Shown here: piece by piece, positions 1 to 64,000 of the stretch | How positions within the stretch are numbered: the first letter of the stretch is position 1 | How the letters are laid out: each line of letters starts with the position of its first letter | Assembly: GCA_029776205.1 (NCBI GenBank) | Contig: JAKOTQ010000057.1 | Location: 1-64,000 of the forward strand | Length of the DNA stretch: 64,000 nt | Reading direction: 5' to 3' | DNA from: Bacillota bacterium | GTDB taxonomy: Bacteria > Bacillota > UBA4882 > UBA8346 | The notes under the pieces: generated by a model | Databases searched by the model: none | What the model was told of the DNA's origin: nothing | Seen by the model: the letters and a program-made list of their open reading frames with translations, nothing else | Position numbers and translations under genes: made by a program

Positions 1-564
1 CATTCCTTTGCGATCTCGCCACAAACCGCCGTTTCGGCTTTTAACGGCAAGATCCGTACGTTTGGTTGCCAATAATGGGTCTTTAAATACGACGATGCGG
101 GCAATGGTATAAATGCCGGCGTCGTTTAATTCGCGGACCAGTTGTGGCAAATTGGCGATACGTTTGGAAGAAGAGTTGATTTGCTGGGCCAAAGGAACGG
201 AAGACGGATAACTGATATATCCGGTATCATCTTTCACATCAATGACAATGGCATTAATTTTGGGATGATCTTTGACGAATTGGACTAATTCTGCCATTCG
301 GCTTGATCCGGAAACCCAAGCTGTCGCATAAATACCACGAATTGGCTCTTTGCCTGATTTTGTAGTAATCGGTTCGGCTGGTTGCTCCCCTTCGGGTTGA
401 GATTCAGGCGGAGTTTCAGCTGATTCAGCGCTTTGAGCTGGCTCGGCGGTTTGGGTTGATGTGGTTGTTTCTTTTACTGAAAGGGTTTTCTGGTTCACTA
501 TCGCTTTTACAAGAAATGCACAGGCAAGTAAAGCGATGAGCACGATGGGAACGATTTTTTTCAT
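1..564 (-). CDS. putative glycosyl hydrolase (DUF4015-like), C-terminus cut by window edge
   Basis: Translating the minus strand from the ATG at 564 gives 188 residues that run off the window edge without a stop. The start has a GGAGGG Shine-Dalgarno about six bases upstream. Residues 1-20 form a hydrophobic N-terminal signal or anchor, residues 27-65 are a Thr/Pro/Glu/Gln-rich linker, and from about residue 72 the sequence resembles the PF13200/DUF4015 putative glycosyl hydrolase family (GIYATAW, VIDVKDDTG, IYTIARIVVFKDPLLA, WRDRKG). These proteins have a TIM-barrel-like fold and are exported or membrane-tethered; their substrate is not established. The gene is divergent from the LysM hydrolase. 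Family assignment is strong, function is inferred. Confidence 0.88.
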   Translation of the reverse strand, partial: MKKIVPIVLIALLACAFLVKAIVNQKTLSVKETTTSTQTAEPAQSAESAETPPESQPEGEQPAEPITTKSGKEPIRGIYATAWVSGSSRMAELVQFVKDHPKINAIVIDVKDDTGYISYPSSVPLAQQINSSSKRIANLPQLVRELNDAGIYTIARIVVFKDPLLATKRTDLAVKSRNGGLWRDRKGM

Positions 565-791
565 GATGACCCTCCAGATCTGGTGTAATATGGTTGTCAG
601 GTCTATTTCGATAAGGATCGTTATGTTCCTCTAAGAAAATGCAGGGAAGTTTAGAGATATGAGATATGCATGATTGAGACCGAGTCAACGGATTGATGCC
701 CCATATCACTTTTCCTCCTATATCTCTGGAAAGCATATTTTCCAATCAAAATTTACATACTAAGAAAAAACCTCAAGAAAGTGGGAGGAAA

Positions 792-1397
792 ATGAAACGG
801 AATCTATGGTTCATTGCAGTATTATTGGTGTCAGCCACGTTGGTTTTATCGCAGCCGGCGATGGCAGATTGGGTCTATACAGTGAAACGGGGAGATTCTC
901 TTTATAAAATTGCACGAAAAACAGGGACCACCGTGAAAGCCCTTCGAAACCGTAACGGTTTGAAGAGTAATTCCATTCGTATTGGGCAGCGGATTAAGAT
1001 CCCTACCGGGAAAACAACGACGAATAAGAAAGTCGTGACCCGGAGGGCTGGTGATATCGAACTTTTAGCTCGGATTATACATGCTGAAGCTGGTGCGGAA
1101 CCTTATACCGGTAAAGTGGCGGTTGGTGCGGTTATTTTGAATCGGGTTCAAAGTCCCAAGTTTCCATCTACTATTGCTGGAGTAGTCTATCAGCCCCATG
1201 CCTTTGAATCGGTAAGCAATGGAATTTATACCCGTCCGGCCAGTAGTGCGTCTAAAAAAGCGGCTCAGGATGCGATTTCTGGATGGGATCCTTCCGGGGG
1301 AGCACTGTATTTCTTCAACCCGGCGAAGACACGAAGTGCCTGGATGTGGGCACGGAAAATCATTAACCGTATTGGTAAACACGTATTTGCGATTTAA
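792..1397 (+). CDS. LysM domain plus cell-wall hydrolase (SleB/hydrolase_2 type)
   Basis: This 201-residue exported protein begins at ATG 792, preceded by GGGAGGA. An in-frame ATG at 693 exists, but the residues it adds look like neither a signal peptide nor a domain. Residues 1-25 are a signal peptide ending around QPAMA. One LysM peptidoglycan-binding motif follows (VYTVKRGDSLYKIARKTG to GQRIKIP, about residues 29-70). The rest matches the hydrolase_2/SleB lytic transglycosylase-like family (ELLARIIHAEAGAEPYTGK, VAVGAVILNRV, ALYFFNP). Relatives act as spore cortex-lytic or general wall-lytic enzymes. The domain order LysM then SleB is common in Bacillota spore-formers. A role in germination is likely but not shown here. 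Confidence 0.9.
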   Translation: MKRNLWFIAVLLVSATLVLSQPAMADWVYTVKRGDSLYKIARKTGTTVKALRNRNGLKSNSIRIGQRIKIPTGKTTTNKKVVTRRAGDIELLARIIHAEAGAEPYTGKVAVGAVILNRVQSPKFPSTIAGVVYQPHAFESVSNGIYTRPASSASKKAAQDAISGWDPSGGALYFFNPAKTRSAWMWARKIINRIGKHVFAI

Positions 1398-1448
1398 CAG
1401 AGAAAGTACATTTCAATGACGGTGATGGTTTAGGACAGGAGGTAAAGT

Positions 1449-1814
1449 ATGCGTCTGGTGTATTGGTTAGTTCGGTTTTTGATTCCTTTTGCCGTATTAT
1501 ATACCATCGGCTACTATGTGCCTGGTTTTAGCGCACTGACGATTAGTTGGATTGCAGGACTGTCTTTTCTAATTATGTTAGGGGACTGGTTGGCTGAAAA
1601 AATATTCCCCATGGAGTATTTGGGGAAATTTCAAGATGGAGTAATTAACTTTTTAGTATCAACGGTCGTCATTTTCACGGCAACATGGGGAATTCAGTAT
1701 GGTAATGTTCCGTTATCGGCATCACTGTTGGCCGCGTTGATTATTGGGATATTGATGGTGTTTGTACCTCGTGAAGAACGGGAAAAAAGGCAGGTTTCAA
1801 TGGAAGAAGCGTAA
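1449..1814 (+). CDS. small four-helix membrane protein (DUF2512/YndM-like, tentative)
   Basis: The 121-residue product starts at ATG 1449 after an AGGAGG site, 51 bases downstream of the LysM hydrolase, so the two are probably co-transcribed. It consists of about four hydrophobic segments (roughly residues 5-25, 30-47, 63-84 and 88-107) with a short charged C-terminal tail rich in Glu and Arg. The segment layout and short size resemble the DUF2512 membrane proteins found in spore-formers, but no residue motif settles this. A rho-independent terminator follows at 1964. Function unknown; the neighbour suggests a link to the envelope or spore. Confidence 0.6.
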   Translation: MRLVYWLVRFLIPFAVLYTIGYYVPGFSALTISWIAGLSFLIMLGDWLAEKIFPMEYLGKFQDGVINFLVSTVVIFTATWGIQYGNVPLSASLLAALIIGILMVFVPREEREKRQVSMEEA

Positions 1815-1963
1815 AAAAAGCCGTCCTTGCGGACGGTAAAGGAGGATGGATTTATTGGGGGGTAGTCAGAGAAAATATCACTTATTCTATTATAAATATC
1901 GGCTATTTCCATTGAAGGTTTAGGCCTAATCAATATTTTTTTAGATCCCATTGTGCGTGTTCA

Positions 1964-1995
1964 TTTACTGCTGTATAAAGCAGTAATTTTTTTTT
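1964..1995 (+). terminator. rho-independent terminator
   Basis: The arms TTACTGC (1965-1971) and GCAGTAA (1980-1986) enclose an 8-base loop and are followed by nine Ts. It ends the LysM hydrolase/membrane protein transcript ahead of the ilvD promoter. Confidence 0.8.
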
Positions 1996-2037
1996 GCAAT
2001 CATTATTCCAAGGATGAGGTATTACGGGATTTGTAAG

Positions 2038-2065
2038 TTGACAAATGTGCATGATGGATTATAAT
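2038..2065 (+). promoter_or_regulatory. sigma-A type promoter for ilvD
   Basis: TTGACA (2038-2043) and TATAAT (2060-2065) both match consensus exactly with a 16-base spacer. The predicted leader to the ilvD start is only about 60 bases, and I see no T-box or long attenuator in it. Confidence 0.75.
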
Positions 2066-2134
2066 AATAAAAAGATCAAATTATGTATGACATAATAATT
2101 GGCTTGAAAGATGTGATGATACGGAGGGGTAAGG

Positions 2135-3793
2135 ATGAAAAGCAATGCCGTGTTAAAGGGAGTGGAACGGGCGCCGCACCGGGCGCTGTTCAAAGCAATG
2201 GGTTATACGGATGAGGAATTGTCCAGGCCGTTGATTGCCATCGTCAATGCGGCGAATGAAATTATACCCGGCCATATTCACTTGGATAAAATTGTGGAGG
2301 CCGTCAAAGCCGGAGTACGAATGGCTGGAGGAACGCCCATCGAGTTTGGGGCTATCGGGATTTGCGACGGGATTGCCATGGGCCACATCGGGATGCGGTA
2401 TTCCTTAGCCAGCCGGGAGTTGATTGCGGATTCGGCTGAAAGTATGCTGTTGGGGCATGCCTTTGATGGCGCGGTTTTCATCCCTAACTGCGATAAGATT
2501 GTTCCGGGGATGTTGATGGCTGCCGGCCGGGTGAATATACCGTCTATCTTTGTTAGCGGCGGTCCGATGATGGCCGGAAATTTCCGGGGAAACCGAGCTG
2601 ATTTGAATTCGGTTTTTGAAGGAGTTGGGGCTGTAGCGGCCGGAAAGATGTCTGAAGCCGATCTTGCGGAGCTTGAAGATACAGCCTGTCCGGGATGTGG
2701 ATCCTGTTCCGGGATGTTTACCGCCAACACCATGAACTGTATGACGGAAGTCTTGGGGATGGGCTTACCGGGGAACGGGACGATCCCGGCGGTGGATGCC
2801 CGTAGGATAAGGTTGGCCAAAAAAGCGGGTATGCAAATCATGGAGCTGGTCGCCAAGGATCTACGGCCCCGGGATATCATGATCGAAGAAGCTTTTGCCA
2901 ATGCATTTACGGTAGATATGGCGATTGGCGGCTCCACCAATACGGTGTTGCATCTTCCGGCCATTGCCCATGAGGTAGGGATTAGGATCGATCTCAACTG
3001 GATCAATGAGATCGGGGCTAAAACGCCGCACTTGGCTTATTTGCGGCCGGGAGGCATACATCATATTCAGGACTTGGACGAGGCCGGAGGAATTTCCGCG
3101 GTCCTCGCCGTTCTCCATCAACAGGGGTTAATTCATGGTGGGACCTTGACGGTGACCGGGAAAACCCTGGCGGAAAATATCAAAGGCGCCAAAGTATTGC
3201 GGGACGATGTGATACGTTCGGTGGACAATGCGTATCACGCCGAGGGAGGCTTGGCTATCCTTTGGGGAAACCTGGCTCCCGACGGATGTGTGGTGAAGCA
3301 ATCGGCAGTAGCTCCGGAGATGATGCAGCATGAAGGGCCGGCCCGGGTCTTTGACTCGGAAGCGGAAGCTATCACGGCTATTTTGGGCGGGAAGATCGTT
3401 GCCGGGGATGTTGTAGTTATTCGTTATGAAGGGCCTAAAGGCGGGCCGGGAATGCCGGAGATGCTCAGCCCGACGTCAGCCATTGCCGGAATGGGGTTGG
3501 ATAAGGACGTAGCGTTGATCACGGACGGGCGGTTCTCCGGGGCGTCCCGGGGCGCATCCATCGGGCATATTTCTCCTGAGGCCATGGAAGGCGGGCCCAT
3601 CGCTTTGGTCCAAGAAGGCGATCGGATTAAGATCGATATTCCGGGGCGGCGCATCGACGTATTGGTGTCCGAAGAAGAACTGGCCAGGCGGAAAGCATCC
3701 TGGAAAGCACCGGAGCCCAAGATCAAACAGGGTTATTTGAATCGCTACAGTCGGTTGGTGACTTCGGCCAACACCGGTGCGGTGTTAAAGTAA
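2135..3793 (+). CDS. ilvD: dihydroxy-acid dehydratase
   Basis: The 552-residue product matches IlvD over its full length. It dehydrates 2,3-dihydroxy-isovalerate and 2,3-dihydroxy-3-methylvalerate in valine and isoleucine synthesis, in the cytoplasm. Candidate iron-sulfur ligands are visible: Cys119 in NCDKIVPGM and the cluster Cys185, Cys188 and Cys191 in [12 protein letters not shown]. The C-terminal half carries the GGPGMPEM and [10 protein letters not shown] motifs. ATG 2135 has a GGAGGGG Shine-Dalgarno. The gene has its own promoter and terminator, so it is transcribed separately from ilvBN even though it is adjacent. Length is normal for the family. Confidence 0.97.
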
Positions 3794-3837
3794 AAGCAGC
3801 CATAAGAAGGCGTCGGAACTTAAGATATTATCTTTAT

Positions 3838-3876
3838 AATCAAGCTCTTTCGGTGACGAAAGAGCTTGATTTATTT
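3838..3876 (+). terminator. rho-independent terminator after ilvD
   Basis: A perfect 15-bp stem (3838-3852 with 3857-3871) closes on a GTGA tetraloop and runs into a T-rich stretch (TATTTGGG). It separates ilvD from ilvBN. Confidence 0.78.
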
Positions 3877-3994
3877 GGGTTAAAAAAATTTAAAAAATTT
3901 AAACCCTTGTCAATAAAGGATTTGTGGATATATATGTACATAAAATGTTGAAATATAGAGGCTTTACAAATTTTAAAAATATTCAAAAACAATA

Positions 3995-4023
3995 TTGACA
4001 GACATATTTGACGGGAGTATAGT
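3995..4023 (+). promoter_or_regulatory. sigma-A type promoter for ilvBN
   Basis: TTGACA (3995-4000) is followed after 17 bases by TATAGT (4018-4023). The leader to ilvB is about 50 bases long, too short for a T-box, so any amino acid control must act elsewhere, for example through a repressor. Confidence 0.75.
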
Positions 4024-4078
4024 AGTTATAAATATAAATTAGGATTTTATGGATTTCAACGGGAAGTAGGGATGAAAA

Positions 4079-5746
4079 ATGAAAATGACTGGAGCTCAGA
4101 TTTTATTGGAATGTCTGGAGCGAGAAGGGGTAGAAGTCATCTTCGGTTATCCCGGTGGGCAGGTTATTCCGATTTATGATGCGCTTTATGATGCGAAAAT
4201 CAGAAATATTTTAGTCCGACACGAACAAGGGGCAGTTCATGCAGCGGACGGCTATGCCCGGAGTACCGGTAAAATCGGTGTCTGTCTGGCAACCTCCGGC
4301 CCTGGTGCGACCAACTTGGTGACAGGTATTGCTACGGCTTATATGGATTCTGTACCTTTAGTAGCAATTACCGGGCAGGTACCGACGAGTTTATTGGGAT
4401 GTGATTCGTTTCAGGAAGCGGATATTACCGGGATAACCATACCCATTACCAAACATAATTTCCTGGTGAAAGAGATAAAAGATATTCCACGGGTGGTGAA
4501 GGAGGCTTTTCATATCGCTTCTACCGGTCGACCAGGACCGGTGTTGATTGATATTGCCAAGGATATTACCACGTTAACCGATGAGTTTGAGTACCCGGAT
4601 ACGGTCAATTTGCCGGGATATAAACCTAACTATATCGGAAACGTTCGCCAGGTGAAAGATGCAGTGGACGCCATCCTCAAAGCGAAACGGCCGGTATTGT
4701 ATGTGGGCGGCGGCGCGGTTTCGTCAGGGGCTCATCAAGAGATTTTACGCCTGGCTGAAACGCTGGATATACCGGTGACCACGACGCTGATGGGATTGAC
4801 CGCATTTCCTTCCCGCCATCCCTTGTCCTTGGGTATGTTAGGAATGCATGGGACGGCTTATGCCAACTTTGCCGTTTGTGAAGCGGATGTCCTGATCGCT
4901 GTCGGCGCCCGGTTTGACGACCGAGTGACCGGAAACTTGGATACCTTTGCCCCCAAGGCCAAAGTGGTTCATATTGATATTGATCCGGCAGAGATCGGTA
5001 AGAATGTGAATGTCGATGTTCCCATTGTCGGTGATGCCAAAACCGTTTTGGAGATGATCTTGGAACGGGTGATGCCTCAGACCCGGCCGGAGTGGCATGC
5101 AAAGATAAGAGCTTGGAAAGAAGCTTATCCGCTTCAGTATGAAACCAACGGCCTTAAGCCGCAACGGGTGATCGAGACGATTCACCAGATTACTAACGGG
5201 GACGCCATTATCTGTACGGAAGTCGGGCAGCATCAGATGTGGACCGCCCAGTTTTATCCTTTCTCACGGCCCCGTTCTTTGGTCACCTCCGGAGGGTTGG
5301 GAACGATGGGTTTCGGTTTTCCGGCGGCCATCGGTGCGCAGGTTGGTAATCCCGACCGCTTGGTGATCAATATTGCCGGAGACGGCAGTTTCCAAATGAA
5401 CATTCAGGAATTGGGGACGGCGGTCGCCCATCGTATTCCGGTGAAAGTGATTATTTTGAACAATTTTTATCTGGGAATGGTCCGGCAGTGGCAGGAATTT
5501 TTCTTCCAAAAACGTTATTCGGCTACGGTTTTGGATTCCAATCCGGATTTTGTGAAGATCGCGGAAGCTTATGGCGCCAGTGGGTTCCGGATTACCCGTC
5601 CTGAGGAACTTGCGGAAACGCTGGAAAAAGCGCTGCATACTCCGGGCCCGGTGGTAGTCGATTGTCATGTGGACCGGGAAGAAAATGTATTGCCGATGGT
5701 TCCGGCCGGCGGGTCCATTGCGCAGATGATAGGGGTGAATAAATAA
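4079..5746 (+). CDS. ilvB: acetolactate synthase, large (catalytic) subunit
   Basis: The 555-residue product is a full-length thiamine-diphosphate enzyme that condenses pyruvate with pyruvate or 2-oxobutyrate, the first common step of branched-chain amino acid synthesis. Visible motifs are the catalytic Glu49 in [16 protein letters not shown], the FAD/central domain around [12 protein letters not shown], and the ThDP/Mg site [15 protein letters not shown] followed by [15 protein letters not shown]. The start has a GGGAAGTAGGG Shine-Dalgarno; ATG 4085 is an alternative two codons in. The TAA stop overlaps the ilvN ATG by one base, so the two subunits are translationally coupled. Confidence 0.97.
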
Positions 5747-6240
5747 TGCGCCATATTATTTCCACCTTAGTGGTTAATCATCCCGGTGTCATGATCCGGG
5801 TTGCGGGACTCTTCAGCCGCCGGGGCTATAATATCGAAAGCATCGCTGTTGGAAAGTCCGAAGATCCGTCGTTGGCTCGCATCATTATCGTGGTTGAGGC
5901 GGAAGACGACCGAATCGTGGAGCAGATCGAGAAGCAGCTGTATAAACTGATTGACGTTGTCAAAGTCAACGATTTGCCGGTGGAAGAGTCGGTCGAACGG
6001 GAACTGGCTTTAATCAAAGTGAATGCCGGTTCCCAGAACCGGGCGGAGATCATGCAGATCGTCGATATTTTCCGCGCGAAGATCGTCGATGTCAGCAGTC
6101 GGGCGGTGATTATCGAGATCACCGGTAGCGTGGCCAAAGTCGAGGCCTTTATCGGGTTACTCAAACCATACGGGATCCGGGAAATCGTCCGTACCGGCCA
6201 AATTGCCATGCTTAGGACGCAAAAGAAAGAGAAAGTGTGA
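5746..6240 (+). CDS. ilvN: acetolactate synthase, small (regulatory) subunit
   Basis: The 164-residue protein has the usual IlvN/IlvH layout: an N-terminal ACT domain (about residues 1-75, beginning RHIISTLVVNHPGVMIRVAG and containing FSRRGYNIESIAVG) and a C-terminal ALS_ss_C domain. It binds valine and activates and feedback-inhibits the IlvB subunit. It starts inside the ilvB stop codon (TAATG). A strong terminator follows at 6287, closing the two-gene operon; ilvC and the leu genes are not in this window. Confidence 0.96.
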   Translation: MRHIISTLVVNHPGVMIRVAGLFSRRGYNIESIAVGKSEDPSLARIIIVVEAEDDRIVEQIEKQLYKLIDVVKVNDLPVEESVERELALIKVNAGSQNRAEIMQIVDIFRAKIVDVSSRAVIIEITGSVAKVEAFIGLLKPYGIREIVRTGQIAMLRTQKKEKV

Positions 6241-6286
6241 CAAAAGTATAGGCCCTGGGTGATGGGTTCAGGGTTCCAGGTGTTGA

Positions 6287-6313
6287 AAGGAACGCGTTCG
6301 CGTTCCTTTTTTT
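6287..6313 (+). terminator. rho-independent terminator after ilvN
   Basis: The stem AAAGGAACG/CGTTCCTTT with a CGTTC-type loop is followed by a T tract (6304-6313). Confidence 0.85.
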
Positions 6314-6314
6314 A

Positions 6315-6540
6315 GTTCATAGTTCACAGTACATTCCCTGGTAAGGGTTTCGAACCCCAGGTTCTAAGGGGGAATATATTGCCCTTTCTTTATTTTTTAA
6401 AACTATGGAAGGGACGTGCAACGTTCCTAGCCTAAACCCATTACCCGGTACCTAGTGTTCAATACCCAGTATCCAATACCCAGCTCTTGACGGCTTCTGT
6501 CTTCTGTATCCCGTCTTCTGTATTCTGATTCCTAATATAT
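6315..6540. repeat. degenerate intergenic word repeats
   Basis: No gene is visible here. The stretch is built from reiterated short words such as GTTCATAGTTCACAGT, ACCCAGTATCCAATACCCAG and CTTCTGTCTTCTGTAT. The same or reverse-complement words recur in other intergenic gaps of this window (16619-16680, 31890-31990, 44560-44640, 44750-44830). I see no coding potential and no transposase. Confidence 0.55.
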
Positions 6541-6776
6541 ATGTTATATTTCCCAATATCTTGGGATGCATATCAGGCTGATACTCAATATGTTGCGGGT
6601 GCAAAAAAATGTTGAAAAATTTTTAAAAAATTTTTTAAAAAAAGAAGGGAATCGGGAACTTTCGTGTAATTATAATGCATCTCAAAAATATCGGCCGAAA
6701 ACCAAGGAGCGGTTTCCGGTAACGGTAATAGGTATGGTGATAGCGGTTGGGAAAGAAATCCAAGTGAATTTTTTCC

Positions 6777-6806
6777 TTGACAGGCTGTCTCAGGATCTAT
6801 TACAAT
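6777..6806 (+). promoter_or_regulatory. promoter of the porin-like gene
   Basis: TTGACA (6777-6782) and TACAAT (6801-6806) are separated by 18 bases. The transcript would carry a leader of roughly 185 bases before the start codon at 6998. Confidence 0.65.
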
Positions 6807-6811
6807 GTTAG

Positions 6812-6990
6812 CGGAGAAAGCTCCTGCATCAGGGTAGTTTTCCATCAATCGCCTTTCGGCGGTGGTGTACGGGCGGTTTGCGCGGAAAACGATGGAGCCC
6901 TCGTAATCAAGCCCGAGCGCTGGCGCTGGGGCGAAAGAGGAAACCACACTGGATGCGCGGTTTTCCCGAAAAACAAAAATACGAGGAGGA
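6812..6990 (+). promoter_or_regulatory. long structured 5' leader of unknown class
   Basis: This GC-rich leader contains several nested pairings. GTTTTCC (6837-6843) can pair with GGAAAAC (6884-6890), enclosing the small hairpin CGCC/GGCG (6850-6853 with 6858-6861). A further AGCGC/GCGCT-type hairpin lies near 6917. It matches none of the riboswitch signatures I can recall (purine, TPP, cobalamin, SAM, c-di-GMP). It may stabilise the mRNA of a highly expressed envelope protein or act in regulation. Confidence 0.4.
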
Positions 6991-6997
6991 AAATTTA

Positions 6998-7900
6998 ATG
7001 AAAAAGCTGTAGGTCCTTTTAGTAAGTGCAGCTTTGGTTCTTTCCATGGCTGCAGTCTCCATGGCCGCCGTTAACGTTTCCGCTGACTGGCGCGCTGAGT
7101 GGAAATCCGAACAGAAAGATGAAAATGGTAAAGATCTTAAAGACGATGAACTCGGATTCAGCAAATATGATCTCCGGTTCAACTTCGATGGTAAAGTTAG
7201 TGACACCATTGATGCCCACTTGCAAATTGCCTATGATAACACCGGCGGAAAAGTAACTGTCAAAGAATACTGGGCAACCTTCAAACAAAGCTGGGGTACT
7301 TTCCAAGCCGGTACCTGGGATTACAAACTCTATCCCAGCCGTGTTCTCATCAAACCGCACAGCCAAAACTGCATTAACGAAAAGACCATGCAGTTTGTAG
7401 CTACCGTTCCGTTCCCGAACGGCTTCTCCATCGGTGCGTTGGTTATCCCTGATCTCAGAGACAACAAGACCGACTGGGATCTCAAAGTTGCTTATAAAGG
7501 CAGCAACTGGGGCGCTGAAGTTCACTATGGTCAAGATGAAGAAATAGATGACGACTACTGGACCTATGATGTTTACTATCAAATTACCAAAGATATCAAA
7601 GTATTCTCCTTTGGTATGAATACCGATACCGACGGTACCCGCGGCACCAAGAAATGGGACGACGATTTCGCGCCGGCTATCGGTTTCCAATGGTCCAAGA
7701 TCGCTGGCAGCAAATTAACCGCTTCTTTAGAAGTTGGTCTTGAAACTGCTGGTAAATCCAAAGGAAATGACTTTACTCCGGTTGCCGTTCAATTGAAATA
7801 TGCATTCAACAACAAACTGAATTTGGAAGTTGAATACACCAATTATGACGGTATCGTTGAAGATGATGTCATCATCATCCGTCCGCGGCTCAAATTCTAA
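6998..7900 (+). CDS. porin-like outer-membrane beta-barrel protein with in-frame UAG at codon 5
   Basis: A strong AGGAGGA site at 6984-6990 places the start at ATG 6998. The frame reads MKKL, then TAG (7010-7012), then an uninterrupted frame of 295 residues to 7900. Residues around the stop form a typical signal peptide (VLLVSAALVLSMAAVSMA). The mature part is rich in aromatic and charged residues in alternating patterns (DLRFNFDG, AHLQIAYDN, LEVEYTNYD) and ends IIRPRLKF, a terminal Phe like the beta-signal of outer-membrane barrels. A single T-to-A change from TTG (Leu) would explain the stop. TTG 7034 or ATG 7046 are in-frame alternatives but lack a ribosome site and shorten the signal. The exact family is not recognised. 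Codon use past the stop looks intact and highly expressed. Confidence 0.7.
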
Positions 7901-7918
7901 GATTAACTTAGAATCCGT

Positions 7919-7950
7919 AAAAGCTCTCCCCATAAGGGAGGGCTTTTTTT
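7919..7950 (+). terminator. rho-independent terminator after the porin-like gene
   Basis: The hairpin AAAGCTCTCCC-CATAA-GGGAGGGCTTT (one bulge-like mismatch) runs into seven Ts. Confidence 0.85.
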
Positions 7951-8033
7951 ATATTCGGAGATAGGGTATAATAGAAGGAAAATTGCTTGAATAAGCAATG
8001 GATAAAATCTTCATGAAAAGGCGGGTAACTACA

Positions 8034-8573
8034 GTGCACGAAGATTTACGGGAAGTATTGGTGGATGAAGTCAGGCTGCAGGCACGGATAAAAGAGTTGG
8101 GCCGGCAAATTACCGCTGATTATCAAGGGAAAGACGTGATATTGGTGGGTATTCTCAAAGGAGCGCTGCCTTTTTTAGCCGACTTAATGCGTGCCATTGA
8201 GTTGGATGTCAGTTATGATCTGATGGCAGTTTCCAGTTACGGGGCTTCAACGAAAACCAGCGGGACCGTTCGGATCATCAAGGACCTGGATGAAGAGATC
8301 GAAGGAAAAGATGTCATTATTGTCGAGGATATCGTAGATACCGGATTGACCTTGAATTATCTTTTGGAGAATTTGCGTTCCCGGAAAGTGAATTCATTAA
8401 AGATCTGTACCTTGCTGGACAAGCCCAGCCGAAGGAAGGTCGATATCAAACCGGATTATAATGGATTTGAGATTCCCGATGTTTTTGTTGTCGGCTATGG
8501 GCTGGACTATGCGGAAAAGTACCGAAACCTTCCGTATATCGGGGTATTGAAGGAAGAAGTGTATACCAAATAG
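8034..8573 (+). CDS. hpt: hypoxanthine (guanine) phosphoribosyltransferase
   Basis: The product is a type I phosphoribosyltransferase that salvages hypoxanthine and guanine to IMP and GMP using PRPP. The PRPP loop VIIVEDIVDTGLT and the flexible-loop segment SSYGASTKTSG are intact. I chose GTG 8034, which follows AAGGCGGG and gives 179 residues, the usual family length. In-frame ATGs at 7998 and 8013 would add 12 or 7 residues and have poorly placed ribosome sites. The gene stands upstream of a guanine-riboswitch-controlled purine permease, which fits purine salvage. In many Bacillota it sits near tilS and ftsH, which is not the case here. Confidence 0.93.
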   Translation: MHEDLREVLVDEVRLQARIKELGRQITADYQGKDVILVGILKGALPFLADLMRAIELDVSYDLMAVSSYGASTKTSGTVRIIKDLDEEIEGKDVIIVEDIVDTGLTLNYLLENLRSRKVNSLKICTLLDKPSRRKVDIKPDYNGFEIPDVFVVGYGLDYAEKYRNLPYIGVLKEEVYTK

Positions 8574-8669
8574 TTTAACAATTTCGCAATATTGACCAAT
8601 GAGTCAATTTTTGATAAGATTGTAATGTAATTTGATATTTTTCGGTTTTTTTAAAATTTAATATTTACG

Positions 8670-8736
8670 CCAATATAATTCAGGTAATATGGGCCTGAAG
8701 TTTCTACCGGACAACCGTAAATTGTTCGACTATTGG
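8670..8736 (+). promoter_or_regulatory. guanine-type purine riboswitch aptamer
   Basis: The aptamer shows P1 (CCAATA 8670-8675 with TATTGG 8731-8736), P2 (CAGG/CCTG), the conserved core AGTTTCTACC, P3 (GGACAA/TTGTTC) with loop CCGTAAA, and the J3/1 segment GACTAT. The C of GACTAT corresponds to the specificity base C74 of the xpt guanine aptamer (adenine aptamers have U, GATTAT), so guanine or hypoxanthine is the expected ligand. It lies upstream of a PbuG-like permease. Confidence 0.93.
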
Positions 8737-8803
8737 AGTATTTCGTTGTATGAACGAAGGGTGACCCTTTGATCATGCAATGGGAAATCTCTATATACAT
8801 TTA

Positions 8804-8835
8804 CGGCGATTGAGAGGTATCAATCGCCTTTTTAT
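8804..8835 (+). terminator. riboswitch expression-platform terminator
   Basis: GGCGATTGA (8805-8813) pairs with TCAATCGCC (8820-8828) and is followed by TTTTTATAT. Located about 70 bases after the guanine aptamer and before the permease, it is the expected ligand-stabilised OFF switch. Confidence 0.85.
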
Positions 8836-8898
8836 ATGTAAAAATGATCGGTTTTTCGAGCGGTATGCTCAAAAATATAATGAGGAGGGTTTATCTTT

Positions 8899-10317
8899 AT
8901 GGACAAGTTTTTTAAGCTTCAGGAAAACGGCACCAAGGTTTCCACAGAGATTTTAGCAGGTCTTACCACGTTTTTCGCCATGTCTTACATCATTTTTGTT
9001 AACCCTGCTATGCTCTCGCAGACCGGAATGCCGTGGGGTGCGGTCTTCCTGGCCACCATTTTCGCTTCGGTGATCGGTACGTTGGTCATGGGCTTGTTTG
9101 CCAATGTTCCTTACGCCCAAGCCCCTGGTATGGGATTGAACGCCTTTTTCACTTATACGGTATGTTTCGCTTTGGGTTTCACTTGGAAACAAGCTTTAGC
9201 CATGGTTTTTATTTGCGGATTGGTCAATATTTTGATTACAGCCACTAAAATCCGGAAGTCCATCATTAAATCCATTCCGGTCAGCCTTCAAAATGCCATT
9301 GGCGGCGGTATCGGGATTTTCATCGCATACATCGGCGTTAAAAGCGCTGGACTTCTCAGCTTCACTTCCGACCCCGGACGGTACAAATTATTGGACAGCG
9401 GTACGGTGATTGCTGATGCCGGTGCGGTTCCTGCATTGGTCACGTTAAATGATCCGGTGGTTCTTTTGAGCATTATCGGTTTGATCATCACCATTGCATT
9501 ATTGGTATTTAAAGTGAACGGCGCTATTTTGATCGGTATTTTCTCCACGACGATTATCGGTATTTTCATGGGTGTCGTTGATGTATCTAAGATTAGCACC
9601 ACGGCCGGTGTGGCGGATGCCTTTAAGGCGTTAGGATCCACTTTTGGTCAGGCATTGGGTAAAGAGGGGATGCTGTCTCTCTTTAGCGATGCATCAAAGA
9701 TTCCTCTGGTTTTGATGACAATCTTTGCATTCAGTTTGTCGGATACTTTTGATACTATCGGTACGTTTATCGGTACCGGGCGCAGAAGCGGTATCTTCAG
9801 TGCCGAAGATGAGAAAGCCATGGAAAGTAGCTCCGGATTTAAATCCAAGATGGATCGGGCTCTGTTTGCCGATGCCATTGCCACGTCTATCGGGGCATTG
9901 TTTGGGACATCCAATACCACTACGTATGTAGAGAGTGCGGCCGGTATCGGCTCCGGCGGGCGGACCGGTTTGACCAGTGTGGTTACAGCTCTGCTTTTCC
10001 TGGCCTGTATTTTCCTGGCCCCGGTTGCGGGCATTGTGCCTGCTGCAGCTACAGCTCCGGCTTTGATCGTGGTCGGAATCATGATGATGTCTTCATTTAA
10101 GGAGATTAAATGGGATGATATGAATGAAGCCATCCCGGCCTTCTTTGCCGGCGTCTTTATGGCCTTATGTTACAGCATTTCCTATGGTATCGCCACCGGT
10201 TTCATTTTCTATTGTATCGTGAAGATTTGCAAAGGCCAGTCAAAAGAGATTCATCCGATTTTACTTGTTTCCACATTATTGTTTATCCTGAATTTCATTA
10301 TTCTTGCTTTTATTTAA
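8899..10317 (+). CDS. pbuG: guanine/hypoxanthine permease (AzgA/PbuG branch of NCS2)
   Basis: The 472-residue integral membrane protein has about 12-14 hydrophobic segments and the AzgA/PbuG hallmarks: an N-terminal FKLQENGTKVSTEILAGLTT, YAQAPGMGLNAFFTYTVC, the conserved DTIGTFIGTGRRSG loop and SNTTTYVESAAGIGSGGRTG. It imports guanine and hypoxanthine with protons across the cytoplasmic membrane. The guanine riboswitch and terminator directly upstream predict expression only when guanine is scarce, and hpt upstream would trap the imported base. ATG 8899 has a GAGGAGG site. A terminator follows at 10338. Confidence 0.95.
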   Translation: MDKFFKLQENGTKVSTEILAGLTTFFAMSYIIFVNPAMLSQTGMPWGAVFLATIFASVIGTLVMGLFANVPYAQAPGMGLNAFFTYTVCFALGFTWKQALAMVFICGLVNILITATKIRKSIIKSIPVSLQNAIGGGIGIFIAYIGVKSAGLLSFTSDPGRYKLLDSGTVIADAGAVPALVTLNDPVVLLSIIGLIITIALLVFKVNGAILIGIFSTTIIGIFMGVVDVSKISTTAGVADAFKALGSTFGQALGKEGMLSLFSDASKIPLVLMTIFAFSLSDTFDTIGTFIGTGRRSGIFSAEDEKAMESSSGFKSKMDRALFADAIATSIGALFGTSNTTTYVESAAGIGSGGRTGLTSVVTALLFLACIFLAPVAGIVPAAATAPALIVVGIMMMSSFKEIKWDDMNEAIPAFFAGVFMALCYSISYGIATGFIFYCIVKICKGQSKEIHPILLVSTLLFILNFIILAFI

Positions 10318-10337
10318 GCAAAGGAAGATTGTTTATT

Positions 10338-10375
10338 GAGCCCCTGGGCCATCCGGTTGCAGGGGTTCTTTTTTT
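10338..10375 (+). terminator. rho-independent terminator after pbuG
   Basis: GAGCCCCTG and CAGGGGTTC form the stem around a 13-base loop, followed by seven Ts. Confidence 0.85.
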
Positions 10376-10555
10376 GGCCTGATATTCACTGTTGATAAAT
10401 TATTGGAAGTAAAGGATTTTCTTAAAAAGTTGTCCAATATTATAGATTATTCCTCGATATTATGGATAAATGGTAAAGATTATCCTGGTATTGCCGCGAT
10501 TCGTTTTTTAATGGTGTTGGCTCGCAAAATACAGCATAGATATGGTGGTGGACAT

Positions 10556-11374
10556 GTGTTAAAGATTAATCCTGCGCATCTTTACCTGTTGCGGACAATT
10601 TTGGATTTATTTTTGGTCTTTGCCGTCCTTCGGATTATTTTCAAAGTTATGCGGGGGACCAAAGGACTGTATTTCGTCAACGGCCTCATCATCTTATTTG
10701 CGGTATTCGCTGCCAGCCGTTATCTTAACCTGACGTTGTTTTCGCAATTGTTGAATCAGTTGATGATCATGTTGATGGTGGCCTTGCCGATCATTTTTCA
10801 AAGCGAATTAAAACAAGGTTTGGAACATTTGGGGCGTAAAAACCCCATTGTTAAGTGGTTTGTCAAGCCGTCGGTCATCGCGCCGGAGAGCATCACGGCA
10901 GTGGTTGATGCGGTAGAAGCGATGGCCTCGAAGCGTACCGGCGCATTGATCGTTATCGAACGGGAAGACCGATTGACAACGGTTGCCGAATCCGGTTCAT
11001 ATATTGATGCGGTTTTGTCGAAAATAATGCTTGAACAGATATTCTTTTATAATTCACCATTACATGACGGGGCCGTTTTAATTAAAGACAATCGAATTCA
11101 GGCTGCCGGTTGCTTTTTACCGTTAGATAATCGAGTGGATCTTCCACAGGAGATAGGCAGCAGGCACCGGGCGGGATTAAGCCTGGCTTTACAGAGCGAT
11201 GCGCTGGTGGTGATCGTCTCTGAGGAAACCGGGAAAATATCCCTGGCATATAATGGACAAATAGAAACCGGATATACCCGTGAACGGCTCCAGCATAAAT
11301 TGACTGAATTGATTCATCCCGTAAAGATTTCCGATGATACATTGTCGGTGGGAATGAGAACGGAGAGTCACTGA
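10556..11374 (+). CDS. cdaA: diadenylate cyclase CdaA
   Basis: The protein makes c-di-AMP from two ATP. It has an N-terminal set of about three membrane helices and a DisA_N (DAC) domain with the DGA motif (PLHDGAVLI) and the RHR motif (GSRHRAGLSLALQ). I selected GTG 10556, preceded by GGTGGTG, which yields 272 residues like other CdaA proteins. The frame is open upstream to TTG 10403, but the added 51 residues resemble no part of the family. In most Bacillota cdaA is followed by cdaR (YbbR domains) and glmM. Here cdaR is absent and a FAD dehydrogenase gene follows after two bases. Confidence 0.92.
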   Translation: MLKINPAHLYLLRTILDLFLVFAVLRIIFKVMRGTKGLYFVNGLIILFAVFAASRYLNLTLFSQLLNQLMIMLMVALPIIFQSELKQGLEHLGRKNPIVKWFVKPSVIAPESITAVVDAVEAMASKRTGALIVIEREDRLTTVAESGSYIDAVLSKIMLEQIFFYNSPLHDGAVLIKDNRIQAAGCFLPLDNRVDLPQEIGSRHRAGLSLALQSDALVVIVSEETGKISLAYNGQIETGYTRERLQHKLTELIHPVKISDDTLSVGMRTESH

Positions 11375-11376
11375 AA

Positions 11377-12978
11377 TTGCTGTATAAGATAGATCATATA
11401 CAGGTTCCTGTCGATTTCGACGAGGGACGGTTGAGTCAATGGATAGAAAAAAAATTAAAATTACCGGCGGGAAGCATTATTCGGACGGAGATTGCCCGAA
11501 AGTCGCTGGACGCCCGATATAAACGGTCGAGCTTTATTTACAGTGTGATTTTTGCGGTTAATTTGGCCGATTCTGCGATGGAAACGGTATTGGAAGGCCA
11601 TCCTGAAGTCAAAGCATATCAGCTTCCGGAACGGCGTCCGGTTAACCGGATCGGCCGTAAGGGACTGCGCCCGGTAATTGTCGGGGCCGGACCGGCTGGT
11701 TTGTTTGCGGGTCTTAGGTTGGCGGAAGCCGGAATGGAACCGTTGATTATCGAGCGGGGAGATGGCCTGATCCGTCGGATCGAAGCGGTGGAGCGGTTTT
11801 GGTATCACGGGATTCTGGACCCGGAGTCTAACATTCAATATGGCGTGGGCGGAGCAGGAACTTTTTCTGACGGTAAACTAACTACACGGGTTAAAAATTC
11901 CGCCATTCCGGAGTTGTTAGAGCTGTTGGTAAATGCCGGGGCACCACCGGAGATCCGGTATTGGCAGTATCCCCATGTGGGAACGGATCTACTGCGGGAA
12001 GTTATCGAAAATTTACAGACACGAATTAGGGATTATGGCGGCGAATTAAGGTTCAGAAGCAGATTGACGGGTGTGAAGTTTGAAAACAATGTAATAAAAG
12101 CCATAGAAGTCAATGGGGAAGAGATCATTCCGGTAGAAGACCTTATTTTGGCTACCGGAAACAGCGCCAGAGATATCTACCGTATGTTGTACCGGTTACA
12201 GTTCCCACTGGAAGCGAAGGCGTTCGCCGTCGGAGTTCGTATCGAACATCCGCAGGATTTGATCGACCGGGCCCAATATGGACCCTGGGCAGGACACCGT
12301 AGGTTGGGGCCGGCTGAATATCATCTTACATATAAACATGCATTGACCGGTAAGGGGGTTTATACGTTTTGCATGTGCCCCGGCGGCGTAGTGGTGGGTG
12401 CTGCGTCCGAACCGGGCGGAGTGGTTACCAACGGCATGAGTTATCATGCCCGGGATTCCAAGGTAGCCAATGCGGCCATTGTTGCTACGGTGACAGAAAA
12501 GGATTATGGAGATCATTCGCCGCTGGCCGGCATGGAATATCAGATTGCTTTGGAGCAAGCGGCATATCGGTATGGAGGCAACAATTTTATGGCACCGGCC
12601 CAGCGGGTCGGCGATTTCCTAAAAGAAGAACCGACGTCAGAGTTTACAAAACTATCTCCCTCCTATTTACCGGGGACGATGCCGGCCAATCTTTGGGACG
12701 TATTGCCCAGGCCCATCGCCATGGCCATCCGGGACGGAATCCGCTTTTTCGGGACCCGTTTAAAAGGATTTGACTGGCCGGATGCCGTGTTGACGGTGGT
12801 TGAAACCCGGACTTCGGCTCCGGTCCGGATCGTCCGGGGAGAGGATTTGCAGGCAGTGGGATATGAAGGGATATATCCCTGCGGCGAAGGAGCCGGATAT
12901 GCCGGAGGAATAGTCAGTTCAGCATTGGACGGTTGGAAAGTGGCGGATAGGATTATCGAGCAAAGGAGGACGAAATAA
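11377..12978 (+). CDS. FAD-dependent dehydrogenase of the COG2509 type
   Basis: The 533-residue flavoprotein starts at TTG 11377, nine bases after GGAGAG and two bases after the cdaA stop. Its dinucleotide fold GAGPAGLFAGLRLAEAG lies near residue 105, and the family hallmark YGVGGAGTFSDGKLTTR follows near residue 155. The N-terminal 90 residues form the ferredoxin-like/basic domain usual for this group. A C-terminal GEGAGYAGGIVSSALDG segment completes the FAD site. The physiological substrate is unknown. Its stop overlaps the glmM start by one base, so it is coupled to amino-sugar synthesis; similar neighbours occur in other Clostridia-like genomes. Confidence 0.88.
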   Translation: MLYKIDHIQVPVDFDEGRLSQWIEKKLKLPAGSIIRTEIARKSLDARYKRSSFIYSVIFAVNLADSAMETVLEGHPEVKAYQLPERRPVNRIGRKGLRPVIVGAGPAGLFAGLRLAEAGMEPLIIERGDGLIRRIEAVERFWYHGILDPESNIQYGVGGAGTFSDGKLTTRVKNSAIPELLELLVNAGAPPEIRYWQYPHVGTDLLREVIENLQTRIRDYGGELRFRSRLTGVKFENNVIKAIEVNGEEIIPVEDLILATGNSARDIYRMLYRLQFPLEAKAFAVGVRIEHPQDLIDRAQYGPWAGHRRLGPAEYHLTYKHALTGKGVYTFCMCPGGVVVGAASEPGGVVTNGMSYHARDSKVANAAIVATVTEKDYGDHSPLAGMEYQIALEQAAYRYGGNNFMAPAQRVGDFLKEEPTSEFTKLSPSYLPGTMPANLWDVLPRPIAMAIRDGIRFFGTRLKGFDWPDAVLTVVETRTSAPVRIVRGEDLQAVGYEGIYPCGEGAGYAGGIVSSALDGWKVADRIIEQRRTK

Positions 12979-14321
12979 TGGGGAAATTATTTGGCACGGA
13001 CGGAGTTCGTGGCGTTGCAAACCGGGAGTTAACCCCGGAATTAGCTTTAGCATTGGGCCGGGCTGCCGGTAGTTATTTTAAGGGATCTTCGGATCGTAAA
13101 TTGAAAATATTGATTGGGAAAGATACGCGGATTTCCGGGGATATGCTGGAGGCTGCCTTGGCTGCCGGACTGACTTCCGTAGGAGTGGACGTGGTTTTAC
13201 TAGGGATTATTCCGACACCGGGAGTCGCTTACTTATGCCGGGCTTTACACGCGGATGCGGCGGTGATGATCTCCGCGTCCCATAATCCAGTGGCAGATAA
13301 CGGTATTAAATTCTTTGACGGAAACGGCTATAAACTGACGGATGCGGTGGAGGAAGCCATCGAGAAGATCTATTTTGAGCAGCTGGAAACCCTTCCGCGG
13401 CCGGAAGGGGTCGATGTGGGACAGGTTGAACGACAGGAAAATGCTTTAGCCCTTTATGAGGATTACTTGCTAACGACCGTGAACCAAAGGTTTGACGGAT
13501 TAAAAATCGTAGTCGACTGCGGTTATGGTGCAGCGTATAGTTTGGCCCCGTCAGTTTTAAGAAAGTTAGGGGCTGACGTAACGGTGCTCCATGGAGAAGA
13601 TGATGGATCACGGATTAATGTGAAATGCGGTTCCACCAATGTAGCGCTTTTGCGTGAAGAAGTGCTATCCCGAAAGGCTGACCTGGGTATCGCCCATGAC
13701 GGAGATGCGGATCGGGTGATTGCTGTCGCTGAGAACGGTATGGTGGTCGACGGAGACTATATTTTAACCATTTGTGGTCTCCATCTGTTACGAGCCGGCA
13801 GACTGCCTCATAAGAAAATTGCAGCGACGGTTTACAGTAATCTGGGATTACTGCAGGCTTTCCGTAAGCATGGGGCCGATGTGGTGATTACTGCAAACGG
13901 GGACCGATATGTTTTGGAAGCCTTGCGGGAACAGGGCTTGGTTCTCGGCGGAGAGCAATCCGGACATATTATATTTTTGGAGAAAAACACCACTGGAGAC
14001 GGAGTGTTAACTGCTTTGCAACTGATCAGCGTGGTGGCTGAAACCGGCGAGAAATTATCAGCGTTAGCCGGACAAATGCAACGTTTTCCTCAAGTTTTGG
14101 AAAATGTGCGGGTCTCACGAAAAGAGGGATGGGATAAGAATCTCCGTATCAAACAGGCCATTCAAGAAGCAGAAAAGGTTTTGGAAGGAACTGGCCGAAT
14201 CTTTGTCCGGGCGTCAGGAACGGAACCTCTTATCCGGGTGATGGCTGAAGGTCCGGATGAAGGAGTTCTTAAAGATCTTGTCAGCCGGGTAGCTGAGGTC
14301 ATCGAAGAAGAACTTGGATAA
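12978..14321 (+). CDS. glmM: phosphoglucosamine mutase
   Basis: The 447-residue enzyme interconverts glucosamine-6-phosphate and glucosamine-1-phosphate on the way to UDP-GlcNAc. All four alpha-phosphohexomutase signatures are present: FGTDGVRG at the N-terminus, the phosphoserine loop ISASHNP with Ser101, the Mg loop HDGDADRVIA and the phosphate-binding RASGTEPLIRVM at the C-terminus. The ATG overlaps the stop of the preceding flavoprotein (TAATG). It belongs to the cdaA-flavoprotein-glmM operon, matching the known physical and genetic link between c-di-AMP and GlmM. Confidence 0.97.
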   Translation: MGKLFGTDGVRGVANRELTPELALALGRAAGSYFKGSSDRKLKILIGKDTRISGDMLEAALAAGLTSVGVDVVLLGIIPTPGVAYLCRALHADAAVMISASHNPVADNGIKFFDGNGYKLTDAVEEAIEKIYFEQLETLPRPEGVDVGQVERQENALALYEDYLLTTVNQRFDGLKIVVDCGYGAAYSLAPSVLRKLGADVTVLHGEDDGSRINVKCGSTNVALLREEVLSRKADLGIAHDGDADRVIAVAENGMVVDGDYILTICGLHLLRAGRLPHKKIAATVYSNLGLLQAFRKHGADVVITANGDRYVLEALREQGLVLGGEQSGHIIFLEKNTTGDGVLTALQLISVVAETGEKLSALAGQMQRFPQVLENVRVSRKEGWDKNLRIKQAIQEAEKVLEGTGRIFVRASGTEPLIRVMAEGPDEGVLKDLVSRVAEVIEEELG

Positions 14322-14520
14322 TTTAACTGTTAGGTTCCAGGTTTGATCGGCAGATTTTGGATGTGAACTTATGGATGAGCTGGTGTGGGATATTGGATAG
14401 AGATAACAGACGGGATTGTCAGTTGAATATTAGCTGACAATTTCGTATATTTTGTAAGGAGGTGATGCTAGGGGAGGCAAAGATACAGCGAAAGGAGATG
14501 ATTTAAGGAATTAGGTGGAA

Positions 14521-14665
14521 ATGATAAATAGCGCCAGGGCTTCCGATTGCGGAAGTTGACGAGGAGGGGGATCTCGGATTATCGGCGGGTGACCCCCGGT
14601 GGACACCACCGTTAAAGGCCTGACAAAACCGTCAGTGATGACCGGGACAAAAGGGCCGGGTGTAT
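14521..14665 (+). ncRNA. glmS self-cleaving ribozyme
   Basis: The segment contains the ordered conserved blocks of the glucosamine-6-phosphate-activated ribozyme: AGCGCCAGG at the 5' end, GTTGACGAGG, GGATTATCGGCGG, GTGACCCCCGGTGG, GTTAAAGG, ACAAAACCGTCAG and AAAGGGCCGGG. Cleavage is expected between A14530 and G14531. It lies about 115 bases upstream of the glmS start, so product build-up (GlcN6P) would trigger cleavage and decay of the glmS mRNA. Confidence 0.95.
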
Positions 14666-14781
14666 ATATCAGACTGTTTAACGTGAAACATTTTAATGTA
14701 GAGGTAACCGCATAAGCGGAGACAGAAAGAATCGCACCTCAGATCTTATGCGTCGTGCCTGTAACTAAGGAGGAACATCGC

Positions 14782-16611
14782 ATGTGCGGTATTGTTGGAT
14801 ATATAGGTAAAAATGAAGCGGTTCCCGTTTTATTGGATGGCTTGGGGCGGCTGGAATACCGGGGATATGACTCGGCCGGAGTAACGGTCGTCAGCCAAGG
14901 GAAACTGAAAACGACGAAAGCCGTCGGGCGTCTGGCCAAAGTGGGGGAACTGCTAAAACAAAATCCCTTGCCGGGGACTGTGGGTATCGGCCACACCCGT
15001 TGGGCGACTCACGGCCGGCCGTCGGATCGCAATGCCCATCCGCATCAGGATTGCAGCAAAAAGTTTTCCGTGGTCCACAACGGAATTATCGAAAACTATC
15101 AGGAGCTCAAGGAAGAGCTTCAGGAGAAAGGGCATATTTTCAGTTCGGAGACGGATACGGAAGTGATTCCCCATTTAATTGAAGAGTTTTACGACGGGGA
15201 TTTGGCCAGCAGCGTCCGGAAAGCCTTGGCGCGAATGGTGGGGGCTTTTGCCATCGCCGTCCTTGACGAGGCGCATCCGGATACCATTGTGGTGGCTCGG
15301 AAACAAAGCCCCCTCATCGTGGGCTTGGGTGAAGGGGAAAATTTTGTGGCTTCGGATATTCCGGCGATATTGCCTTATACCCGTGAAATTTACATCCTGG
15401 AAGACGGTGAAATGGCTGTTGTGAAAGCCGGTGAAATCCTGGTGACCGATTTTACCGGTAAACCGGTGGCTAAAGAAGTCTTCCATGTGGAATGGGATGT
15501 GGAAGCTGCCGAAAAAGGCGGATATGAGGACTTTATGTTGAAGGAAATCCACGAACAGCCTCGGGCAATCCGGGATACTCTTTCCGGAGCCATTGACCGC
15601 CAGACCAAACAAGTGGTATTGTCTCGGGTGAATTTCCCGGAAGGCTTCATTAAAAACCTTAGCCGGATTCATGTTGTAGCCTGCGGTACGGCTTATCATG
15701 CCGGATTGGTTGGTAAATATGTCATTGAAAAGATGCTCCGGATTCCGGTAGATGTGGAAGTGGCTTCGGAGTTCCGCTATCGGGAACCTTTGGTGCAACC
15801 GGGTTCGTTGACGATTGTGATTTCCCAATCAGGTGAAACTGCTGATACGCTGGCTGGTCTACGGGAAGCCAAACGGTTGGGCTCCCGGATCTTAGCGATT
15901 ACCAACGTAGTCGGCAGTTCGGTCGCCCGGGAGGCAGATGACCTGATTTTAACTCTGGCTGGGCCTGAGATTGCCGTAGCTTCAACGAAAGCTTATACCA
16001 CCCAACTTTTGGCCCTTTACCTTTTGGCGATTTATATGGCACAGGAGAAGGGAGTTATCGAGGAAGAAGAACGGGTTAAACTGATTGACGCCATCGCTGA
16101 ACTGGATACGAAGCTGGAGAAAGTGTTAAATACTGAGACCAAAATAAAGGAGTTCGTTGAAGACTTTAAACATTGCGAAAATATTTTCTTCATCGGCCGG
16201 GGATTAGATTATGCGGTTTCGCTGGAAGGCGCTTTGAAGCTGAAAGAGATCTCCTATATCCATGCCGAAGCCTATGCCGCCGGAGAGTTGAAGCACGGGA
16301 CGCTGGCGTTGATCGTGGAAGGCGTACCGGTCTTTGCCTTGGTGACTCAGGAAGATCTCTATGAAAAGATGATTAGTAACATAAAAGAGGTCAAGGCGAG
16401 AGAAGCCACCGTGGTTGCTCTGGCCATGGCCGGAGATCATGAGACCTCCAAGTCCGTCGATTATGTGCTGCATATTCCCCAAACCCATCCGATGCTGACG
16501 CCGATCCTGTCGGTGGTGCCGTTGCAGCTATTTGCCTATTATGCAGCCAAAGCCAGAGGATGCGACGTGGATAAGCCGCGGAACCTGGCGAAGAGTGTGA
16601 CGGTTGAATAA
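14782..16611 (+). CDS. glmS: glutamine--fructose-6-phosphate aminotransferase (isomerizing)
   Basis: The 609-residue enzyme makes glucosamine-6-phosphate from fructose-6-phosphate and glutamine. ATG 14782 follows AAGGAGGA and exposes the catalytic Cys (MCGIVGYIG); an in-frame ATG-equivalent at 14755 would bury it, so it is rejected. The N-terminal Ntn glutaminase domain (about 1-235) has GYDSAGV, HTRWATHG and HNGIIEN. Two SIS isomerase domains follow (SQSGETADT, and GRGLDYAVSLEGALKLKEISY), ending in the conserved PRNLAKSVTVE. It is controlled by the ribozyme in its leader and sits next to glmM. Confidence 0.97.
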   Translation: MCGIVGYIGKNEAVPVLLDGLGRLEYRGYDSAGVTVVSQGKLKTTKAVGRLAKVGELLKQNPLPGTVGIGHTRWATHGRPSDRNAHPHQDCSKKFSVVHNGIIENYQELKEELQEKGHIFSSETDTEVIPHLIEEFYDGDLASSVRKALARMVGAFAIAVLDEAHPDTIVVARKQSPLIVGLGEGENFVASDIPAILPYTREIYILEDGEMAVVKAGEILVTDFTGKPVAKEVFHVEWDVEAAEKGGYEDFMLKEIHEQPRAIRDTLSGAIDRQTKQVVLSRVNFPEGFIKNLSRIHVVACGTAYHAGLVGKYVIEKMLRIPVDVEVASEFRYREPLVQPGSLTIVISQSGETADTLAGLREAKRLGSRILAITNVVGSSVAREADDLILTLAGPEIAVASTKAYTTQLLALYLLAIYMAQEKGVIEEEERVKLIDAIAELDTKLEKVLNTETKIKEFVEDFKHCENIFFIGRGLDYAVSLEGALKLKEISYIHAEAYAAGELKHGTLALIVEGVPVFALVTQEDLYEKMISNIKEVKAREATVVALAMAGDHETSKSVDYVLHIPQTHPMLTPILSVVPLQLFAYYAAKARGCDVDKPRNLAKSVTVE

Positions 16612-16693
16612 AGTTTCGGGGTACTGGGTGTACTGGGTTCTAGATACCCAAGTCAGGGGCTCTGGATAATAGGTAGAATAGAAACTAATCACT

Positions 16694-16732
16694 AAAAAGC
16701 GAGGGGACTTAATGGAGGCACCTCGCTTTTTT
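16694..16732. terminator. bidirectional terminator after glmS
   Basis: AAAAAGCGAGG and CCTCGCTTTTTT pair around a 16-base loop. A-tract and T-tract flank both sides, so it can stop transcription from glmS and from any minus-strand transcript entering at 16775. Confidence 0.8.
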
Positions 16733-16774
16733 AGTATTTTTATAATTTTTTATTTCTTACATTGTTTCAAAACA

Positions 16775-16861
16775 TTAACTCATAAAGCTGCCTGTCCCTG
16801 ATTCGGGAGGTGCAGGAGGACGAACAGCGCGTCCAGTTGCGTACAAATCGTTTACATCCAT
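16775..16861 (-). other. possible 28-residue proline-rich mini-ORF
   Basis: On the minus strand an ATG at 16861 opens a 28-codon frame ending in TAA. The peptide has a compact Pro-rich centre (RAVRPPAPPESGTGSF) unlike random translation of the AT-rich surroundings. There is no clear ribosome site and an in-frame TAA lies directly before the ATG. It could be a short peptide or a remnant of the C-terminus of a lost gene. The local GC content of the reading frame is higher than the flanks. I do not recognise the family. Confidence 0.25.
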
Positions 16862-17093
16862 TTATATAATTAGTAAATCCCAGGATATAATTTTGTAGAT
16901 CGTTTATTTTTGGCCTTTTTTGATGCCAGTGAAATTTGAAATATATTTTTTCGTATACGGACACACAGCGATACATATTCTATATGATTGCAATTGGATG
17001 ACGAGACTCCAACCGTAGATATTACAGGATCATAGTGAGTTAAAAATATCATTATTTTCCACGTATATTCACAAAGCAGGTTTTATGAACTCA

Positions 17094-17210
17094 TGTTATA
17101 ATAAGGATTAGTTCTAATTTACGAATAAAATTGTGAGTGAAGAAAAAGATTCTCAAACTTTATGTGAGCTCACACACAGAAGCCAGAGACTTTATTCTCT
17201 GGCTTCTTTT
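17094..17210 (+). ncRNA. candidate small RNA transcription unit
   Basis: An extended -10 element (TGTTATAAT, 17094-17102) is followed about 75 bases later by a perfect 12-bp terminator hairpin (AGAAGCCAGAGA 17178-17189 with TCTCTGGCTTCT 17196-17207) and a T tract. No open reading frame lies between them and no gene upstream needs this terminator, since glmS already has one at 16694. A roughly 100-base RNA is the simplest reading. The -35 region is poor, so this is tentative. Confidence 0.35.
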
Positions 17211-17223
17211 TGCTTGGTTTTTC

Positions 17224-17251
17224 TAAAGTAACCCGCTGTTATTGACGAATA
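17224..17251 (+). promoter_or_regulatory. weak flagellar-sigma-like promoter before motA
   Basis: TAAA (17224-17227) followed after 16 bases by GACGAATA loosely resembles the sigma-D/FliA consensus TAAA-N15-GCCGATAA. Only the position before the stator genes makes it worth listing. Confidence 0.25.
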
Positions 17252-17305
17252 TATATGAGGTTTGCCGTTTTCTGATGATTAAGATGAGCTAAAGAGGTAT
17301 TAAAA

Positions 17306-18085
17306 ATGGATATTTTTTTGGTAATCGGGCTTATTACAGGAGGACTGGCCGTTGTTGTCGGCATGCATGTGAAGGGCGCTGATATTGCCATCTTATTAAA
17401 TCCGGCTGCAGCGATTATTATTCTGATTGGGACAACAGCGGCGGTGATGAATTCCTTTCCCAAGAAAGAATTTTTGAACATTCCCAAGGTTATTAGGGCA
17501 CTATTTGTTGAAAAGGGAAAGCAAGATTCAATTGCAGTTGTTGATTATATTGTGAATGTAGCGCAACAAGCCCGGAAAGAAGGGCTATTATCTTTAGAAG
17601 CTGGGTTAAAAAATATTGATAATCGATTTTTGAAAAAAGGCCTGTCAATGGTGATTGACGGTATGGATCCTAACTATATTAAAGCAGCATTGGAGCTGGA
17701 GATCGATTCGATGGAAGAACGTCATCGGGCTGGAGCGGCGATCTTTTCAGCAGCAGGAAGTTATGCGCCGACCTTAGGGGTGCTGGGTGCGGTGGTTGGT
17801 TTGATTGGTGCCTTAGGGAATCTGGAAGATACTGAAAAATTGGGCCATATGATTGCTGCAGCATTTGTGGCGACGCTTTATGGTATCTTTGTTGGATATG
17901 TAGTCTGCCATCCGATTGCCTCTCGGTTAAAACGAAAATCTCATGAAGAGATCAATATGATGCATATTATTACTGAGGGAGTGTTGTCGGTTCAGGCAGG
18001 TGAAAATCCAAGAAGTATCAAGATGAAGTTAGCTGGTATGTTGGAACCCGCTGAACGGACGAAAGCGGAAGAAAGTGAAGATTGA
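17306..18085 (+). CDS. motA: flagellar motor stator protein MotA (MotA/MotP family)
   Basis: The 259-residue membrane protein has four hydrophobic segments (two near the N-terminus, two at about residues 150-170 and 183-203) and the cytoplasmic loop with conserved charged residues. The conserved AAGSYAPTLGVLGAVVGLIGAL motif region is split here by the third helix, including the proline of SYAPTLG. With MotB it forms the ion-conducting stator in the cytoplasmic membrane. Proton or sodium coupling cannot be told from sequence alone. The motB gene follows after 14 bases; other flagellar genes are not in the window. Confidence 0.95.
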   Translation: MDIFLVIGLITGGLAVVVGMHVKGADIAILLNPAAAIIILIGTTAAVMNSFPKKEFLNIPKVIRALFVEKGKQDSIAVVDYIVNVAQQARKEGLLSLEAGLKNIDNRFLKKGLSMVIDGMDPNYIKAALELEIDSMEERHRAGAAIFSAAGSYAPTLGVLGAVVGLIGALGNLEDTEKLGHMIAAAFVATLYGIFVGYVVCHPIASRLKRKSHEEINMMHIITEGVLSVQAGENPRSIKMKLAGMLEPAERTKAEESED

Positions 18086-18099
18086 GAGAGTGACTAATC

Positions 18100-18861
18100 A
18101 TGCCTGAGAAAAAAAGGCGCCACGAGGAACATGTAGATGAAACCTGGCTGCTTCCTTATTCGGATTTACTCACCCTGTTATTAGCGCTGTTTATTGTGAT
18201 GTTTTCTATCAGTAATTTAGATAAAGAAAAATTTAAAAAGATTAGTGAGCAATTTAGTGTGATCTTTTCAGGTGGTTCCGGTGTATTGAACGAGGGTGGC
18301 GCTGCCGCGATTTCGCTGAAATCCAGCGGTGCGGGCGGATTAAGCCTGCAGAACATCGAGGAAAACCAAATGATGAAAATTAAGGATAGTATCGAACGGG
18401 AAATCAGGGATAATGGGTATCAGGATAAGATCAAAGTGAATTTAAATAACGAAGGTTTAGAAATTTCCATTCAGGAATTGGTGTTATTCAATTCGGGGGA
18501 AGCTGAAGTATTGAACAGTGTTACTCCGATGTTATTTCATGTCGCTAAGATTTTAAATGCTTTGGATAATCATATTAAAGTAACAGGACATACGGATAAT
18601 GTACCGATTCGTAATGGCAAATTCCGTTCAAATTGGGATTTAAGCGCCATGCGGGCGATCAATGTCATGACTTTTCTTGTGGAGCAAGGAGGCCTCCAGC
18701 CGGAACGGTTTTCCATTCAAGGGTACAGTCAGTACGCCCCTAAATATGACAATACGACAGCGGCAGGCCGGGCTAAAAACCGAAGAGTCGAAATCTTTTT
18801 GGTCCGAAAGTATCCGGTAATTCCAAAGCAAGAAATTGGTTCCGAAAATCCGGTCCAATAG
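18100..18861 (+). CDS. motB: flagellar motor stator protein MotB
   Basis: The 253-residue partner of MotA has a short cytoplasmic basic tail, one membrane helix containing the ion-binding Asp22 in LLPYSDLLTLLLALFIVMF, a plug/linker, and a C-terminal OmpA-like peptidoglycan-binding domain (about residues 145-245) with GHTDNVPI and AGRAKNRRVEIFL. It anchors the stator to the wall. The gene ends in TAG, one of several genes here showing that UAG is a normal stop codon in this organism. Confidence 0.95.
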   Translation: MPEKKRRHEEHVDETWLLPYSDLLTLLLALFIVMFSISNLDKEKFKKISEQFSVIFSGGSGVLNEGGAAAISLKSSGAGGLSLQNIEENQMMKIKDSIEREIRDNGYQDKIKVNLNNEGLEISIQELVLFNSGEAEVLNSVTPMLFHVAKILNALDNHIKVTGHTDNVPIRNGKFRSNWDLSAMRAINVMTFLVEQGGLQPERFSIQGYSQYAPKYDNTTAAGRAKNRRVEIFLVRKYPVIPKQEIGSENPVQ

Positions 18862-19210
18862 CACACTGCTAATCACTGCCATGTAAAATAGCTCTGAGAT
18901 TCGGATCAATAAATGATATTAAAAGGAGATTTCAAAACAGTGTCTGCTCCCAGACCAGCATGACATTGCATGGAGTTAATTATGGATCGTTCGTTTCCTG
19001 CCAAGTTTACTTCAGATTTAAATTAATACTAATGATATATTCCTTTTTCAGTTCACCAATTCAAAAATTTAAATTAAAAAAATATTAAAGCGTTTCTCCA
19101 AGTAATATAGATGAAATTGGGCTGTTGTATGTGGAACTAAGTTGATGATAAAACAAATTTTTCCACACCCCCTTTCTAAATTCCAGAAATTATGGTAAAT
19201 TATATAGTAG
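18862..19210. other. intergenic stretch, mostly featureless
   Basis: The AT-rich gap between motB and the LacI gene shows no convincing reading frame. It contains a cre-like half-match (AAAGCGTTTCTCC near 19087) and a candidate -10 for the regulator gene (TATAGT, 19203-19208). I see no terminator of good quality after motB. Confidence 0.4.
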
Positions 19211-19214
19211 AAAA

Positions 19215-19226
19215 ACAAACGTTTGT
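19215..19226. promoter_or_regulatory. LacI-family operator (autoregulatory site)
   Basis: The perfect palindrome ACAAACGTTTGT lies just downstream of a candidate -10 and about 20 bases before the LacI-type start. Its core CAAACGTTTG recurs at 20263-20272, directly upstream of the ABC importer, which ties both sites to this regulator. Confidence 0.65.
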
Positions 19227-19246
19227 CAAACCGATTAGGAGAGTCT

Positions 19247-20242
19247 ATGGCTACCATCAAAGATATAGCAAAACGAGCCGGAGTCGCGCCCAGTGTGGTT
19301 TCACGGGCTTTAAACCATAAATACGGAGTGAAAAAATCAACCCGTAAGTTAATATTAAAAATTGCCGAAGAGCTTGATTATTATCCAAATGCCGCAGCCC
19401 GGAGTTTGGTTACTCGAAAAGGGCAAACCATCGGGATTTTCATGGCGGATATTTCGCAGCCCTACTTTTCACAAATAATTAAAGGGATGGAATTTGCGGC
19501 TAACCAAATGGGTTATACTTTACTTTTTTCCAACTCTTTTGAAAGCCTGGATCACAGGGAAGTCTTTAAGAAGATGGTCGAATCCGGGCGGGCGGATGGA
19601 TTGATCATCGTCGGAAGCAATAATAAGGATAAAAATTTCATTCCGTTTCTGATAAAGCGGGAAGTTCCTTTTGTATTGGTTGAGCGAAACTTTTCTGATC
19701 CAAGGGTTCACTGTATTTGGGTGGATAATGTAGAGGGAGGCTATTTAGCAACTAAGTATCTTATTGAAAAAGGTCACCGACGTATTGGCCATATATCGGG
19801 AAACTTAGATTATCAGGTTAGTTTGGAGCGTTTGGAAGGGTATAAAAGGGCTTTGGCTGAATATCAAATCCCTTTCAGTGAAGAATTAGTCGCCGCTGGA
19901 AAGTTTTTGGTCCAGGACGGATATCTGGCTATGAAAGAACTTTTAAATTATAAACCACAGTGTACGGCAGTTTTTGTTGCCAATGACAGTATGGCATACG
20001 GAGCTTTGCAAGCATTGCATGAATCGGGAATTAAAGTTCCGGACGAGATAGCTGTTGTTGGGTATGATGATTTAGAGTTTTCAACATTAACCAATCCATC
20101 TTTAACAACGGTTCGGCAGCCCCGTTACGAGATGGGCTTAAAATCGGTGGAAACCTTAATTAACATCCTTCAAAGCAAAACCGATGGGTCTATCATGAAA
20201 ATGTGTTTAAAACCGGAATTAATCAGACGTTTTTCAGCTTGA
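19247..20242 (+). CDS. LacI family sugar-responsive transcriptional regulator
   Basis: The 331-residue protein starts at ATG 19247 after TTAGGAGAG; an in-frame TTG at 19223 lies inside the operator and is not used. Residues 1-55 are the LacI helix-turn-helix and hinge (MATIKDIAKRAGVAPSVVSR, DYYPNAAARSL). The rest is a periplasmic-binding-protein-like sugar sensor ending with GYDDLEFSTLTNPSLTTVRQP. It probably represses itself and the downstream CUT1 transporter/GH43 operon through the paired CAAACGTTTG palindromes. The effector is most likely a plant-derived oligosaccharide or pentose, by context. Confidence 0.93.
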   Translation: MATIKDIAKRAGVAPSVVSRALNHKYGVKKSTRKLILKIAEELDYYPNAAARSLVTRKGQTIGIFMADISQPYFSQIIKGMEFAANQMGYTLLFSNSFESLDHREVFKKMVESGRADGLIIVGSNNKDKNFIPFLIKREVPFVLVERNFSDPRVHCIWVDNVEGGYLATKYLIEKGHRRIGHISGNLDYQVSLERLEGYKRALAEYQIPFSEELVAAGKFLVQDGYLAMKELLNYKPQCTAVFVANDSMAYGALQALHESGIKVPDEIAVVGYDDLEFSTLTNPSLTTVRQPRYEMGLKSVETLINILQSKTDGSIMKMCLKPELIRRFSA

Positions 20243-20262
20243 ACTTTTGTTACCCATTTTAA

Positions 20263-20272
20263 CAAACGTTTG
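20263..20272. promoter_or_regulatory. second LacI-family operator, upstream of the sugar importer
   Basis: The palindrome CAAACGTTTG sits 20 bases after the regulator stop and about 160 bases before the sugar-binding protein start. It repeats the core of the site at 19215-19226. Confidence 0.6.
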
Positions 20273-20433
20273 CTAACAGAATTTAGCACCCTGAGATGTA
20301 TTAGAACACCGGAAGAAGTGAATTAATTTCACTTTGATATATTAAGGAAAGGGGGGACATCGCTTAAAAAATAGGATAAACAAAATAGAGCACCATGAAA
20401 TTCTTTGAATGAATTATATTGGGAGGGAAATTA

Positions 20434-21696
20434 ATGAAGAAGAGAAGATGGTTACTTTTTGTTGGAGTAATGGCTTTAGTTGTTGTTTTATTAGCTCCAG
20501 TGTATGCTGCTCCTCGGGTAAAACTGACCGTGTGGGGGCGGGATCTTCCTGATGAACAAGCAGATCATGCTTATATTAGGGCTTTGATTAATAACTTTAA
20601 AGCCAAAAATCCGGATATCGAGGTGGACTATATTGCTTTAGGTGATCCTGGATTAATGGACAAAACCAAAGTGGCGATGGCTAATAATAAGGTTCTGCCC
20701 GATATTTTCCAAACCTGGGGTGGGTCAACGATGGGCGGATATGCTGATGCCGGCCGCCTGCTCGACATGACTAAAGAGCTCAAATCAATTCCCTGTAGTT
20801 CTGCTGCGCAACAGGCGATGACCTGGAAAGGGAAGATCTATGGGGTGGCTCCGTTCTTCGCCATTGCTGGTGTATTTTACAATGAAGGTATATTTAAGAA
20901 ATATAATCTGTCAATACCGACCACTATCGACCAATTGGAAGAAATAGCTGAAACTTTAAAGAGTAAAGGTATTCAGCCTTTTGCATGCGGTGCGAAAGAT
21001 AAATGGCCGGTTTTAGCTTTATTTATGTATTTAACCGATCGCAGCGGCGGTGTTCAAGTGTTTAATAATGCTGCCGACCGGAAGAGCCGTTTCGATAATC
21101 CTGAGTTTATTAAAGCAGCTCAAAAATATCAGGAATGGGTAAAGAAAGGTTATTTTGGGGATAAACCGTTAAGTGAAACATATAGCGATGCTCAACAACT
21201 GATGGCGACCGGTAAAGCAGCGATGCAGATATCCGGTTCCTGGTTATGCGCTCAATATGCTAATAAAGAGTTTACCGATCAGACGATAGGATTCTTCGCA
21301 TTTCCTGAAATGAAAGGCGGAAAGGGCAAAATTACCGATGTAATGGGTATGCCCGATATCGCTTTTGCAGTGACGAGAACTGCTGCTAATAAAAGGGCGG
21401 CGGTAGTACGTTTCTTGAAATATGCGATGAGTGTTGAAGTTTGTCAAGCTGAACCAGGCCGGATCTGTTCAGTTCCTGGTGTGAAAGCTCGTAATCCATT
21501 GACCGAGAAGGCTTCCAATGTATTTACCCAAGCGAAAGAGATTCAATTCTGGTGGGATCAAAACTTACCACCGATGGTGACCACTCCGTTACTGGATGCC
21601 ATGCAGAATATATTCCTTCCTAACGCCGATCTTAAAAAGGCTTTTACGACTTATGAATCATTAGTCGAAGAAGTTATGGGACCAGTTAAAAAGTAG
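20434..21696 (+). CDS. extracellular sugar-binding protein of a CUT1 ABC importer
   Basis: The 420-residue protein begins at ATG 20434 after GGGAGGGA. Its signal peptide (KKRRWLLFVGVMALVVVLLA) ends at VYA-AP with no lipobox Cys, so it is cleaved by signal peptidase I and should float free. That is unusual for monoderm Bacillota, whose binding proteins are lipoproteins, and implies a periplasm. The mature part has the family-1 solute-binding features (VKLTVWGRD, GAAMQISGSWL-type loop AAMQISGSW, PAVVRFL-type helix). It delivers oligosaccharides to the two permeases downstream. A hairpin in the following gap could raise its mRNA level over the permeases. Confidence 0.93.
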   Translation: MKKRRWLLFVGVMALVVVLLAPVYAAPRVKLTVWGRDLPDEQADHAYIRALINNFKAKNPDIEVDYIALGDPGLMDKTKVAMANNKVLPDIFQTWGGSTMGGYADAGRLLDMTKELKSIPCSSAAQQAMTWKGKIYGVAPFFAIAGVFYNEGIFKKYNLSIPTTIDQLEEIAETLKSKGIQPFACGAKDKWPVLALFMYLTDRSGGVQVFNNAADRKSRFDNPEFIKAAQKYQEWVKKGYFGDKPLSETYSDAQQLMATGKAAMQISGSWLCAQYANKEFTDQTIGFFAFPEMKGGKGKITDVMGMPDIAFAVTRTAANKRAAVVRFLKYAMSVEVCQAEPGRICSVPGVKARNPLTEKASNVFTQAKEIQFWWDQNLPPMVTTPLLDAMQNIFLPNADLKKAFTTYESLVEEVMGPVKK

Positions 21697-21711
21697 ATAT
21701 CCAGCTATAGT

Positions 21712-21743
21712 TGGCAGGGGGAAATTTGATTTCCCCTTGCTGG
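21712..21743 (+). promoter_or_regulatory. intercistronic hairpin between binding protein and permease genes
   Basis: GCAGGGGGAAAT (21714-21725) pairs with ATTTCCCCTTGC (21729-21740) through one G-U pair around a 3-base loop, without a T tract. Such hairpins after binding-protein genes protect the upstream mRNA and cause unequal expression in ABC operons. Confidence 0.5.
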
Positions 21744-21771
21744 TTCAGATCGGAAAGGAAAGGTGTAGGGA

Positions 21772-22707
21772 ATGGATTATGACATTCTATTAGGGAAACC
21801 AGCTAAAGATAAAAGCCGAAAAAAACAGATGCGGGAGATAATTTTCTTTAAGATATTTTTCCTTCTGCCGGCTGTATTATTCCTGGCTGTTTTCATGTAC
21901 TATCCAATCAAAGAAACCTTTCAACTCTCCATGATGCGAGCCAGCGGCCTTGGGGAAAGCGTATTTATTGGATTTGAAAATTATGTGAGATTGTTTACGA
22001 ACGAGGAGTTTCAAAGCGGGTTAATAAACGTTTTTCGATGGGCCTTTTGGAGTGTGGTCATTCAGATTCCTTTATCCTTCTTTATTGCTTTTTCGCTGGT
22101 TGCTTATAGGAATAAGATGACCAACGGATTAAGGGCTGTATATTATTTGGCTTCGGTATTGCCGTCGGCTATTGTGGCAATGTTAGGGCGGTTTATGTTT
22201 GCTCCTAATTTTGGGATTATTGCTTCGATTTCTCGCAAATTTAATTGGATATGGTTGGATAAAGTGGATTTTTTGGGTGATCCCAGGATTGCGTTTTGGT
22301 CAGTATTTTTCGTTGCCACATGGGCTTATATCGGATTTTACATTGTTTATATTATGGCTAATATCGAGCAAATACCGGTGGATATACGGGAAGCGGCAGA
22401 ATTGGATGGTGCCAACCGATGGCAATATGCCATTCATATTGTATTACCTATCATCTCTTATCCCCTTCGGATTATTGCGGTGTTATGTGTCGTCGGAAGT
22501 TTGAAACTTTTTGATTTGCCATATCTGCTTACAGGTGGAGGGCCGGGCCATGCTACCAAAACCTTGGGAATCATATTGTATCAGCAAGGATTCGTCAATT
22601 GGCAGTATGGTAAAGCGGCAGCAGTCGGAGTGGTTATTTTCCTACTCTCATTAATCTTTACCGTAGCTCAATTCTCTTGGCAAAGAAAAGAAGGTGACAT
22701 TGGATGA
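21772..22707 (+). CDS. CUT1 sugar ABC transporter permease (MalF/UgpA type)
   Basis: The 311-residue membrane protein has six hydrophobic segments and the permease EAA loop (IREAAELDGANRWQYAIHIVLP region) that contacts the ATPase. The GGGPGHATKT motif before the last helix is typical for the first permease of CUT1 systems. ATG 21772 is preceded by a GGAAAGG-type site. Its stop overlaps the next permease by four bases (ATGA). No ATPase gene lies in the operon, so the importer probably shares an MsiK/UgpC-type ATPase encoded elsewhere. Confidence 0.93.
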   Translation: MDYDILLGKPAKDKSRKKQMREIIFFKIFFLLPAVLFLAVFMYYPIKETFQLSMMRASGLGESVFIGFENYVRLFTNEEFQSGLINVFRWAFWSVVIQIPLSFFIAFSLVAYRNKMTNGLRAVYYLASVLPSAIVAMLGRFMFAPNFGIIASISRKFNWIWLDKVDFLGDPRIAFWSVFFVATWAYIGFYIVYIMANIEQIPVDIREAAELDGANRWQYAIHIVLPIISYPLRIIAVLCVVGSLKLFDLPYLLTGGGPGHATKTLGIILYQQGFVNWQYGKAAAVGVVIFLLSLIFTVAQFSWQRKEGDIG

Positions 22708-23573
22708 ACGATGCCATGGTTGAAAAAAACAAGAAGGATTTTCGAACCGGGTCCTGGTTTTCTGGGGTAATTATTAACGGGATTTTGATTTTGCTGGCTT
22801 TGAGTGTAATTATACCGCTTTTACTGCCATGGTTTTTCGTGTTCAAGACCCGTTTAGAATGTTCCTACAATCCCTGGAGCTTACCGACGCAAATACGTTG
22901 GTCTAATTTTGCTGAAGCATGGACAGCGATAAGGATCGATCAGGGCTTAATTAATACGGTAATTGTATGTTTGGGTGCAATTGCTTGTACGGTACCACCT
23001 GCGGCAATGGCCGGTTACATATTTGCCCGTTATCGGAGTAAAGTGACGGAAGTGATCTTTTATCTTATTTTAGCAGGCTATTTTGTACCGATACAGATGG
23101 TTTTAATTCCTCTTTATAAACTGTGTTCGCAATTAAGCCTAACTGATACACTTCCCGGAGTTATTTTATCTTTAGCTGCTTTTGGGATACCTTTTTGGAC
23201 GATCATTTACCGATCCTTCTTTCAGAGTTTGCCTGGGGAATTGGCCGAAGCCGCCAGGATTGACGGAGCTGGGCATATGGTTACGTTTTTCCGAATTATG
23301 CTGCCGTTGGCAAAGCCGGCAACCGTTCTGGCTGTGTTGTTAGTTTTTATCGGTGCATGGAGTGATTACTTATTAAGCTTAATCCTGCTTAACAGTCAGG
23401 ACCGCTTTACGATGCAGCTTCGGATCGCACAGTTCCTTAATGCTTATGGAGTAGACCATATGCCAAGATATGCTGCAGCTGCGATTATTGCAGCGGCACC
23501 CACGATTATACTTTATATCTTGGGGCACCGATGGATTCTTAGAGGGACTTTAGCTGGAGCTTTGAAAGGATAA
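22704..23573 (+). CDS. CUT1 sugar ABC transporter permease (MalG/UgpE type)
   Basis: The 289-residue partner permease has six hydrophobic segments, the RWSNFAEAW-type periplasmic segment characteristic of the second CUT1 permease, and the EAA loop LAEAARIDGAGHMVTFFRI. It starts inside the stop of the first permease (ATGA overlap), so the two are made in equal amounts. Together with the upstream binding protein they form a carbohydrate importer placed under the LacI-type regulator. Confidence 0.93.
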   Translation: MNDAMVEKNKKDFRTGSWFSGVIINGILILLALSVIIPLLLPWFFVFKTRLECSYNPWSLPTQIRWSNFAEAWTAIRIDQGLINTVIVCLGAIACTVPPAAMAGYIFARYRSKVTEVIFYLILAGYFVPIQMVLIPLYKLCSQLSLTDTLPGVILSLAAFGIPFWTIIYRSFFQSLPGELAEAARIDGAGHMVTFFRIMLPLAKPATVLAVLLVFIGAWSDYLLSLILLNSQDRFTMQLRIAQFLNAYGVDHMPRYAAAAIIAAAPTIILYILGHRWILRGTLAGALKG

Positions 23574-23616
23574 AATAATTTATTTCAACAGATATGAAAA
23601 TATAGGAGACAATGAA

Positions 23617-24591
23617 ATGGGCAAAGTTATAAAACCGAATGAACCACTAGTCACGCATATTTATTCTGCGGATCCGGCGGCGCATGTATTCGAAGGAAAG
23701 ATTTATATTTATGCTTCCCATGATCGAGATTTGGATATTCCTTCGAATGACAATGGGGACCAATACGACATGGTGGATTATCACGTCTTGTCAATTGACG
23801 ATTTTAATTCGCCTTGTAGGGATCATGGGGCAGTGCTTCATTTACAGGATGTCCCCTGGGCTAGCAAACAATTGTGGGCTCCGGATGCCACGTATCGTCA
23901 TCAACAGTATTATCTATTTTTTCCGGCGCGAGATCATCAAGGCATCTTTCGGATCGGGGTTGCTACCAGCAGTAGCCCGGCAGGGCCTTTTAAACCTCAG
24001 GAAAAATATATTCCGAACAGTTTTAGCATCGATCCGGCTGTTTTTACTGATGATGACCAAAAAACCTACCTGTTTTTTGGTGGTCTCTGGGGAGGACAAT
24101 TGGAAAAGTGGAAGACAGGAAAGTTTGATCCCGAAGGCAAGGAGCCGGATCGGTCAGCACCGGCCTTAGGTCCCCGCGTTGCCGAATTAAGCGATGATTT
24201 GCTTTCGTTCAAAGAAGAGCCACAGGAAGTATTGATTGTTGATGAAAGCGGAAATCCAATTCTGGCAGGGGATGAAGACAGAAGGTATTTTGAGGCTCCG
24301 TGGGTTCATAAATATCGGGGAAATTATTATCTTTCGTATTCGACCGGCACGACCCATTGTATTGTCTATGCTATGAGCCAAAATCCTAGAGGTCCTTATG
24401 TTTTTAAAGGGAAGATCCTCAATCCCGTATCCGGGTGGACGACTCATCATTCGATCGTCCAATTTGGAGATAAATGGTATTTGTTTTATCATGATGCTTC
24501 ATTATCCGGAGGCGCCGATAATAAACGGTGCATTAAATATACCGAATTAAAATATAACGAAGACGGGACTATTCCGACAATCGAATTATAA
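23617..24591 (+). CDS. glycoside hydrolase family 43 (arabinofuranosidase/xylosidase type)
   Basis: The 324-residue five-bladed beta-propeller has no signal peptide, so it works in the cytoplasm on imported oligosaccharides. The GH43 catalytic triad is visible: Asp19 (SADPAAHVF, base), Asp139 (SIDPAVF, pKa modulator) and Glu226 (YFEAPWV, acid). The family cleaves arabinofuranosyl or xylosyl bonds with inversion; exact specificity is open. It lacks the C-terminal beta-sandwich found in the second GH43 of this window. It ends the sugar operon and is followed by a terminator at 24723. Confidence 0.92.
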   Translation: MGKVIKPNEPLVTHIYSADPAAHVFEGKIYIYASHDRDLDIPSNDNGDQYDMVDYHVLSIDDFNSPCRDHGAVLHLQDVPWASKQLWAPDATYRHQQYYLFFPARDHQGIFRIGVATSSSPAGPFKPQEKYIPNSFSIDPAVFTDDDQKTYLFFGGLWGGQLEKWKTGKFDPEGKEPDRSAPALGPRVAELSDDLLSFKEEPQEVLIVDESGNPILAGDEDRRYFEAPWVHKYRGNYYLSYSTGTTHCIVYAMSQNPRGPYVFKGKILNPVSGWTTHHSIVQFGDKWYLFYHDASLSGGADNKRCIKYTELKYNEDGTIPTIEL

Positions 24592-24921
24592 CGGTTATAA
24601 GGAATAGGATATAAGGAATATCTATAGGACGTGATCGAATTGTGTGGATGTCCATTTGACTGATGTTGACATGGGCAAACCCAATGCAAGGGCGATGCAT
24701 GAGTATCTAGCTATCAAACCTGAACCTCCTTTTGAAAAGGAGGTTTAATTTTTTAAATCATGAACTGCATGTATTCATATTGAAGACTGTAGGCGTAGAT
24801 CCGGGGTAATATAAAAATTTTTTCATTTCAAAGATGATTCAAAGAAAGATTCGTTACAATGAACATGGATAGTTAATAGATGAACCAGGAAGGCAAGAAC
24901 ATTTGAGATAGGAGGGACATC
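24592..24921. other. gap with terminator and no gene
   Basis: Apart from the terminator at 24723-24752 I find no feature in this gap. A repeated word TATAAGGAATA occurs twice near 24597-24620. A weak promoter for the TolC operon may lie between 24800 and 24880, but no clear -35/-10 pair stands out. Confidence 0.4.
24723..24752 (+). terminator. rho-independent terminator of the sugar operon
   Basis: AACCTCCTTTT and AAAAGGAGGTT form an 11-bp stem with a single-G apex, followed by TAATTTTTT. Confidence 0.78.
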
Positions 24922-26298
24922 TTGAAAAGGAATCTGGTTTTAACAATGAAGCTATGGCTATGCGGTATGATGTTTATTTTGGCCGCTTCAAGCTGTATAG
25001 CAGCTGAAGAAAAAGTAATGACCTTAAACCAGGCGATTCAGATGGCGATGGAGGCGGACCTGGATGTTCAAAATGCAGTCAATGCCTTAGAAGAAGCCAA
25101 ATTAGCAACCCAACAAGAAAGACTGAAAACATTACCGAAAGCAACTATTGACGGGCAAATTCAAAAGGATGTCGGTTCCGGGGATGAGTCCTCCGGATAT
25201 CAAGTCGTTCTCCAGCAAACGATTCCCACTGGGTATCAGGTGTATGGACAAAAAGTAGTATCCGATATCGAACAGGCCCGTTGGGAACAGATTAAGGTTG
25301 AGAATAAATTGAAGATGGCCCGGGCGGAAGCGGCGTATACAACCTATGAGTATTACATCAATATTTTAAAATACCAGCAAATGGTGGAAGCTCAAAAACA
25401 AGCCGTAGAAGTTTACACTAAATCTTTGAATTTGGCGAATCAACAGTTGAGTTTGGGGAAGATCACTAAACCGGGCCAGTTAAAAATTGAAAATTACTTA
25501 AACAAAGCGAAGTTCGATTTGGAAAAAGCCCAATCCGATTTGGAGATAGCCATCGCCAGACTGAGCCAGCAGATTGGAAAGGACTTAACCGGATATCATT
25601 TTGCTCCTCTGGATGAGGAACCGGTCGCGGTTGATTTGGATTTGGATTTATTCCAACAGAAAGCGTTACAAAACCGTTTGGAAATTAAAAACCTGGAACT
25701 TACGTTAGAGAAAAACAATCAAACCAAACTGGCAGCGATGAACGAAAAATTGCCCTCCCTTTCCCTTGGATATTCCGATAAACAGAATTTGCAAAGTTAT
25801 GGCGTGGAATATAACTTTTTAAGCGGAGAGCTGTCATGGACGGCCGCCAGAAAAGACGAATCATATGATAAAAGCGTTGTTTCCAGTGGGAATTCGGAGC
25901 AGTACGGAAATGACAAACAGTATTTCACGCTGGAAATGAGCTGGACATTAGACTTCGGCATTGCGGCCAATAAGACGAAACAAGCGGAATACACCATCGC
26001 CAATACGAAATTGGAAATCGAAAAAACCAAACGGTCGATTTCGCTTGAAGTCAAACAGGCGTATAACAATTATCTGTTGGCCGTCAGAGAAAATGAAGTC
26101 AATCAGAAAGCACTGGCATTCTACGATAAAGACCTGGAGATTAAAAGCCTTCAAGCCCAGATGGGGATGATTTCGGAAGCGGACTTGGCTGAGGCTCAAC
26201 AGGATGCTTTCGAAGCCCGAATTGCCGCCCTCAAGTCAAGTTATGATGTTTATCTGGCGTATCAGCAACTGAAAAAAGTCGGAGGCGAATTGTATTAA
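24922..26298 (+). CDS. TolC family outer-membrane efflux protein
   Basis: The 458-residue protein starts at TTG 24922 after GGAGGGA. A signal peptide (about residues 1-28, ending SCIAAEE) precedes two OEP repeats made of long coiled-coil helices (residues about 35-215 and 240-455) rich in Ala, Gln, Glu and Lys, with beta-type segments YQVVLQQTIPTGYQVYG and YFTLEMSWTLDFGI. TolC proteins form the outer-membrane channel of tripartite pumps, so its presence implies an outer membrane. A Cys within SSCIAA leaves open a lipoprotein form. It heads a pump and two-component operon. Confidence 0.92.
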   Translation: MKRNLVLTMKLWLCGMMFILAASSCIAAEEKVMTLNQAIQMAMEADLDVQNAVNALEEAKLATQQERLKTLPKATIDGQIQKDVGSGDESSGYQVVLQQTIPTGYQVYGQKVVSDIEQARWEQIKVENKLKMARAEAAYTTYEYYINILKYQQMVEAQKQAVEVYTKSLNLANQQLSLGKITKPGQLKIENYLNKAKFDLEKAQSDLEIAIARLSQQIGKDLTGYHFAPLDEEPVAVDLDLDLFQQKALQNRLEIKNLELTLEKNNQTKLAAMNEKLPSLSLGYSDKQNLQSYGVEYNFLSGELSWTAARKDESYDKSVVSSGNSEQYGNDKQYFTLEMSWTLDFGIAANKTKQAEYTIANTKLEIEKTKRSISLEVKQAYNNYLLAVRENEVNQKALAFYDKDLEIKSLQAQMGMISEADLAEAQQDAFEARIAALKSSYDVYLAYQQLKKVGGELY

Positions 26299-26328
26299 GT
26301 TTCACAGTATCTTGATTGAAAGGAATGA

Positions 26329-27708
26329 ATGCGCGATATGAAAAAATCGGTTGTGGTGTCAGTTATCGTGTTAGGCATAGGGTTAATCGTCGGTGGAAGT
26401 ATCTATTACCACCGTCAGCAGGCGGCATCGTCCAAACGGGCTGTAGCTTTGGATACCGTGGACGTCCGCCGGATGGATTTGAGCGAAAAAATTGAGGCCA
26501 GCGGAACCGTGGTGATGGAAAGCAGTCCGACGTTAACTCCGCCATACAGTGCTATTGTGAAAAAGATCCTGGTGAAACCGGGCGATTATGTCCGGAAGGG
26601 AGACGTGATGTTCATTTTGCAGGTAGACGACAATGAATTGCAGGAACGTTGGGCCGGGTGGAAATCTTCCCTGAGTCAAAGCCGACTGAATCTGGAAACA
26701 GCGAAACGGGCATTGGAACGCCAGGAAATTTTATACCGGGTTCAGGGAACGACCATCGATGAGTTGGAGAGCGCACAGAGCAAAGTCCGGCAATATGAGG
26801 AACAATGCCGGGAATACGAGTTAAAGCTGGCATCATTAACCCAAAGCGGCGTGGTTTTGTCCGAGGATCAAAGTTGGGATATTCATGTCCGGGCACCCTT
26901 TGACGCTATGGTTTCCTGGGTCAATGTCAAGTTGGAGCAAAGCGTGACAACTTCCACAGAACTCATCGAATTTGGCGGGGATGAACATCTTCTCATCGAA
27001 GTGGAAGTGGATCAAGGCGATATCAATCAAATAAAAGAAGGACTTCCCGTTTTGATCAGTGCAAATGATAAAGATCGAACGATGATTCCTGGAAAGGTTA
27101 TCTCATTCGGAAGTACCGGGACAGAAAGCTCCAATGTGGTGACTTTTCCGGTGCATATTAAGCCTCTGGGATTCACTTCTGAAGTCGGCGAAGCGAAGAG
27201 ACCGGTTGGGATGACATCAACACCCGTCGAGTTAAAACGATCGGAGGGAATGATGTCTGAAAACGGTAAATCGAGAAGGCCGTTCCCGCCAAAATTGGGC
27301 GGCGATCCGGAAAGCGCGGGGACCAAGCCGGTACGTATGCCGCGTAATCTGCAGAATAGGGAAAAACCTGATATCAATTCTTTGAAAAATTTATTGAAGA
27401 TAGGAATGTCCGTTGATGTAACGATTATCGTCGAAAATCATCCGAATGTCTTAGCCATACCCCGAAAAGCCGTTATGGAGGATAACGGAAAAGCTATTGT
27501 GAAAGTGCTCGTAGACGGGAAACCGGAGATTCGCGAGGTTCAACTGGGATACAAAGGGTCTAAATATATTGAAGTGCTTTCAGGATTAAATGAAGGAGAT
27601 AAAATTGTTCTTCCTGAAGGAAGTCCCAGACTCTTTTCAGGGAGCGATTCAATGAAAAACGGGCCCATGAGAAACCGGAATCGGATGATGGGACCACCTC
27701 CCATGTAA
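26329..27708 (+). CDS. HlyD/MacA-type periplasmic adaptor protein
   Basis: The 459-residue membrane fusion protein has an N-terminal membrane anchor (residues 5-23), a lipoyl-type domain (PYSAIVKKILVKPGDYVRKG), a helical hairpin (about 105-165), a beta-barrel domain, and a membrane-proximal domain (IPRKAVMEDNGKAIVKVL). Between the barrel and the last domain lies an insertion of three degenerate 13-residue repeats (27169-27285). The C-terminus is Met/Arg/Pro-rich. It should link the MacB-like transporter to the TolC-like channel. ATG 26338 is an alternative start three codons in. Confidence 0.92.
   Translation: MRDMKKSVVVSVIVLGIGLIVGGSIYYHRQQAASSKRAVALDTVDVRRMDLSEKIEASGTVVMESSPTLTPPYSAIVKKILVKPGDYVRKGDVMFILQVDDNELQERWAGWKSSLSQSRLNLETAKRALERQEILYRVQGTTIDELESAQSKVRQYEEQCREYELKLASLTQSGVVLSEDQSWDIHVRAPFDAMVSWVNVKLEQSVTTSTELIEFGGDEHLLIEVEVDQGDINQIKEGLPVLISANDKDRTMIPGKVISFGSTGTESSNVVTFPVHIKPLGFTSEVGEAKRPVGMTSTPVELKRSEGMMSENGKSRRPFPPKLGGDPESAGTKPVRMPRNLQNREKPDINSLKNLLKIGMSVDVTIIVENHPNVLAIPRKAVMEDNGKAIVKVLVDGKPEIREVQLGYKGSKYIEVLSGLNEGDKIVLPEGSPRLFSGSDSMKNGPMRNRNRMMGPPPM
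27169..27285 (+). repeat. three tandem degenerate 39-bp (13-residue) repeats inside the adaptor gene
   Basis: Units at 27169-27207, 27208-27246 and 27247-27285 encode GFTSEVGEAKRPV, GMTSTPVELKRSE and GMMSENGKSRRPF. The shared pattern is Gly, x, Thr/Met, Ser, then a basic pair near the end. It lies in the barrel to membrane-proximal connection. Confidence 0.6.
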
Positions 27709-27731
27709 TATAAAGGCGTAGGTGATTGAAG

Positions 27732-28451
27732 ATGGCGAAAGCAATGATTAAGACGGAAGCGCTTTATAAGATTTATCAAATGGGAGATACGGAAGTCCGG
27801 GCGTTGGACGGAGTATCGCTGACCGTATCAGAAGGGGAGATGGTAGCGATCATGGGCCCTTCCGGCTCAGGTAAATCCACGTTTATGAATACCTTGGGCT
27901 GCCTGGACCAGCCGACGTCCGGGTCATATCAGTTGGATGGAGAGGAAACGTCAGAGTTAAGCGAGAAAGAAAAAGCCCGGCTCCGAAACCAAAAGATCGG
28001 TTTTGTGTTTCAGTCTTTCAATTTGCTGCCGAACCTGACGGCCCTTCAAAACGTGGAATTGCCATTGATTTATGCAGGAATATCCGCCTCGAAACGTCAA
28101 AAGATCGCCTTGGAAGCGATGGAACGATTGGGGCTGGGGCACCGGATTCATCATAAACCGAAAGAATTGTCGGGAGGGCAGCAACAACGGGTAGCCATTG
28201 CCCGGGCTCTTGTCAATCAGCCGAGATTGCTTTTGGCGGATGAACCCACAGGTAATCTGGATACTAAATCAAGTCGGGAGATTATGGCCGTTTTCCAGGA
28301 ATTGCACAGAAATGGAATTACCATTGTTTTGGTTACCCATGAAGAAGATATTGCGGCCTTTACCGAGCGCATTGTCCGTTTTACGGACGGGAAGATTGTC
28401 GATGACCGCCGGATCGAGCAAAAGGTTATTGATGAAGGGGTGCTGGCATGA
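27732..28451 (+). CDS. MacB/LolD-type ABC transporter ATPase
   Basis: The 239-residue ATPase has Walker A GPSGSGKST, Q-loop FVFQSFNLLPNLTALQNV, signature LSGGQQQRVAIARAL, Walker B LLLADEPTGNLD and the H-loop THEED. The FQSFNLLP and ADEPTGNLD wording is typical of the FtsE/LolD/MacB group. ATG 27732 sits at a proper distance from AGGTGA, whereas TTG 27726 touches it. Its stop overlaps the permease start by four bases. It powers mechanotransmission-type export with the FtsX-like permease. Confidence 0.95.
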   Translation: MAKAMIKTEALYKIYQMGDTEVRALDGVSLTVSEGEMVAIMGPSGSGKSTFMNTLGCLDQPTSGSYQLDGEETSELSEKEKARLRNQKIGFVFQSFNLLPNLTALQNVELPLIYAGISASKRQKIALEAMERLGLGHRIHHKPKELSGGQQQRVAIARALVNQPRLLLADEPTGNLDTKSSREIMAVFQELHRNGITIVLVTHEEDIAAFTERIVRFTDGKIVDDRRIEQKVIDEGVLA

Positions 28452-29644
28452 AAATTGTTGAAATTCTAATCATGGCGTTACGCAATTTATCGGGAAACAA
28501 GATCCGGTCCCTATTGACGATGTTGGGCGTAATTATTGGTGTGGCAGCGGTTATCGTGATGGTTGCTTTGGGAGAAGGAGCTCAACGAAAAGTGACGGAA
28601 AATATCACAGCCATGGGTTCCAATTTGGTGATGGTTTTTCCGGGGCGAGGTAACAGCCGGGGAGGGGCTTTTGGAGGTGGAGAGCAATTAACCAACAGTA
28701 TTTTATCGGTTATTGAAGATGCTTCGTTTCATATCAAGACGATCGCTCCGGAAGCCCGAAAAAACTTTGTTGTCAGTTATGGAGACAACAGCATGCAAAC
28801 CTCGGTGATCGGTTGTACACTTGACTATATTACGTTACGGAATTATCAAATAGCGGATGGCCGGTTTTTTGATGAAGCAGAGATTAATGCCCGGAGCCGG
28901 GTGGCGGTTATCGGGTCATATTTGGCAGACGAATTGTTCCAGGATACGGATCCGGTGGGTGAGTTTATTAAGATTGGCGTGTTCCGATACGAGATCATCG
29001 GGGTCCTCAAAGAGAAAGGGCAAAGCGGTTTCGGGAATAGCGATGATTTGCTGTTGATTCCTCTAACAACCATGCAGCAAAGAATTATGGGAAACCAGAG
29101 GTTAAGTACTGTTTATATTCAGGCTGATAGTGCGGAAAACGTCGATAAGGTGTACAATCAGGTATATGATGCATTGATGGAAGAGTTTCAAGATGAAACC
29201 AAATTTAACATCCGAAACCAAGCGGAGATTTTAGAGACTGTCCAGGAAACGTCAAAGACATTTACGTTACTACTTGGTGGTATCGCGGCCGTTTCATTGC
29301 TGGTTGGCGGTATCGGGATTATGAATATTATGTTGGTATCCATCACCGAACGAATTAAGGAAATTGGCCTTCGAAAGGCGATTGGCGCAACAAAGTGGGA
29401 AATTTTAAGTATGTTTCTCATCGAAGCCGTGGGATTGAGCATAACCGGAGGATTGATCGGTATCTGTTTGGGCTGGGGAGTTAGTTCGGTGGTTTCGCGG
29501 GTAACGGAGTGGACCACGGTGATCTCTCCGGAATCTATCTTAATATCTTTCGGATTTTCGATCGTGGTCGGCCTTTTCTTTGGGGGATATCCTGCGTATA
29601 AAGCGGCGGGCCTTCATCCGATTGAGGCGTTACGGCATGAATGA
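28448..29644 (+). CDS. MacB-type ABC transporter permease (FtsX family)
   Basis: The 398-residue protein has one N-terminal helix (NKIRSLLTMLGVIIGVAAVI), a large extracytoplasmic MacB-PCD domain (about residues 45-245) and three C-terminal helices with the FtsX motif GIMNIMLVSITERIKEIGLRKAIGA region. This topology defines MacB-like pumps that expel substrates from the periplasm through a TolC channel. The start overlaps the ATPase stop (ATGA). Substrates could be antibiotics, siderophores or peptides; none is indicated by sequence. Confidence 0.94.
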   Translation: MKIVEILIMALRNLSGNKIRSLLTMLGVIIGVAAVIVMVALGEGAQRKVTENITAMGSNLVMVFPGRGNSRGGAFGGGEQLTNSILSVIEDASFHIKTIAPEARKNFVVSYGDNSMQTSVIGCTLDYITLRNYQIADGRFFDEAEINARSRVAVIGSYLADELFQDTDPVGEFIKIGVFRYEIIGVLKEKGQSGFGNSDDLLLIPLTTMQQRIMGNQRLSTVYIQADSAENVDKVYNQVYDALMEEFQDETKFNIRNQAEILETVQETSKTFTLLLGGIAAVSLLVGGIGIMNIMLVSITERIKEIGLRKAIGATKWEILSMFLIEAVGLSITGGLIGICLGWGVSSVVSRVTEWTTVISPESILISFGFSIVVGLFFGGYPAYKAAGLHPIEALRHE

Positions 29645-29667
29645 CCATTCTGAAAGGGCGATGCTGA

Positions 29668-30342
29668 ATGAAAGTATTGTTGGTTGAAGATGAAGCCAAA
29701 TTGGCCAACGCATTGGCACAGATTTTAAAACGCCAAGGTTATCAGGTGGATGTTGCCTACGATGGCGATCAGGGCTTAGAGATGGCGGAGAGCGGGCTTT
29801 ATGATCTGATCGTTTTAGATCGGATGCTGCCGGGAAAAGACGGGGTGAGCATCATTAAGGAACTGCGCCGTCAGGGCATGCACCATCCGGTGTTGTTTTT
29901 AACAGCTAAAGATGCACCGGCTGATCGGGTAGAAGGTTTGGATGCCGGCGCAGATGACTATTTGGTTAAGCCCTTTTCAACTGACGAACTTTTAGCACGG
30001 TTAAGAGCTTTGAGCCGTCGGAAAAACAAGGAATTTATGAATTCAACCCTCAATGCTGCCGGATTGACACTGGATCCGTTGAAGGGCGAGGTGTCCAATG
30101 GGACTGAAGTGATTCAACTGACCGTAAAAGAAACATTATTACTGGAACTACTGATGCGCCACCCCGGCCAGGTTGTTCCGAAGGAGTTGATCTTCGAACG
30201 GGTCTGGGGGTATGATTCCGACAGTGAGTTGGGTAATATTGACCTTTATATCCATTATCTTCGTAAAAAGCTAAAGGTGCCTTGTATTAAAACGGTCCGG
30301 GGAATAGGCTATTATTTACAGGGGGATGCCGATGTTTCGTAA
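29668..30342 (+). CDS. OmpR/PhoB family response regulator
   Basis: The 224-residue regulator has a receiver domain with the acidic pocket Glu7/Asp8, phospho-acceptor Asp51 (LIVLDRMLPGKDG) and Lys102-region (YLVKPFSTDELLARL), then a winged-helix DNA-binding domain (about residues 128-220, ending TVRGIGYYL). The gene follows the pump permease after 23 bases and overlaps the sensor kinase start, so it most likely controls its own efflux operon. Confidence 0.96.
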   Translation: MKVLLVEDEAKLANALAQILKRQGYQVDVAYDGDQGLEMAESGLYDLIVLDRMLPGKDGVSIIKELRRQGMHHPVLFLTAKDAPADRVEGLDAGADDYLVKPFSTDELLARLRALSRRKNKEFMNSTLNAAGLTLDPLKGEVSNGTEVIQLTVKETLLLELLMRHPGQVVPKELIFERVWGYDSDSELGNIDLYIHYLRKKLKVPCIKTVRGIGYYLQGDADVS

Positions 30343-31639
30343 ATTAAAGCTTCAATTTATTCTGACGAATTTACTGATCATCACCTTTTTGTTTATCACC
30401 CTGACCGGTGGAGCCTATTTGGTATTACACTTTAGAATGATGAATCATGCGGAATTTTTTGCGAAGCGGATGGCGGAAGGGATCAATTCCGGAATGTTTC
30501 TTAAGCAGGAATTGAAACCTCCATCACACCCTCGGACAAGAGAGGATCAGTCTTCGTCATCCTCCGGACTCTTCAAAAAGCCACGGTTTGCACCTCCGGT
30601 TGTTTTCTTCGTTAAAGTAGCTCCTAACGGCGAGATTTTTCATAATGCAGGGAATATACCTGTTACTCTCGGGAAATTGAAACCCTTAGTACGTAAAATT
30701 TTGAAAAGTTCAAAAGAAAGCGGAACCATACGTTTGGCTGATTCCCAATGCTTTTATTATCAGACACCGCTTACGAAAGAATCAGGCACCTTGATCGTTT
30801 TTCAAGGTTTAAAGATGGAAAAGGTCAATCAATACTCATTGATAACCACTTTAATCCTGTTGGGAGGTTTCTATCTTATTTTGGCCACTTTTGGCAGCCT
30901 TTTCATGGCCAAACGGGCGATTGCCCCGATTCAAAAATCTTGGCAGCAGCAGAAGGATTTTTTGGCCGACGCTTCCCATGAACTCCGAACACCGTTGGCA
31001 GTCATCCAGACTAATTTGGAAGTGATCATGGGAAGCCCCGAGGAGACGGTGGCCAGCCAGATGGATTGGCTGACCAATATTAAGGAAGAAACCGAGCAAA
31101 TGTCGGCGTTGGTATCTTCGTTGATTTTCCTGGCCAGGGCCGATGCCCATCAATATGTGCTTAATAAGCGCCATTTGTATTTGGATAAGCTGATTTCCCG
31201 TGTAGCTGAGGCTTTTCGCCCTTTGGCTGATCAATCTCAAGTGGAAATCGTTCTGGATCTTCAGGAAAATACTCTCTGTGACGGAGATGAAGCCAGTCTT
31301 CGTCAAATGCTGGAAAACCTTTTGGATAATGCCCTCCGGTATACACCGGCTGGGGGAAAAATTGAAATCGGTCTTCATCAAAGCGAAAAGAAAATTCGAC
31401 TGACCGTTGCGGATACCGGTTCGGGAATCGGACCTGAGCATCTGGATAAAATATTTGACCGGTTTTATCAGGCGGATAAATCCCGTTCTAAAGGAAAAGC
31501 CGGATTGGGGCTTTCGATTGTGAAAAGCATTGTTGAGAATCATCATGGGACCATACGAGTCCAGAGCAAGCCCGGAAAGGGAACCACGTTTACGGTTCAG
31601 TTGCCCTTGGTGAAAGAAGTGCATCATGGCTCCACTTAA
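30332..31639 (+). CDS. sensor histidine kinase, pump-linked two-component system
   Basis: The 435-residue kinase has an N-terminal helix (about 8-31), a short extracytoplasmic sensor of about 120 residues with a Pro/Ser-rich start, a second helix (about 158-182), the HisKA box FLADASHELRTPLAVIQTNLE and an HATPase_c domain with N, G1 and G2 boxes (LLDNALRYTPAGG, DTGSGIGPEHL, GLGLSIVKSIVE). ATG 30332 is the better start because the ribosome site GGGGG abuts the ATG at 30326. It overlaps the response regulator by 11 bases. Confidence 0.95.
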   Translation: MFRKLKLQFILTNLLIITFLFITLTGGAYLVLHFRMMNHAEFFAKRMAEGINSGMFLKQELKPPSHPRTREDQSSSSSGLFKKPRFAPPVVFFVKVAPNGEIFHNAGNIPVTLGKLKPLVRKILKSSKESGTIRLADSQCFYYQTPLTKESGTLIVFQGLKMEKVNQYSLITTLILLGGFYLILATFGSLFMAKRAIAPIQKSWQQQKDFLADASHELRTPLAVIQTNLEVIMGSPEETVASQMDWLTNIKEETEQMSALVSSLIFLARADAHQYVLNKRHLYLDKLISRVAEAFRPLADQSQVEIVLDLQENTLCDGDEASLRQMLENLLDNALRYTPAGGKIEIGLHQSEKKIRLTVADTGSGIGPEHLDKIFDRFYQADKSRSKGKAGLGLSIVKSIVENHHGTIRVQSKPGKGTTFTVQLPLVKEVHHGST

Positions 31640-31661
31640 TTAATATTTAAAGTTGAATTAC

Positions 31662-31725
31662 AAAAACTCTCCGAACATTTAATCGGAAACGAATTTCTGA
31701 TTCCATGGTCCGGAGGGTTTTTCGT
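31662..31725 (+). terminator. long nested terminator hairpin
   Basis: AAAAACTCTCCG (31662-31673) pairs with CGGAGGGTTTTT (31711-31722), and inside it AATCGGAAA pairs with TTTCTGATT. The 61-base structure ends in a T tract and closes the pump/kinase operon. Confidence 0.65.
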
Positions 31726-31889
31726 TTTGACGTCATTGAAAGAAACGGTGTAATCTTTAGGAATTTCCAGATAACCAAAAGCCTTTGTGAAAGGCTTATC
31801 AATATCGTAACAACCTTATTAAAAACAAGATGATAAAACAGGAATAGGGAAAAGTTTGGATAATAACATAAGACACTTACTGTGGGAAA

Positions 31890-31990
31890 ATTCCGTAGTG
31901 TACAGTGCATGGTTCACGGTACACAGTTACAGATATGTTGAATCTATATAACAATATACTGTGTACGATGCATTGTGCGCTGTGAACCCT
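31890..31990. repeat. degenerate intergenic word repeat with inverted arms
   Basis: Words such as GTACAGTGCATGGTTCACGG and GTACGATGCATTGTGCGCTG recur, and GTACACAGT (31919-31927) faces ACTGTGTAC (31958-31966). The composition matches the other word-repeat gaps of the window. No gene is visible. Confidence 0.5.
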
Positions 31991-32028
31991 TTTACTTTCT
32001 GTGATCATGATGATAAAGGAGAACGATT

Positions 32029-32652
32029 TTGGAAGCGATCGAGCAACGTCCGATTATTAATGAAACCCTGAAGACCATCGCCCACCGGAGGAGTATCCGG
32101 ATGTTCAGCGATCAACCGGTGAGCGATGAGGCCATTGGAACCATATTGCAGGCTGCCAACCAGGCGCCGTCAGCCCACAATCAACAGTCTTGGCGGTTTA
32201 TCGTGATAAGGGGCAATAAGAAACGGGAGCTGGTTGAGCTGGTTAATTCGAAAGCGGCTCAATTTCCCAAGGCATCGTCCGTCCTTCTCAGGATGGCTTC
32301 CCGGTCCATTGCCAGTGCACCTGCGGTTATTGCCGTCATTAATACCGGGGAACTGATTGAGCACGGCACTCATTTATTTAATATGGCTTCGGAGCAAGCA
32401 TATGATTTTTTCCGGACGATGGAGATCCAGAGTTCGGCGGCAGCGGTTCAAAATCTATTGCTGGCTGCCACATCCCTCGGATTGGCAACCGTGTGGTTGG
32501 GCATTCTTTTTTTGATCAAAGATGAAGTCTTGGAATTACTGGGGGAACCGAAAGGTGAATTTATGGCCGTCATCCCGGTGGGATATCCGTCTAAAATGAC
32601 CAAAGGCCCGGAAAAGCGACCGCTGGAGACGATCGTTAAATATCTGGATTAA
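32029..32652 (+). CDS. nitroreductase family protein
   Basis: The 207-residue flavoprotein begins at TTG 32029, preceded by AAAGGAGA. The FMN-binding pattern RRSIRMFSDQPV near residue 17-28 and QAPSAHNQQSWRFIVI are intact, and the C-terminal part has the ATSLGLATVWLG segment. Members use NAD(P)H and FMN to reduce nitro compounds, quinones or flavins. The substrate is not evident. It stands between the pump operon and cheR and is probably transcribed alone. Confidence 0.93.
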   Translation: MEAIEQRPIINETLKTIAHRRSIRMFSDQPVSDEAIGTILQAANQAPSAHNQQSWRFIVIRGNKKRELVELVNSKAAQFPKASSVLLRMASRSIASAPAVIAVINTGELIEHGTHLFNMASEQAYDFFRTMEIQSSAAAVQNLLLAATSLGLATVWLGILFLIKDEVLELLGEPKGEFMAVIPVGYPSKMTKGPEKRPLETIVKYLD

Positions 32653-32770
32653 TCGGTTTTTTCCTGAAAGGATTCCTTCAAAGGGAAGTCGAATGATATA
32701 TCTGGATCGAACACGAAAATTTCAGAATGGCCGAAGCCCCGGCCAACGGAGAACGGAGGAATAGCACCGG

Positions 32771-33556
32771 ATGGAATATGATGTCTTCAAGCAAAAAGTG
32801 GGCGAATTATGCGGTATTGATCTCAGGCACTATAAAAGTCAGCAGATGGATCGCCGGATCAATTTCCTGGGACAGGCCTGGGGTGTTAAAGATTATGACG
32901 ATTATTTAAATCAATTGATGACCAGGCCGGAACGGTTCAAAGAATTTATGAACCGGTTGACCATTAATGTTTCGGAGTTTTTTCGCAATCCTGAACGATT
33001 CCATGAATTGTGGCATCAGGTGTTGCCGGATATCTTAAAACACCGTTCCAGGATTACCATTTGGAGCGCCGGTTGTTCGGACGGTTCGGAACCTTATTCG
33101 GTGGCCATCATTGTCAATGAGCTAAATGCTGCCGCTAAAGTGCGGATCTTGGCTACCGATATTGACCGGGAGATCATTCGGAAGGCTCAGGAAGGCATTT
33201 ATACGGCCAATGAAGTGAAAAGTTTGCCGGAGGATTTACGTCTGAAGTATTTTGAGCAGAAAAACCACCTGTTTTATTTGAAGCCTGAGATTAAGCAAAT
33301 GGTGGAATTCCGTCATCATAATTTGTTGAATGATCCTTTTCCCAGCCCGGTGGATTTGATCATCTGCCGCAATGTGGTTATTTATTTTACCAAAGAAGCA
33401 AAAAGTATGTTGTATAAGAAATTCATTGAAGCGCTTCGACCCGGTGGTTATATCTTAGTGGGCGGGACGGAGCCGATCTTGAATTATCGGCAGTTGGGAT
33501 TGGAACATACATTGACGTCGTTTTATCAGAAACCCCGGAATCCGGTTGTCCTTTAG
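32771..33556 (+). CDS. cheR: CheR-type protein-glutamate methyltransferase
   Basis: The 261-residue enzyme has the N-terminal helical CheR domain (residues 1-75, with INVSEFFRNPERF) and a C-terminal SAM-binding domain with WSAGCSDGSEPYSVA, ILATDIDREIIRKA and ICRNVVIYF. It methylates glutamates of chemoreceptors during adaptation. ATG 32771 has an AACGGAGGA site. It is alone, away from other che genes, although motAB lies about 14 kb upstream. The gene ends in TAG. Confidence 0.95.
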   Translation: MEYDVFKQKVGELCGIDLRHYKSQQMDRRINFLGQAWGVKDYDDYLNQLMTRPERFKEFMNRLTINVSEFFRNPERFHELWHQVLPDILKHRSRITIWSAGCSDGSEPYSVAIIVNELNAAAKVRILATDIDREIIRKAQEGIYTANEVKSLPEDLRLKYFEQKNHLFYLKPEIKQMVEFRHHNLLNDPFPSPVDLIICRNVVIYFTKEAKSMLYKKFIEALRPGGYILVGGTEPILNYRQLGLEHTLTSFYQKPRNPVVL

Positions 33557-33606
33557 AAATGCGGTAGATATGTCACGGGAGGATTATTTTCCGAAAGGAG
33601 ATTCGA

Positions 33607-33972
33607 GTGATCGTCGGAACCGGTATCGATATTATCGAGATATCCAGAATTGCCAAAGCCATCAGTAACGAGCACTTTGTGAAACGCGTTTATACCGATG
33701 ACGAATGGGCGGAGAGCAAGGGATTAAGTCACCGTTTGGCCGGGTTTTTTGCAGCGAAGGAAGCGTTGTTGAAGGCCATGGGTACCGGTTTGGCCGGTTT
33801 TTCCTGGCGGGAGATGGCGGTTCGGCATGACGCCAACGGGGCTCCGGTGCTGCATACCGACGGGAAGGTTGCCCGATATCTTCAGGAACTTAAGGTAAGA
33901 AAAATCCATGTGAGCATTTCCCATTGCCGGGAATATGCAGTGGCTCATGTGGTTTTGGAGGCATTCGAGTAA
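33607..33972 (+). CDS. acpS: holo-[acyl-carrier-protein] synthase
   Basis: The 121-residue enzyme transfers 4'-phosphopantetheine from CoA to acyl carrier protein. The Mg-binding motifs GTGIDIIEISRI (Asp8 region) and FAAKEALLKAMGTGLAG (Glu58 region) are present, and SISHCREYAVAHVVL closes the fold. It starts at GTG 33607 after AAAGGAG. The next gene follows one base after its stop, giving the acpS-nnrD-alr order that is common in Bacillota. Confidence 0.95.
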   Translation: MIVGTGIDIIEISRIAKAISNEHFVKRVYTDDEWAESKGLSHRLAGFFAAKEALLKAMGTGLAGFSWREMAVRHDANGAPVLHTDGKVARYLQELKVRKIHVSISHCREYAVAHVVLEAFE

Positions 33973-33973
33973 G

Positions 33974-35470
33974 ATGAGGCTTGCTTTAGCGCTGCAAATG
34001 CGGCAGCTGGATGACAGAGCACAGTCCGAATGGCAATTGTCCGGAGACCTATTGATGGAACGGGCGGCGCTGGCAGCTGCCCGGGAAATGAAACGGATCG
34101 TCAAGGGGAAACTATCGAAAGTTATCATTTGTTGCGGAAAGGGAAATAACGGCGGTGATGGATTGGCGTTGGCCCGCATTTTGCAGGCAGACGGTTCAAA
34201 CATTACGGCTGTTTTATTATACCCTCGGGAGGAATATCGGGGGTTGGCTGCGTTAAACTTGGAACGCGCCGAAAAATTCGGAGTAAGAGTGGCGAGTTGG
34301 AGCGAAAATACGGCCAGTGAATTGAAAGATGCCGATGTGATCGTCGATGCCATCTTGGGAACGGGTACGTTCGGCGCTCCCCGGGAACCCTTGCCTCGGG
34401 TGATCGAAGCCATTAACCGGGCCAACCGGCCGGTGCTGGCCTTGGATATCCCCTCCGGGATCGATGCGGATACGGGGAATGTGCCGGGAACCGCGGTCAA
34501 GGCTCATATGACGGTAACCTTTGGCCTGGCGAAGCCGGGGTTGTACATTTATCCCGGAGCGGAGTATGCCGGGGAAGTGGTCATCGATCATATTGGATTT
34601 CCGGAGGCTTTGATCGAGGATGAGCAGTTGTTCATCCATTGCCTGACTGTGGCGGATGTCCAAAAGATGTTGCCCCGCCGTGAACCGACGGCCCATAAAG
34701 GAACCACCGGCCATCTTCTGGTGATTGGAGGAGCGCCGGGCATGTATGGGGCGCCGGCGTTGGCCGCCCTGGGAGCTTTAAGGACGGGATCCGGATTGGT
34801 GACAGTGGCGGTCGACGATTTGGCCCGGTTCGTGGATAAACCTCGGGAAACAATGGCGGTTGAGCTGGAAGACGCGCTGCAACGGCTGGACGATTACCGC
34901 GCAGTCGTTGTCGGCCCCGGCCTTGGCGCCGAAAGCGGCCTGGAGGTCATGAAGGCGGTCGTTGCTTCCGCCAACCGGCCGCTGGTTATCGATGCGGATG
35001 GTTTAAACGCATTGGCCCAAAACATGGAGTTAATGAAGGAGATTCGGGTGCCGGCCGTGTTGACGCCCCATCCGGGAGAGATGGCCCGGCTGACGGGATT
35101 GGAGACCCGGGCGATTCAAAAAGACCGTTTAAATGTGGCCCGATCTTATGCCGAAAAGTGGCAGAAAATCGTCGTTTTGAAAGGGGCCCGGACGGTGATT
35201 GCCCTTCCCGACGGACGGATTTATCTCAATCTGACCGGTAATTCCGGGATGGCTACGGCCGGTATGGGAGATGTATTGGCCGGAATGATTGGAAGTTTAA
35301 TGGCGCAGGGATTGCCGGCGGAAACGGCGGCGGTTCTTGGCCCTTACCTACATGGTCTGGCCGGGGATCTGGCGGCGGGCCAACGGGGGCCGGTGGGAAT
35401 CGTTGCCGGAGATGTTATTTCGGGGATTCCTGAAGTATATAAGAAGGTGTGGGCAGATGAATCATTATGA
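33974..35470 (+). CDS. nnrD: bifunctional NAD(P)H-hydrate epimerase / ADP-dependent NAD(P)HX dehydratase
   Basis: The 498-residue protein repairs hydrated NAD(P)H. Residues 1-215 are the YjeF_N epimerase domain (CCGKGNNGGDGLALARIL, VDAILGTG, LALDIPSGIDADTG) and residues 225-498 the ribokinase-like dehydratase domain (KGTTGHLLVIGG, LTPHPGEMARLTG, NSGMATAGMGDVLAGMIG). ATG 33974 directly follows acpS; an upstream in-frame ATG at 33935 would overlap acpS and adds an unrelated stretch. Its last 14 bases overlap alr. Length and fusion order are the bacterial norm. Confidence 0.95.
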   Translation: MRLALALQMRQLDDRAQSEWQLSGDLLMERAALAAAREMKRIVKGKLSKVIICCGKGNNGGDGLALARILQADGSNITAVLLYPREEYRGLAALNLERAEKFGVRVASWSENTASELKDADVIVDAILGTGTFGAPREPLPRVIEAINRANRPVLALDIPSGIDADTGNVPGTAVKAHMTVTFGLAKPGLYIYPGAEYAGEVVIDHIGFPEALIEDEQLFIHCLTVADVQKMLPRREPTAHKGTTGHLLVIGGAPGMYGAPALAALGALRTGSGLVTVAVDDLARFVDKPRETMAVELEDALQRLDDYRAVVVGPGLGAESGLEVMKAVVASANRPLVIDADGLNALAQNMELMKEIRVPAVLTPHPGEMARLTGLETRAIQKDRLNVARSYAEKWQKIVVLKGARTVIALPDGRIYLNLTGNSGMATAGMGDVLAGMIGSLMAQGLPAETAAVLGPYLHGLAGDLAAGQRGPVGIVAGDVISGIPEVYKKVWADESL

Positions 35471-36593
35471 TAAGATAATTCGCCCGGTTTGGGCTGAAAT
35501 CGATTTACAGGCATTACGCCATAATCTACATGAAGTCCGTCGGCTGGTCGGGCCGGAAGTAGAGATTATGGCTGTTGTTAAAGCAGAAGCATACGGCCAT
35601 GGTGCTGTAAAAGTGGCCCAAACGGCGATTGAGAACGGAGCTTCCTGGCTCGGAGTATCCTTGCCTGAAGAGGGGATTGTTCTACGGAAAGCTGGCTTTA
35701 CTGTTCCTATCCTAGTCTTCGAAGCTTTACAACCGGAACAGGTCGATGCTTTTATCGATTATGATCTCACAGCGACCGTTTGTATTTTGGATTCGGCTAT
35801 CGCCTTGTCCCGGGCAGCTTTGAAAGCCGGTAAAACAGCCGCGCTTCATGTAAAAGTGGATACCGGAATGGGACGGGTCGGTGTTTGCTATAGCGATGCG
35901 TTAAAGATAGTGAAAGGGATTGCAAAGCTCCCTGCCATTCAAACAACCGGCATTTATTCTCATTTGGCAACGGCCGATCAAGAGAATAAAGATTTCGCCA
36001 ATCTTCAAATCAAACGCTTTACCAAAGTCGTTTCCGAGTTGCGGGAAGCCGGGCTGCTTCCTGGGAAAGTCCATCTGGCCAACAGTGCAGCGATTATTGA
36101 TTTGCCAGCTTCTTATTTTAATATGGTTCGTCCCGGGATAATGCTTTATGGGATGAAGCCTTCTTCAGAGATGTCCCTTTCCGGAAAGGTAGATCTCCAG
36201 CCGGTCCTGTCGCTGAAGACAAAAGTGATCTTCGTCAAACGGGTGCCGGCTCAAACAGGGATCAGTTACGGCCATTGTTATCGGACGAAAAAGGAGACGA
36301 CCATTGTAACCATTCCTATCGGTTATGGGGATGGTTGGTCTCGAAGACTGACCAATCAAGCGGAAGCGATCATCGGTGGAAAAAAATATCCAGTAGTAGG
36401 AGCAATTTGCATGGATCAGTGTATGATCGATGTTGGCGATGATCCGGTGGAATTGGGAGCTTCTGTAACGCTTATTGGAAAAGATGGGGAAGCTGAAATC
36501 ACAGTCGATTCCATTGCGGAAACTTTAGGGACGATCAATTATGAAATCACTTGTATGCTGGGGAGTAGAGTTCCCAGGGTGTATAAATCATGA
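35457..36593 (+). CDS. alr: alanine racemase
   Basis: The 378-residue PLP enzyme supplies D-alanine for peptidoglycan. PLP-binding Lys42 is in VVKAEAYGHGA and the catalytic Tyr is in ISYGHCYRT; GIYSHLATAD and GAICMDQCMIDVG are further landmarks. I chose ATG 35457 because it precedes the conserved RPVWAEIDLQALRHNL. It overlaps the preceding gene by 14 bases and the following small gene by four (ATGA), so the chain acpS-nnrD-alr-lipoyl-like is one operon. Confidence 0.95.
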   Translation: MNHYDKIIRPVWAEIDLQALRHNLHEVRRLVGPEVEIMAVVKAEAYGHGAVKVAQTAIENGASWLGVSLPEEGIVLRKAGFTVPILVFEALQPEQVDAFIDYDLTATVCILDSAIALSRAALKAGKTAALHVKVDTGMGRVGVCYSDALKIVKGIAKLPAIQTTGIYSHLATADQENKDFANLQIKRFTKVVSELREAGLLPGKVHLANSAAIIDLPASYFNMVRPGIMLYGMKPSSEMSLSGKVDLQPVLSLKTKVIFVKRVPAQTGISYGHCYRTKKETTIVTIPIGYGDGWSRRLTNQAEAIIGGKKYPVVGAICMDQCMIDVGDDPVELGASVTLIGKDGEAEITVDSIAETLGTINYEITCMLGSRVPRVYKS

Positions 36594-36838
36594 GAGAGCG
36601 ATTGGTTGAAATTAAAGTTCCCTGGTTGGCTCCAAACGAGCCAGTTGTGGAGGTCGTTCGCTGGTTGGTTGAAGCCGGCCAACTTGTCGAAATTGATCAA
36701 GATTTACTGTTGCTACAGGTTGACGGAGAGGAGTTTATATTGCCTGCTCCCATCGACGGAACTCTCATCGAATTATGCGTTGAAGCCGGAGAATATTTGA
36801 GCGAGGGCCAGGTCATCGCAGTTGCCAGGTTGATTTAA
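36590..36838 (+). CDS. stand-alone lipoyl/biotinyl-like domain without the modifiable lysine
   Basis: The 82-residue protein is essentially one lipoyl/biotinyl-attachment fold: VEIKVPWL, then PVVEVVRWLVEAGQLVEIDQ, the hairpin VDGEEFILPAPIDG, and VEAGEYLSEGQVIAVARL. Where lipoyl domains have Asp-Lys-Ala before the PxP turn, this one reads Asp-Gly-Glu, so the target lysine is missing; the only lysine is residue 9. It cannot carry lipoate or biotin in the usual way. Its start overlaps the alr stop by four bases. Function unknown; a structural or adaptor role is possible. Confidence 0.75.
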   Translation: MRERLVEIKVPWLAPNEPVVEVVRWLVEAGQLVEIDQDLLLLQVDGEEFILPAPIDGTLIELCVEAGEYLSEGQVIAVARLI

Positions 36839-36898
36839 AAAGATTCCCGTCATAATTTGTCCACCTTCCATCATATGTTTAGTTGGGGGTGGATTTTT

Positions 36899-37819
36899 AT
36901 GTGGCGGAAATTCTTCATCGTGGTAATGCTGGTTATGATACTCGGTGGCAGTGTGTGGGGAGCTGCGTATCCGGTGGTTTATTTTGAAATGGAGGATCCG
37001 GTCGGAGATGATTACGGGTATGGAAGTTATCAGTACCCGACAAACATTGCTTTTCAACCGTATAAAGGGTTGTTTGATATTATCGGCTTTAAAGTATGGG
37101 CTGAAAAAGAAGGGGTCATTTATTTTGATACTCGGTTTGCAACGATCACCAATCCCTGGATGGCCCCGGAAGGGTTTATCCATCAAAACTTAAGGATTTA
37201 TATTGATACCTCGCCCAAGGGGGGCTGTGTTGCGCCGGTAAAACGGGGACCCAATGTAGTATTCAATCCGAAATTCGGATGGGAGGTTTGTCTGAAAGTG
37301 GTGGGTTGGAATAACAGCCAACTGATGACGTTAGAAGATGGCGTCCTAAAGATTCGTACATTACAGACGGAAGTATTAGGAGACGGCCAGACCATCCGGG
37401 TTTCGGTGCCGATAGAACGAATCGGTGTTCCGGATAAACGGTGGAATTATTATGTTTTCGTAGGGTCTTATGATGGATTTGGAGAGGATTTCTTTAGGAA
37501 AGTCGCAGTTAAACCGGGAGCCTGGGTTATTGGCGGTGGTACCGGTGATGGTTTTGAACCGCGAGTTATGGATATTTTAGCGCCAAAGCATGGGAAATAC
37601 CGGCAGGAAGCGCAATTGAAGTCTTTCAATATTGCTACAAAAAAACTGGCGGAGTTGTATCCGGTCGGACCGGGGAACCAAGGAGGCCACGGGGTGCTCT
37701 GGTTGGGAATTTTGGCGGCGGCTCTGGCCGGTACCGGCGGATATGCGATTTACCGTAAGCCAAAAGGTTTAAGCTGGTTTTGGGTTAAAATCGTGAAAAA
37801 CGGGAAAACTTCTGCATAA
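36899..37819 (+). CDS. exported protein with glucodextranase-C-like (PF09985-type) domain
   Basis: The 306-residue product starts at ATG 36899, seven bases after GGGGGTGG. It has a signal peptide (about residues 1-22), a beta-rich domain (FEMEDPVGDDYGYGSYQYPTN region, then FDIIGFKV, LRIYIDTS, YYVFVGSYDGFG) like the C-terminal domain of glucodextranases and S-layer-associated proteins, and a C-terminal membrane helix (WLGILAAALAGTGGYAI) with a basic tail. It is probably anchored with the domain outside the cytoplasmic membrane. The usual partner catalytic domain is absent. Role unknown, perhaps carbohydrate or surface binding. Confidence 0.72.
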   Translation: MWRKFFIVVMLVMILGGSVWGAAYPVVYFEMEDPVGDDYGYGSYQYPTNIAFQPYKGLFDIIGFKVWAEKEGVIYFDTRFATITNPWMAPEGFIHQNLRIYIDTSPKGGCVAPVKRGPNVVFNPKFGWEVCLKVVGWNNSQLMTLEDGVLKIRTLQTEVLGDGQTIRVSVPIERIGVPDKRWNYYVFVGSYDGFGEDFFRKVAVKPGAWVIGGGTGDGFEPRVMDILAPKHGKYRQEAQLKSFNIATKKLAELYPVGPGNQGGHGVLWLGILAAALAGTGGYAIYRKPKGLSWFWVKIVKNGKTSA

Positions 37820-37835
37820 GAAGATGAGCATGGAA

Positions 37836-37865
37836 GACTCCTCATCCCATAGGATGGGGAGTTTG
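37836..37865 (+). terminator. hairpin terminator, weak T tract
   Basis: ACTCCTCATCC pairs with GGATGGGGAGT (one G-U) around CATA, followed by TTTGCATTT. Confidence 0.55.
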
Positions 37866-37919
37866 CATTTGATAAACGGGAATAAATCCGCATCAAGAAT
37901 CAGGCTGATTTGGCCGAGG

Positions 37920-37948
37920 TTGACCATTGATCCAAATAGTGTTAAACT
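37920..37948 (+). promoter_or_regulatory. promoter of the aminotransferase-AAR fusion gene
   Basis: TTGACC (37920-37925) and TAAACT (37943-37948) lie 17 bases apart, 33 bases upstream of the ATG at 37981. Confidence 0.6.
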
Positions 37949-37980
37949 GATTTTATGCAAATTGATTCTGGAGGGACATT

Positions 37981-40587
37981 ATGCATCCTTATGCGCAGTA
38001 TGTAAATCCGTTCCTGGCGAAACAACTCCATCAGTTAAATATGGATAAAGTGTTTTGTGAAGGTTCCGGATGTGAATTAATCGATAAAGACGGAAATCGA
38101 TACTTAGATTTTATCGCTTCATACGGAGCATTACCCTTTGGCTATAATCCTCCGGAAATATGGGATGCCATTATAACGGTCCGGGATCACCGGGAGCCCA
38201 GTTTCGTACAACCGTCCTATTTGGAAGCGGCCGGCCAGTTGGCTGAAGCTCTCGTGAAGGTGGCTCCTCCCGGATTGGAACGGGTTACATTTGCCAACAG
38301 CGGTGCCGAAGCAGTGGAAGCGGCATTAAAAATGGCCCGGTGTTATACAGGACGTCATGGTATTTTGACGACCAAAAACAGTTTCCATGGGAAAACCCTC
38401 GGAGCGTTGTCGGCGACGGGCAAAGATTCTTACCAAAAAGGATTCGGCGCGCCGGTGGAAGGGTTTGTCCGGATTGCATACGGTGATTTGGAAGAGTTGG
38501 AGCGGGCTTTTAAAGAAAAGCCGGATTATTATGCGGCGTTGATCGTGGAGCCGATTCAGGGAGAGGGAGGCATTATCATCCCGCCGCCGGGCTATCTCCG
38601 GGAAGCCCAGCGCATTTGCCATCAGTACGGGGCGGTTTTAATCGCCGACGAAGTTCAAACCGGACTGGGCCGGACCGGGAAGATGTTTGCCTGCGAACAT
38701 GAAGGAATCACTCCCGATATCATGACCTTGGCCAAAGCTTTGGGCGGTGGGATAATCCCCATCGGTGCCGTTTTAGCCAAGCCGGAGGTCTATACGGAAG
38801 ACTTTGCGTTGAAACATTCATCCACCTTTGCCGGGAATACGCTGGCTTGCCGGGTGGGCTTGAAAGTCTTGGAGATATTGACGCGCAATGACGGGCAACT
38901 GTTAAAGGAGATCGCAGATAACGGCGAATATTTGCTCAGCCGATTGAAAGCCATCCAAAGACGGTATTCGTCGGTTATTGCGGATGTTCGGGGCCGGGGC
39001 CTGATGCTCGGTTTGGAGTTGGGCGTGAACAAATACAATCTGCCCGACAGCCTGCTGGGAATTATGGCTGACCAGGAATTTTTGTCGCCGGTGGTCTCCA
39101 GCTATTTGTTGAACGTCGAAAAACTGCGGGTGGCTCCGACCTTAAACGGGGCAGCGGTGATCCGCTTGGAACCGCCGCTGATTATCAGTCGTCAACAATG
39201 CGAACAAGCCATGGATTCGGTGGAACGAATGGCTGCCCGTCTTGCCATGGGCAATACGGCATCGTTTTTATGCCATTTGGTAGGGGTAACACCTCCAAAG
39301 GTTACGGAGACCGTCATTACACCGAAACCGCCGCTTTTGCCGGCGGAAGATGATTCCGAAGGCCGGTTCGCTTTTTTGGTGCATCCGTTGTATTTAAAAA
39401 ATTATACCGAATTTGATGAATCTTTGGGTTTCTTCACTGAAGACCAATTAAATGACTTGGTCTGGCGTTGGAACGACTTGGTGGAACCTTTTCCTGTAGC
39501 TCAAACCCGGATTATCTCCAAAACCGGACAACAGGCTTTTGGCGAATTTATCTGTGTCTGCCGGACTTCGGAAGAGTTGATGAATATGCCCCGGGAACAG
39601 GTATTGAAAGAACTGGCGGCTGCAGTCAAACTGGCGAAAGACCGTGGAGCCAAAATTGTTGGATTGGGCGCTTATACCTCGGTCGTTTCTAAAGGCGGTA
39701 AAGATTTGCGTAATCTGGGTGTTGCGTTGACCACCGGGAACAGTTATACGGTGGCTGCTGCTGTGGAAGCGACGTTAGAAGCAGCTCGACAACTGGAGAT
39801 GGGGATTTACCAAACAACAGCGGCAGTGGTCGGGGCCACAGGTTCTATCGGCAGGGCGTGTGCGTTGCTTATGGCAGAACAGGTGAATACGTTGATCCTG
39901 ATCGGTAACCCCAATAACGAACATCATAGCCGGCGGCGGCTGATGAAAGTGACGGCCGAAATTTACCGGCACCTCAATCAAATGACCTCGAGCGGCGGAG
40001 CCATTGTGGAATTTGTCAAACGGCATCCCCGTGTTCCGGCTCCGGATGCACCGCTGGAAGCCTATCAGCAATTTGCTGAAGAGGTATTGGGTGAAAGCCC
40101 GGTAATTTATACGGTCGATATTGAGAGGTATTTACCTCAGGCAGACATGGTGATTACGGCAACCAGTCAGGTGAATAGTTTGATTCATCCCAATATGTTG
40201 AAGTTTGGGGCGATCGTTTGTGACGTGGCCCGTCCGGCCGATGTCAGTGTGGAAGTGAAAGAGGCCCGTCCTGATGTTTTGGTGATTGACGGCGGTGTGA
40301 TTGCAGTTCCCGGGTTGCCGGATCTGGGTTGGAACTTTGGATTTGAAAAGGGATTGGCCTATGCTTGTATGTCTGAAACCATCATGTTGGCTTTGGAGCA
40401 TGATTATCGTCATTATAGCCTGGGCGTGGATATCGATGTTGACACTATTGACTATACCAGGCAACTGGCGAAGAAGCATGGCTTTAAATTAGCGGGATTC
40501 CGCAGTTTTGACCGGCCTTTGGCAAAGGAAGATTGGGAGTCGGTTCTTGCAGCACGGCAAAAGATCAGTGAGCCAACTGCAGTGTGA
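37981..40587 (+). CDS. fusion of class III aminotransferase and AAR-like acyl-ACP/CoA reductase
   Basis: The 868-residue protein joins two enzymes. Residues about 1-430 are a class III PLP aminotransferase (ornithine/putrescine/4-aminobutyrate type) with FANSGAEAVEAALKMAR, NSFHGKTLGALSATG, VEPIQGEGGI, ADEVQTGLGRTG and PLP Lys252 in TLAKALGGG. Residues about 450-850 resemble the long-chain acyl-ACP reductase (AAR, COG5322) of cyanobacterial alkane synthesis: LGAYTSVVSKGG, TTGNSYTVAAAVEA, the NAD(P) loop VVGATGSIGRA (618-624) and YACMSETIMLALEHDY, where Cys796 fits the position of the acyl-accepting Cys of AAR. Inferred chemistry is thioester to aldehyde to amine. It is monocistronic, with promoter and terminator. 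ATG 37981 follows GGAGGGA. Confidence 0.85.
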   Translation: MHPYAQYVNPFLAKQLHQLNMDKVFCEGSGCELIDKDGNRYLDFIASYGALPFGYNPPEIWDAIITVRDHREPSFVQPSYLEAAGQLAEALVKVAPPGLERVTFANSGAEAVEAALKMARCYTGRHGILTTKNSFHGKTLGALSATGKDSYQKGFGAPVEGFVRIAYGDLEELERAFKEKPDYYAALIVEPIQGEGGIIIPPPGYLREAQRICHQYGAVLIADEVQTGLGRTGKMFACEHEGITPDIMTLAKALGGGIIPIGAVLAKPEVYTEDFALKHSSTFAGNTLACRVGLKVLEILTRNDGQLLKEIADNGEYLLSRLKAIQRRYSSVIADVRGRGLMLGLELGVNKYNLPDSLLGIMADQEFLSPVVSSYLLNVEKLRVAPTLNGAAVIRLEPPLIISRQQCEQAMDSVERMAARLAMGNTASFLCHLVGVTPPKVTETVITPKPPLLPAEDDSEGRFAFLVHPLYLKNYTEFDESLGFFTEDQLNDLVWRWNDLVEPFPVAQTRIISKTGQQAFGEFICVCRTSEELMNMPREQVLKELAAAVKLAKDRGAKIVGLGAYTSVVSKGGKDLRNLGVALTTGNSYTVAAAVEATLEAARQLEMGIYQTTAAVVGATGSIGRACALLMAEQVNTLILIGNPNNEHHSRRRLMKVTAEIYRHLNQMTSSGGAIVEFVKRHPRVPAPDAPLEAYQQFAEEVLGESPVIYTVDIERYLPQADMVITATSQVNSLIHPNMLKFGAIVCDVARPADVSVEVKEARPDVLVIDGGVIAVPGLPDLGWNFGFEKGLAYACMSETIMLALEHDYRHYSLGVDIDVDTIDYTRQLAKKHGFKLAGFRSFDRPLAKEDWESVLAARQKISEPTAV

Positions 40588-40621
40588 TCTTTTTATAAAA
40601 CACAAACAATATCGTTCAATT

Positions 40622-40648
40622 AACCGGAAGCTAAGCTTCCGGTTTTTG
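40622..40648 (+). terminator. rho-independent terminator of the fusion gene
   Basis: A perfect 10-bp stem (AACCGGAAGC with GCTTCCGGTT) around TAA is followed by TTTTGTT. Confidence 0.82.
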
Positions 40649-40762
40649 TTTGTAACCATTTTTAGGGTTGTCTGGAAATGGGTTATATTTTTGGGGGGGT
40701 TGGTTAAAATAACTCCTGTATTTGGTCGGTGCGGAAACCGGCCCAATCTGAACAGGGGTGAA

Positions 40763-42133
40763 ATGATGAGGACGTTGGTATTGAGTTGGGAGTTCCCGCC
40801 AAAAATTGTTGGCGGGATTGCCCGCCATGTTTATGATTTATCCCGGGCCATGGTGAAGCAAGGCGAAGATATTCACGTGATTACCTGTGGAGTCCAGGGG
40901 GCGCCGGAATACGAAAATGTGCACGGAATCAAGGTGTACCGGGTTCCCGCCAGCAATCCGGCAGCTCCGGACTTTTTAACCTGGGTTTTGCAATTGAATA
41001 TTAACATGCTGGAACAGGCCAGCAAGCTCAAGATAGCCGGCCTGGATTTCGACCTGATTCATGTCCATGATTGGCTGGCGGCGTTTGCCGGGAAAAGTTT
41101 AAAACATGCCTGGCGAATTCCGCTGATTTCCACCATCCATGCGACAGAGTACGGCCGCAATAACGGGCTTCACAATCCGTTGCAGCGTTATATCAGCGAT
41201 GTGGAATGGTGGCTTGGGTACGAGTCGTGGCGAATCATTTGCTGCAGCCAATATATGAAAAGCGAATTACAGCGCGTATTTCAAATTCCTGACGATAAAC
41301 TCCAGGTGATCCCCAATGGGGTATATCCTGAAGAATTCAATCAAACCCGTATCGATCCGGAGTCCATTCGGTATAAATATGCGGCTCCGGATGAAAAAAT
41401 CGTTTTTCACGTGGGTCGGATCGTCCCGGAAAAGGGGCTGGGCGTGTTATTGGAGGCCATGCCTAAAGTATTGGCTTATGATTCCCGGGTGAAACTGGTG
41501 ATCGCCGGTAAAGGGGCTTATCTGGATGAGCTGAGGCACCGTGCTTATCAGCTGGGGATTTATAACCGGATCTATTTTACCGGATATATCGATGACGATA
41601 CCCGGAATGCGTTATATAAATGCGCCCAAGTAGCGGTCTTCCCCAGTCTTTATGAACCTTTCGGAATTGTGGCTTTGGAAGGAATGGCGGCCGGAACGCC
41701 GGTAGTGGTCAGCGATACTGGTGGGATGAGTGAAATCATCCAACACGGAGTCAACGGGCTGAAAGCGTATACCAACAATCCTACGTCATTGGCAGACAAT
41801 ATTATTTGGGCATTGGACCATCCTGACCATGCGCAAAAAATGAAAGCTCAAGCGTTGGAAGACATTCGAAACATCTACAATTGGGATCGGATCGCCGCCA
41901 AAACCATTGGTACCTATCAGCATGTGTTGGAAGAATTTAAACGTTCCAATTGGCAACCGGTGGTCCATGAGGAAATTTTGCGCGAAATCAAGATGTCGAA
42001 AATGAAAGACGACGGTGAGCAAGAGTATGATTTTCACCGCTATCAGGAGACGGTATTGAAGGAGGTATCCCATGAAAGCAGTTATTATGGCCGGAGGAAA
42101 AGGAACGAGACTCAGACCCTTAACTTGCAATAA
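40763..42133 (+). CDS. GT4 family glycosyltransferase (glycogen/starch synthase-like)
   Basis: The 456-residue enzyme has the two-domain GT-B fold: an N-terminal part beginning [20 protein letters not shown] with [12 protein letters not shown], and a C-terminal nucleotide-sugar-binding domain with [34 protein letters not shown] and [10 protein letters not shown]. The [13 protein letters not shown] wording places it near cyanobacterial/clostridial glycogen-synthase-like GT4 enzymes. Tandem ATGs at 40763 and 40766 follow AGGGG. The last 20 codons overlap the next gene by 62 bases in another frame and look unconserved, suggesting a lost stop. The neighbour makes a GDP-mannose-type donor, a plausible substrate. 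Confidence 0.93.
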
Positions 42134-44555
42134 GCCGAAACCGATGGTTCCCATTGCCAACCGCCCCATGATGGAACACATTGTTCATTTGTTGAAAAAG
42201 CACCATTTTGACGATGTCGTGGTCACCCTTTTTTATCTTGGCGAGTCCATAGAGAATTATTTCGGGGACGGTAGGGAATTCGGTTTGAAAATGCAATATT
42301 TTACCGAAGAGAAGCCTTTGGGGACGGCCGGTTCCGTCAAAAACGTCGCCGAATTTCTGGATGAAACCTTCTTGGTTATCAGCGGGGATGCGTTAACCGA
42401 CATTAACCTGGAGGCGGCGGTCGCCTTTCATAAGGAGAAAGGGTCCATGGCGACATTGGTCTTGACCCGGGTCGACAATCCGCTGGAGTACGGGGTGGTC
42501 ATCACCGACAGTGACGGCCGGATTCGGCGGTTTTTGGAGAAACCGGGATGGGGCGAAGTTTTCAGCGATACGGTGAATACGGGCATTTATGTCTTGGAAC
42601 CGGAAGTCTTGAATTATTTTGACAAGGGACAAGTTTTCGATTTCAGCAAAGATTTATTCCCCTTGTTGCTCGGAAAAGGCGTGCCGATGTACGGCTATGT
42701 GGCAACCGGTTATTGGTCAGACATCGGCAATCTGGAACAATATCGACAGGCCCATTTTGATGTGTTGACCGGGAAGATTCGGGTTTCCATACCCGGCCGG
42801 GAAATTCAACCCGGTATCTGGGTTGGAGAAGGAGTGCAGATCGATGCTGATGCATCGTTAGAAGCTCCGATTTTGTTAGGGGATTATTGCCAGATTGAAA
42901 GCGGAGCTCATATTGGAGCTTATACGGTGATGGGCAATTACGGTTGTGTCCAGGAAGGCAGCAGTATTAAGCGGAGCGTCTTATGGGATCATTGTTATCT
43001 TGGGGCTAACAGTGAAGTCCGGGGCGCGATTCTGTGCCATCATAACCATTTAAAAGGCAAAAATGCCGTATTCGAAGGGGCGGTTTTGGGTGAAGGCGTT
43101 TCCCTGGGCATTAAGAGTATTATCAAACCTCAAGTCAAAGTTTGGCCCGATAAGGCCATTGATAGCGGCACGGTTTTAAATGAGAGCGTCATTTGGGCCA
43201 AAAAGTGTTCCCGGAGCTTATTTGGAAATGCCGGAATCAGTGGAACGATTAATCAAGAGATCACGCCAGAACTGACCGCCAAATATGGGGCAGTATTTGG
43301 GTCCCGGTTAAAACCCGGGTCGAGAATCGTAGTCAGTTCTGACAACTTCCGGGCCTCCCGGGTCTTCAAACGGGCATTGGTGGCCGGCGTATTGTCTGCC
43401 GGAGTTCATGTGTATGACCTTGGAACGATTCCGACCCCGGTAACCAGATATGCATTGGTATCTTTGGGGGCCCAAGGCGGTGTTCATCTGCGCATCGATG
43501 ATCAAGATGCTGATTCGATTTTGATCGAGTTCTTTGACGATCGGGGTTTAAACATCGATAAGAGCAGCGAACGGGCTATGGAAAACAGTTTCTTAACGGA
43601 GGATTTTCCGCGGGCTACCGGTGATACCATGGGCGAAATCGCCTTTGTGCCTCAGTTGATAGAACCTTATCTCCAGGGCATGCTGCCTGAAACATCCGTT
43701 AAAGCCATTGCCCAACGGCGGTTCAAGATTGTGGCTTTGTATGAACCCGGGAGTTTGTCGTTGATATTGCCGACCTTGTTCGAGAAATTAGGGTGTGAAG
43801 TGATTCCGGGCGAAATGATCCGGGAGGATGCGGTTAACCGGCCCCGTACTCTTCAGGAACTCCTGAATGCATTGAGCCGGGTTGAGGAACTAACCCGGCA
43901 ACATCGGGCGGACCTGGGGATTATCGTGGACCATAATGCAGAACGCCTTATTTTACTCGATGAAAATGGGGATCTTCTTAAGGAAGAACAATTTATGGCG
44001 CTTCTTGCCTATTATGTTTTCAAATATCAACCGGAAGCCTCCATTCCGGCGCCTGTAACAGCGCCTCATGTCCTCGAAGCCTTGGCCAAAGAGTTTCGGG
44101 GACGGGTGATCCGGACCAAGGTAAATCCTCGCTCACTGATGGAACGGGAGGCTGAGGAAAGGCTATTTCCAACGCTCTCCGGGGAAAGTTCGTATCATCC
44201 GCAGTTTGACGCGGTGTTCAGTTTGGTTAAAATCCTGGAATTATTAGCCCGGGAAAATCTGACCTTGGCAGGTGCTAAACTGTTAATCCCCGATGTGCCC
44301 CGGAGATATCAGGAAGTGGACTGCCCCTGGGAGCATAAGGGCAGGATCATGAGGAATCTTTTTGAGGAAAACAAAGAACATCAGGTGGAGATGACGGATG
44401 GTTTAAAGGTTTATCACGAGCAAGGCTGGGCATTGGTACTACCCGATGCAGAAGAGCCGGTATTCCGAATTTATGCTGAAGCTGGCAGTTATGAAGAAGC
44501 TGATGCTCTGACCCAGATGTATATAAATCGGATTCAGGAGCTGCAGATGGAATGA
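42072..44555 (+). CDS. mannose-1-phosphate guanylyltransferase fused to degenerate phosphomannomutase domain
   Basis: The 827-residue protein has a nucleotidyltransferase domain (residues 1-235, [37 protein letters not shown]), a left-handed beta-helix of hexapeptide repeats (about 245-370), and a phosphohexomutase-like region (about 375-827). In that last region the phosphoserine loop reads [13 protein letters not shown] instead of a SASHNP-type motif, and the Mg loop is VDHNAERLI instead of DGDxDR, so mutase activity is doubtful. The first domain should make GDP-mannose or a related nucleotide sugar. ATG 42072 has GGAGGT. It overlaps the glycosyltransferase gene. Confidence 0.92.
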
Positions 44556-44559
44556 ACTG

Positions 44560-44830
44560 ATTGGTGATGGGATTAGGTCAGGAGATAGTAGTCAGTTGTA
44601 GAAGATAGAATATAGGTGACAGAGACAGGCGCATATAAGGTTTACTAAATGGTTCGAGTGGAGTATGATGTTTCTCATGAAACATCCCCCATCGAACCTC
44701 CAAACGGCTAATGTACACCCCATAATTTTGAATTTCTCATATACATCTCCTGGGTCCTGACTCCTGGCTCTTGTCTCCTAACCGGAATCCATAATCCGGC
44801 ATTCAGAACCCGATGGTTCACAATTAAATC
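44560..44830. repeat. gap of degenerate word repeats with a two-stem hairpin
   Basis: No gene is visible. Words of the ...AGGTCAGGAGATAGTAG... and ...CTCCTGGGTCCTGACTCC... type recur here as in other gaps. At 44651-44698 GGTTCGA faces TCGAACC, and inside it GATGTTTC faces GAAACATC around a TCAT loop. There is no T tract, so this structure is not an ordinary terminator. Confidence 0.5.
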
Positions 44831-44860
44831 ATTTTTCCTAATAATACCGAAGAACCTTTC

Positions 44861-44889
44861 TTGACTTCGGGATAGGCATGTGTTAAAAT
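44861..44889 (+). promoter_or_regulatory. promoter of the tRNA cluster
   Basis: TTGACT (44861-44866), a 17-base spacer and TAAAAT (44884-44889) with an upstream TG give a strong stable-RNA promoter. The first tRNA begins 24 bases after the -10. Confidence 0.75.
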
Positions 44890-44912
44890 AATTCATGCGT
44901 TACCGAGAGCTC

Positions 44913-45001
<89 letters not shown>

Positions 45002-45076
45002 TTGTTGCAACATTTGCGGTGAGAGGCGAGAGTACGAGCTCGATAGCCGCTTCGTTATTGAACGGTTTGACACCAC

Positions 45077-45168
45077 GGAGAGATACCCAAGCAGGTTGAA
45101 GGGGACGGTTTGCTAAACCGTTAGTAGGAGAAATCCTAGCGAGGGTTCGAATCCCTCTCTCTCCGCCA
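45077..45168 (+). tRNA. tRNA-Ser (anticodon GCT)
   Basis: GGAGAGA pairs with TCTCTCC in the acceptor stem, the variable arm is long as in class II tRNAs, the T-loop is GGTTCGAATCC and CCA is encoded. The anticodon loop TTGCTAA gives GCT for AGC/AGU codons. Confidence 0.96.
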
Positions 45169-45185
45169 CTTCATTTATTCACTAT

Positions 45186-45261
45186 GCGCCCGTAGCTCAG
45201 CGGATAGAGTATTTGACTACGAATCAAAGGGTCCCAGGTTCAAGTCCTGGCGGGCGCGCCA
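45186..45261 (+). tRNA. tRNA-Arg (anticodon ACG)
   Basis: GCGCCCG pairs with CGGGCGC, followed by discriminator G and encoded CCA. The anticodon loop CTACGAA gives ACG, which is edited to inosine to read CGU, CGC and CGA. Its 3' end is a typical integration target for mobile elements. Confidence 0.96.
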
Positions 45262-45273
45262 TAAAAAACAAGT

Positions 45274-45301
45274 AACGTCGCATATTTGCGGCGTTTTTTT
45301 G
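45274..45301 (+). terminator. rho-independent terminator of the tRNA cluster
   Basis: AACGTCGCA and TGCGGCGTT (one G-U) enclose TATT and are followed by seven Ts. Confidence 0.8.
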
Positions 45302-45305
45302 TGTG

Positions 45306-45349
45306 CCGTGACAAAAAATCAAATGGTCAACCGTGACAAAACCGTGACA
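45306..45349. repeat. three direct repeats CCGTGACA(AAA)
   Basis: Copies start at 45306, 45331 and 45342; the last two are one helical turn (11 bp) apart. They lie just behind tRNA-Arg, a position where att sites or integrase remnants often sit. No integrase gene is present. Confidence 0.5.
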
Positions 45350-45387
45350 ATCATTTTTCGCACACCCAGGAAGGCTACAATTTATAT

Positions 45388-45443
45388 CTTTTCTCAAAAG
45401 AAAGAAACCCGCGGATACGCGGGTTTCTTTCTTTTGAGAAAAG
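45388..45443. terminator. perfect 26-bp inverted repeat, probable bidirectional terminator
   Basis: Bases 45388-45413 are exactly complementary to 45418-45443 around a GATA tetraloop. The inner part AAAGAAACCCGCG with its complement gives A/T-rich flanks on both strands. It lies seven bases beyond the stop of the convergent minus-strand gene. The stem is much longer than ordinary terminators. Confidence 0.7.
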
Positions 45444-45449
45444 TTCACT

Positions 45450-45905
45450 TTAGGAAGATTTTTTAGAGTCGCTGTTCAGTACATATTTTCGTATGAGAAA
45501 ACCACTGACGATGCCGCCAATGGCTGCTGCCGAAGCGTGGACATAGTTTCCGGCGGTGCTTTGGATCATCAGGGGATTGTCGGCCAAACGGCCAAAGGTG
45601 TTAAATAATATGGATTCGGCGGTCATCGTCAGGAGCATGGCTTTATAAGGAAAATAGTCGGTTCCCCAAATTCTTGCACTGTAATATATGGCCAAACTCA
45701 GCCAATAATTAAAGCCAAAAGCCGCCAAAATCCCCAATATCCAGCTGGGTTCTTTCATCCACATCATGCTTAATGCCTCAAAAGCAGTTAAATTCGTAAA
45801 ACCCAGTTGTTTCATGATCCAGGTGTAGCCTTCCCCAAAAGGCCATCCGACTAACGTAATGATGGTTGACATGAATACTTTATCGCGGCTCATTTCCAAA
45901 TCCAT
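45450..45905 (-). CDS. conserved-looking membrane protein of unknown family
   Basis: On the minus strand, the ATG at 45905 opens a 151-residue protein with about four hydrophobic segments (near residues 10-25, 48-68, 82-102 and 120-140) and the motifs WPFGEGYTW and NTFGRLADNP. The frame is open further upstream to 46127, but that stretch is basic, low in hydrophobicity and overlaps the divergent gene, so it is unlikely to be translated. A TATAAT box on the minus strand at 45953-45948 supports the shorter form. ATG 45893 is an alternative. I do not recognise the family. Confidence 0.65.
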   Translation of the reverse strand: MDLEMSRDKVFMSTIITLVGWPFGEGYTWIMKQLGFTNLTAFEALSMMWMKEPSWILGILAAFGFNYWLSLAIYYSARIWGTDYFPYKAMLLTMTAESILFNTFGRLADNPLMIQSTAGNYVHASAAAIGGIVSGFLIRKYVLNSDSKKSS

Positions 45906-46075
45906 TTTTCTAGATTTCCAGCTATAATATGTCCTTACCTTAACATGATTATACTCGGAATCTAGGCGTGAGAACCCTTTCCGAACATCTAAAAAAAGGA
46001 AAATTGATTTAAACCGAGAAAAAATAATTTGCCGTAAATAAATTAAAAGGAGCCGCTGGCATCGGAGGTAGGACG

Positions 46076-46405
46076 ATGAAAGAGAGGAATTATGCCCTTC
46101 TGATTGGGATCGTTGTGACTGTCGCATTATTTTGTTTTTTTCAATGGAGAGTCAGCCAGGATTCTCAATTAACTGCGGAGTTTCAGACGTATGCCAAAGT
46201 GAAGAACGGAATGGCTATGGAAGAGGTGGAGGCTCTGCTGGGGCCGCCCCAGTCCGTCCGGAAATCTTCCATAAGCGCCGGGGGCGAAATGAGGATTTAT
46301 GATATTTATAATCCCAAAATAAAAGGAAAATGGGATTTTAACGCCTATTTATATGTGGATTATGACTCAACGGGCCGGGTTATCCGGACTCGGATTAATG
46401 ACTAG
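46076..46405 (+). CDS. small membrane-anchored protein with SmpA/OmlA (BamE)-like domain
   Basis: The 109-residue protein begins at ATG 46076 after GGAGGTAGG. One N-terminal helix (about residues 6-22) anchors a short extracytoplasmic domain with the pattern VKNGMAMEEVEALLGPPQSV, matching the SmpA/OmlA-type repeat in which a Gly-Met/Thr turn is followed by a helix and Leu-Gly-Pro-Pro. BamE-like proteins assist outer-membrane assembly in Proteobacteria, but in Bacillota similar domains are often free-standing and uncharacterised. A terminator follows at 46448. Confidence 0.7.
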   Translation: MKERNYALLIGIVVTVALFCFFQWRVSQDSQLTAEFQTYAKVKNGMAMEEVEALLGPPQSVRKSSISAGGEMRIYDIYNPKIKGKWDFNAYLYVDYDSTGRVIRTRIND

Positions 46406-46447
46406 ATATTTTTTTGGGAGTCTCGGAGAGGCATCGATGAGACAGGC

Positions 46448-46473
46448 AACGACTCCGGCAGGAGTCGTTTTTT
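46448..46473 (+). terminator. rho-independent terminator
   Basis: AACGACTCC and GGAGTCGTT form a perfect 9-bp stem with a GGCA loop and run into a T tract. The remaining bases up to 46723 show no gene and no clear element. Confidence 0.83.
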
Positions 46474-46723
46474 GATTGAGGGGTTACGAGTATCCATGGA
46501 GGGAATCTCGAGAGTATTTTCCGCTGGGTAATGGGTATTCCGCTCGAAAAGCGAAGGCAGTTTTCGCTGAAAAATTGCAGCCTCAACCGGTTTATTAAAG
46601 TAAATGACTATTGGAAGCTGGATACATGGGGAGAAGTGTATTTTGATAGAGGGTGGTGCAGAAATCAATGACTGAAGTGGAGTTCAGAATGATATAAAAA
46701 AGATTCGAAGCAGGGGGATTGTT

Positions 46724-47800
46724 ATGAAAAGAAATGGTAAAGTTTTTATTTTGGCATGGGTCATGGTATTTTTTACAATGACTTCTATTGCGTGGTTAAA
46801 TACGGAGCCTTCTATTCGGGAACAGTCGGATAAGTCACTGACATATTTAACACCTTATTATGGCAGTGCCAAGATGAGTCTTTTTGATAATTCGGTAAAA
46901 TGGGGATATATTGATAATTTTGGAAAAGTGAAAATTACTCCGCAATTTAATATGGCATATCCGTTTTCGGAGGGACTGGCTTTCGTAAAAACGGAAACAG
47001 AAGCGGGATTTATCGATGAAACTGGAAAATTTGTCATTAAATTGGATCCATCCGTATTCGTTCATTCACCTTTTTCAGAAGGACTAGTCGCTGTTTGTAT
47101 GGATAAATGGGGATTTATGGACAGGAGCGGCAAATTTGTCATTGCTCCAAAATTTGATGAAGCAATAAAGTTTAGCGAAGGATTGGCCAGAGTGGCGATG
47201 AACGATAAATGGGGATATATCGATAAATCGGGGGAATATGTCATTAAGCCCCACTTTGATATGGCTTATGAGTTCCGGGAAGGTTTAGCGCTTGTTGAAA
47301 AAGACGGACTGTACGGATTTGTTGATAGATCCGGAAAGATGGTTGTAAAGAATAAATATACTGCTGCAGGCGATTTTGTTGAGGGACTTGCAGCCGTTAA
47401 ATTAAGAGATAAATATGGTTTTATTAATAAGAATGCAGAAGTTGTTATTCAACCCCGATTTGATTGGGTAGGCTCATTTTTCGAAGGTATGGCTGCGGCC
47501 AGGGTGGAAGGGAAATATGGGTATATCAATAAAAAAGGCCAATTTGTAATACCTCCGATGTTTGATAATGCTTATCGATTTCTTAACGGCCTTGCTTATG
47601 TTAAAGTAAATGGAAAGTGGGGAGTTATTAATAAAGAGGGGCACTTCCTTATTGAATCTCAATTTGATAGGGTTGAAAGCGTAATGATCAATGGCATACC
47701 TTTTTCAGGCTGGTACCTTTCCAATATGACACGAGTTATCAAAGGAGACCAGGTTTATTATGTTAACGAAAAAGCACAAATATTTGAGATAAAGGATTAA
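46724..47800 (+). CDS. exported WG-repeat protein
   Basis: The 358-residue protein has an N-terminal signal or anchor (about residues 6-25) and then about seven to eight WG (KWG/KYG) repeats of about 35 residues from residue 58 to 320, each with the pattern WGYIDKSG, hydrophobic strand, FD or YD, F-x-EGLA. Examples are KWGYIDKSGEYVIKPHFDMA and KYGFINKNAEVVIQPRFDW. The repeats form beta-rich units of unknown partner specificity and are common in Bacillota and Bacteroidetes. ATG 46724 has GGGGGATT upstream. It borders a patch of decaying genes. Confidence 0.9.
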   Translation: MKRNGKVFILAWVMVFFTMTSIAWLNTEPSIREQSDKSLTYLTPYYGSAKMSLFDNSVKWGYIDNFGKVKITPQFNMAYPFSEGLAFVKTETEAGFIDETGKFVIKLDPSVFVHSPFSEGLVAVCMDKWGFMDRSGKFVIAPKFDEAIKFSEGLARVAMNDKWGYIDKSGEYVIKPHFDMAYEFREGLALVEKDGLYGFVDRSGKMVVKNKYTAAGDFVEGLAAVKLRDKYGFINKNAEVVIQPRFDWVGSFFEGMAAARVEGKYGYINKKGQFVIPPMFDNAYRFLNGLAYVKVNGKWGVINKEGHFLIESQFDRVESVMINGIPFSGWYLSNMTRVIKGDQVYYVNEKAQIFEIKD

Positions 47801-47896
47801 TATTTTTAGCATCGAGCTTTTAGCTCACCTTGGCCCTCTCTTAAAAGGAGAGGGATGATGGAGTGGAAATGAAGGCCTTTAATCTGGTGGGTAACT

Positions 47897-48018
47897 ATGG
47901 GTGTTAAAAACATTTTAGTCGGACAAGTTAATCCGGTAAAAAAGATTTAGCAAAAGATTTTCGTAGAGAAATGACGCCTAAAGAAAAAATTCTTTGGCAT
48001 TATTTGTGTTTAAGGTGA
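47897..48018 (+). pseudogene. remnant of a DUF559 (Vsr-like endonuclease) gene
   Basis: A frame opening at ATG 47897 stops early; in the shifted frame from 47941 the sequence reads KDLAKDFRREMTPKEKILW, the hallmark start of DUF559 proteins, before a TGA at 48016. The rest of the domain is missing. Frameshift plus truncation mark it as a relic. A CCCTCTC/GGAGAGGG hairpin lies upstream near 47836. Confidence 0.65.
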
Positions 48019-48028
48019 GGAAGGGGAA

Positions 48029-48581
48029 ATGATGATGGAGATTCAAGGAAAGGTTAAACCCGATGGTATCGTTGGAAAACCGGTTATTGAAAAATCTACC
48101 GTAAGGCCTTGGGCGCGTTTTTTTGCGAGAACAGTGGACATTTTAACCTCAATATTAATAATTAAACTTATTCTTCTGTATATCGATCCTTGCGGGCTAA
48201 TTGAAGCGAATTCCCCCGTTCATTTGGAATATGATTTTGCTGATGGTTATCATGTTGGTCGTTGAGCCATCCAAATATATTTCTTCCAAAGGACTTATGG
48301 AAAATGGTTATCGGCATCAGGGTATCGAAAAGTTCGGGGAAAAAATTTCATTGGGCCAGGCTTTCAATTGAAACAGGCTGGTTTGGTTATACGGCTTTGC
48401 CGTATGTTTGCTCATTATAAGAGTCATATCCATGTTGAGAACCTATCAAAAGTTAACCGATACTGGCACGACTTTATAGGATAGAAGATACGGATTCGCC
48501 ATCGAACACTCAAAGATTAAAGGCTGGGCTTTATTTGCCAGCGTTCTGGGGGTTTTCCTCATTTCCGCTTATATCGGTTGA
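48029..48581 (+). pseudogene. decayed RDD-family membrane protein gene
   Basis: The N-terminal part (ATG 48029, RPWARFFARTVDILTSILI) is the first RDD helix and ends at a TGA at 48263. After a frameshift near 48240 the sequence continues as VEPSKYISSKGLMENGYR, GEKISLGQAF, TGA, WLYGFAVCLLIIRV, KLTDTGTT-Leu, TAG, DRRYGFAIEHSKIKGWALF to a final TGA at 48579. The TAG sits where RDD proteins have the Trp of TSWD. One frameshift and two nonsense codons show the gene is inactive but recent enough to read. Confidence 0.75.
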
Positions 48582-48600
48582 TACGTATATGTTCATCCGG

Positions 48601-49488
48601 TCAGAGATAACTGTGACGTTGGCGGAATTCCGAAGGGGAGCATTGTTGCTCCCTTTTAAATACGTAACTGAAATAGGCCGGGTTTTCAAAGCCGCAGAGC
48701 TGAGCGATGCGGGAAATGGGCTCTGAGGTCCGGACCAAAAGTTCTTTGGCACGGTTGAGACGGATGTGATTGAGATAGGCATTGGGTGTTATGCCGAACG
48801 TCTCCGTAAAGATTCGGTGAAAATACGTAGGGCTCAGTTCCGTGACTTTGGCGATATCTTCAAGACAAATCCGGGCAGTGAAATTGTTGTGCAGGTGGTC
48901 GATGCACCGTTTCAGTCGTGCATAATGAGGAGAATTGGGAACAGGTTTACGATGCAGGGTAATATCCTGATAGATATCATGGAGCAGTCGTAAAATCAAT
49001 GAACGGAGGATCACCGGCGAGAAGGGGTGATAGTTGATCCGTTCGGTAAAGATATGGTCGAAGACCGCCTGATAATGATCGGTGGCATCCGGGTGAAAGA
49101 TGGTGGGAATCCCATCTAAAAAAGGACAGCTGTAATAAGGTTGAAATTGGGTTTGACGGTTAAAATCATAGGTTTCAATGGACTTTCCGGATGTGCCGGT
49201 GAGGTCAAAACAGATTAAATAACAACTATAGGGCATGATCCCTTGGGTGATCTGGCCGGGCCGGCGAAAGACGACATCTCCCGGCTGGAGAGGATATTCC
49301 TTTCCGTCCAGATACATGGCGCCTTCGCTGAAAATAATAAACTCCAATTCATAATCGTATACATAGCGTCTGTTCAGGCGATGGGTCTTCGGGAGTACCC
49401 CGTCGCGGTTAAAAATGGTTGCTTTCAGCAATGTCGGAGCAAAATCATGAACGTCAACGGGAATAACCGGCGGGGATAGCGGTTTCAT
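48601..49488 (-). CDS. AraC family transcriptional regulator
   Basis: The 295-residue regulator starts on the minus strand at ATG 49488 after AAGGAGGTC. An AraC-type cupin sensor fills residues about 15-165 (YELEFIIFSEGAMYLDGKEY, QPGDVVFRRPGQ) and a double helix-turn-helix domain residues 190-290 (CLEDIAKVTELSPTYFHRIF, RIAQLCGFENPAYFSYVFKR). It is divergent from the GH43 xylosidase gene. The 160-base gap between them carries three copies of an ATnTCGAAA word at 25- and 50-bp spacing, likely its binding sites. It probably responds to xylo-oligosaccharides. Confidence 0.93.
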   Translation of the reverse strand: MKPLSPPVIPVDVHDFAPTLLKATIFNRDGVLPKTHRLNRRYVYDYELEFIIFSEGAMYLDGKEYPLQPGDVVFRRPGQITQGIMPYSCYLICFDLTGTSGKSIETYDFNRQTQFQPYYSCPFLDGIPTIFHPDATDHYQAVFDHIFTERINYHPFSPVILRSLILRLLHDIYQDITLHRKPVPNSPHYARLKRCIDHLHNNFTARICLEDIAKVTELSPTYFHRIFTETFGITPNAYLNHIRLNRAKELLVRTSEPISRIAQLCGFENPAYFSYVFKREQQCSPSEFRQRHSYL

Positions 49489-49535
49489 GGTGAGACCTCC
49501 TTCGTCTTTTGTCTTGCGCACCATCTTATCATAAG

Positions 49536-49619
49536 ATTTCGAAAGAATAAATAAGATTGCATATCGAAATTCGTAAAATTTAGTGATAGCATAAATGTCG
49601 AGAACATAACATTTCGAAA
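49536..49619. promoter_or_regulatory. three ATnTCGAAA boxes in the araC-type/GH43 divergent gap
   Basis: ATTTCGAAA (49536-49544), ATATCGAAA (49561-49569) and ATTTCGAAA (49611-49619) begin exactly 25 and 50 bases apart. Such regular spacing on one strand is what AraC-type direct-repeat operators look like. Confidence 0.5.
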
Positions 49620-49647
49620 ACGAGATGGGTGACAAGGAGGAGCGGGC

Positions 49648-51237
49648 ATGACAAAAATTGTCAATCCGATATTGCGGGGTTTCCATCCGGACCCGTCGAT
49701 TCTGCGGGTCGGCGATGATTATTACATTGCCACATCGACTTTTGAATGGTTTCCCGGGGTACAGATTTACCATTCCAAGGATTTGATTCATTGGAAGTTG
49801 GTGGCCCGTCCGTTAAATCGCATATCACAGTTGGATATGCGTGGCAACTTAAATTCCGGGGGCATCTGGGCGCCCTGCCTGACTTATGATAATGGCGTCT
49901 TTTATCTGGTTTATACGGATGTGAAGTCGAAAGGGACCATCTTTAAGGATACTCACAATTATTTGGTGACCGCCACTGATGTTTTGGGAGAATGGTCGGA
50001 TCCGATTTACTTAAATTCAAGCGGCTTTGATCCCTCCCTTTTTCATGATGACGACGGCCGGAAATGGCTGGTGAATATGCTTTGTGATTACCGTAAAGGC
50101 CAGAACCGTTTTGCCGGGATCGTCTTGCAGGAATACTCTCCGAAAGAAAAACGGCTGGTAGGGCCGATTTACAATATTTTTAAAGGGACGGAATTAGGGA
50201 AGACCGAAGGGCCCCATCTTTATAAATGGTTCGGCAAATATTATCTGCTGACGGCGGAAGGTGGGACCGGCCTGGGGCATGCGGTGACGATGGCCCGGGC
50301 GGACAAGATTACCGGGCCATACGAAGTAGACCCGCAAAATCCTATTCTTACGGCTGCCAAGGATCCGACGTGGCCTTTACAACGGGCGGGCCATGCGGAT
50401 ATTGTGGAAACCCAAAACGGTGAATGGTATATGGTGCATCTTTGCGGCCGCCCCATTCCTACCCGGGGGCGCTGTGTATTGGGACGGGAGACGGCGCTTC
50501 AAAAGGTCTGTTGGACTCCGGATGGCTGGTTGCGGCTGGAGACCGGCGGCAATAAACCTCAAGTGGAAGTCCCTGGGCCAAATCTGCCGGAACATCCGTG
50601 GGAGCCGGAACCGGCTCGGGATGATTTTGACAGCCCTCAGCTGAATATCCATTTTCAAACGTTACGGGTTCCACTGGGGGAAGATTCCCTTTCATTGACT
50701 GAGCGCAAAGGATATTTGCGATTAAAAGGCCGGGAGTCACTGACGTCTAAATTCCATCAAAGCCTGGTGGCCCGAAGGCAGCAAGCCTTCTGCTATACTG
50801 CTTCCACCTGCGTCGAATTTGAACCGGAAACTTTTCAGCAGATGGCGGGATTGGTTTGTCTGTACGATACCCAAAACTTTTATTATCTTCGGATATCCCA
50901 CGATGAAAAGTTGGGAAAATGTCTGGGAATCATTACGGCGCAGAACAACAATTTTGACCAACCGGTGGAGGATATTTCCATCGAAGGATGGCAACGTTGT
51001 TATCTCCGGGTAAAAGTGGATTATGATCGTTTACAGTTCTATTATTCGGCCGACGGATCGGAATGGCGGAAGATCGGGCCGGTCTGCGATGCCAGCACTT
51101 TATCGGATGAGTATTGTATGGAAGGGCAGTTTACCGGAGCTTTTGTCGGGTTGTGCTGCCAAGACCTTTCCGGCCGACGCAAACATGCCGACTTTGATTA
51201 TTTCGAATATATTGAACGGGAATTGGAAGAGGAATAA
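49648..51237 (+). CDS. xynB: glycoside hydrolase family 43, beta-xylosidase type
   Basis: The 529-residue cytoplasmic enzyme has an N-terminal five-bladed propeller with catalytic Asp15 (GFHPDPSILR), Asp128 (SGFDPSLF) and Glu187 (KTEGPHLY) and a C-terminal beta-sandwich (about 325-525, starting ARDDFDSPQLNIHFQTLR) typical of large GH43 beta-xylosidases. It removes xylose from the non-reducing end of xylo-oligosaccharides with inversion. The SGGIWAPCLTY and HADIVETQNGEWY stretches are family landmarks. ATG 49648 follows CAAGGAGGAG. Divergent from the AraC regulator. Confidence 0.94.
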   Translation: MTKIVNPILRGFHPDPSILRVGDDYYIATSTFEWFPGVQIYHSKDLIHWKLVARPLNRISQLDMRGNLNSGGIWAPCLTYDNGVFYLVYTDVKSKGTIFKDTHNYLVTATDVLGEWSDPIYLNSSGFDPSLFHDDDGRKWLVNMLCDYRKGQNRFAGIVLQEYSPKEKRLVGPIYNIFKGTELGKTEGPHLYKWFGKYYLLTAEGGTGLGHAVTMARADKITGPYEVDPQNPILTAAKDPTWPLQRAGHADIVETQNGEWYMVHLCGRPIPTRGRCVLGRETALQKVCWTPDGWLRLETGGNKPQVEVPGPNLPEHPWEPEPARDDFDSPQLNIHFQTLRVPLGEDSLSLTERKGYLRLKGRESLTSKFHQSLVARRQQAFCYTASTCVEFEPETFQQMAGLVCLYDTQNFYYLRISHDEKLGKCLGIITAQNNNFDQPVEDISIEGWQRCYLRVKVDYDRLQFYYSADGSEWRKIGPVCDASTLSDEYCMEGQFTGAFVGLCCQDLSGRRKHADFDYFEYIERELEEE

Positions 51238-51258
51238 GATATTAAATATTACCACATG

Positions 51259-51288
51259 AGAGCACAGGAAACTGTGCTCTTTTTATTT
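51259..51288 (+). terminator. rho-independent terminator after the GH43 gene
   Basis: AGAGCACAG and CTGTGCTCT pair perfectly around a GAAA tetraloop, followed by TTTTATTTT. Confidence 0.85.
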
Positions 51289-51355
51289 TGCCGGTTCATA
51301 TTCGGTTTGGAAATGGCGAACCCTATGGATATCACTTGCTAAAGGGGAAGAAAAT

Positions 51356-53065
51356 ATGGGAAAAAACGAATCCGTATCCATCGTTCTCTGCGGCGAAGCG
51401 GGGCAGGGAATTCAAACCATTGAAGCGTTTTTAATTCGACTGTTTAAAGCGGCTGGGTATCCTGTCTTTGCTACAAAGGAGTATATGTCCCGGATCCGTG
51501 GCGGCAGCAATTCCACGGAAATTCGGGTGTCTTCCCGGCCGGTGGCGGCTTATGTGGATCGCATCGATCTTTTAATTCCTCTGGATGCTGATGCGCTGTC
51601 TCATCTGGAGAGGCGGATAACATCCAATACGATAATATTGGGCGAAGCTGCAAAAATTAAGCCTCCGGAGCATAGGCCGGTGATTGATATACCTTTTTCG
51701 CGAATTGCAGCGGAAATTGGAAATCCCATTTATGCCAACAGTGTGGCCGGCGGGGTGGTGGCCGGTTTGTTCGGATTGGATTTGGCGCTGGTCACAGAAG
51801 AAATAGAAGGTTTTTTTGGTGTTAAAAGTCCCGATATCATTCAGAAAAATAAAGAGGCGGCCGTCAAAGGGTTTCATTTGGGGAAAGAATTGCGCGAGAC
51901 CGGGCGGGTAGTCTTTGAAATCCGTCCGGAAGCGGCGGTATCTGATGACATCATCGTCAGCGGATCGGAAGCGGTGGCTCTGGGCGCCCTTGCAGGAGGA
52001 TGTAATTTCGTCGCCGCATATCCCATGTCGCCGGGTACGGGTGTACTGACAATTTTAGCACAACATGCCCGGGAGTTTGCCATCGTTGCGGAGCAGGCCG
52101 AAGACGAGATCAGCGCTGTAAATATGGCTTTAGGGGCTTGGTACGCCGGGGCGCGGGCGATGGTGACCACATCCGGTGGAGGGTTTGCGTTAATGACCGA
52201 AGGGATTAGCCTGGCGGGAATGATCGAATCGCCTTTGGTGGTCCATGTGGCCCAACGGCCGGGACCGGCCACAGGGTTGCCTACCCGGACGGAACAAGCC
52301 GACTTGGATCTGGTACTCTATGCCGGACATGGCGAGTTTCCCCGGATTATTTTGGCGCCGGGCAATCTCAGTGAGGCGTTTTACGTCGCTCAAAAGGCCT
52401 TTCAGTTGGCTGATGAGTACCAGGTGCCGGTCTTTGTCCTCACGGATCAGTTTTTGGTAGACACCTATTATAATGTTCCCAGGTTTGCTCTTGATCGGGT
52501 GTCCATAAAGCCGCAAATTGTGGAGACGACGCAGGATTACCGCCGTTATGTATTGGCTCCTGACGGGATTTCGCCCAGGGGGATTCCGGGGTATGGCACG
52601 GGGCTGGTCGGAGTCGACAGCGATGAACATGACGAGGCCGGCCATTTGACCGAAGATTTGGAATTGCGCGTTCGAATGCAGCAAAAACGCATGCGTAAAC
52701 TGGAGGCAATCCGGAAAGCGGCCGACAGGCCAAAACTGATGGGCAACGAAGACTACCAAACGCTGGTCGTCGGGTGGGGCTCCTCCATGGAAGTGATCAA
52801 AGAGGCGTTGGCCGAGATTGACCGGCCGGAGCTCGCGGGGTTGCATTTTACCTGGGTTTATCCGCCGGCTCCGGAAGCGATTCATTATTTGAGACAGGCG
52901 GAACGCATCATTATGGTGGAAAACAATTCCACCGGACAATTTGTCAAGCTTCTTCATGCGGAGTTTGGAGTGGCGGTTGACCACAGGATTTTAAAATATA
53001 ACGGATTGCCTTTCTCAGTAGAAGAGCTTGTTCGTGAAATTGTAACGATCTTGACAGAGGAGTGA
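51356..53065 (+). CDS. korA: 2-oxoacid:ferredoxin oxidoreductase, fused gamma-alpha subunit
   Basis: The 569-residue subunit has an N-terminal gamma domain (residues 1-185, [34 protein letters not shown]) and an alpha part (about 200-569) with [24 protein letters not shown] region and [20 protein letters not shown]. This arrangement matches KorA/IorA-like enzymes that oxidatively decarboxylate 2-oxoglutarate or related 2-oxoacids to acyl-CoA while reducing ferredoxin. The beta subunit follows immediately. Oxygen sensitivity of the class agrees with the flavodiiron gene downstream. Substrate cannot be decided from sequence. Confidence 0.93.
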
Positions 53066-53067
53066 AG

Positions 53068-53928
53068 ATGATGGGTGTCGAACTTTATCAAAATAAAGTG
53101 ACGGATATCAGCTGGTGCCCCGGTTGCGGTAATTTCGGCATATTGAAGCTTTTAAAAGAAACATTCCATGAACTGAATATTAAGCCTGAAGAACTGGTGA
53201 TGGTCTCCGGAATCGGGCAGGCGGCCAAAACCCCTCATTATTTACGGTGCCATTTTTTCAATGGATTGCACGGGCGGGCATTACCGGCAGCCACTGCCAT
53301 TAAGGCGGCCAACCCGACATTGACCGTCATCGCCGAAAGCGGTGACGGAGATATGTACGGCGAAGGGGGCAATCATTTTATCCATGCTATTCGCCGTAAT
53401 CCGAACATTACCAATATTGTTCATAACAACATGGTATACGGATTGACCAAGGGACAGGCCTCCCCTACCAGCGAACGGGGGTTTAAAACCCCGGTCCAAC
53501 TATACGGTGTGGCCAATGAACCGTTTAATCCGATTGCCGTTGCGTTGGCGCTGGATGCTTCCTTTGTCGCCCGGGCATATGTGGGCGATGCGACTCAGAC
53601 CAAAGCCATTCTCAAACAGGCGATTACCCATCGCGGTTATGCGTTGGTGGATATACTCCAGCCCTGTGTCACTTTTAATAAACACAACACCTATCAGTGG
53701 TTTAGAGAACACACCTATTACCTGGAAGACGACTATGATCCGACCGATCGGGTGGCGGCTTTTGCCCGGGCTTTGGAAACCGAGAGGTTGCCATTGGGCG
53801 TTTTTTATATTCATCCGAAAGCAACCTTTGAAGACCATCTCAGCATGACAGACGGGCAGAATGAACCGTTGTTCCGCAAGGAACCGGATCTGGCTAAATT
53901 GACGGAGTTGCTAAGAACGAAACAATAG
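53068..53928 (+). CDS. korB: 2-oxoacid:ferredoxin oxidoreductase, beta subunit
   Basis: The 286-residue subunit binds thiamine diphosphate ([20 protein letters not shown] and [16 protein letters not shown]) and has the N-terminal CPGCGN motif. ATG 53068 is at proper distance from GAGGAG; a GTG at 53062 overlaps the korA stop and is the alternative. The protein pairs with KorA to complete the catalytic core. It ends in TAG, and a terminator hairpin directly follows before the flavodiiron gene. Confidence 0.93.
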
Positions 53929-53950
53929 GCCACCGATGAGGTGGCCTTTT
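53927..53950 (+). terminator. terminator hairpin between korB and the flavodiiron gene
   Basis: AGGCCACC and GGTGGCCT enclose GATGA, followed by TTTT and immediately the next gene's AAGGAGGA. Partial read-through is likely. Confidence 0.6.
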
Positions 53951-53964
53951 AAGGAGGAATGTAT

Positions 53965-55176
53965 ATGTATGCTGTTCAACAAATTGCGCCGCAGATCTAT
54001 TGGGTAGGCGGCAATGACCGTCGGTTGGAACGCTTTGAGAACATGTTCCCACTGCCAAACGGGGTTGCATATAATTCCTATCTGATTATGGATGATAAGA
54101 CAGTGCTGCTGGATACCGTGGATTCGTCGATCAGCGCTTTATTCCTGGAAAATGTGGCTCATGTTCTCAACGGGCGGCCGTTGGATTTTCTGGTGGTCAA
54201 TCATATGGAACCGGATCATTGCGCCAATATCGAGCAATTGGTGCGGCGTTATCCGGAGGTCAAAATCGTCGGAAATCAAAAAACGTTTCAGTTTATCGAG
54301 CAATTTTATCAAATGCGGCTTCAACAGAATTTCCATTTGGTCCAGGAAGGAGACGAACTTCCGCTGGGCCGCCATACCCTTACGTTTTTTACAGCACCGA
54401 TGGTACATTGGCCGGAAGTTATGTTCACCTATGAAAAGACGGAACGGATTTTATTCTCGGCGGATGCATTCGGATCTTTCGGGGCTCTCAACGGGAATTT
54501 GTTTAATGACCAGACGGATTTTGAAGGGTTTTATTTAGATGAAGCCCGGCGTTATTATACTAATATTGTCGGTAAATACGGAGCACAGGTTCAAGCAGCG
54601 TTTAAGAAATTAGCCGAGACTGAGATCCGTATGATTTGCCCGCTGCACGGGCCCGTATGGCGTTCTAATTTATCCTATATTTTGGACAAGTATCAACACT
54701 GGAGCCAATATCTCCCGGAAAAGAACGGGGTAGTGCTGGCTTATGCGTCCATGTACGGTAATACGGAAAATGTGGTCAACGTATTGGCATCCAAGCTTTC
54801 CGAGCGGGGCGTAACCGACATGCGGATATACGATGTATCGAAAACCCATCCATCGTATATCATCGCGGATGCCTGGAAATACAGCCATCTGGTGTTGGCT
54901 GCCCCCACATACAATATGGGATTGTATTATGCCATGGATTCCTTGATCCGGGAGATGGCAGCCTTACAGTTACAAAAACGCAAAGTGGCGTTGATCGCCA
55001 ATTATACCTGGGCGCCTTCGGTTGCCGTCAAAGCGATGCAGACTCTGATTGGACAGATGAAAGAGATGGAGTTCATCGGAACGCCGTTTGAGATTAAATC
55101 AGCAATGAAACCCGAACAAGAAGCGGAATTGGATAAATTGGCCGATGCAATTTGTGCTTCAGGGGCCATTGAATGA
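53965..55176 (+). CDS. fprA: flavodiiron protein (A-type flavoprotein, O2/NO reductase)
   Basis: The 403-residue protein has a metallo-beta-lactamase-like diiron domain (His80, Glu82, Asp84, His85 in VVNHMEPDHCANIEQL, later HWPEVMFTYE and ADAFGSFG) and a C-terminal flavodoxin domain (about 252-400, VLAYASMYGNTENVV, LAAPTYNMG). Such enzymes reduce O2 to water or NO to N2O and protect anaerobes. The start at ATG 53965 leaves six bases after AAGGAGGA, while ATG 53959 would touch it. Placement after an oxygen-sensitive oxidoreductase supports a protective role. Confidence 0.95.
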   Translation: MYAVQQIAPQIYWVGGNDRRLERFENMFPLPNGVAYNSYLIMDDKTVLLDTVDSSISALFLENVAHVLNGRPLDFLVVNHMEPDHCANIEQLVRRYPEVKIVGNQKTFQFIEQFYQMRLQQNFHLVQEGDELPLGRHTLTFFTAPMVHWPEVMFTYEKTERILFSADAFGSFGALNGNLFNDQTDFEGFYLDEARRYYTNIVGKYGAQVQAAFKKLAETEIRMICPLHGPVWRSNLSYILDKYQHWSQYLPEKNGVVLAYASMYGNTENVVNVLASKLSERGVTDMRIYDVSKTHPSYIIADAWKYSHLVLAAPTYNMGLYYAMDSLIREMAALQLQKRKVALIANYTWAPSVAVKAMQTLIGQMKEMEFIGTPFEIKSAMKPEQEAELDKLADAICASGAIE

Positions 55177-55178
55177 GA

Positions 55179-55208
55179 AGAGGGATTCCTCAAGAAGGAA
55201 TCCCTTAA
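55179..55208 (+). terminator. rho-independent terminator after fprA
   Basis: AGGGATTCC (55181-55189) pairs with GGAATCCCT (55197-55205) and runs into TAAAA; the T tract is weak. Confidence 0.6.
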
Positions 55209-55376
55209 AAACTTTTATGAATAACCCTAATTGTAGGAGGAATTTAGCCATTGGCAAGGAATTAATTAGTCAATAAATGTATAATAATTGTCAATTAGCA
55301 ATATTTTTATAATAATATTGTTAAATTCGGCAATTATTAGCATGAATTTCATGGCATCCGTAGGAGGTATTGATTG

Positions 55377-56306
55377 ATGAAACATTTAAGATGTTTAATT
55401 GCCAAGATCTTGCTGGGAGTTTTGCTCTTGGCTGTGGCCTTGGCCGGCGTATGGGCGGCTGCTGACGGATCCGCTATCCGTGTATATTTAGCCGGTGACT
55501 CTACAGTCAAGTCTTACGGCCCAAGCCGCGGCGAAGGTGGTTGGGGTGAGTTTCTCCAATATTATTTCGACAGTAGTAAAGTAATGATCGTAAATAAGTC
55601 GGAAGGGGGCCGCAGTTCCCGCTCGTTTATTAACGAAGGTCGGTTGAAAAATATCATGGATGAAATCCGCCCCGGTGATTATCTGTTTATTCAGTTTGGC
55701 CACAATGATTGTGCCTATGATCCGGCCAATCGTCTGGAACGTTATACGCCGGTAGGTATTCCCGATGCCAACGGTATTTATCCGGTGACGCCCGGAACGC
55801 TGGTGGAGACTCCGGCCGAATTGATCAAGTCCAAACCGTTGCACGGGAAGACCTATTATGCCCACGACAGCGGTGGTACGTTCAAATGGTTCTTAAAACA
55901 ATATATCGATGCGGCCCGGTCCAAAGGGGCTGTCCCGGTTTTGGTCACCCCGGTTTCCAGGATGTATTTCAGCGGAACGGTCATCAGAGATCATCATGAT
56001 GACAATACCAGCCGCGGTAATGCATATGTTATTGCCGTCCAACAGTTGGCAACCGTGGAGAATGTCCTTTGCATCGATATGTTTGGGGTTACCAAGGCGA
56101 TGTATGAACGGATGGGAGAAGCGGAGGCTTCTAAGCTGCATTTTATGAAGAATAACGGCTCACTGGATAAAACCCATTACAATAAATACGGCGGATTTTA
56201 TGTCGGCGGGTTGATGGCTGAGGAAATTAAGAAAGCTAATATCAGCATTTCTCCGTATGTTCTCGAAAAGCCTTCCCAAACGGTTTCACCGGAATCCGGG
56301 AAATAA
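55377..56306 (+). CDS. exported SGNH esterase (rhamnogalacturonan acetylesterase-like)
   Basis: The 309-residue product starts at ATG 55377, eight bases after TAGGAGGT; TTG 55374 is less likely. A signal peptide (about residues 1-30, ending GVWAAADG) leads into an SGNH hydrolase of the rhamnogalacturonan acetylesterase group: block I LAGDSTVKSYGP (nucleophile Ser), GGRSSRSFINEGR, block III FGHNDC and the C-terminal Asp/His dyad DKTHYNKYGG. It removes acetyl groups from pectic backbones outside the cytoplasm. It fits the pectin/xylan degradation theme and has its own terminator. Confidence 0.93.
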   Translation: MKHLRCLIAKILLGVLLLAVALAGVWAAADGSAIRVYLAGDSTVKSYGPSRGEGGWGEFLQYYFDSSKVMIVNKSEGGRSSRSFINEGRLKNIMDEIRPGDYLFIQFGHNDCAYDPANRLERYTPVGIPDANGIYPVTPGTLVETPAELIKSKPLHGKTYYAHDSGGTFKWFLKQYIDAARSKGAVPVLVTPVSRMYFSGTVIRDHHDDNTSRGNAYVIAVQQLATVENVLCIDMFGVTKAMYERMGEAEASKLHFMKNNGSLDKTHYNKYGGFYVGGLMAEEIKKANISISPYVLEKPSQTVSPESGK

Positions 56307-56328
56307 GGATTTAAGCCAGCCATTGGTT

Positions 56329-56360
56329 AAGGGGTTTCCTATCAAGGGAACCCCTTTTTC
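56329..56360 (+). terminator. rho-independent terminator after the esterase gene
   Basis: AAGGGGTTTCC and GGGAACCCCTT pair (one bulge) and are followed by TTTC. Confidence 0.75.
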
Positions 56361-56460
56361 ATGTTTGAAAAGGAAAGTTTGGAGGAATGTCGAACCATCG
56401 GATGGATTGATATTTAGGAAGGCAGCCCAACTACCGATTATTTAAACGGGGAGAATGGTG

Positions 56461-57288
56461 ATGCATTGTCGATGGTTTATCGTTTTAATTCTCATTGGGA
56501 TGATGCTCGGCCTTTGGGGTGAACCGGCATCGGCTGCCGACCTGCCCGGCGCATCTTTGGCGGGACTCGTGGAAGAGTATTGGAATGATACCTGTTATAT
56601 TTTGAGTGCTCCGGCCAGATGGGAAGGGCGGGACTGGCTGGGTGCGGGTTTGGTATTGAGTACCGCCCTGGCGTTATATGAATCGGATGAAGACATTCAA
56701 CGCCATTTCCGGAACCATCGGAATTCGACCATGGACAATGTGTCCGATTTTGCTGAGAACTTCGGGGATGTCACTATGGTCTTGCCTGCACTGGCTTTGG
56801 CATACGGTTACGGGAAATATAGCGGCAATTCCGAACTTCAGACCGCCTCGCTGCTCAGCATCGAAAGTGTGGTTATCAGCAGCGGCTTTACCGTCGGTTT
56901 AAAAATGTTTACCCACCGTTCGCGGCCATATACCGGTGAAGGTCATGACAGATGGGACGGGATAAGCGGTTCGTTTTCCGATAAAAAACTGTCATTCCCT
57001 TCAGCTCATTCGGCAGCTGCTTTCGCTACGGCGACTGTCTTTGCTACGGTTTATAAGGATCGGCCCTGGGTACCTTATGTTGTGTACGGTTTGGCATCGA
57101 TGACGGCATTATCGCGGATTTATGATGATAAGCATTGGGCTTCTGATGTTTTTGTGGGGTCGGTCATCGGTTGGTATTCGGCTAAACAGGTCCTGGCCCG
57201 ACGACCTCAGTCGGAAAATAACCGGATAACGTGGATGCCTACCGTCGTTCCTGACGGAGTGGGGGTAATGTTTCGGTATCACTTTTAA
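56461..57288 (+). CDS. exported PAP2 family phosphatase
   Basis: The product (275 residues from ATG 56461; ATG 56455 lies too close to GGGGAGA) has a signal peptide ending near PASAAD, so it acts outside the cytoplasm. The three PAP2 motifs are present: KMFTHRSRP, FPSAHSAAAFA, and SRIYDDKHWASDV. Class A acid phosphatases and lipid phosphatases (for example undecaprenyl pyrophosphate phosphatases) share them. The C-terminus ends GVMFRYHF, again a terminal Phe after alternating residues, which might reflect an outer-membrane association. Substrate unknown. Confidence 0.9.
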   Translation: MHCRWFIVLILIGMMLGLWGEPASAADLPGASLAGLVEEYWNDTCYILSAPARWEGRDWLGAGLVLSTALALYESDEDIQRHFRNHRNSTMDNVSDFAENFGDVTMVLPALALAYGYGKYSGNSELQTASLLSIESVVISSGFTVGLKMFTHRSRPYTGEGHDRWDGISGSFSDKKLSFPSAHSAAAFATATVFATVYKDRPWVPYVVYGLASMTALSRIYDDKHWASDVFVGSVIGWYSAKQVLARRPQSENNRITWMPTVVPDGVGVMFRYHF

Positions 57289-57423
57289 TATTGGCGGGAT
57301 TTGTGATTTACGGCCGACAGGAATACCAACAAACAAGAAATTTATGGTTTTAAAAGAAGGTATTGGCAATACAAAAGCCGAAATATAATATTCGGTGAAT
57401 AAGATTTCTGAGGGGATGGCAGA

Positions 57424-57777
57424 TTGAAACGGTATTTGTTGTTGATTACAGTCTTGTTGTTGGTGGGGGTTTGCACTCCGGTGTTGGCGGGAAGCTTGGA
57501 TTTTACTTTGGAGAACCAGACCGGGATGGATTTTTTCGAAATCTATCTCTCGCCATATACTTCAGATGATTGGGAAGAGGAAATCCTTCAAGGCGATATC
57601 TTTTTGGACGGCGAATCCATCGATATCGTCTTCGAGGAACGGCCGGAAACGTATTGGGATTTGATGGTTACCGATGCTGACGGTAATACCTATATCTGGC
57701 GGAAATTTAACCTTAAAGAGATTAGCCGGATTACCCTATATTATGACGGAAAAGAAGTATGGGCGGAATATGAATAA
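57424..57777 (+). CDS. small exported protein of unknown function
   Basis: The 117-residue protein starts at TTG 57424, seven bases after GAGGGG. It has a signal peptide (about residues 1-22, ending PVLAGS) and a compact acidic, aromatic beta-rich domain with LENQTGMDFFEIYLSPY, SDDWEEEIL and DLMVTDADGNTYIW. Proteins with this pattern are widespread and sometimes mislabelled argininosuccinate lyase in databases; I recognise the pattern but not a function. It stands next to other exported proteins. Confidence 0.75.
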   Translation: MKRYLLLITVLLLVGVCTPVLAGSLDFTLENQTGMDFFEIYLSPYTSDDWEEEILQGDIFLDGESIDIVFEERPETYWDLMVTDADGNTYIWRKFNLKEISRITLYYDGKEVWAEYE

Positions 57778-58005
57778 TTCCGTCCGATGCCCGAATAATA
57801 ACGATAGGCAAGATTATTCGTAGGCAAATCAAGGTGGAAATTTAATCGTTACTGAGTGGTAATTCGAAATGATATGTTACGCTTATGTAAAGCTGTAAAA
57901 AAGTTAAATAAATAATTAACCTGCATTTTCTTGTTATTTAATCCGTTTAAGATTACAATTGTTGCTTGTACAGGATTAAATATACAAATATGGAGGTTAA
58001 TTGGA

Positions 58006-58728
58006 ATGAAAAAATGGATTGTTGCATTACTTGTTGCCACTCTGTCGCTTCTGGCGATCACGGCATTCGCTGCTGAGAATGTGGTCGAGGTGATTCCGGA
58101 TGGGTGGGATAGCCCTGTAAAAGATGTTCTTAGCAGTAATGGAATTGTATTAGAAAGCGTCAGCATCAAAGAGAAGACGTCTTATACTTTTTATGTATGG
58201 ATTCCTAAAGGTTTATCATTAGAAAACGAAGCTTATTTTACAAAATTGGTCCAAGATGTTGCCAGTGCCCATAAATTCCAAAGTTTTCGGATGGAAGACA
58301 CCAGTAACGAGATTTTTATTGACGTCGATTGCAAAGCAGGTAAAATCAATAGCGTCGTGTATAATAACAACAAGAATTATTTCGCCGACCTGAAAGCGTT
58401 AAAAGAGAAAGAAAAACAGTTTGCTGCAGCGATAATGAAAGCTGTGCCCGAATTAAACGAGTTGGCAAAAGAAGTAGAGAGACGTCAGGCCAAATTGGTC
58501 ATTCGGATGGAACGGGAACCTCTGGCTGACGGTGCCGACAAATACGAGAAAGATTTCTACCTGATGGTTATCGCTCAAGATAAAGACGGTGTTGAATTTT
58601 ATATTGATGAATGCCTGATCAGTAAGGACGGCAAGACCATCGTTTGGTATGATGCAAGCAGCGACAAATATGTGACGGCTGCCGAATGGAATGAAAAGAT
58701 GAAGGCTAAGCCGTGGACGTTGGAATAG
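58006..58728 (+). CDS. exported protein of unknown function
   Basis: The 240-residue product starts at ATG 58006 after TGGAGGTT; the frame is open further upstream but lacks signals. A signal peptide (about residues 1-22, ending AFAAEN) precedes a mixed alpha/beta region with lysine- and glutamate-rich helices (KALKEKEKQFAAAIMKAV, LAKEVERRQAKL) and a C-terminal DGKTIVWYDASSDKYV. No known motif is visible. It is followed by a strong terminator, so it forms its own unit. Confidence 0.75.
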   Translation: MKKWIVALLVATLSLLAITAFAAENVVEVIPDGWDSPVKDVLSSNGIVLESVSIKEKTSYTFYVWIPKGLSLENEAYFTKLVQDVASAHKFQSFRMEDTSNEIFIDVDCKAGKINSVVYNNNKNYFADLKALKEKEKQFAAAIMKAVPELNELAKEVERRQAKLVIRMEREPLADGADKYEKDFYLMVIAQDKDGVEFYIDECLISKDGKTIVWYDASSDKYVTAAEWNEKMKAKPWTLE

Positions 58729-58743
58729 TCTTTCCGAAGGTTC

Positions 58744-58777
58744 AACCCGCCGGTGTTTTCCTGACCGGCGGGTTTTA
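58744..58777 (+). terminator. rho-independent terminator
   Basis: AACCCGCCGGT and ACCGGCGGGTT form a perfect 11-bp stem around a 9-base loop, followed by TTT. Confidence 0.82.
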
Positions 58778-58906
58778 GCTTTGTTACGGGACTCTGCGGG
58801 AAGGACGAGTTCATGTTAAATTTTTAAGTGGAAAGGAATTGGGAGAGGAATGGAGAAATTATCTTAATTATAAGTGAATACAGTTCATAGGATATAGGGA
58901 ACGCCT

Positions 58907-59791
58907 ATGCGAATTAAAGAGTTATTTTGCAAACGGAGGCCGGTTTTTTCGTTTGAAATTTTCCCGCCAAAACCGGATTATCCCATAGAAACCGTTTATG
59001 AAACCGTTGAGCGGTTGCATGGATTCCGGCCCGATTTTATCAGCGTTACATATGGGGCGGGAGGCTCTAATCGGGGGCGGACGGTCCGGATTGCGGAGCA
59101 TATCAAGAAGACGTACCGGATTGAAACCATGGCGCATTTAACGTGTGTGGGGCATTCGCCTGCCGAGTTGGATCAGATTATTGGCCAGTTGAAGGAAGCC
59201 GGTATCGAAAATGTGTTGGCTTTACGGGGCGACCCTCCGCGCGACCGGCCCGATTTTGAATTTAAATCCGATCGGTATCGTTATGCCGGCCAATTGGTTC
59301 AACATCTCCGGAGATATGATCATTTTTGTATCGGCGCCGCTGCGTACCCGGAAGGGCATCCGGAGTGCGAAACGTGGGAAGAGGATTGGTTACACCTCCG
59401 GGATAAAGTCAATGCCGGAGTTGATTTTTTAGTAACCCAGTTGTTCTTCGACAACCGTATTTTTTATCATTTTAAAGAAAATCTGTTGCGTTTGGGCGTC
59501 AATATTCCGGTATCCGCAGGGATAATGCCTGTTTTAAACGTAAATCATATCAAAAGGATGGTATATTTGTCGGGAGCTTCCATCCCTGCGAAGTTATTGC
59601 TGTTGTTTGATAAATATGAAGATAAGCCCGAAGATTTTGAAAAGGCCGGTTTGGAATATGCCATCAACCAAATTAACGCGTTGATCCGAAACGGCGTGGA
59701 AGGGATTCATTTATATACCATGAACAAGGCGGAACAAACCCGGGTGATTATGGAAAACGTGGATTGGTCTGCTTCGCCGGAGGAAGAGTAG
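58907..59791 (+). CDS. metF: methylenetetrahydrofolate reductase
   Basis: The 294-residue FAD enzyme reduces 5,10-methylene-THF to 5-methyl-THF for methionine synthesis or acetogenic-type one-carbon metabolism. The MetF barrel motifs are clear: FSFEIFPPKP, FISVTYGAGGSNRGRT, HLTCVGHS, NVLALRGDPP, VNAGVDFLVTQLFFDN and SAGIMPVLNVNHI. No SAM riboswitch is visible upstream. The stop (TAG) is two bases before the rpiA start, so the two genes are co-transcribed. Confidence 0.96.
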   Translation: MRIKELFCKRRPVFSFEIFPPKPDYPIETVYETVERLHGFRPDFISVTYGAGGSNRGRTVRIAEHIKKTYRIETMAHLTCVGHSPAELDQIIGQLKEAGIENVLALRGDPPRDRPDFEFKSDRYRYAGQLVQHLRRYDHFCIGAAAYPEGHPECETWEEDWLHLRDKVNAGVDFLVTQLFFDNRIFYHFKENLLRLGVNIPVSAGIMPVLNVNHIKRMVYLSGASIPAKLLLLFDKYEDKPEDFEKAGLEYAINQINALIRNGVEGIHLYTMNKAEQTRVIMENVDWSASPEEE

Positions 59792-59793
59792 CG

Positions 59794-60498
59794 ATGAAAA
59801 ACAGTGATACCAATAAGGAGCTGAAAATGCTGGTCGGCCGGGCGGCTGCGGCTCTGATTCAGGACGGCATGGTGTGCGGTTTGGGAACCGGATCGACGGC
59901 AGCCTGTATGATTGAAGAACTGGGTCGCAGAGTCCGTGAGGAACGGTTGCAAATCGTCGGCGTACCGACCTCGTTCCAGTCCAGAATTTTATGCCGGAAA
60001 TACGGCATTCCCACCCGGGATATTCAGGATTGTGCCGAATTGGATTTGGCCATTGACGGAGCGGATGAAGTGGACCCGCAGCTAAATCTGATAAAAGGCG
60101 GGGGAGCTGCCCATACTCGGGAAAAGATCGTCGCGGCGATGGCCAAAGAATTTATCGTGATTGTGGACCAATCAAAGCTGGTCAGCCGGTTGAATCAAAG
60201 TTTTCCTATACCGGTCGAAGTGGTGCCGGAGGCGCTCCGTTTTGTTCAAGACGTGATTGGCCGTTTGGGAGGAGAATGTCAGCTCAGAATGGGTTTGCGT
60301 AAAGATGGCCCGGTTATCACCGATAACGGCCAATTTGTGCTGGATGTTCAATTCCCGCCAACCGCTGATCTGCGGGAAATTGACCGGGTATTGCATCATA
60401 CCCCGGGAGTGGTCGAGACCGGTCTGTTCTTTGATCTGGCCCGGAAGGTCTTGGTAGGCTATGCGGCTTCCTTTGAAGTGAAGACGTTGGTGAAATAA
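59794..60498 (+). CDS. rpiA: ribose-5-phosphate isomerase A
   Basis: The 234-residue enzyme interconverts ribose-5-phosphate and ribulose-5-phosphate. Motifs include GLGTGSTAACMIEELG, VPTSFQSRIL, LAIDGADEVDPQLNLIKGGGAAHTREKIVA region and the C-terminal PGVVETGLFFDLA. ATG 59794 follows GGAGGAAG; the frame opens 30 bases earlier inside metF but that start has no ribosome site. Pentose handling fits the arabinose/xylose-releasing GH43 enzymes of the window. Confidence 0.95.
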   Translation: MKNSDTNKELKMLVGRAAAALIQDGMVCGLGTGSTAACMIEELGRRVREERLQIVGVPTSFQSRILCRKYGIPTRDIQDCAELDLAIDGADEVDPQLNLIKGGGAAHTREKIVAAMAKEFIVIVDQSKLVSRLNQSFPIPVEVVPEALRFVQDVIGRLGGECQLRMGLRKDGPVITDNGQFVLDVQFPPTADLREIDRVLHHTPGVVETGLFFDLARKVLVGYAASFEVKTLVK

Positions 60499-60549
60499 AG
60501 GTATGATTATCAAAAGATTGATTGATAATGATAAGATCGAGGTGTCTTT

Positions 60550-63015
60550 ATGGCTGAATTGACAGACGGTAAAATCGTGCCGGTAGTTTTAGAAGAAGAG
60601 ATGAAAAAATCCTTCCTCGATTATGCGATGAGCGTCATCGTTGACCGGGCGCTTCCCGACGTGCGGGACGGATTGAAACCGGTGCACCGACGCATTTTAT
60701 ATGGAATGTATGAGTCGGGGGCTACGCCGGACAAACCCTATCGCAAATCCGCCCGTATCGTCGGTGATGTTATGGGCCGGTACCATCCGCACGGCGACGC
60801 GGCCATCTATGATGCGATGGTACGGATGGCTCAGGACTTTTCTTATCGTATGATGCTGGTGGACGGTCATGGCAATTTCGGTTCAGTGGATGGGGATTCG
60901 GCTGCGGCCATGCGGTATACCGAGTCCCGGATGTCCAAGATTGCCATGGAAATGCTGGCGGATATCGATAAAAAGACGGTGGATTTTCGTCCCAACTTTG
61001 ATGAAAGTTTGGAAGAACCGGTGGTTTTGCCGTCCCGTTTTCCGAATCTTTTGGTCAACGGTGCATCGGGGATTGCCGTGGGCATGGCCACCAATATCCC
61101 GCCGCATAATCTGGGAGAGGTTATCGACGGCGCGGTATTGTTAATTGATAACCCTGATGCGGATGATAAGGAATTAATGCGCGTGGTGAAAGGGCCCGAT
61201 TTCCCCACCGGTGGGATTATCCTGGGGCGGGAGGGGATCCGTAACGCCTATACCACCGGCCGGGGTTCGATAAAAGTCCGAGCGAAGGCGGAGATTGAGG
61301 AGATGCCCGGCGGAAAAAGCCGGATTGTGGTAAAAGAGATTCCTTATCAAGTGAATAAAGCCCGTTTGGTGGAGCAAATCGCGGATCTGGTCCGGAATAA
61401 AGTCATCGACGGGATCACCGATCTCCGGGACGAATCAGACCGGACCGGAATGCGGATCGTGATTGAGCTGCGCCGGGATGTGAATCCCAATATTCTGCTG
61501 AACCAATTGTATAAACATACGATGATGCAGCAGAATTTTGGCGTGATTATGCTGGTGTTGGTGGACAATCAGCCGAAAGTGCTGTCTCTCCGTGAAATTC
61601 TCAAGCATTATCTGGACCATCAGCGGGATGTTTTAACCCGGCGGACCCAATTTGATCTGGAGAAAGCGGAAGCCCGGGCCCATATTCTTGAAGGCTTGAG
61701 AATTGCGTTAGATCATATTGACGCCGTGATCCAATTAATCCGCAATTCGCGGACGGTTGACATTGCCCGGGAAGGGTTAATGTCTAAGTTCGGGCTCAGC
61801 GAAAAGCAAGCCCAGGCCATTTTGGATATGCGGCTGCAACGTCTGACCGGTTTGGAACGGGACAAGATCGAAGAAGAATATGCCACCTTATTAAAAGAGA
61901 TTGCATATTACAAAGACTTATTGTCAGACGTACACAAGATAATGATGGTTGTGAAAGAAGAATTGCTGGCCATCAAGGAAAAGTATAATGATCCGCGCCG
62001 GACGCAGATTACAGCCAATGATGGAGATTTTGCGGATGAGGACTTGATTGCGGATGAAGATATTGTGGTGACCATCACCCATATGGGTTACATTAAACGA
62101 ATGCCGGTATCCACCTACCGTAATCAACGCCGGGGTGGCCGCGGCATCATGGGGATTACCACCAAAGAAGAGGACTTCGTGGAGCACCTGTTCGTCAGTT
62201 CCACCCATGAGAATATCTTGTTCTTTACCAACCGTGGCCGGGTTTATCAGTTGAAAGGCTATGAGATTCCGGAAGCTGGTCGGCAGGCCCGGGGGACGGC
62301 CATCATCAACCTAATTCAGGTGGAGTCGGGCGAGCGGGTGAATGCGGTCATTCCCATTAAAGAGTTTAAAGAAGAATGTAATCTGTTGATGGGGACCAAA
62401 AATGGTGTCGTTAAAAAGACGGCTTTAAATGAATTTGCTTCCATCCGTAAAGGCGGCCTCATTGCCATTAATCTGGACGAAAATGACGAATTAATCGATG
62501 TCAGCCTGACCGACGGGAAGCAGGAAGTGGTCATGGTTACCCGGCTGGGGCAAGCCATCCGTTTCCCTGAAACCGATGTCCGGCTGATGGGCCGTACCGC
62601 CCGTGGCGTACGCGGCATTACCTTGGATGAAGGGGACCAGGTTGTAGGGATGGAAATCGTTCGGGAATCCGCCGATTTATTGGTCATTTCCGAACAAGGC
62701 TTTGGGAAACGGACCGCACTTTCCGAATATCGGGTTCAGTCCCGCGGAGGTAAGGGCATTAAAACTATGAAACTGCGGGAGCGGAACGGGGTGATCGTGG
62801 GAGCAAAGGTGGTTTCCGAGAATGACGAATTGATGGTTATTACTGCGGAAGGCCTGATCTTGCGTACCAGTGTCCAGGATATTTCCAAGACCGGCCGGGA
62901 TACCCAAGGGGTACGGATTATTCGGCTGGAGGAAAATGATCGGGTGGTGACGCTGGCCCGGGTTGTCGCGACGGATGATAAAGATGAAGAGGACGGTTCC
63001 GAAACGGACGAATAA
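60550..63015 (+). CDS. gyrA: DNA gyrase subunit A
   Basis: The 821-residue topoisomerase subunit has the winged-helix/tower domain with active-site Tyr123 (AMRYTESRM), the coiled-coil, and six C-terminal beta-pinwheel blades including the GyrA box QRRGGRG ([13 protein letters not shown]). The quinolone-determining loop reads [10 protein letters not shown], with Ala84 where Escherichia coli has Ser83, as in some naturally less quinolone-sensitive lineages. An acidic tail ([13 protein letters not shown]) ends the protein. gyrB is not in the window. A terminator follows at 63014. Confidence 0.97.
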
Positions 63016-63038
63016 AGCGCCTAGTGGCGCTTTTTTTT
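63014..63038 (+). terminator. rho-independent terminator after gyrA
   Basis: AAAGCGCC pairs with GGCGCTTT around TAGT at the gyrA stop and continues into a T tract. Confidence 0.85.
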
Positions 63039-63247
63039 ACAGGGATAAATTACAGGCAAGCATCTGTCGAAGGTGGGAATATGAAACGGTTTGACCAGGG
63101 AAAGCTATGACCCTGACGGAACGAAGGAGTTCATTTAATGTTAACTTTGGCGGGGCTCTGAGAGGGGTTGCAGCTATTGCGTCAAGGGGTTAATTATTGT
63201 AAAATAAATTAAATTAAAAATTGGATGTTATTGCGGAGGTTGGTCAG

Positions 63248-64000
63248 ATGGAGACAGGGACAGTGAAAGTCAAACGTGGCCTGGCTGAAATGCTCAAAGG
63301 CGGCGTTATTATGGATGTTACAACGGTTGAACAGGCGAAGATCGCTGAAGAAGCGGGTGCCGTTGCCGTTATGGCGCTGGAGCGGGTTCCGGCCGATATT
63401 CGGGCGGAAGGCGGCGTGGCTCGGATGTCTGACCCGGAAATGATTCTCAAGATTATGGATGCGGTTTCCATTCCGGTTATGGCTAAAGCCCGGATCGGCC
63501 ATTTTGTGGAGGCTCAGATCCTGGAAGCCCTGGAAATCGACTATATTGATGAGAGCGAAGTTTTAACGCCTGCAGATGAGTTATATCATATTAATAAACA
63601 TGCATTTAAAGTTCCGTTTGTTTGCGGTGCCCGTAATCTTGGCGAAGCGTTGCGTCGGATCGGCGAAGGTGCGGCCATGATTCGGACTAAAGGAGAAGCG
63701 GGAACCGGTGACGTGGTTGAAGCGGTTCGCCATATCCGTCAGGTTAACGAAGATATCCGCCGGGTAGTGTCGGCTTCTCCGGAAGAGTTAATGACCATTG
63801 CCAAAGAGTTGGGGGCTCCGTATGAACTGGTCTTAGAAGTGAAAGAGTTGGGCCGGTTGCCGGTGGTGAACTTTGCAGCCGGTGGAATTGCCACTCCGGC
63901 GGATGCGGCGTTGATGATGCAATTGGGCTGCGACGGTATTTTTGTCGGATCGGGAATTTTCAAATCGGATAATCCGTATAAACGGGCCAAAGCCATCGTC
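63248..64000 (+). CDS. pdxS: pyridoxal 5'-phosphate synthase, PdxS subunit (3' part beyond window)
   Basis: From ATG 63248 (GGAGG site at 63235) the frame stays open for 251 residues to the window end. It matches PdxS/Pdx1: [63 protein letters not shown] with the catalytic Lys, [19 protein letters not shown] and [17 protein letters not shown]. With the glutaminase PdxT it makes PLP from ribose-5-phosphate, glyceraldehyde-3-phosphate and glutamine; rpiA upstream handles the same sugar. PLP also serves the alr and aminotransferase genes here. About 40 residues are missing. Confidence 0.96.

Follow-up and report, generated by a model that had tools for sequence, protein, structure and literature searches.

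The porin gene and its surroundings

On the forward strand of the window, by which we mean the whole 64 kb stretch of DNA analysed here, a porin-like gene begins with an ATG at 6998–7000 that is followed by AAA AAG CTG and then by an in-frame TAG at codon 5 (7010–7012), so that the 5′ end of the gene (6998–7012) reads ATG AAA AAG CTG TAG. Beyond this stop, 295 codons remain open in the same frame up to a TAA at 7898–7900. This part (7013–7900) encodes the remainder of the signal peptide and the full mature porin with a final Phe, and its translation contains neither a further stop nor a frameshift. A Shine-Dalgarno sequence, AGGAGG, which is also kept in the orthologues, lies at 6984–6989. About 190 bases upstream of the gene there is a promoter-like site (TTGACA – 18 nt – TACAAT, 6777–6806) that matches the consensus at 11 of 12 positions, and an intrinsic-terminator-like stem with a T-run (7919–7947) is located immediately 3′ of it. 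Lying between these two elements, the gene is predicted to be monocistronic, a transcription unit of its own that the stem closes. A strong promoter, a ribosome site and an intact mature frame had been placed around the TAG in the preliminary description, and the sequence bears this out, the promoter as a promoter-like site.

The signal peptide as assembled is broken by the TAG and is not a functional one; possible restarts further downstream would have neither a Shine-Dalgarno sequence nor the charged N-terminus of a signal peptide. Inspection of the sequence found no homopolymer or short tandem repeat at the TAG codon. The gene is single-copy in its own genome, with no second copy of its 5′ region there, and the same genome carries two further porin-like genes whose signal peptides are undamaged.

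Between the promoter-like site and the ribosome site lies a conserved 5′ leader of about 90 bases (6859–6945, leader model R1) with the core GGANAAC..TGGANCCCTCGT at 6884–6904. It occurs at six loci in 5 of the 29 genomes of the class that were searched, each time preceding a porin-like gene; the five belong to the family, and the remaining genomes of this set lack it. Its conservation suggests a lineage-specific cis-regulatory element, for which it is a candidate. An Rfam search with the leader returned no match of any weight, so a known riboswitch was rejected. A hairpin of six pairs closing a loop of 13 bases is compatible with 90% of cells, and none of its pairs has changes on both sides; the structure thus has no covariation support, and the leader was dismissed as a covarying structured RNA. 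Control by CsrA through the GGA loop was likewise discarded, there being no CsrA match in the genome.

Identity and codon usage of the porin

The part of the frame that follows the TAG matches the Pfam profile Porin_4 (PF13609) with an E-value of 2.9e-9 and 37.6 bits against a gathering cut-off of 27. An AlphaFold2 model, built from an alignment with four relatives, is a many-stranded β-barrel of about 16–17 strands with a moderate mean pLDDT of 77.5. Whereas a sequence search of the PDB with the porin gave no match, the best matches in a fold search against the PDB were general porins, with E-values down to 5.8e-10 and, for this model of moderate confidence, TM-scores of 0.57–0.65. These included OmpF, Vibrio OmpT, the Rhodobacter blastica porin and Veillonella OmpM1 (8byt, 8bys), and identity to the solved porins was only 12–16%. 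Phe is common as the last residue of porins. Taken with this C-terminal Phe, the profile match and the predicted barrel similar to solved general porins identify the gene as a real porin. It is also more than a chance open frame because, in addition to the Porin_4 match, it shares 53% identity with the syntenic orthologue in G009, a genome of the same family, and the orthologues begin with a (M/V)KKLL start.

The codon bias of the porin gene, 0.61, is the strongest in the window; among the 39 other window genes the next value is 0.36 and the median 0.13. The enriched codons (TTC, AAC, ATC, GGT, GCT, GTT, ACC, GAA and AAA) are the ones that strongly expressed bacterial genes usually prefer. This bias gives indirect support to the earlier proposal of a highly expressed gene, and suggests that the porin was highly expressed for most of its history. 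Codon usage in 7013–7900 is unlike that of the other window genes in a further respect, in that CTC is the commonest Leu codon there and is rare elsewhere. The deviant usage is read here as translational selection, a foreign origin being an alternative. With the strongest codon bias of the window and no second lesion, the stop should be either very young or not real. The undamaged state of the promoter, the family-conserved leader and the ribosome site, together with this bias, likewise points to a lesion that is recent or to a consensus error.

Codon 5 in relatives and the origin of the stop

The assembly spans 2.73 Mb in 124 contigs and is 99.43% complete; such fragmentation, and the fact that the nearest named relatives are metagenome assemblies, make it probable that it too is metagenomic. 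Codon 5 was compared in four genomes of the same family, none of them of the same species (G002, G003, G006 and G009). In each, ilvN is followed by a porin-like gene, as it is here, and a TTGACAg box occupies the same position ahead of the orthologous genes in G002 and G009. All four syntenic genes carry Leu at codon 5, as TTA or TTG, and their N-termini read (M/V)KKLL where ours reads MKKL*; because Leu is kept throughout, the TAG is best understood as derived, a lesion within a signal peptide that the relatives conserve. The idea that a single substitution (TTG to TAG) would restore the signal peptide is backed by these orthologues, which point to a lost Leu codon, and the comparison with relatives that had been proposed has thus yielded intact copies. 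The sole congener, G001, is 85% complete and uninformative for codon 5, since neither the porin nor ilvN finds a match in it. A wider contig search with the porin alignment returned no relatives, and one with ilvN as query returned only more distant named metagenome assemblies.

In the reading we favour, a genuine and recent nonsense mutation has inactivated this abundant general porin in the strain that was sampled; we place the chances of this reading slightly above even. Translation would start at 6998 and be terminated by RF1 after four residues, and the exported barrel would not be produced. The loss could be tolerated because the porin is single-copy and predicted to be monocistronic and the genome has two further porin-like genes; with the terminator-like stem directly behind the gene, polar effects are not expected. 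Mutations that abolish a porin are common and often bring an advantage, porins being frequent targets of selection for loss, and here the loss may have been favoured by the pressures that commonly select it, for example phage adsorption. A null allele agrees with the Leu of all four syntenic relatives, with the absence of a second lesion in the frame, with the failure to find a suppressor in the genome, and with the lack of a duplicate of the 5′ region that could have confused the assembly. Against it, the gene looks strongly selected, so that a majority null allele would be unexpected unless selection had changed, and the TAG base itself rests on one assembly of the species.

This recent loss-of-function allele is favoured over a base-call or consensus error of a metagenome-assembled genome, which would leave the porin gene intact in the living population and which we regard as a serious but less probable explanation. 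An error is made plausible by the probably metagenomic origin of the genome and its fragmentation in 124 contigs, and by the lesion being a lone one, with all else intact, in the gene whose codon bias is the highest of the window. About 4.2% of all possible single-base changes in the window genes create a stop, so such stops are not rare, and by our own arithmetic a few tens of random errors in genes genome-wide would suffice to give one. Many internal-stop pseudogenes in public bacterial assemblies are assembly errors, most pseudogenes have one lesion, and single-lesion internal-stop cases are common in assemblies (PMC11017572). On the other side, the remaining large genes of the window, the conserved ones included, showed no comparable clear lesion, and the site has neither a homopolymer nor a repeat. 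Paralogue collapse during assembly was rejected, as the genome holds no second copy that could have been collapsed. Elsewhere in the window, at 48014–48484, two open stretches in one frame are separated by a TGA, the first without a Pfam match; they may be what is left of a gene, or two frames open by chance.

Coexistence of both alleles in the population, with the consensus showing one of them, appears improbable. Such on/off heterogeneity of a porin, as occurs with phage-selected mutations, would suit porins being often selected for loss, and a metagenomic consensus hides polymorphism; the codon lies in neither a homopolymer nor a tandem repeat, either of which would speed up switching. For the same reason the suggestion of phase-like silencing lacks a mechanism at this site.

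Decoding of this UAG as sense, whether through a suppressor or through programmed read-through, with the porin still being made, is very unlikely. The intact downstream frame and the preserved codon bias would be accounted for by such decoding; several findings speak against it. A full-length RF1 is present in the genome, and no PylS was detected there above the cut-off, the only matches being weak ones in long frames (29.6 bits versus 178) of a type that also arises in most control genomes without Pyl. None of the 45 tRNAs found has a CUA anticodon, a count in which a tRNA lying in an assembly gap would be missed. The orthologues carry Leu and not UAG, hpt ends in UAG close to where the hpt genes of relatives end, and among the 49 window frames chosen (at least 120 codons and ending in a stop) 7 stop at TAG. 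Pyrrolysine or another reassignment of UAG was therefore rejected on the grounds of RF1, PylS and the tRNAs, in agreement with the earlier view that wholesale reassignment is unlikely, and the search for a suppressor or Pyl tRNA elsewhere in the genome, which had also been proposed, left the read-through option without supporting machinery. A tRNA-Leu(CAA) mutated to CUA, considered because this tRNA was absent from the Rfam tRNA list, was ruled out when its 5′ half, bearing a normal CAA anticodon, turned up at one end of contig C28. The same contig (L094, G000:C28:204–223 and C28:1–40) has a tRNA-Leu(CAA) 5′ half without a 3′ half about 190 bases from the apparently genuine tRNA-Leu(CAA), which is truncated by the contig end; the orphan half may be a scar left by an integrated element. 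Least credible of all is a UAG deliberately kept so that an unrecognised decoder, reading it at a low and controlled level, holds back the export of the abundant porin.

The four options given in the preliminary description are in this way reduced to sequencing or assembly error and recent mutation, read-through and phase-like silencing being unsupported, and its account of the anatomy, the lost Leu and the non-reassigned UAG stands.

Significance and comparison with known systems

A single early stop in an otherwise intact gene is a phenomenon already known, narrowed here to two ordinary causes, and most likely it has no bearing on the genetic code and is not a new way of reading it. If the lesion is real, it adds another loss of an abundant porin in a natural population, this time from a Bacillota lineage that has received little study, and could help in asking which forces select for the loss of porins in that habitat. 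Should the stop be an error, it illustrates that one consensus base in a metagenome assembly can erase an abundant protein from annotation.

The locus resembles pyrrolysine and amber-suppressor decoding in having an in-frame UAG within an otherwise intact frame, and differs from it in that the gene encodes a porin and not a methylamine methyltransferase, the orthologues have Leu, RF1 is present, and neither a PylS above the cut-off nor a CUA tRNA was found in the genome. It also resembles the single-lesion internal-stop pseudogenes of PMC11017572, which also have one stop in a conserved and otherwise intact gene, although metagenome-assembled genomes were not assessed in that study.

The OmpM proteins of diderm Firmicutes, such as Veillonella parvula OmpM1, share the barrel fold and are likewise outer-membrane porins of Bacillota. 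They are defined by an N-terminal SLH stalk, and the four stalked OmpM paralogues of Veillonella parvula are thought to be its only porins (PMC10628300). In the present protein, neither the Pfam search nor the predicted structure revealed an SLH domain or stalk, and the barrel follows directly after the signal peptide. The frame at 7013–7900 thus encodes an SLH-stalk-free porin in a Bacillota lineage, in contrast to the stalked set of Veillonella parvula. There is likewise a resemblance to general porins (Porin_4; OmpF/OmpC and Rhodobacter blastica). Although the porin is set apart from these by its low identity to the solved members, its Bacillota lineage and its stop-interrupted N-terminus, it has in common with them the profile match, a predicted barrel that aligns with theirs, the C-terminal Phe and, in its orthologues, a Sec-type signal peptide.
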